Source of the DNA: a virus
Virus record (IMG/VR): IMGVR_UViG_3300010160_003886
Location: 1-20,012 of that record
Direction: 5' to 3' (one strand)
DNA: 20,012 nucleotides
Shown here: piece after piece, positions 1 to 20,012 of the stretch
How positions within the stretch are numbered: position 1 is the first letter of the stretch
How the letters are laid out: each line of letters opens with the position of its first letter
The notes under the pieces: model-generated
Told to the model about the DNA's origin: nothing
The model's database searches: none
What the model saw: only the letters and a program-made list of their open reading frames with translations
Translations under genes and position numbers: made by a program

Positions 1-96
1 AATATATGAAACGTCTTTGCCAAGACTTTCAAAATCCCAATCATCACTGGTTTTAAATTTAGAATTAATTGCTTCTAACACATTTTTTAAAATCAT
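1..96 (-). CDS. Unknown protein, N-terminal fragment (runs off the window)
   Basis: An open frame of 32 codons starts at ATG 96-94 and continues past base 1 without a stop. It begins MILKNVLEAINSKF and shows no recognisable domain. Its ATG overlaps the TGA of the upstream gene (ATGA), so it is most likely translated by coupling as the last visible member of the minus-strand run. The frame is supported by this overlap and by lack of stops only. I do not recognise the family. Confidence 0.6.
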   Translation of the reverse strand, partial: MILKNVLEAINSKFKTSDDWDFESLGKDVSYI

Positions 97-281
97 ACAA
101 AATCCTTAAACATTATTTTACGCCCGTCTTCACCAATTTCGTTGTCAAAGATATCTTTTACAGTGATCATCATAGCACTGGCCAACATAAGCAATTCATT
201 GCCATTGTCGCACATCATAATTTGCCGATTAATTGGCTCCATAAGTTCAGCCATTCGTTCTTGTACATGAGTTTTATTCAT
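93..281 (-). CDS. Small conserved-type phage hypothetical protein (62 aa)
   Basis: This 62-residue protein looks soluble, mostly helical and methionine-rich (MNKTHVQERMAELMEP..., ending in RKIMFKDFV). It has no membrane segment, signal peptide or catalytic motif. Its start overlaps the end of the upstream gene by 8 bp, and its TGA overlaps the next ATG. Together these indicate one transcript reading from about 504 towards 1. The style fits the many tiny accessory proteins of T4-like marine phages, but I cannot assign a function. Confidence 0.7.
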   Translation of the reverse strand: MNKTHVQERMAELMEPINRQIMMCDNGNELLMLASAMMITVKDIFDNEIGEDGRKIMFKDFV

Positions 282-504
282 TCGTAAGTCCCATAAAAAT
301 TAATTCACGTTCTGTGATATGTGCCACAGGTTTAAGCCAACCGTGTTCGACACATTCTAATATTAAACTTCGATAATTTTCCGGGCACCGTTGACTAATT
401 TCAAATCCTGCTCGAGGAGTTACTACAAATTTGTCAGTGATATTAAAATGTCGATCGCCTTGTTTAAGGATTCGAACAGAGGTTTGATGAGTTTTAAATG
501 TCAT
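274..504 (-). CDS. Hypothetical protein (76 aa), first gene after a sigma70-like promoter
   Basis: A 76-residue soluble protein beginning MTFKTHQTSVRILKQGDRHF and ending FMGLTNE. No known domain or metal motif is visible. The start at 504 is favoured because a TATAAT box ends 6 bases before the ATG. There is no Shine-Dalgarno, so the mRNA is probably leaderless. It overlaps the following gene by 8 bp and heads the three-gene run 504-1. The position behind a strong host-type promoter suggests early expression. Function unknown. Confidence 0.75.
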   Translation of the reverse strand: MTFKTHQTSVRILKQGDRHFNITDKFVVTPRAGFEISQRCPENYRSLILECVEHGWLKPVAHITERELIFMGLTNE

Positions 505-526
505 AACACTATTATAGCATAGTGTT
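505..526. repeat. Perfect 8-bp inverted repeat over the -10 box
   Basis: Arms 505-512 (aacactat) and 519-526 (atagtgtt) are exact reverse complements around a 6-base loop. The repeat covers the TATAAT of the promoter at 511-539 and ends one base before the ATG at 504. It could be an operator. On read-through RNA it could be a hairpin abutting the start codon. Confidence 0.7.
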
Positions 527-539
527 ATTTAAAGGTCAA
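511..539 (-). promoter_or_regulatory. Sigma70-like promoter for the 504-1 run
   Basis: On the minus strand TTGACC (539-534) is followed by a 17-base spacer and TATAAT (516-511), with TG one base before the -10 (extended -10). The -35 box contains the TGA stop of the upstream metallopeptidase gene. The predicted start of transcription falls at or next to the ATG at 504, which implies a leaderless message. Confidence 0.8.
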
Positions 540-1252
540 TAGCAAATCCAGTCGCTACTCTTGAAAGGTTTGCCAACTTCTGCTCGTGGCAAATATCGTA
601 TTACTTTTTTCTTTACTCGTTTAATGATTTCGTGATTATGATTGTGTCCAAATGCCTTGAGATACATTTTCCAACTATTGGTATGTTTACGACAACTTTT
701 TAAATTTAGATCTAAATGTTTAATTACTAATTTATGATCTCCGGAAAATTTACTCAACAATTCACAGGCTATGTTAAAACTGTAGGCATCAATTTCATCA
801 CTACATCCAAGATACTCTTGTTCTTCTCGGTGTTTACCACTTAATGCAGTACTGGCATAATTTGGCAAACTTTTAAAACTTCTTCGACGATATTGTCTCA
901 TGTGGATAATTTCATGATGCAGGGTATCTGCTATGATACTGCAAATACCTTTATATCGCCTTTTGGTTATTTTAATTTCATCGTAGACAGGATGATAAAC
1001 AAATACAAGCTCTACACATTTTTTACCATCTTCATCGTAGTCACTGTAATAAGCGCCTCCGACTAGCACACTATATTTTTTAACTTTTTCATCCCATTCC
1101 ATAGTGGTTTTAATAGGATATTTTCTTTTAAGGTAATTAGTAAGGATTTTATGGAACTCGTAAACAGTAATATTTTTTTCGGTAAGGCGCGGAGAAAGAC
1201 TACAAAGTCCTTCAATTATACTGGCACGTTCTAAGTTGCTCCAATCAAACAT
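536..1252 (-). CDS. SprT-like zinc metallopeptidase
   Basis: A 238-residue protein with the zinc-protease motif HEIIH at residues 113-117. The two His would bind zinc and Glu114 would be catalytic. A downstream acidic stretch, SDEIDAY (about 151-157), could give the third ligand. The C-terminal third is very basic (KRVKKKVIRYLPR), which suits a nucleic-acid or DNA-protein-complex target as in the SprT/Spartan family. No signal peptide or membrane segment is seen, so it should act in the cytoplasm. The ATG at 1252 has a GGGTGGG ribosome site and its own consensus promoter at 1282-1310. Substrate cannot be told from sequence; SprT-like is a family-level inference. Confidence 0.75.
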   Translation of the reverse strand: MFDWSNLERASIIEGLCSLSPRLTEKNITVYEFHKILTNYLKRKYPIKTTMEWDEKVKKYSVLVGGAYYSDYDEDGKKCVELVFVYHPVYDEIKITKRRYKGICSIIADTLHHEIIHMRQYRRRSFKSLPNYASTALSGKHREEQEYLGCSDEIDAYSFNIACELLSKFSGDHKLVIKHLDLNLKSCRKHTNSWKMYLKAFGHNHNHEIIKRVKKKVIRYLPRAEVGKPFKSSDWICY

Positions 1253-1306
1253 AACCCACCCTTTATAAAATATTTAGTTTGATTATATGTTAAATTTTGG
1301 GTTATG
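1250..1306. repeat. 9-bp inverted repeat joining promoter and start codon
   Basis: cataaccca at 1250-1258 and tgggttatg at 1298-1306 are exact reverse complements separated by 39 bases. The left arm covers the ATG of the metallopeptidase gene. The right arm overlaps the -35 box of its promoter. RNA made from the local promoter (start near 1275) contains only one arm, whereas read-through RNA from the carbamoyltransferase contains both. Confidence 0.75.
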
Positions 1307-1310
1307 TCAA
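1282..1310 (-). promoter_or_regulatory. Perfect-consensus sigma70 promoter for the SprT-like gene
   Basis: TTGACA (1310-1305), a 17-base spacer, then TATAAT (1287-1282) on the minus strand, matching the bacterial housekeeping consensus in all twelve positions. The -35 box includes the TGA stop of the carbamoyltransferase gene. Predicted transcription start is near 1275, leaving a leader of about 23 bases that contains the GGGTGGG ribosome site. Confidence 0.9.
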
Positions 1311-2755
1311 AAAACCTGTACTCCATTTAGCTGTTGCCAACGCTGTGCGTCTGCCCAAGAATTTACCAAAGGCTCGCCTTTTATGTTCAAACTAGTGTTC
1401 ATAAGCATAGGACACCCGCTTTTTTTGTACCAAAGTTCTAATAATGCTCGGAATTTGGGATTATCTGCGTGGTTAACTGTTTGAACCCTGCTGGTATTGT
1501 CCACATGGCAGATACCTGGAAACTCATTGGGTATACGACAACGTGCTACAAATTGCATATATGGACTGGATTTTACTGGCATATCAAAGTATGTATCAGC
1601 ATGTTCTTCTAATATTGCAGGAGCAAAAGGACGGAACTATTCACGTTTCTTTAATTGGTTCATGCGTGGTTTGGCATCCTTGCCTCTAGGGTCGCATAGT
1701 AAACTACGGTTGCCCAATGCCCTTGGGCCAAACTCTGCTCGGCCATTGGCCACTGCTACAACCTTGCCATTAAGTAAGTCAGCGACGATGCTTTCTATAT
1801 CCAGTTCACGATCTATGTCGGTGCCTAGATAAGGAGTTGTCCATGCAAGGTGTTGTTTGGTATATGCGGCCACAGCTCCTATAGCACTACCTGCATCTCC
1901 GGGATTGGGCATAATCCATACATTTTTATAGATGTTAGCGATACGGCTGTTGGCCACACAGTTAAGAGCACACCCTCCCATAAACACCAAATTATCACTG
2001 GGTAGATTATTTTTAATCCAGTTAACTGTATTAACAAGATATTCTTCCATGACTGCCTGCACACTGGCCGCAATATCAAACTTACTAACTCCACCTAAAT
2101 TTTCCCACCACCTGCATCCTCTGTGCAAGTTGTGCCTTAGTTTAAAATTAGGTCCTTTAAATTTTGTAAAGAATTCTTTTTTAAAGTATTCAGCAAGCAC
2201 AGGCTTGCCAAACGCTGCCATGCCCATGAGAATGTATTCTTCTTCGTTGGGCTTTAGGCCTAGGTAATCTGTAAATGCCGTATAAAACAATCCAATACTG
2301 TTAGGATACTTTTTACCCCACACTTTTTTCATGCTTTTGCTATCTGCTTGCCATATACTAACTGTGTCCCATTCTCCGATAGCATCAACAACTAATACAC
2401 TAGCATCAGTAAATCCACTGGTATAAAAGCCGCCAGCCGCATGACTTTCGTGATGTCCTACATATTCTATAGGAAGACGACCTAATCCCAATGCTTTAAG
2501 CTCATGCTTGGGATGTTCGTACCAGGGTGTTTGCCCTGCCCACAATCTACGTAGAGATTTTTGATTTGGCTTTTCAAACCATACTACGGATGTTGGTGAT
2601 CCGTACTGGTACATATCTTTGATTATTTCAGAATTTAAGTGCTCGTCGTTTTTAGTTCTGCTGTATCGTTCAGAATGAGCCGCCCACACAATGTTCTGCC
2701 CATCCATCAAGGCCATGCTAGCATCGTGGTTCTGACCAGTGATACCTAGTATCAT
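1307..2755 (-). pseudogene. NodU/CmcH-family O-carbamoyltransferase interrupted by an in-frame TAG
   Basis: The family transfers carbamoyl from carbamoyl phosphate to hydroxyl groups of sugars or antibiotics. Codons 1-372 carry the expected motifs: NHDASMAL near the start, HHESHAAGG at 101-109, DAIGEWD at 124-130, GGCALN at 260-265, PGDAGSAIGA at 285-294 and EFGPRALGNRS at 341-351. Codon 373 (1639-1637) is TAG. The same frame then continues at once with the conserved FRPFAP and 109 codons including MNTSLNIKGEP, ending at TGA 1307. Read through, the protein would be 482 residues, a normal fold in a single frame. So this is a point nonsense change, a read-through site or a sequencing error, not a frameshift. 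The start overlaps the upstream mini-gene (ATGA). Carbamoyltransferase genes are known in marine T4-like phages; the acceptor is unknown. Confidence 0.85.
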
Positions 2756-2853
2756 TTGTAGATAAAGGGATCTCGCTTACGCAACTCGGCTAATCTCTTT
2801 TTTAGTTCTCTGCGTCTTTTAAACCACAGATAGATTCTTTTAAAAATATTCAT
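2752..2853 (-). CDS. Tiny basic protein (33 aa) coupled to the carbamoyltransferase
   Basis: ATG 2853-2851 opens 33 codons reading MNIFKRIYLWFKRRRELKKR and so on to PFIYK, with stop TGA at 2754-2752 overlapping the carbamoyltransferase ATG (ATGA). The protein is extremely basic and would form one amphipathic helix; its N-terminus is aromatic and could lie on a membrane. It begins the minus-strand unit that diverges from the DUF2061 gene at 2903. No clear ribosome site is seen. The exact start-stop overlap is the best reason to believe in it. It may serve mainly for translational coupling or anchor the transferase. Confidence 0.6.
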   Translation of the reverse strand: MNIFKRIYLWFKRRRELKKRLAELRKRDPFIYK

Positions 2854-2902
2854 ACAGCTATTTAATCCAGTTAAATACCAGTATTATTATAAAGGAAATT
2901 TT

Positions 2903-3139
2903 ATGTTTACCAAACCTAAATGGGTAGAAAAGTGGCCACGTAGCGTCAGCAAAGTAGTATCTTGGCGTGTATTAGTTACGGGAACTAATCTTATTGCAGG
3001 ATGGATTGCAACTGGAAATTTTTGGGGCGGCCTAGAAGTTGCTGGAATTTTGCTAGTAGTTAACAGTACTTTGTACTTTTTCCATGAACGTGCATGGAAT
3101 CGTGTAGATTGGAATAAAGAAGCAGTTCCAGAAGAATAA
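2903..3139 (+). CDS. DUF2061 small membrane protein
   Basis: A 78-residue protein with the DUF2061 signature: RSVSKVVSWRVLVTGTNLIAG (residues about 13-33) followed by a second hydrophobic stretch and FHERAWNRVDW (about 60-70). Two short transmembrane helices are predicted (about 20-38 and 43-60). The length is normal for the family. AAAGGAA lies seven bases before the ATG as a ribosome site. The family's biochemical role is unknown. It precedes the DctP-like gene by 22 bases on the same strand, so they may be co-transcribed, although a late-promoter box lies between them. Confidence 0.85.
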   Translation: MFTKPKWVEKWPRSVSKVVSWRVLVTGTNLIAGWIATGNFWGGLEVAGILLVVNSTLYFFHERAWNRVDWNKEAVPEE

Positions 3140-3142
3140 ATA
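3135..3142 (+). promoter_or_regulatory. T4-type late promoter box (AATAAATA)
   Basis: AATAAATA overlaps the TAA stop of the DUF2061 gene. Transcription would start near 3149, just before AGGAG (3151-3155) and the ATG at 3162. The geometry fits a late promoter for the DctP-like gene. NATAAATA is the established late motif of T4-like cyanophages; use here is inferred. Confidence 0.5.
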
Positions 3143-3161
3143 AAGCATATAGGAGATACAT

Positions 3162-4109
3162 ATGGCACTAACAAAAATTAGATGGGTTCTTGCTCACGAA
3201 CCTCTAGATATTTTTATCAGAGCGGCTGAAAAGTTTGCAGAAGTGATTGAAGAAAAAGCACCTGGTCAAATTGAGATTGAAATTCTTACACTCAGCGAAT
3301 ATACTGAAAAATACAATGGTGGTGCTAAAATCACCAAACATGATTTATTAGGTCTAATGGCTGAAAATAAGATTGAAATGAGTCAGATGTATACCTATGT
3401 TCTACAAAAACTTAACAAGGATCTAGGAGTACTTGACCTGCCTTTCTTATTCCGTGATCATAAGCATGCCGCAGAAATCTTCGAAGGCCCAATTGGCGCC
3501 GAATTGTTAGCTGGCTATGCTAAAAATAATTCAAAGATTAAGGGCATGGCATTTACTTACAGTGGCGGATTTAAAAACGTACCACTAAACAAGGAAATTA
3601 AATCACTAAGTGATTTTGAGGGTATTCGTGTACGTGTATCCAACAGCCCTGTTTGTCAAGATACATTTAAAGCACTAGGTGCAGAACCTATTGTAATGGA
3701 TGTAGAAGAGATTACAAACGCAATTGCCGATGGTAGAATTGATGCAGGTGAAAGCTCTTGGCCAAGAATCTATGCTTGCCAGCAAAACGAAGTAGCAAAG
3801 TCTATTTTAAATGGCAACTATAGTTTGTTATTAACCAACATTATCATCAACGATGAATTCCTAAATACATTGTCTCCTGAATTGCAGGCAGCAATGAAAG
3901 AAGCCGCAGTTGAAGCAGGACGATTTGAACGTGCTATTGCAGTAGCAGAAGTTGAACCTACTATCAATAAAGCAGAAGCTGATGGTATTAAAGTTGTTAA
4001 ATTATCTTCTGAAGAAGAAACTAAGTTTAGAGCACTTGCAGAAACAGTTCATGCAAAGTATCAAACTTATTTTAGTTCTGGATTAATTGATAAGATCAAG
4101 TTTCATTAA
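3162..4109 (+). CDS. TRAP-transporter DctP-like solute-binding protein without signal peptide
   Basis: This 315-residue protein matches the DctP fold from its first strand. It has IRWVLAHEP at 6-14, a helix ending KFAEVIEEKAPGQIEIEI, VLDLPFLFRDHKHAAEIF near 88-105, FEGIRVRVSNSP near 155-166 with the arginine that binds substrate carboxylates in this family, and DGRIDAGESSWP near 190-201. Normal family members carry an N-terminal export signal, but here none is present. The codon four before the ATG is TAG (3150-3152), so no longer start can supply one. AGGAG six bases upstream fixes the start. No TRAP membrane subunits are nearby. It may act in the cytoplasm or in the virion, or bind a metabolite. 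The end overlaps the convergent gene by 4 bp. Confidence 0.85.
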   Translation: MALTKIRWVLAHEPLDIFIRAAEKFAEVIEEKAPGQIEIEILTLSEYTEKYNGGAKITKHDLLGLMAENKIEMSQMYTYVLQKLNKDLGVLDLPFLFRDHKHAAEIFEGPIGAELLAGYAKNNSKIKGMAFTYSGGFKNVPLNKEIKSLSDFEGIRVRVSNSPVCQDTFKALGAEPIVMDVEEITNAIADGRIDAGESSWPRIYACQQNEVAKSILNGNYSLLLTNIIINDEFLNTLSPELQAAMKEAAVEAGRFERAIAVAEVEPTINKAEADGIKVVKLSSEEETKFRALAETVHAKYQTYFSSGLIDKIKFH

Positions 4110-5404
4110 ACCCAATCTATTTTGTAGTTCAACAACCCGGCGGTGATAAAATCATTAACGCCGGGTTCGTTTATGTGAATAACATTAAAGTCAGTATCAA
4201 CACCGAACTTTGTGTCAAAGTTTGTGTAATGCTTACTCCAGTTTCTTTTTATAATTACTGGCATTGATGGCATTTTAGTTTTGTTGAACAAGTACCATTT
4301 ATTTTTATCAAACTCATATATGTACTTTTTTGATGCCCATTTATAAGAGCTAGGTGAACTGCCATTAATTTTTTCACCGTTATTGTTATTGGATAAACTC
4401 CATTGCTGGTAATCCTGACTGCCGAACCAATTAACAATACCATTTTCAAAAGTATTTTTTATATTACTTTCTGTTCCGTAATTTAAACTAGGTCTTATTG
4501 CACCCCAAATAAATCTTTGATTAAACATGCTCCACCAAAATAAATCATGTAAACTATGTACAGGTACAGCAGATCTTTTTATATTGTAATCTAATTTTTC
4601 ATAAAACAATTCACCAAATTGTAAATCAGTATCTATCTTAGTTGATAGATTTTTACTCTTTGCTTCTAAGTTTTTGATACCTTTTTCAAGACCAATATTA
4701 AAATATAACATCAATAAATCTTTATACTCTGAATAATGTGTATCTCGAGAACTTACTTTGTGATATATGTCACTGTAGCTCTTTTTTATATTTGTTGGGA
4801 GTTTATTTTCCAATGAATGTAACAATGGATATAACTTGACTCCTAGTTCAGTACCGTATATAAAATCACCAAGGTCGGCACTAATACAGATTGCATTGTC
4901 CCTGTTAATACAATCATTGTATAAGGTATTCATTGAATCAATAATTTCAAATTTACCTTGAATAAAATCTTTATAAAAATATGGATTTTCGATAATAGAA
5001 TCACTGCTCATCGAAACTTTAATTTTCTTGAGTTCATCTGAATTAAGATTTTTTAATAATGAGGTCATTACTACGGTGCTATCAATTCCACCTGAATAAA
5101 ATACAATACAATCTTTGCCCGTATCATTAATAATTTTTTTAATGTCTTGCGCCCGTTTATCAGTTACTTCACTAAATGAAAGACTGAAATTAGTATTGTA
5201 TATGGGCATCTCTAAACCTGGTGCTATTCTAGTTTCCCAAGGGTTACTCCATTTTCCCATCCTTGGAATATATGCCTCTGCACCATATGCTCTTATCAAA
5301 TTGCAATAAAATCTACCACCATCAGGCAGCTCGTTGAATACTGGTTCGACTACGTTTACCAAAGCAGATGAATGGAATGTTGCCTCTTTATGGTATAATT
5401 TCAT
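4106..5404 (-). CDS. PP-loop ATPase, asparagine-synthase-like (no glutaminase domain)
   Basis: A 432-residue protein with the PP-loop motif SGGIDS at 104-109, in the strand-loop-helix context CIVFYSGGIDSTVVM. This is the ATP-pyrophosphatase motif shared by asparagine synthases, tRNA-modifying ligases and relatives. These enzymes adenylate a carboxyl, amide or carbonyl oxygen. The preceding helix TDKRAQDIKKI resembles that of the PP-loop protein at 7871-9037. An N-terminal glutaminase domain is absent: residue 2 is Lys, not the catalytic Cys. Ammonia or another nucleophile must therefore come from elsewhere. No zinc CxxC cluster is present, which argues against QueC. Its ATG overlaps the stop of the upstream 204-residue gene (ATGA). 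The acceptor substrate is unknown. Confidence 0.75.
   Translation of the reverse strand: MKLYHKEATFHSSALVNVVEPVFNELPDGGRFYCNLIRAYGAEAYIPRMGKWSNPWETRIAPGLEMPIYNTNFSLSFSEVTDKRAQDIKKIINDTGKDCIVFYSGGIDSTVVMTSLLKNLNSDELKKIKVSMSSDSIIENPYFYKDFIQGKFEIIDSMNTLYNDCINRDNAICISADLGDFIYGTELGVKLYPLLHSLENKLPTNIKKSYSDIYHKVSSRDTHYSEYKDLLMLYFNIGLEKGIKNLEAKSKNLSTKIDTDLQFGELFYEKLDYNIKRSAVPVHSLHDLFWWSMFNQRFIWGAIRPSLNYGTESNIKNTFENGIVNWFGSQDYQQWSLSNNNNGEKINGSSPSSYKWASKKYIYEFDKNKWYLFNKTKMPSMPVIIKRNWSKHYTNFDTKFGVDTDFNVIHINEPGVNDFITAGLLNYKIDWV
4134..4167 (+). terminator. GC-rich hairpin, probable terminator for the DctP-like transcript
   Basis: aacccggcg (4134-4142) and cgccgggtt (4159-4167) form a perfect 9-bp stem. 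The 16-base loop contains a smaller tgat/atca stem. It lies 25 bases after the DctP stop and is followed on the plus strand by a moderately T-rich stretch (ttcgtttat begins at its end). It sits inside the last codons of the convergent PP-loop gene. The weak T-run makes the call tentative. Confidence 0.5.
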
Positions 5405-6015
5405 GATTGGTTATAAAAGTTAAGAAATGTATTCCTATACGCAGACAATAGTCGATCAGAGTCTTCAGGAATTAACATTGACATTTTTTGCAATGCATCT
5501 TCTTTTGAATTAGCAAGATACAGTATTTTGTCTATAGAATGTAGAAAGCCGCCTGGCAAATTTGTTTCGTCTCTAAGAGATGTGATATCCTCAGTAGAAT
5601 CTAATAAATTTAAAAAATATTGTTGATTGTTGGAATTTAGTAGTGCATCAGTCATTCTAGAAGCCTGACTAACAGCTAACACAAATTTAGCAAAATCTTG
5701 ATACTCAGTTGCTAACTTCAAGGTACTAAGTCCCTGATTGCTTAACCACTCTTCATTTTCTAAGATAACACCAGTGTCTTTTAACTTATCGTTAATTATT
5801 CTTAGCCTTGGAATTTGTCGATCTGTGGCCGCCATTGACGGATCTTCTAATGTCCAGGTTAGACAATTAGTATTGTCTATTTGAATTTCTTTAGAAATAA
5901 GACAAACACACAGGGTAAATTTAGATGACAATAAATTTGCAGTATGCATCAGCATCCACAAATCATTTGATATAAGCAGGAATCTTGAAATATTATTTAG
6001 GTATATACCGTACAT
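5401..6015 (-). CDS. Unknown protein (204 aa), partner gene of the first PP-loop ATPase
   Basis: A soluble 204-residue protein beginning MYGIYLNNISRFLLISNDLW. The N-terminal half is alpha/beta in character; the C-terminal half is helical (for example KLATEYQDFAKFVLAVSQASRM). I recognise no motif. Its stop overlaps the PP-loop ATPase start (ATGA), so the two are made together and may act as subunits or consecutive enzymes. There is no ribosome site. An AATAAATA box ends five bases before the ATG, and a 7-bp hairpin covers the start. This gene is the main unexplained component of the cassette. Confidence 0.75.
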   Translation of the reverse strand: MYGIYLNNISRFLLISNDLWMLMHTANLLSSKFTLCVCLISKEIQIDNTNCLTWTLEDPSMAATDRQIPRLRIINDKLKDTGVILENEEWLSNQGLSTLKLATEYQDFAKFVLAVSQASRMTDALLNSNNQQYFLNLLDSTEDITSLRDETNLPGGFLHSIDKILYLANSKEDALQKMSMLIPEDSDRLLSAYRNTFLNFYNQS

Positions 6016-6032
6016 GAATCTATTTATTCATG
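6013..6032. repeat. 7-bp inverted repeat containing start codon and late promoter
   Basis: catgaat (6013-6019) and attcatg (6026-6032) are exact reverse complements around a 6-base loop. Read on the minus strand, the downstream arm contains the ATG at 6015. The upstream arm and loop contain the AATAAATA box. Only transcripts initiated upstream of the box can fold this hairpin. Confidence 0.7.
6021..6028 (-). promoter_or_regulatory. T4-type late promoter box (AATAAATA)
   Basis: Minus-strand AATAAATA followed by GATTC and the ATG at 6015. Transcription would start within one or two bases of the ATG. No ribosome site precedes the gene, which fits a leaderless late transcript. Confidence 0.55.
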
Positions 6033-6047
6033 ATATAACGGCTTTAA

Positions 6048-6341
6048 TTAAAATTCTTCTTCTTCGACAGTTATAACAATTCCGTGAGCAGAGCAATATA
6101 ACTCTCTCTCTTCTCTGATCGCCACCGTTTTTTCAGAATTTGCAAAATTACTCCATGCTTCTTTTGAAACCCAAATTTGTGTAGATGTCCATACTCTGCC
6201 ATCTTCGGACAGTGTACGTTCTCCAAATAATCTCTCTTCCGGAACTTCTGTTTCAAATCTTTCACAATGATGTGCAGGGTATTGCCAGTGTTGTGCAGTT
6301 GAACCTTCTGGAAGGGTGTGAATTTGTGTTCTTCTATACAT
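6048..6341 (-). CDS. Hypothetical protein (97 aa)
   Basis: A 97-residue acidic protein beginning MYRRTQIHTLPEGSTAQHW and ending in TVEEEEF. Alternating beta-type segments (RVWTSTQIWVSKEAW, REERELYC) suggest a small ferredoxin-like or dimeric alpha-beta barrel fold, but no family is certain. The start at 6341 is supported by AAGGAA about 10 bases upstream, and further up by a GATAAATA late box. It lies between the 2OG-like gene and the PP-loop cassette on the same strand. An internal second frame at 6071-6265 is a shadow. Confidence 0.7.
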   Translation of the reverse strand: MYRRTQIHTLPEGSTAQHWQYPAHHCERFETEVPEERLFGERTLSEDGRVWTSTQIWVSKEAWSNFANSEKTVAIREERELYCSAHGIVITVEEEEF

Positions 6342-6369
6342 AAAATATATTTCCTTGAAGTTATTATAA

Positions 6370-6377
6370 TATTTATC
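6370..6377 (-). promoter_or_regulatory. T4-type late promoter box (GATAAATA)
   Basis: Minus-strand GATAAATA contains the TAA stop (6375-6373) of the upstream 2OG-like gene. Transcription would start near 6363 and give a leader of about 22 bases carrying AAGGAA before the ATG at 6341. Among the late boxes seen, this is one of the two with ordinary leader geometry. Confidence 0.55.
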
Positions 6378-6936
6378 TAACTACGCTATCATAATCAATG
6401 ACTTTAACAAACTGAGAAATATCAGTACCAACATATCCGGCAGATATAAAGATTCGTAGTCTATCTCTTTTAATATTTCTAACAGCATGAATTGTATCAA
6501 CTTTTAACAAATACCACTGAAACGGTTCAATTGTTACTTCTGCTAACAGTGTTTCCTTGTCATCTGTCCACCATTGTATTTTAGTGTTGTCTCCTCCAAG
6601 ATCAAAATAATAATTTAATGCGTAATTACGTCCTATATCAACATGTCTACCGTGTGCCCCGAACCACTCTGGGTCTTTTAAATGTTCAGAATACTTAGTA
6701 ACATTTAACATGGGGTCAGCCATACCTTCGGGTACCGGAGAAAAGTTTGGTTCAAACACATTGACTGCCAACCATTGTTTAACAAATTTAGGAATTACGG
6801 TTGCTCTATTAGCCGGTCCTCGGTATTCATTAATTTTTAATAATCTAGGATCTGTATCTATTAATGGTATATTTGCTAGACACGGATCTATAAATTCAAT
6901 AGGAAGAGTTGGAAGATTAAGTTTAGCAAAATACAT
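6373..6936 (-). CDS. 2-oxoglutarate/Fe(II) oxygenase-like protein (187 aa)
   Basis: The C-terminal half has the order expected of a double-stranded beta-helix oxygenase. HVD at 98-100 would be the first two iron ligands, within GRHVDIGRNYALNYYFDLGG. His150 in KVDTIHAVRN would be the third ligand. An arginine in RDRLRIFIS (159 or 161) could bind 2-oxoglutarate. Aromatic residues around them (WWTDD, FQWYLL) fit the family. Such small proteins are common in marine T4-like phages with unknown targets. The ATG at 6936 is preceded by TATAAATA with no ribosome site. It diverges from the TctC-like gene at 6979. Confidence 0.7.
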   Translation of the reverse strand: MYFAKLNLPTLPIEFIDPCLANIPLIDTDPRLLKINEYRGPANRATVIPKFVKQWLAVNVFEPNFSPVPEGMADPMLNVTKYSEHLKDPEWFGAHGRHVDIGRNYALNYYFDLGGDNTKIQWWTDDKETLLAEVTIEPFQWYLLKVDTIHAVRNIKRDRLRIFISAGYVGTDISQFVKVIDYDSVVR

Positions 6937-6941
6937 AGTAA

Positions 6942-6974
6942 TATTTATACACCAATTAACGGTGTCTATAAATA
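6942..6974. promoter_or_regulatory. Back-to-back late promoters in a 42-bp divergent gap
   Basis: Minus-strand TATAAATA (6949-6942) serves the gene starting at 6936, and plus-strand TATAAATA (6967-6974) serves the gene starting at 6979. Between them lies cacc-aattaac-ggtg, so the whole region is nearly palindromic. The boxes are 17 bases apart, too close for two polymerases to bind at once. Each box ends four or five bases before its ATG. Confidence 0.7.
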
Positions 6975-6978
6975 CCTC

Positions 6979-7887
6979 ATGAAAAAACTATTTTTATTTT
7001 TAATTGTATTTTTAAACGGTTTACATGTCTTGGCCGCGCCATTAGAATTTACAGTAATGCACGCCCCGGGAGGAGTAAGCGACATAGTAACACGATTTAT
7101 TGTTAGAGAGATGTCAAATAACAAAAGTATTATAGTTGTTAATCGCCCAGGCGCGGCAGGTAAAATTGCCATTCAACATATGATGTCTGTAAATTCAATG
7201 ATGTTGGCCACTATGCCGCAGGTCTTTGTAACTAATCCTATTAACTTTACAGATTTGCCGTATACAGTTGACGACCTTGAAGTAATTGCCACTGTTGGAA
7301 TTATGCCTTCTGCATTAGTATGCAATAAGAATCTAGGAATAGATAATATAAAACAACTTACGGCACAGACTAAACCTTTAACTTTTGCTGTTGGCGGCTA
7401 TGGTAGTTCTGAACATTTGTCCACTGAAGTTCTATTAACAAAACTTAAAATAAAATATATAATTGTGCCGTATGCACAAGGTGGTAATACATCAGTGACA
7501 GATTTAATAGGTGGTCATGTTGATTGTATGTTTGCTAACTTTCCAACAATACGTCAGCATTTAGAAAACCCTCGTTTAAAATTGCTATTAGTTAGTCACC
7601 CTGTACCTGTGCAAGCGCCAACTTGGGAATCTGAATTTAAAGAATCATTTCCATTCTCTGTATATCTGTCAATCATTACGCCAAAATCTACAGACTTTGT
7701 AGTTAAGAAACAATGGGCTACTGATTTATCTATATCATTTCAATCTCAAGGGTTTAAAGCATCTTTAGAAGATATGGGATTATTTCCTAAAACCAGCACT
7801 GAGTCTCAAGAAATACAAAAATGCTTGCGAGCCAACGAAGCAATTAGAAAATTTATTTTAGACAATAAAATTAAGATTTCTGGTTAA
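6979..7887 (+). CDS. TctC/Bug-family solute-binding protein with signal peptide
   Basis: This 302-residue protein opens with a classic export signal (MKKLFLFLIVFLNGLHVLA), probably cut near residue 19-20. The mature part shows the Bug/TctC pattern: APGGVSDIVTRFIVREM near 29-45 (the substrate-carboxylate loop), VVNRPGAAGKIA near 54-65, and VGGYGSSEHLSTEV near 137-150 followed by VPYAQGGNTSVTDLIGGHVD. The family binds tricarboxylates or similar acids for TctAB transporters or for sensing. No TctA or TctB is nearby, so it would have to work with a host system. The length is slightly short for the family but covers both lobes. A TATAAATA box ends four bases before the ATG and no ribosome site is seen. 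The end overlaps the convergent gene by 17 bp. Confidence 0.85.
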   Translation: MKKLFLFLIVFLNGLHVLAAPLEFTVMHAPGGVSDIVTRFIVREMSNNKSIIVVNRPGAAGKIAIQHMMSVNSMMLATMPQVFVTNPINFTDLPYTVDDLEVIATVGIMPSALVCNKNLGIDNIKQLTAQTKPLTFAVGGYGSSEHLSTEVLLTKLKIKYIIVPYAQGGNTSVTDLIGGHVDCMFANFPTIRQHLENPRLKLLLVSHPVPVQAPTWESEFKESFPFSVYLSIITPKSTDFVVKKQWATDLSISFQSQGFKASLEDMGLFPKTSTESQEIQKCLRANEAIRKFILDNKIKISG

Positions 7888-9037
7888 TGTAACCAATGAT
7901 AAATGATTTAGCAAACGATTGAAGACCGTCCGGTTTATCTGTATCTTCATTAATTCTTAAAAATGGTGAGAGGGTAGTTTGAATGTACGAAACACCCTCG
8001 TTCCATATGTGTTTGGCCTTTGTTCCTTCTGCGCCCTCAATAAACCAATTGTCAAATTCACTGTACCAGTCCTTAGTAGCTTTATCAACTTGGAACCATG
8101 AATTGTTCCAAGTACTTGGGTATATTACATCTCTAAGTAACCGTTCGTGCCACAGTCTTGCTATTTTATAGCTTATTGTATCACTGTTCCAATATATTTG
8201 GTATTGAGGATTTTGTTCTAACCATCGCTTAATGATGTGTCCTTGTTTTATTAAAATAGGAACACAATCGGGACTCCAATAAAAATATTCAATTACACTG
8301 TTGTCATAGTCCTTAATATGATTAATAATTGTAACCATGTTGGCTGATCGATCATTGAATCTAATATAAAATTTACCATTTTGTATTGCACTCTTAGGTT
8401 TTTCAACACCTAAAATAATTCCAATTTTTTTCTCTTTATCAAACCTTTTTCTAACTTCATCAAAATATATGTAATTAAATCTAGTAATACCAATTGGGTT
8501 TAGTGCTTCTCTTTTTTCCATGACCCAACTTGCATCACCTGCCTTCAAGAAAGATTCGTGTACGCTGTCAGTAAGGTCGCATATCGTAATTTTAGTGCGT
8601 GGAATAAACTTTTCAATTTCCTTTAATCGAGGAATAGTTTGTAACTGATGCTCTGCTCCTGAATTAAAACTTGAAATGTTTGCAGGGTCTAATACCGTAA
8701 ATGGTTTCCAACCTTTTTCAAGTGTGTTAACAATAATTTCATCTATGAGCAGTCCTTGTCTAATGAAACTCATTAGTATTTGATGACTATCGCTGCCACC
8801 GCTGTAACTTAATATAAGATAATCGTATTTTTCACGAAGGTCTCTCGCACGTTGGTCATATAATTGATCAAGGGTCGCTGTAGGTTCAACGGTCCAATCG
8901 TGGGATCTAAATTTGTGATCATTGAATACCCACTGAACTGGTTTATTGACCTGTAAAGAATAAATGTATGCCTGTATCTTAGATTCAAATTCTAAATTGT
9001 TGCAGGTATAGTATCCTAATTTTTTATTGATATGCAT
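7871..9037 (-). CDS. PP-loop ATPase, asparagine-synthase-like, coupled to a flavin oxygenase-like gene
   Basis: A 388-residue protein with SGGSDS at 79-84 in YLILSYSGGSDSHQILMSF. The preceding helix DQRARDLREKYD matches the arrangement in the PP-loop gene at 4106-5404. It lacks a glutaminase domain and zinc cysteines. The C-terminal half is rich in Trp, Tyr and His (for example WHERLLRDVIYPSTWNNSWF), which suggests a specific substrate pocket or a helical lid domain. Its start overlaps the end of the nitronate-monooxygenase-like gene by 14 bp, so they are translated from the same message. The activity is probably adenylation of an acid or amide, but the substrate is unknown. Confidence 0.75.
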   Translation of the reverse strand: MHINKKLGYYTCNNLEFESKIQAYIYSLQVNKPVQWVFNDHKFRSHDWTVEPTATLDQLYDQRARDLREKYDYLILSYSGGSDSHQILMSFIRQGLLIDEIIVNTLEKGWKPFTVLDPANISSFNSGAEHQLQTIPRLKEIEKFIPRTKITICDLTDSVHESFLKAGDASWVMEKREALNPIGITRFNYIYFDEVRKRFDKEKKIGIILGVEKPKSAIQNGKFYIRFNDRSANMVTIINHIKDYDNSVIEYFYWSPDCVPILIKQGHIIKRWLEQNPQYQIYWNSDTISYKIARLWHERLLRDVIYPSTWNNSWFQVDKATKDWYSEFDNWFIEGAEGTKAKHIWNEGVSYIQTTLSPFLRINEDTDKPDGLQSFAKSFIIGYINQKS

Positions 9038-9935
9038 CTTGTACCAGTTCTTCTATAATATCTTTTACAGGTTTTATCTGTGTTATTTTATCAATTCCCT
9101 TGCCAACAAATATAGCACCTTCATTGGACGAACGAATTCCTTTGTATAGTGACCGTGTGTAATTATCTGAGTCGGTTGATATATCACCTAATTGTATACC
9201 TTGAATGTTTAAATTTCCAAATGTAGTTACACTATCTTTAGTAGCTTTTAACAATTTTAATTTTGTGTCTCGTGCAATTATGCTTTCCTCGGACATGGCC
9301 AATAATGTACCGATGCCTACAGCTAATGAACCCTTGTCCATAAAATATTTAACATCATTACGTGTTGCTATTCCACCACTTGGTATAATGTTCATTGTAG
9401 GATACAGGTTCTTAATCCTATTAAAATTTTCATCTAATGTTCCTGCAATGTTATTAGTTCTTCCGGCACCATTAGGACCTTTTAGTATTATTGTTCCTTG
9501 ATTTAATTTATGCGGATCTTTGAGAGTTTTAAAAATAATATTAACATCATGCTCTTTTTTTAAAAAATTAATATGAGTAGCTAGTAATAGTTCTGTTTTT
9601 TCATCCATAGGCGTTCCGAACAATTCTATAAATTTAATTTTAGTATCTATAATAATTTTAGAAACTTGTTCAGTTATTAAATCAATACGATCTATGTTAA
9701 CAAGGACATTAGATGATCCCGTAGCCGCAGTAAAACGTTTTATACCATTGTCAAATAATGAAATGTCTAATGTACCATTCTTATAAAACACACTTGCTGA
9801 AATACTAGGCAACGCACCTGCTCGGAAAACTGCCGTGGCTAACTTTACATCAGATACTAATGTCATTGGTACAGACACAATTGGATATTTACAATGGAAG
9901 AAGTCTTTATAGCTCACCAAATATTTATTGAGCAT
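9024..9935 (-). CDS. Nitronate-monooxygenase-like FMN-binding TIM-barrel protein
   Basis: A 303-residue protein with the NMO/2-nitropropane dioxygenase layout: YPIVSVPMTLVSDVKLATAV near the start, GPNGAGRTNNIAG near 155-167, and the FMN-phosphate segment IIPSGGIATRNDVKYFM followed by GSLAVGIGTLLAMSEES near 184-217. The usual catalytic His after GG in bacterial enzymes is absent here (NGAGRT), so the chemistry may differ. I choose ATG 9935 over an in-frame start at 10019. GGGAG lies six bases upstream, and the longer form would run far into the divergent Rieske gene. It overlaps the PP-loop ATPase by 14 bp and diverges from the Rieske gene across 34 bp. Confidence 0.75.
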   Translation of the reverse strand: MLNKYLVSYKDFFHCKYPIVSVPMTLVSDVKLATAVFRAGALPSISASVFYKNGTLDISLFDNGIKRFTAATGSSNVLVNIDRIDLITEQVSKIIIDTKIKFIELFGTPMDEKTELLLATHINFLKKEHDVNIIFKTLKDPHKLNQGTIILKGPNGAGRTNNIAGTLDENFNRIKNLYPTMNIIPSGGIATRNDVKYFMDKGSLAVGIGTLLAMSEESIIARDTKLKLLKATKDSVTTFGNLNIQGIQLGDISTDSDNYTRSLYKGIRSSNEGAIFVGKGIDKITQIKPVKDIIEELVQDAYQ

Positions 9936-9964
9936 TTGACTCCCTGCCTTAAATACTGTATAAT
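9936..9964 (+). promoter_or_regulatory. Sigma70-like promoter for the Rieske/PP-loop pair
   Basis: TTGACT (9936-9941), a 17-base spacer, then TATAAT (9959-9964), ending five bases before the ATG at 9970. Predicted transcription starts at or just inside the ATG, so the message should be leaderless; no ribosome site is present. The -35 box directly abuts the divergent ATG at 9935. Confidence 0.75.
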
Positions 9965-9969
9965 AAAAT

Positions 9970-10803
9970 ATGTTTAAAAATATTCCAAAAATCCTAGCGC
10001 ATGAATCGGCTATAAGCACAGAAAATTTTGTTGTAACTGAATATATACTGCATAAAGCTGAGACAGGAGTTGACTTATTCCATAGGTTTTGTCCTCATAG
10101 AATGTATCCTCTAGCGACTCCGGGAACACTTACTACTGAGATAACCTGTAAGTTTCACGGGTTCAATTGGACTGCTGACGGCACTCCTACTAATAACAAT
10201 AAAAAAATATCTTGCGGCGCGGCTAACGTAGGTAAATCTGGTTTAATTTTTAATAATTTTGTTGAACCTGACCACCATTGGGTAAGTGATCTTGCTAAAG
10301 AAAAAAATTTAAAATACAGCCATAGTTTTACTGGATCGAGTGAAGGAAGTTGGTTGTGGTTAATGGAGGCTGAAGCAGATCTCCTGCATGTGCATAAACA
10401 AGGGATACATCCATTTCTTGCACAGCAAATTAATCTAGAAGATATTGTATTAGAACAAGGGGATGGTTGGATCTTACAAAATCACCCAACTGGCTGGTGG
10501 CTATACATATTTCCATTCACGTTTGTTGAATACGGTAATCCGGGTATGGTTATGGTTAATACAGTGACGCCGCATACTCTAAACAGTGAGTACGGATTTG
10601 ATTGGATTACTCAATTTTATTATGATTCAACTGTAACGCCTGATAGACGATATATTTTTGAAACATTAGAAACTGTTTTTAAAGAAGATGTTGCTGCCTC
10701 TAAATTGCAAAAAGGTAATTATTTCCCCTTAATGAAAGCAATGAATAGATATGAAGATCATTGCGTACACTTTGGTAAATGGTTTAAAGAAAATAAACTA
10801 TGA
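9970..10803 (+). CDS. Rieske [2Fe-2S] non-heme iron oxygenase, short alpha-subunit type
   Basis: A 277-residue protein. The Rieske cluster ligands are Cys41-x-His43 (FCPHRMYPLA) and Cys60-x2-His63 (CKFHGF). The C-terminal catalytic part has DLLHVHKQGIHP at 137-148, giving candidate iron ligands among H140, H142 and H147, and an ending EDVAASKLQKG...YEDHCVHFGKWF similar to ring-hydroxylating and choline-type oxygenases. It is clearly shorter than the usual 350-450 residues, and spacing in the iron motif is irregular, so the catalytic assignment is less sure than the cluster. It needs an electron donor; the ferredoxin at 15302-15625 is a candidate. Its TGA overlaps the ATG of the following PP-loop gene (ATGA). 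Confidence 0.85.
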   Translation: MFKNIPKILAHESAISTENFVVTEYILHKAETGVDLFHRFCPHRMYPLATPGTLTTEITCKFHGFNWTADGTPTNNNKKISCGAANVGKSGLIFNNFVEPDHHWVSDLAKEKNLKYSHSFTGSSEGSWLWLMEAEADLLHVHKQGIHPFLAQQINLEDIVLEQGDGWILQNHPTGWWLYIFPFTFVEYGNPGMVMVNTVTPHTLNSEYGFDWITQFYYDSTVTPDRRYIFETLETVFKEDVAASKLQKGNYFPLMKAMNRYEDHCVHFGKWFKENKL

Positions 10804-11669
10804 TAGCTCAGCGTAAAAATAACTTTTACAGAACAAGTGGCACACAGGATCAATTTCAATTACAGATTGATCCTGTGACTAGGGAAGTAGGAAGCTATTG
10901 TGACGAGCTAATATTAAACGCTAAAGAAATATACGATAACAAGGTAGGTAAATTATATTGTATGTATAGTGGAGGAATAGACAGTGAGTTAGTCATGGAA
11001 TCATTCTTGTCACTAGGCATGGATATTACTCCTGTAATTGTTAATCTAGTTCCTGATTATAACTCCCATGATATGAAATGGGCGTATGAGTATTGTAATA
11101 AGAAAAATATAAAACCTTTAATTATTAATATTGATCTTAAAAATTTCATAAAAAGCGGAGAAATATTAGAAGTAGCTCATAAGGCAAGAACAGGTTATTA
11201 TCAGTATCTTCCTACGATCAAAGCGGCACTATCTTTAGATGGAGATGTTCTAACAGGACAAGACGAACCTTATATTTCTCCTGTTGATAATACTTGGTAT
11301 TTTATTGAAAAAGAATCTTGGTGTGCATGGGCCAACTTGTATAATGACAAATTCATTAGCGGCACGAGTTGTTTTTTATCCTGGAGTTCAGAAACACTTT
11401 TATCATTTATGTTAGATCCCACTATTCAAGATCTAGGAAACAATAAGTTATATGGTAAAAAAGGTACGTACTCTAGCAGAAAATTTGTGTATGGAAAAAA
11501 GTTTCCAATGCCTGACAGAATAAAATACACAGGTTGGGAACTTGTTGAGGAAACCGAATTAATTAATCATGACAATATTTTGTCAGTTAAAGAATTATTA
11601 AATGTGTATTCGGGATCTCAATCAATTGAATATAATCAATTGGTTAATATTTTATCCGGATCATCTTAA
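10800..11669 (+). CDS. PP-loop ATPase, coupled to the Rieske oxygenase
   Basis: A 289-residue protein with SGGIDS at 57-62 in YCMYSGGIDSELVMESF. It is preceded by CDELILNAKEIYDN, comparable in place to the helix before the motif in the other two PP-loop proteins. It is the shortest of the three and ends with few features after KFPMPDRIKYTGWEL. There is no glutaminase domain and no zinc motif. ATGA overlap with the Rieske gene makes a two-gene operon, which implies that the two enzymes act on one substrate in sequence or that their levels must match. The end overlaps the convergent desaturase gene by 26 bp, with no terminator between. Confidence 0.75.
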   Translation: MIAQRKNNFYRTSGTQDQFQLQIDPVTREVGSYCDELILNAKEIYDNKVGKLYCMYSGGIDSELVMESFLSLGMDITPVIVNLVPDYNSHDMKWAYEYCNKKNIKPLIINIDLKNFIKSGEILEVAHKARTGYYQYLPTIKAALSLDGDVLTGQDEPYISPVDNTWYFIEKESWCAWANLYNDKFISGTSCFLSWSSETLLSFMLDPTIQDLGNNKLYGKKGTYSSRKFVYGKKFPMPDRIKYTGWELVEETELINHDNILSVKELLNVYSGSQSIEYNQLVNILSGSS

Positions 11670-12417
11670 TTACCAGTGCTGAAATATCTAATTGCAGTCC
11701 CTGCCCTGTGCTAAAGTTACGAGGATACCTATGATGATTATTATGCCACGATTCACCCCAGGTAGGGATTGCCCATACCCAATTATTAGTGCTTTGGTCA
11801 TTTAGATTATACGTTCTAAACCCACCCCACCAGTTTGGTTTATGACCAATATAGTTTACTACGTTGCTCATAAATGCCGTTATAAATGCTGGCGCCCAGT
11901 GTAAAAATATCATTAGGTAAAATCCACCAATTGCATACAGCAATAAACTCCATGCAATGATAATACCAAAATAATACCTATGTAAAAATTGATAGAATGG
12001 ATCAGTTATTAGTTTACGCATTTTCCATTTAGTGCTTGCATCAACTTCGTGTTCATAGTTAAGTGCAAAAATTTTAATTCCTTTATACAAAGGACTATGC
12101 GGGTCGGCTACTTTGTCACTCTTTAAATGGTGATTAATATGTATTGCGACCCATGCTAACGGGCTACCGGTTCCACTAAAACAACCTAGTATAGAAAATA
12201 TCTTAACAATTGATGAATGTGTTTTATATGAGTTATGTGTAAGATGTCTATGGAATGTAACAACAATACCTAAACATCCGTAGGCAAAATACCCTGTTAA
12301 TATCAATAACAGACTGTTTAAGGTAACTCCATAGGTGTAAATGCCAGCAATGAATCCGGCAAGACAAGTTAATACAAATATCTGTGCTCCTCGGGTGCTA
12401 GATGCTAAAAATTTCAT
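11644..12417 (-). CDS. Membrane fatty-acid desaturase (second of a tandem pair)
   Basis: A 257-residue integral membrane di-iron desaturase. The three histidine boxes are HRHLTH at 56-61, HINHH at 93-97 and HNNHH at 225-229, with an extra GHK at 191-193, as in acyl-CoA or acyl-lipid delta-9-type enzymes. Hydrophobic segments lie near 14-50 and 150-190. The start at 12417 overlaps the upstream desaturase stop (ATGA), and AGGAG lies about 10 bases upstream. It introduces a double bond into an acyl chain using O2 and an electron donor; regiochemistry cannot be read here. The length is short compared with many bacterial desaturases, but all boxes are present. Confidence 0.9.
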   Translation of the reverse strand: MKFLASSTRGAQIFVLTCLAGFIAGIYTYGVTLNSLLLILTGYFAYGCLGIVVTFHRHLTHNSYKTHSSIVKIFSILGCFSGTGSPLAWVAIHINHHLKSDKVADPHSPLYKGIKIFALNYEHEVDASTKWKMRKLITDPFYQFLHRYYFGIIIAWSLLLYAIGGFYLMIFLHWAPAFITAFMSNVVNYIGHKPNWWGGFRTYNLNDQSTNNWVWAIPTWGESWHNNHHRYPRNFSTGQGLQLDISALVIKMIRIKY

Positions 12418-13163
12418 TTCTTTAATACTCCTATTAGTAAACCTACTATATCAAGTTCCCACCATTTTTCTTGCAAGTTCCATCTTTTAGGATCCTTGTG
12501 GTGGTTATTGTGCCATCCTTCGCCCCATAATAAAAAACCATAAGGCCATAAATTGGTACTGTTGTCTTTGGTTTCATGTAAGTGATATCCGTACTTATGA
12601 CCTAAATATAAAAAACTGTTTAATAGTAAATGTGTTAGTGCAACAGGCAGCACCCAAAAAAAGTAAAATAGTGCAGGACTTATTAACAATAATGTAACAG
12701 CCCAAATAATTAAAAACAAAATATAATACTTGTCAATAAAAATATTTTCTTTGGTTAATAAATCTTTAACTAGTCTTAAATTTATATGTTTGTCAAATTG
12801 GGAATACTTGGGGAAAAATATTCCTTTGAACGATAAACTAGGGTAGTGCGGATCTTGTTTGGTATCAGAGTACTTGTGGTGCATTCTATGCAGGTATGTC
12901 CAACCTATCATACTACCTCTGCCAGCTACAATAGCAAACCATGTGCAAATCCATTTTATAATATTACTTCTAAATTCAAAACTGTTGTGTGTATAGTATC
13001 TGTGCATCATCATACTAACGCCTATGCCACTATATAAAAAGTGCCCTAGAATTACCAATAAATATTCTTGTAATGTAAAATCAAAATAAAACAATCCTAC
13101 TACTGCTAAGGCAGTGGTTAAGTATTGTATAATTGAGACAGATTTGGGATTTGCTGAGAACAT
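12414..13163 (-). CDS. Membrane fatty-acid desaturase (first of a tandem pair)
   Basis: A 249-residue protein with HRYYTH at 54-59, HRMHH at 92-96 and HNNHH at 208-212, plus LGHKYG near 187-192. Membrane segments lie near 12-50 and 140-180. It is a paralogue of the downstream desaturase but clearly diverged (MMMHRYYTHNSFEF against VTFHRHLTHNSYKT). I take ATG 13163. A longer frame reaches a TTG at 13250 but would overlap the divergent gene and has no support, whereas TATAAATA lies eight bases before this ATG. The two desaturases are coupled and could act on different positions or different chains of host membrane lipids. Confidence 0.9.
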   Translation of the reverse strand: MFSANPKSVSIIQYLTTALAVVGLFYFDFTLQEYLLVILGHFLYSGIGVSMMMHRYYTHNSFEFRSNIIKWICTWFAIVAGRGSMIGWTYLHRMHHKYSDTKQDPHYPSLSFKGIFFPKYSQFDKHINLRLVKDLLTKENIFIDKYYILFLIIWAVTLLLISPALFYFFWVLPVALTHLLLNSFLYLGHKYGYHLHETKDNSTNLWPYGFLLWGEGWHNNHHKDPKRWNLQEKWWELDIVGLLIGVLKK

Positions 13164-13171
13164 AGTAATAA

Positions 13172-13179
13172 TATTTATA
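13172..13179 (-). promoter_or_regulatory. T4-type late promoter box (TATAAATA) for the desaturases
   Basis: Minus-strand TATAAATA, then TTATTACT and the ATG at 13163. The 2OG-like gene at 6936 has a very similar layout (TATAAATATTACTATG). The implied leader is only one or two bases. The box lies in the 25-bp gap shared with the divergent gene at 13189. Confidence 0.6.
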
Positions 13180-13188
13180 GGACAATAC

Positions 13189-13794
13189 ATGAGCACAATA
13201 ATTTCAGCCCCTTTAGACTTTCCTAAAATAGAACCGGATGATTGGGACAAATGGTGGGATGTCTGGAACGGTTATTCTAAAAAAATACAAAAAGTTAATA
13301 AATCTCATAATAATTTATCAAGCCCGTGGCACGGACTTGATGTATATGTTAGACCCGGGCATGAAGAAGGTGCTACCCGCCTTTATAATTTTGAAAATAT
13401 TAATAGACCAGATTTGTTTAGTAATTTTTTTAATAGGACTGATGAATTTCCTATACATATTAATATTATGAGAGTTGCTAGTTCGTTTACACAAGTTGTG
13501 CCACATCATGATTTTACATCTCCAACGTATTCAATTAGATCTCTATTACATGATACTAATCCTATACCTACTTGGTATTATTTGATCAACAACAAGAAAA
13601 CATATTTAAATTTACCAACCAATACAAATTCATGGATTTATCCCGATCATGAATCTAAACACGGATCTGATTATGACTATCGCTATAAAAAGATATTAAT
13701 TATGTTTTATGGAACAATAAAAGAAAACAAGATAAAAATGTCTATTGAACAAAGTAAAAAAAAATATCCAGAGTATATAATTTATAAATTATGA
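13189..13794 (+). CDS. Aspartyl/asparaginyl-hydroxylase-like 2OG oxygenase (201 aa)
   Basis: The C-terminal half has the beta-helix oxygenase order. HHD at 106-108 (H106 and D108 as ligands) lies in VVPHHDFTSPTYSIRSLL, followed by WYYLINN and YLNLP. Then come NSWIYPDHESKHGS, with H154 or H158 as distal ligand, and YRYKK with Arg165 as possible 2OG anchor. I choose ATG 13189, with AGGA six bases before it. An in-frame start at 13114 would overlap the divergent desaturase gene. Its TGA overlaps the GNAT start (ATGA). Function and substrate are unknown; fold assignment is moderate. Confidence 0.65.
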   Translation: MSTIISAPLDFPKIEPDDWDKWWDVWNGYSKKIQKVNKSHNNLSSPWHGLDVYVRPGHEEGATRLYNFENINRPDLFSNFFNRTDEFPIHINIMRVASSFTQVVPHHDFTSPTYSIRSLLHDTNPIPTWYYLINNKKTYLNLPTNTNSWIYPDHESKHGSDYDYRYKKILIMFYGTIKENKIKMSIEQSKKKYPEYIIYKL

Positions 13795-14405
13795 AAATAT
13801 TATTGTATTCTAAACTAACCCAAACTCAACACGACCAGTTTTTTAAATTTTTAAAAACAGCATCTACTGATACTCGATCACCTGCTCATGTTAACATGTG
13901 GTCATCTGATTGGGAGCAACGGAACGATACAATTCCCTACATTTTAAAATATGTAGACAGATTTAATTCACCTAAGGGAGAATTTCATTTGGTGTTAGAC
14001 GGAGAGGAAGTTGTTGCCTGCGCCGGCGTATATAAAAGTGATTTTAATCCAGATATTAGTTTAGCAGGAGTACGTGCTTGGATTAATAGGAATTATAGAA
14101 ATAAGTCTATTATTAGAGATATAATTTTACCGCATCACAAACAGTGGAGCATTGATAATGGATGCAAGGCTATTGCACTATCTTTTAACGAGTACAATAA
14201 AAATTTAATTGAACCGTTTAAACGAATTCGTCTTGGGGAAAATAGTCAACGTCTTTCTCAGCGCCAGCCGCATCATTTGTTTTACACAGGATTACACGAA
14301 GTTGGATATCCTGTTGCAATACAGTATACACCGCAATGGGTCATTTATGAAAAATTAGATCCAGAATGGAGTTACGATTGGGGCATCATTTCTACAACTA
14401 AATGA
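13791..14405 (+). CDS. GNAT-like N-acyltransferase (204 aa)
   Basis: A 204-residue soluble protein. The middle reads GEFHLVLDGEEVVACAGVYKS, then LAGVRAWINRNYRNKSIIRDI, then IDNGCKAIALSFNEYNKNL. This follows the strand-strand-(acetyl-CoA loop)-helix-strand-helix order of the GNAT fold. The usual RxxGxG phosphate-binding loop is degenerate here (RNYRNKS), so cofactor binding is uncertain. It is co-translated with the 2OG-like gene upstream and ends 34 bp inside the convergent 2OG-like gene. Target unknown. Confidence 0.6.
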   Translation: MKILLYSKLTQTQHDQFFKFLKTASTDTRSPAHVNMWSSDWEQRNDTIPYILKYVDRFNSPKGEFHLVLDGEEVVACAGVYKSDFNPDISLAGVRAWINRNYRNKSIIRDIILPHHKQWSIDNGCKAIALSFNEYNKNLIEPFKRIRLGENSQRLSQRQPHHLFYTGLHEVGYPVAIQYTPQWVIYEKLDPEWSYDWGIISTTK

Positions 14406-14875
14406 TACCTATCTTTAATACTACAGTTCATAGCAGTGTGAGGAATTACAGTATTAGTCCACCAAATGTGGCCTATAGATAAGTGTTGCACTTGTTTACC
14501 AATAACCATTAAATTATCTTCACTAGTAATTATTGGAACATGTATTCTAATAGACGGATCTGCATGCCATGAATAACATCGCCTGGGCGCCAGTCTCATA
14601 ACTCTAATGCGCCCTACAACTTGATCAGTGAACAAATTTAAAAAATTAACCATCCATCCTGTGTTATACGACTCGTCTCTCCAAGTATTCCAGTTAGAAA
14701 AATCAACATCAAGTTTTGCACGGCCTTCGCCGTATTCATATTCGGTGTCATCAATTCTCCCCTTAAGGCCGTATTGATGTAATTGTTCAACTTTCATTTT
14801 TTCAATAATTGGGCCAAAATACTTTAATGTTTCTACAACATTAACCTTGCCAATAATTTTAAAATGCTCAGCCAT
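14372..14875 (-). CDS. Aspartyl/asparaginyl-hydroxylase-like 2OG oxygenase (167 aa)
   Basis: A clear match to the small phage oxygenase type: RIRVMRLAPRRCYSWHADPS with H104-x-D106, then IRIHVPIIT, GHIWWTNTVIPHTAMN with His146, and DRYHLVVE with Arg156. These give the 2-His-1-carboxylate iron site plus 2OG arginine in order. The start is ambiguous. The ATG at 14875 lies 8 bp inside the dCMP deaminase gene. A TTG four codons earlier (14887) has AGGAG at ideal spacing, and either may be used. Last gene of the long minus-strand run. Confidence 0.8.
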   Translation of the reverse strand: MAEHFKIIGKVNVVETLKYFGPIIEKMKVEQLHQYGLKGRIDDTEYEYGEGRAKLDVDFSNWNTWRDESYNTGWMVNFLNLFTDQVVGRIRVMRLAPRRCYSWHADPSIRIHVPIITSEDNLMVIGKQVQHLSIGHIWWTNTVIPHTAMNCSIKDRYHLVVEMMPQS

Positions 14876-15305
14876 TGATTTGTTCAACCTTTACTCCTGA
14901 CTTTTCCAGGAACGTAATGCCACTAGTATCCCTATAAGAGTTGCGATATAGAACGTGCCCAATACCGCTTTGGTATATAAGTTTGGCACACTCCATACAT
15001 GGAGCGTGGGTAACAAACATAGTAGCGCCAAGACCACTGTTTGTAGATTTTGCCAATTTGGCAATCGCATTAGATTCTGCATGTAGCACCTCTTTGTTAG
15101 TTACAAGTTCTGTTATTTTTGTTTGTGGATGTCTAAATTCAAACTCACAGTTGTTGTCCCATCCTGCAGGCATACCGTTATAACCATAGCTGATCACACT
15201 GTCATCTTTGACAATAACAGCACCTACTTGTAGACGCACAGCATGGCTGAGTTCAGCGGTACGGCTGGCCCAATCCATATATAGTTTTTTAAATTTATCC
15301 TTCAT
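14868..15305 (-). CDS. dCMP deaminase (cytidine/deoxycytidylate deaminase family)
   Basis: A 145-residue zinc deaminase. It has HAE at 75-77 (His zinc ligand, catalytic Glu) and PCMECAKL with Cys103 and Cys106 as the other ligands. [14 protein letters not shown] at 41-54 is characteristic of dCMP deaminases, which make dUMP for thymidylate synthesis. The length is close to usual for the family. Phages of the T4 group carry this enzyme to balance dTTP supply. Its ATG overlaps the ferredoxin stop (ATGA). Confidence 0.92.
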
Positions 15306-15625
15306 TCTTCTAACAGATCAAGTTTATTTGGCTTGTCTTTCCATTCTTCTGCATCGGGTAACGCTGGTTTTTGTTTAGTAATAACCTGCCATTTGTTGCT
15401 CAGTCTAGTATTAATTTCCAACCACAACGGAATGTCAGTGTTAGTGTCATTGTCTTCTACGATTGCATTAACCGGGCATTCGGGAATACATACTCCGCAA
15501 TCAATGCATTCATCTGGATTAATTGCTAGGAAATTCGGGCCTTCATAAAAGCAATCAACTGGACATACTGATACGCAATCAGTGTGCTTGCATTTAATGC
15601 AATTTTCGGTAACAAGGTGTGTCAT
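15302..15625 (-). CDS. fdxA: FdxA-type seven-iron ferredoxin
   Basis: A 107-residue protein with [21 protein letters not shown] at 9-29 and [17 protein letters not shown] at 39-55. This is the pattern of bacterial ferredoxins with one [3Fe-4S] and one [4Fe-4S] cluster. The C-terminal extension to 107 is normal for FdxA. It is a cytoplasmic electron carrier. It lies in an operon (TAATG with the upstream glycosyltransferase, ATGA with the deaminase). In this window the Rieske oxygenase and two desaturases need electrons, so it may serve them; that link is inference. Confidence 0.92.
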
Positions 15626-16377
15626 TAGTATTCACTTCCATCTGTAGAGTTATATTTTGTATTAGGGTCAAATCTAGAAAAGCTATCATATCCCGGTTCT
15701 CCGGGCAACACACGTTTACCAACAAACCAAGTACCTATGTGTTTTATAATGTTACGACCATAAAAGTTTTTTACATTTGCCGAAGTCTTTTCAAATTTTT
15801 CAGATAGTATACCTCCAACGATTCCTTCATTAATATTACCTGGATGAATTTCTGAGTAAGGAATCTTTGTAATAGACAACGGATATAAACTTGCCATCGG
15901 TGAAAAAATTATATGTCCTTTGTTGTATCTGTAATTTTTATAAATTAAATCAGTAGGTGTAGCTTTGGGATCAGTTTCATGAAAGTACCATGCCTGTCTT
16001 GCCAGTTGCACTTGGCTTATTGTTGAATCAGATTCTAGTAATTCTATTAAGTCTGTGATCAATACAGGCTCAAGTATTTCAACATCATCTTCCATGTGAA
16101 ATATATAATCGTAATCTCGGTCTTTAATCAAATTCCAAAATTCAGACCAAGTAGCACTTAGACCAAGATTTTCTTGATGAAGGATTATTTCATCATAGTT
16201 AAACAATTTTACTAGTTCAGCGAGCATTGCATTGTTTCTAGTCCTAGGATAATCATCTATAAAGATTTTATGCACTTCGCAGCCAAAGTAATTTAAATTC
16301 TTCTGCGATTGTAGCGTAGGGATTAGGTACTCTAATCTATTGGTAGAAAACACTACTTGACAAATCTTATAAGTCAT
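15625..16377 (-). CDS. GT-A-fold glycosyltransferase (250 aa)
   Basis: The N-terminus [20 protein letters not shown] is that of family-2-like transferases. [15 protein letters not shown] precedes [12 protein letters not shown] at 91-101, whose DD (97-98) would bind metal and the sugar nucleotide. The length fits a single-domain cytoplasmic enzyme without membrane anchor. It is the third of three glycosyltransferases in this operon and overlaps both neighbours as TAATG. It may glycosylate phage DNA, virion protein or host glycan; donor and acceptor are unknown. Confidence 0.75.
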
Positions 16378-16928
16378 TATAATTTTTCTGTGTTAAAAAA
16401 GAATGTTTGAAACAACCGTCCGTTATCTTTGTTATCACCAAAGTAATCTATACTAGCATGGAATAGGTCTCCTCTATAGATAACTAATCTATTATATTTG
16501 TTACCAACAACATCAAATAAATCCCATTTAGTATAATCGTATCCTTCATGCAGGTTGTCGCCAGACTTTCTAAATTCACCTGTTTCTTTGTGCCTATATA
16601 TGCCTGTCCCTGATGTATGAGGAGCATCTGGTGTTAGATAACATACTCCTGCCCACATATTATAATGATCAGGATGTATCCAAGTTCTGTCCTGCGCTGT
16701 AGCAATTTGAAACGCACCTGTATATCCTTGGTCTTCAAACCAATTGGTTACCTTGCCCTGCAATTGCATCCAATAACTAATACAACCCTTGACATCATCT
16801 GGTAGGTAGGGTTTAGTTCGGGCACCTGGATAATTGCCTTTGACATCAAATTCTTGTGATAAGGCATAGGCACGAACAGCATCAGGGTCGGTATAAAAAT
16901 TATCAATGATCATTAATTCTAAGTTCAT
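16377..16928 (-). CDS. 2OG-Fe(II) oxygenase-like protein (DUF6445-type)
   Basis: A 183-residue protein with RTWIHPDHYNMWAGVCYLTP (H85-x-D87), a glycine-rich turn SGTGIYRHK, then VIYRGDLFHASIDYFG (His157) and NGRLFQTFFF (Arg171). This gives the complete iron and 2OG ligand order. The pattern resembles the family I recall as DUF6445; the name is from memory, the motif is visible. It lies between two glycosyltransferase genes, so it may hydroxylate a sugar or a protein to be glycosylated. Confidence 0.8.
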   Translation of the reverse strand: MNLELMIIDNFYTDPDAVRAYALSQEFDVKGNYPGARTKPYLPDDVKGCISYWMQLQGKVTNWFEDQGYTGAFQIATAQDRTWIHPDHYNMWAGVCYLTPDAPHTSGTGIYRHKETGEFRKSGDNLHEGYDYTKWDLFDVVGNKYNRLVIYRGDLFHASIDYFGDNKDNGRLFQTFFFNTEKL

Positions 16929-16929
16929 G

Positions 16930-17691
16930 TTAGTACCTTAAGAATGTTCCGCCAGCGCCATCCCAACCATATACAATCCAATCTGTTTCTATGATATTGT
17001 CTTTGAATTCTCGAGTAAAATAAAACAGCAATGTTTCAACATCATAGATCATCTTCTCTGGTTCGCCTGTAAACACAGCAATAGTTTGGAATATATCTAT
17101 GAACTGATCCAAATATCCTCGTCCAAATCCAAAAATTACAGAACAGTATTGATACAGATAATTATCACCTTGACTTGCTCTAAGGTCAACCATTTCGTAT
17201 CGCCAGCCTTCGTTCCATTCAAACTTCATTGGCTTTTTAAAGAATATTTTGTTTGTATTATTTTCATCAAATACAGAAGCATCAAAGTTACTGTCAAGAA
17301 AATATCTACCACTCATTTTAAAAAAGTAATCGTAGGTCTCTAATTCTTTTCTATACTTGATAAAAAAGTTTGATAATATCAATGCTTCGCAATGACTCTT
17401 GTTGGCATGTGTTCTTACCGTGTTAAAAATTTCTGGAAATTCTTCTTTAACACTTATGTATCTTAGATTTTTTTGATATCCTAGGGTACCTTTGTACTGT
17501 TCAAAGTTTTCAGATATATCAACTAAAAATAAAGTAGTATCTTGATCAGCAAGTAAATCTAAACAAGCTATGGTAAAAATTGTGTGTTTAAATCTTTCAG
17601 CATTAGAAAATGCAGTGCGTGATGTGCTGTAAGTAAGAGGGTAATTATTATCAACCTCTATGGCGCTGGTTATTACAAATGCTTTTTTCAT
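16930..17691 (-). CDS. Probable glycosyltransferase, KxSGRY type (253 aa)
   Basis: Begins MKKAFVITSAIEVDNNYPLTYS and contains YDYFFKMSGRYFLDSNFD near 119-136, the K-x-(S/T)-GRY signature of a GT-A-like family often found in capsule and lipopolysaccharide clusters. Other conserved-looking segments are CEALILSNFF (about 104-113) and DVETLLFYFTREF near 218-230. No membrane anchor. The start overlaps the stop of the GT4 gene (ATGA). The family assignment is from pattern, so the donor sugar is unknown. Confidence 0.6.
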   Translation of the reverse strand: MKKAFVITSAIEVDNNYPLTYSTSRTAFSNAERFKHTIFTIACLDLLADQDTTLFLVDISENFEQYKGTLGYQKNLRYISVKEEFPEIFNTVRTHANKSHCEALILSNFFIKYRKELETYDYFFKMSGRYFLDSNFDASVFDENNTNKIFFKKPMKFEWNEGWRYEMVDLRASQGDNYLYQYCSVIFGFGRGYLDQFIDIFQTIAVFTGEPEKMIYDVETLLFYFTREFKDNIIETDWIVYGWDGAGGTFLRY

Positions 17692-18710
17692 GTTCTATAA
17701 AAATCCGATAACAGTATTTTCTTAAAGTAGTCATCAAACTTTTGATGTACAACTTCTTCTGAATAGTTCTCCATAGCCCACTGTCTACAATAATGTGGAT
17801 CAATAGTATCTATGTTGTTAATAGCATCAACAAAGTCTTTAAACTCTCTGCAACGGAATCCAGTTTTGCCTTGTATGACCGTATCAACAAAACCTCCCCA
17901 GTCTGTGGTAATTGCCGGTGTGCCAGAGAAATAGCCTTCTGCAACCATGTTGCCAAATGGCTCTACATAATGAGATGGTCCAAGTATTGCCCGAGCATTT
18001 TTCATCAATTCTTTTCGTTGCTTAGAATCGCAAACTCCCACACAGGTTACATGATCGGGTACTGTGGCATACCCCATCTCTGTAAGAGAACCGGGACCAG
18101 CTATGATTAACCGTTGTCCAGTTTTTTCTGTTGCTTGGATTGCTATATTAATTCCTTTGGCCTCAATCACTCTGCCAAAGTACAGGAAGTAGTTTTCCTT
18201 GTCTGCGTTAAATTCAAATTCGCTGGGTGTAAATGCGTTAGGAATAACTGCATCAAACCAGCTAGGGGTCATTAACATATCTCTTTGTCCGTAGAACATG
18301 TGCATTTGTGCATAGCTAGTAAACACACGATATGGTGCAAATATTGCCGCGGTGTCGTAACCAATACTAGGTTCCACAACAGGCAAATCAATATTAGGAG
18401 TTGTAGCACTTTGATTTTCCCAACCATGAAAACACATGATTAAGTCGCCTTGTTTTTTACGCAGTGATATCTCTTTGCCAGCGGCCCTATTATAAACATC
18501 TCGATTGTTATGGGGATTATCAGTTAATGTTGGTAAACACATCACAGTTTCACAGGGTGCCTCACACCCTTCTATGCCGTAATGTACGCAGTTCCATCCT
18601 AGGCGTTGCATATTTTCAATGAACTTAATAACTGCAATCGAAAATGGATCAGTGCGCCTATTAATGTGTACAGGATCGCTGGGACTGCTAAGAATATGTA
18701 ACGTATGCAT
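17688..18710 (-). CDS. GT4-family (GT-B fold) glycosyltransferase (340 aa)
   Basis: The C-terminal nucleotide-sugar domain is clear: NYFLYFGRVIEAKGINIAIQA, LIIAGPG, and the E-x7-E region EPFGNMVAEGYFSGTPAITT followed by DWGGFVDTV. The N-terminal acceptor domain begins MHTLHILSSPSD. I choose ATG 18710; an in-frame TTG five codons earlier is possible. Neither has a ribosome site. The start lies only 22 bases after the CCA end of tRNA-Arg, so processing of the tRNA may create the 5' end of this message. First of the three glycosyltransferase genes in order of transcription. Confidence 0.88.
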   Translation of the reverse strand: MHTLHILSSPSDPVHINRRTDPFSIAVIKFIENMQRLGWNCVHYGIEGCEAPCETVMCLPTLTDNPHNNRDVYNRAAGKEISLRKKQGDLIMCFHGWENQSATTPNIDLPVVEPSIGYDTAAIFAPYRVFTSYAQMHMFYGQRDMLMTPSWFDAVIPNAFTPSEFEFNADKENYFLYFGRVIEAKGINIAIQATEKTGQRLIIAGPGSLTEMGYATVPDHVTCVGVCDSKQRKELMKNARAILGPSHYVEPFGNMVAEGYFSGTPAITTDWGGFVDTVIQGKTGFRCREFKDFVDAINNIDTIDPHYCRQWAMENYSEEVVHQKFDDYFKKILLSDFYRT

Positions 18711-18732
18711 ATTGTTAATTATCAATGATTAA

Positions 18733-18807
18733 TGGCCGGCCCTGCAGGAATCGAACCCACACCGCTTGGTTCGAAGCCAAGCATTCTATCCATTGAACTA
18801 AGGGCCG
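18733..18807 (-). tRNA. tRNA-Arg (anticodon TCG), CCA encoded
   Basis: A 75-base cloverleaf. The acceptor stem CGGCCCT pairs with AGGGCCG, followed by discriminator G and encoded CCA. D stem is GTTC/GAAT. Anticodon stem CTTGG/CCAAG encloses loop CTTCGAA, so the anticodon is TCG and reads CGA. T arm is GTGGG, loop TTCGATT, CCTGC. All stems are complete. It lies between the kinase and glycosyltransferase genes on the same strand and must be cut from their shared transcript. Confidence 0.95.
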
Positions 18808-18809
18808 GA

Positions 18810-19283
18810 TTATATATACCAAATTTCGTTAAAGCCTTCTTCCAGAGTGGGCTCTTCCCAGCTGGCAATCATACTGGCAATAACATGATCAGGAATGTCT
18901 TTGCCTGGACGGCTAAACAATCGACGAACAAGTTCTTTATGCTCGGGCGTCTTAAACACTACAGCAATATGATAGTAGTCAGGCAGTGCGTTAAACTTGC
19001 GAGCACGACTTGCAATGGTGGTGCTGGTTTGATCCCAAACAATATCCAATTGTAAAGCCGCCGCAAAATTTACATTGATCATCATCTGCTTGACGGCAGT
19101 AGGCATGTATTCCACAAATACTTCGCTATAAGTTTTACCCTGGTCGCGAGCATATCCCTCAACATGGTCGTCAGTGGACACATACTTGTGATCTTTTTTA
19201 TCCTCGCCGAGCCATTCCTGGTTCTTATACCAGGTAGATTTTCCACTACCTGGTATACCGATAAGTTGATAACATGTTGGCAT
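18810..19283 (-). CDS. P-loop kinase (polynucleotide-kinase-like, 157 aa)
   Basis: Walker A GIPGSGKST at 9-17 directly after the first strand. STDDHVEGYARDQGK near 36-50 supplies the acidic Asp. DIVWDQTSTTIASRARKF near 80-97 resembles the Walker B and lid regions of the AAA_33 / T4 PseT-type 5' kinases. There is no phosphatase domain in the protein itself, but a phosphatase gene is directly upstream and coupled (TAATG). It phosphorylates a nucleic acid end or a small molecule. Three bases separate it from the tRNA gene. A 12-bp hairpin lies over its Walker A codons. Confidence 0.8.
   Translation of the reverse strand: MPTCYQLIGIPGSGKSTWYKNQEWLGEDKKDHKYVSTDDHVEGYARDQGKTYSEVFVEYMPTAVKQMMINVNFAAALQLDIVWDQTSTTIASRARKFNALPDYYHIAVVFKTPEHKELVRRLFSRPGKDIPDHVIASMIASWEEPTLEEGFNEIWYI
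19226..19257. repeat. Perfect 12-bp inverted repeat over the kinase Walker A codons
   Basis: tataccaggtag (19226-19237) and ctacctggtata (19246-19257) are exact reverse complements around an 8-base loop. The hairpin encodes part of GIPGSGKSTWY, about 27 to 58 bases after the kinase ATG. No T-run follows, so it is not a standard terminator. Confidence 0.8.
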
Positions 19284-19849
19284 TAAATATCGTCTTCGAA
19301 ATTTTTTCTGTATTTGCGGCGGGCATCTGCTAGCGTAAACACTTTTTCGTTATCGTTAGACCAATCGATTGTTTTTGCTGGAATAATTATTCCAGACGGT
19401 AACGTCACACCGTTAATAGTGTGAGGTTCGTTTTCATCGTAGGTCCAACCTAACTTTCTCATCATACGATGCTTGACTAACAGATTAGGGCTACGGAAAA
19501 CTTCAGTATCATTGAAGCCTAGCATAACACCAACTTCGCATACTGCGCCGCTACGACACACACCAGCATGGCAATGAACAATGACATTCATATGATTGGC
19601 CAATGCGTGTTCGAGCAAGCGGACTAGCTCATTGGCCTGCTCTTGGCTGCATCGCATTTCTTCATCGTCGACTTGATCACGTTCTTCCACATCCAAAAAT
19701 TGGAATTGGTGAGTCTCTTTGAACTTGTACAGCGGTGTAGGGAAATCTCCCGGCGGGTCTACAATTTGAATCAGCATAGCATTAACACCGGGATCAAAGT
19801 GAAGCCCTTTTTTAATATCGCTAATTCCAACGTTTTGAATCCATGGCAT
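19283..19849 (-). CDS. Dual-specificity (cysteine) phosphatase
   Basis: A 188-residue protein with the signature VHCHAGVCRSGAV, that is HC-x5-R-S with Cys93 as nucleophile and Arg99 binding phosphate. Asp residues at 53-62 (DVEERDQVDDEE) could include the general acid. The length fits a single-domain dual-specificity enzyme with a C-terminal tail. It has the strongest ribosome site of the window (AAAGGAGG, seven bases before ATG 19849). Its stop overlaps the kinase start (TAATG). As a pair with the kinase it might process RNA ends or regulate host phosphoproteins. Confidence 0.85.
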   Translation of the reverse strand: MPWIQNVGISDIKKGLHFDPGVNAMLIQIVDPPGDFPTPLYKFKETHQFQFLDVEERDQVDDEEMRCSQEQANELVRLLEHALANHMNVIVHCHAGVCRSGAVCEVGVMLGFNDTEVFRSPNLLVKHRMMRKLGWTYDENEPHTINGVTLPSGIIIPAKTIDWSNDNEKVFTLADARRKYRKNFEDDI

Positions 19850-19860
19850 AATTGCCTCCT

Positions 19861-20012
19861 TTACATTGTAGGCCCGTTACCGGACCTAAAACCTACACTA
19901 CCACCTTCTGCTTCAATGCGAGCAATAACATCTTCAAACAAGATAGGAGCAAAGTCTGGAAGTTGTTCTACGCAAACGCAGTGGTATCTAACATCGTTCT
20001 CATCACTGTATA
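19861..20012 (-). CDS. Unknown protein, C-terminal fragment (50 aa visible)
   Basis: An open frame enters from the right edge and ends at TAA 19863-19861. It reads YSDENDVRYHCVCVEQLPDF at first and ends GFRSGNGPTM. The Shine-Dalgarno of the phosphatase gene overlaps its stop codon, so they are in one operon. No domain is recognisable in the visible part. Confidence 0.6.
   Translation of the reverse strand, partial: YSDENDVRYHCVCVEQLPDFAPILFEDVIARIEAEGGSVGFRSGNGPTM

Follow-up and report, generated by a model that had tools for sequence, protein, structure and literature searches.

The window analysed here is an entire 20-kb IMG/VR fragment (IMGVR_UViG_3300010160_003886, positions 1 to 20,012). 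Its central part is occupied by two overlapping gene pairs that diverge from a short gap. The features of this region and its surroundings are:

4106-5404, minus strand: PP-loop C, the third PP-loop gene, distantly QueC/DndC-like (PHROG 1550 QueC-like, 6.4e-4; DndC, 1.1e-5)
5401-6015, minus strand: dedicated partner of PP-loop C, no known family, adjoining PP-loop C 10 times (0.2 expected)
6979-7887, plus strand: TctC-type solute-binding protein (Pfam TctC, 2.5e-24), overlapping PP-loop A by 17 bp
7871-9037, minus strand: PP-loop A, 388 aa, motif SYSGGSDS
9024-9935 (from ATG), minus strand: flavin barrel of the FabK/NMO superfamily (NMO-like), 303 aa (Pfam NMO, 4.5e-15)
9936-9969: gap between the divergent pairs, 34 bp, with a sigma-70-like match on the plus strand
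9970-10803, plus strand: Rieske non-heme iron oxygenase, 277 aa (Pfam Rieske, 3.8e-7)
10800-11669, plus strand: PP-loop B, predicted stand-alone asparagine/beta-lactam-synthetase-like adenylating ligase without glutaminase domain, 289 aa, motif MYSGGIDS
11644-12417, minus strand: fatty-acid desaturase 1 (Pfam FA_desaturase, 4.5e-15), convergent with PP-loop B, 26-bp overlap
12414-13250 (inner ATG: 12414-13190), minus strand: fatty-acid desaturase 2 (Pfam FA_desaturase, 5.9e-16)
13791-14405, plus strand: weak GNAT-like acyltransferase (Acetyltransf_1, E=0.0016, under the Pfam cut-off)
15302-15625: ferredoxin, 7Fe/8Fe-type

The arrangement of the four central genes given in a preliminary description of this DNA was confirmed throughout from the coordinates: the NMO-like and PP-loop A genes overlap by 14 bp (9024-9037), the 3' end of the Rieske gene and the start of PP-loop B have the 4-bp sequence ATGA at 10800-10803 in common, and 34 bp separate the two pairs. 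A longer form of the NMO-like gene with GTG start, beginning at 10019, was also present in the ORF list. The best sigma-70-like sequence match of the region, TTGACT-17-TATAAT (11/12; 9936-9964, plus strand), is located inside the gap, and the -10 box of this putative promoter ends just 5 bp upstream of the Rieske ATG; in the region overall, promoter-like sites were not in excess over shuffled sequence. The two desaturase genes directly downstream of PP-loop B and the TctC overlap on the other side of PP-loop A had been missed previously. Desaturase 1 matched the DesA family at 8.6e-20, under the equivalog cut-off, and the TctC-type protein has an N-terminal hydrophobic stretch, likely a signal peptide.

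PP-loop C, whose SGGxDS motif is kept in 20/20, and its recurrent partner had also been overlooked. In a defence screen (PADLOC), PP-loop C alone gave matches, to DndC at 1e-5; because DndC is itself a PP-loop protein, a defence reading was set aside. A GNAT identity for the small neighbour f20 was dropped, having neither Pfam nor PDB support.

The Rieske and PP-loop B genes form a real and recurrent pair. In the Rieske-anchored loci, PP-loop B adjoins 26 of 31 non-redundant Rieske genes, compared with 5.5 expected under gene-order shuffling and a highest adjacent count of 15 in 2,000 shuffles within the same loci. The recurrence across diverged phages that the preliminary description had proposed as its own test was thus clearly found. 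Because the orientation varies (Rieske then PP-loop, 12; PP-loop then Rieske, 5; convergent, 10; divergent, 1), the pair is no single inherited operon. Adjacency to Rieske switches at least 18 times along the tree of PP-loop B, and no Rieske/PP-loop fusion genes were present in the loci collected. The PP-loop motif residues, conservation of which the earlier reading depended on, are well kept, SGGxDS being present in 104/109 PP-loop A and 97/100 PP-loop B relatives, and [RK]xKxxG in 97/100 of the latter.

These data bear on the view that no functional pair exists and that the Rieske, NMO and PP-loop genes are independent auxiliary genes brought together by one shared hypervariable cargo island. 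Enzyme families of many kinds occur in the island in shifting order, radical SAM genes accompany the NMO-like gene elsewhere, and several families are found next to PP-loop A as well as next to PP-loop B. However, the excess of adjacent Rieske/PP-loop B cases over shuffling of the same loci, and a pairing that persists across four orientations and highly divergent PP-loop partners, make this view unlikely.

The relatives of the pair lie in large uncultured phages, most of them with the T4-type major capsid gene gp23 (14/20 long relative contigs), the window itself comprising only 20 kb. Cultured phages gave no match in a DNA search with the whole stretch or in protein searches with each of the four genes. 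Cellular homologues of Rieske and PP-loop B were not confirmed in approximately 85,000 genomes by short-motif pattern scans, which distant relatives could escape; these scans covered the Rieske and PP-loop B alignments.

The genes next to Rieske/PP-loop B are most often fatty-acid desaturases, and a desaturase is found within four genes of 26/47 Rieske genes. In L016, where the Rieske protein has 68% identity to that of the window, the order is Rieske, PP-loop B, desaturase, ACP, AcpS, and L070, a 364-kb contig with gp23, contains in one run ACP, desaturase, AcpS, Rieske, PP-loop B, FabZ, a second ACP and a ketosynthase. Among 50 related contigs, ACP occurs in 10, AcpS in 7 and ketosynthase in 9; none of the three was seen within the 20-kb window. 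Because the pair recurs, usually among fatty-acid genes, the building or altering of a small molecule is suggested. The island is also rich in PP-loop and redox genes, so that some adjacency is expected by chance.

Six loci (L003, L004, L010, L026, L040, L041) present a different setting, with Rieske and one to three PP-loop B10 genes between FolE and QueD/QueE in a FolE-QueD-QueE operon, in several of them with MazG; the Rieske protein of L010 is 82% identical to that of the window. In the FolE/QueD/QueE route, preQ0 is formed by QueC, itself a PP-loop enzyme (route: PMC6884629); on the contigs of these six loci no QueC profile match was obtained at E <= 0.001. Together with the weak QueC matches among PP-loop B members, these loci would fit a nucleobase route, in which the pair modifies a 7-deazaguanine precursor (e.g. 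7-carboxy-7-deazaguanine, CDG) for phage DNA or tRNA, PP-loop B/B10 taking over the role of QueC at the CDG carboxylate while the side chain is oxidised by the Rieske enzyme. Nevertheless, we consider such a route improbable for the pair: when 20 other QueD neighbourhoods were fetched as a check of a general deazaguanine link, the pair was absent from all of them, QueD is simply common in these phages (28/50 contigs), the window and most relatives have the pair among desaturases, and the PP-loop genes of the FolE/QueD/QueE loci mostly belong to a different subfamily (B10).

The Rieske protein carries the [2Fe-2S] motif CPH-x16-CxxH, i.e. the C-x-H ... C-x2-H pattern of a Rieske oxygenase alpha subunit, and an iron site D137/H140/H147/D240, which we take to be the mononuclear iron site His-His-Asp with a bridging Asp. 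Both motifs are present in 45/45 relatives, and C41, H43, C60, H63, D137, H140, H147 and D240 are invariant among 12 diverse Rieske members. PDB profile matches were to carnitine monooxygenase and SxtT. No reductase gene adjoins the Rieske gene in the window; the 7Fe/8Fe-type ferredoxin gene lies at 15302-15625.

PP-loop B had no Pfam or PHROGs match at E 0.01. Its commonest weak match is Pfam QueC (12/13 members; best member 6.8e-4; window PP-loop B 0.15, with 12 bits versus a cut-off of 22) and not Asn_synthase, which matched 1/13 members at E=0.12. In a profile comparison with four E. coli PP-loop enzymes PP-loop B was nearest AsnB, with MnmA second, a result that covers the PP-loop core only and sets a six-member AsnB profile against single sequences for the others. 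The AlphaFold model (pLDDT 89) matched MnmA, beta-lactam synthetase, LarE, carbapenam synthetase and AsnB in a Foldseek search of the PDB (E 1e-5 to 5e-4), with E 2.7e-5 for the asparagine/beta-lactam synthetase type but low TM-scores of at most 0.46. The longest fold alignments, over most of the length of the model, were with beta-lactam, carbapenam and asparagine synthetases, and the closest named viral fold relative is annotated as asparagine synthase. The model suggests that PP-loop B folds like asparagine and beta-lactam synthetases, and the Lys in R-x-K may be equivalent to theirs. That PP-loop B is instead a sulfur-inserting enzyme (MnmA, LarE or TtuA type), the pair making a thiolated small molecule or RNA, is very unlikely: the top fold matches include MnmA and LarE, MnmA ranks second in the profile comparison and Cys99 does not vary within the close PP-loop B set, but this Cys is missing from some more distant members, the longest fold alignments are with the synthetase class, which R-x-K-xx-G also resembles, and no sulfur-carrier gene was recognised nearby.

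The NMO-like protein is probably not a nitronate monooxygenase. In the alignment, the position of the catalytic His, presumably the His of the GGH motif, reads GAGR, and GAG followed by R, M or S was found in 11/12 NMO-anchored members, the twelfth being unmatched by the motif search. Among solved and curated proteins it is closest to FabK enoyl-ACP reductases (NCBIfam FabK, 7.8e-13; PDB FabK, 3.4e-14), although the score of 48 bits stands against an equivalog cut-off of 453. With FabK proteins as closest relatives and neither the FabK nor the NMO catalytic His present, the oxidising role assigned earlier is doubtful, and because the NMO catalytic His is missing the protein should not be called an oxygenase, which corrects an annotation trap.

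PP-loop A is, on its sequence, a new PP-loop family, with no convincing match in Pfam, PHROG, NCBIfam or PDB; 183 places in IMG/VR were confirmed for it, of which the best 80 were retained. The AlphaFold model (pLDDT 71) gave weak PP-loop fold matches only, with no Foldseek match below 1e-3. Recurrence of the NMO/PP-loop A pair held weakly: the genes adjoin in 6/12 NMO-anchored loci (1.2 expected), but the NMO-like gene lies beside a radical SAM gene in 4/12 of these loci, and the commonest neighbour of PP-loop A is TctC, not the NMO-like gene (TctC families in 9/20 unique cases of the Rieske-anchored loci; shuffle mean 2.2).

In the fullest version of the preliminary reading, NMO/PP-loop A and Rieske/PP-loop B would together be a single modification system of four genes, expressed from the gap between them. 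All four families are close in the window, L006, L027, L089, L200, L201 and L204, but never head to head outside the window; Rieske was within six genes of the NMO-like gene in 4/12 loci, which is borderline (shuffle P 0.06), most Rieske/PP-loop B loci have no NMO in the flanks read, and the NMO-like protein lacks the catalytic His, so that a four-gene system is highly improbable. The earlier reading is thus supported in part, for the Rieske/PP-loop B pair and more weakly for NMO/PP-loop A.

We tentatively propose that Rieske and PP-loop B constitute a two-step oxidise-then-amidate tailoring module in the hypervariable biosynthetic island of large T4-like phages. In the first step, expected from its family, the Rieske oxygenase would use O2 and ferredoxin electrons to give a hydroxylated or otherwise oxidised substrate carbon. 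In the second, suggested by fold and motif, PP-loop B would use ATP to adenylate a carboxylate of that molecule and couple it to ammonia or an amine; the product would be an amide or lactam, as with asparagine and beta-lactam synthetases. As a rule, the substrate would most likely be an acyl chain shaped by the adjoining desaturases, in some phages probably carried on a phage-encoded acyl carrier protein. The NMO-like protein and PP-loop A (with TctC) may form a second, separately assorting module of the same island. In favour of the Rieske/PP-loop B module are the recurrence of the pair, its preserved cofactor and PP-loop motifs, the fold class, the phage setting and the lipid-type neighbours; against it stand the presence of ACP, AcpS and ketosynthase in few contigs, the six FolE-QueD-QueE loci, QueC as commonest weak match, the Cys99 of the close set, which could point to sulfur transfer, and the low TM-scores. 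Neither a redox partner nor an amine source for the module was identified. More speculatively, and rather doubtfully, a carrier-protein-dependent pathway of large phages (ACP, AcpS, ketosynthase, FabZ, desaturases), with tailoring by Rieske and the beta-lactam-synthetase-like ligase, might yield a virus-specific lipid amide or lactam acting on the host, competing phages or the host membrane.

Single auxiliary metabolic genes are familiar phage cargo; the recurring units here are whole sets of enzymes for small-molecule chemistry, around PP-loop families unnamed in the family libraries searched. If the pair makes a product, large viruses would perform natural-product-like chemistry, and a defined two-enzyme assay would be at hand. 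As far as these libraries and the literature searched go, the system is undescribed, as had been suggested, and no relevant literature connecting phage with Rieske or asparagine-synthetase-like PP-loop genes was found.

Fatty-acid desaturases are cargo of aquatic viruses here as in Lake Baikal viruses, which carry an acyl-CoA desaturase (PMC7678222), and in cyanophages with lipid desaturases (Roitman et al. 2018, as cited in PMC11480375), but neither Rieske nor PP-loop genes are mentioned in PMC7678222 or PMC11480375. The NMO-like protein resembles FabK/nitronate monooxygenase flavin barrels in a sequence match over most of the barrel and differs from them in the replaced His and in scoring far under the FabK cut-off. 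Like QueC, PP-loop B is a stand-alone PP-loop enzyme that may act on a carboxylate, has the weak profile match and, in the B10 branch, occurs in FolE/QueD/QueE operons; unlike QueC, it stays under curated cut-offs and is longer, and no QueD, QueE or FolE was recognised in the window. With AS-type ligases (asparagine, beta-lactam and carbapenam synthetases) PP-loop B shares the predicted fold over the C-terminal synthetase domain, SGGxDS, and R-x-K-xx-G followed in most members by an aromatic residue and Glu, whereas it lacks the N-terminal glutaminase domain (approximately 290 aa, with a short N-terminal hairpin), has almost no detectable sequence similarity to them and is paired with an oxygenase. 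Finally, the phage Rieske protein has the [2Fe-2S] motif and the D-x2-H-x(n)-H...D iron site of carnitine monooxygenase and SxtT/SxtDIOX, but unlike these it has no adjacent dedicated reductase gene, is compact (277 aa) and phage-borne, and has a PP-loop ligase as its partner.

Pattern scans with family alignments over 2.9 million viral contigs yielded 32 Rieske loci, 18 NMO loci, 79 PP-loop B loci (the best of 364 confirmed) and 79 PP-loop A loci (the best of 183 confirmed). As a guard against circularity, each pair was scored only in loci retrieved via one partner. Among the 31 non-redundant genes of the Rieske-anchored loci, one of which is that of the window, 26 adjoin PP-loop B versus 5.5 expected, in good agreement with the pairing proposed in the preliminary description. 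In a quickly built tree that includes several long branches and comprises 121 proteins of PP-loop B and the different subfamily B10, the label 'next to Rieske' required 23 changes versus 34 under shuffling, and at least 18 of the 23 changes were forced by well-supported branches. Thus, the pairing is clustered yet was repeatedly formed, moved or lost. We regard it as unlikely that the two proteins act without functional coupling.

The related loci fall into different surroundings. In L070 (4205-9926) the gene order is ACP, desaturase, a small gene without assignment, AcpS, Rieske (of a more distant subfamily), PP-loop B, FabZ, ACP and ketosynthase, the latter with its active-site motif AACSSS kept. 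Clusters of this type also occur in L056, L063 and L069. A window-type Rieske gene (68% identical) lies near ACP and AcpS in L016. Most related contigs carry no ACP, AcpS or ketosynthase; the pair would there depend on carriers supplied by the host, or else act on another substrate. In a second branch, Rieske and PP-loop B10 genes are placed within FolE-QueD-QueE. One to three B10 genes accompany the Rieske genes in such operons of contigs L003, L004, L010, L026, L040 and L041, where no QueC profile match was obtained at E ≤ 0.001; B10 possibly replaces QueC there. This branch, together with a weak Pfam match of PP-loop B to QueC by sequence alone, would suit a deazaguanine substrate, which we consider improbable.

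The window spans the full length of a 20,012-bp IMG/VR record, and a recheck of coordinates placed the four genes, the two overlaps and the 34-bp gap where they were originally described:

7871-9037, minus strand: PP-loop A
9024-9935, minus strand: NMO-like protein
9970-10803, plus strand: Rieske protein
10800-11669, plus strand: PP-loop B

The gap holds the region's best TTGACT-17-TATAAT match (11/12), pointing to the Rieske gene. Since its -10 box ends 5 bases upstream of the Rieske ATG and such sites show no excess across the region as a whole, it is only a hint of a putative promoter. NMO adjoins PP-loop A in 6 of 12 NMO-anchored loci (1.2 expected) and a radical SAM gene in 4 of the 12. 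A TctC-type protein adjoins PP-loop A in 9/20 cases in Rieske-anchored and 12/27 in PP-loop-B-anchored loci; in L121-L199 this is the set's commonest adjacency (34 + 20 unique versus about 7 expected). The head-to-head arrangement was found in the window alone among the loci examined, and a single system of all four genes seems very doubtful. For PP-loop A, comparison with Pfam, PHROGs, NCBIfam and PDB gave nothing convincing. The NMO-like protein has its nearest relative in PDB and NCBIfam in FabK, but most members carry Arg (GAGR) at the position of the FabK/NMO catalytic His; hence neither name should be taken to indicate its function.

Both iron sites of the Rieske protein are intact in its motifs. 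With the AlphaFold model of PP-loop B (pLDDT 89), MnmA ranked top by E-value in Foldseek, and beta-lactam, carbapenam and asparagine synthetases gave the longest alignments; the profile comparison covered the PP-loop core only. An R-x-K-xx-G motif near the C-terminus, followed by an aromatic residue and Glu in 69/100, resembles R-x-K of this synthetase class, a likeness read from sequence, not superposition. Sulfur transfer, to which MnmA would point, appears quite improbable. Intact cofactor motifs, recurrent pairing and lipid-type surroundings tentatively favour, ahead of these alternatives, an acyl-type substrate that the Rieske enzyme would oxidise and whose carboxylate PP-loop B would adenylate and then amidate.

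Further genes of the window are:

1307-1582 and 1637-2755, minus strand: NodU/CmcH-type carbamoyltransferase, C-terminal domain matched only to position 50 of 170
2903-3139: small membrane-type protein adjoining the DctP-type gene; homologues flank PP-loop A elsewhere
3162-4109, plus strand: DctP-type TRAP solute-binding protein (4e-52)
4106-6015, minus strand: third PP-loop gene with its own partner of unnamed family, adjacent 10 times in relatives versus 0.2 expected
15302-15625, minus strand: phage-borne 7Fe/8Fe-type ferredoxin

The carbamoyltransferase appears interrupted, with its C-terminal domain seemingly running on in a separate downstream ORF. The DctP-type protein has no apparent signal peptide, and a relative in L153 likewise seems to have none; it would be unusual for a solute-binding protein to stay in the cytoplasm. 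The ferredoxin could be an electron source for the Rieske enzyme or desaturases.

T4 gp23 is present in 14 of 20 long relative contigs, and each of the 20 has between one and six relatives of PP-loop B. Frequent neighbours are FA desaturases, TctC, 2OG oxygenases, AdoMet decarboxylase and B12-type radical SAM proteins, the latter with PhpK (1e-17) and the ladderane-lipid type (3e-17) as best NCBIfam matches, both under cut-off. The AdoMet decarboxylase-like gene (L132:12123-12488 and its family) adjoins a Rieske gene five times versus 0.4 expected. A search of the reference phage collection with each of the four proteins gave no match, and among the papers searched none linked these genes. Auxiliary metabolism in phages, tailoring by Rieske enzymes and ligases of the AS type are each of an established kind; what appears new is the recurrent pairing of Rieske with PP-loop B genes in phages.
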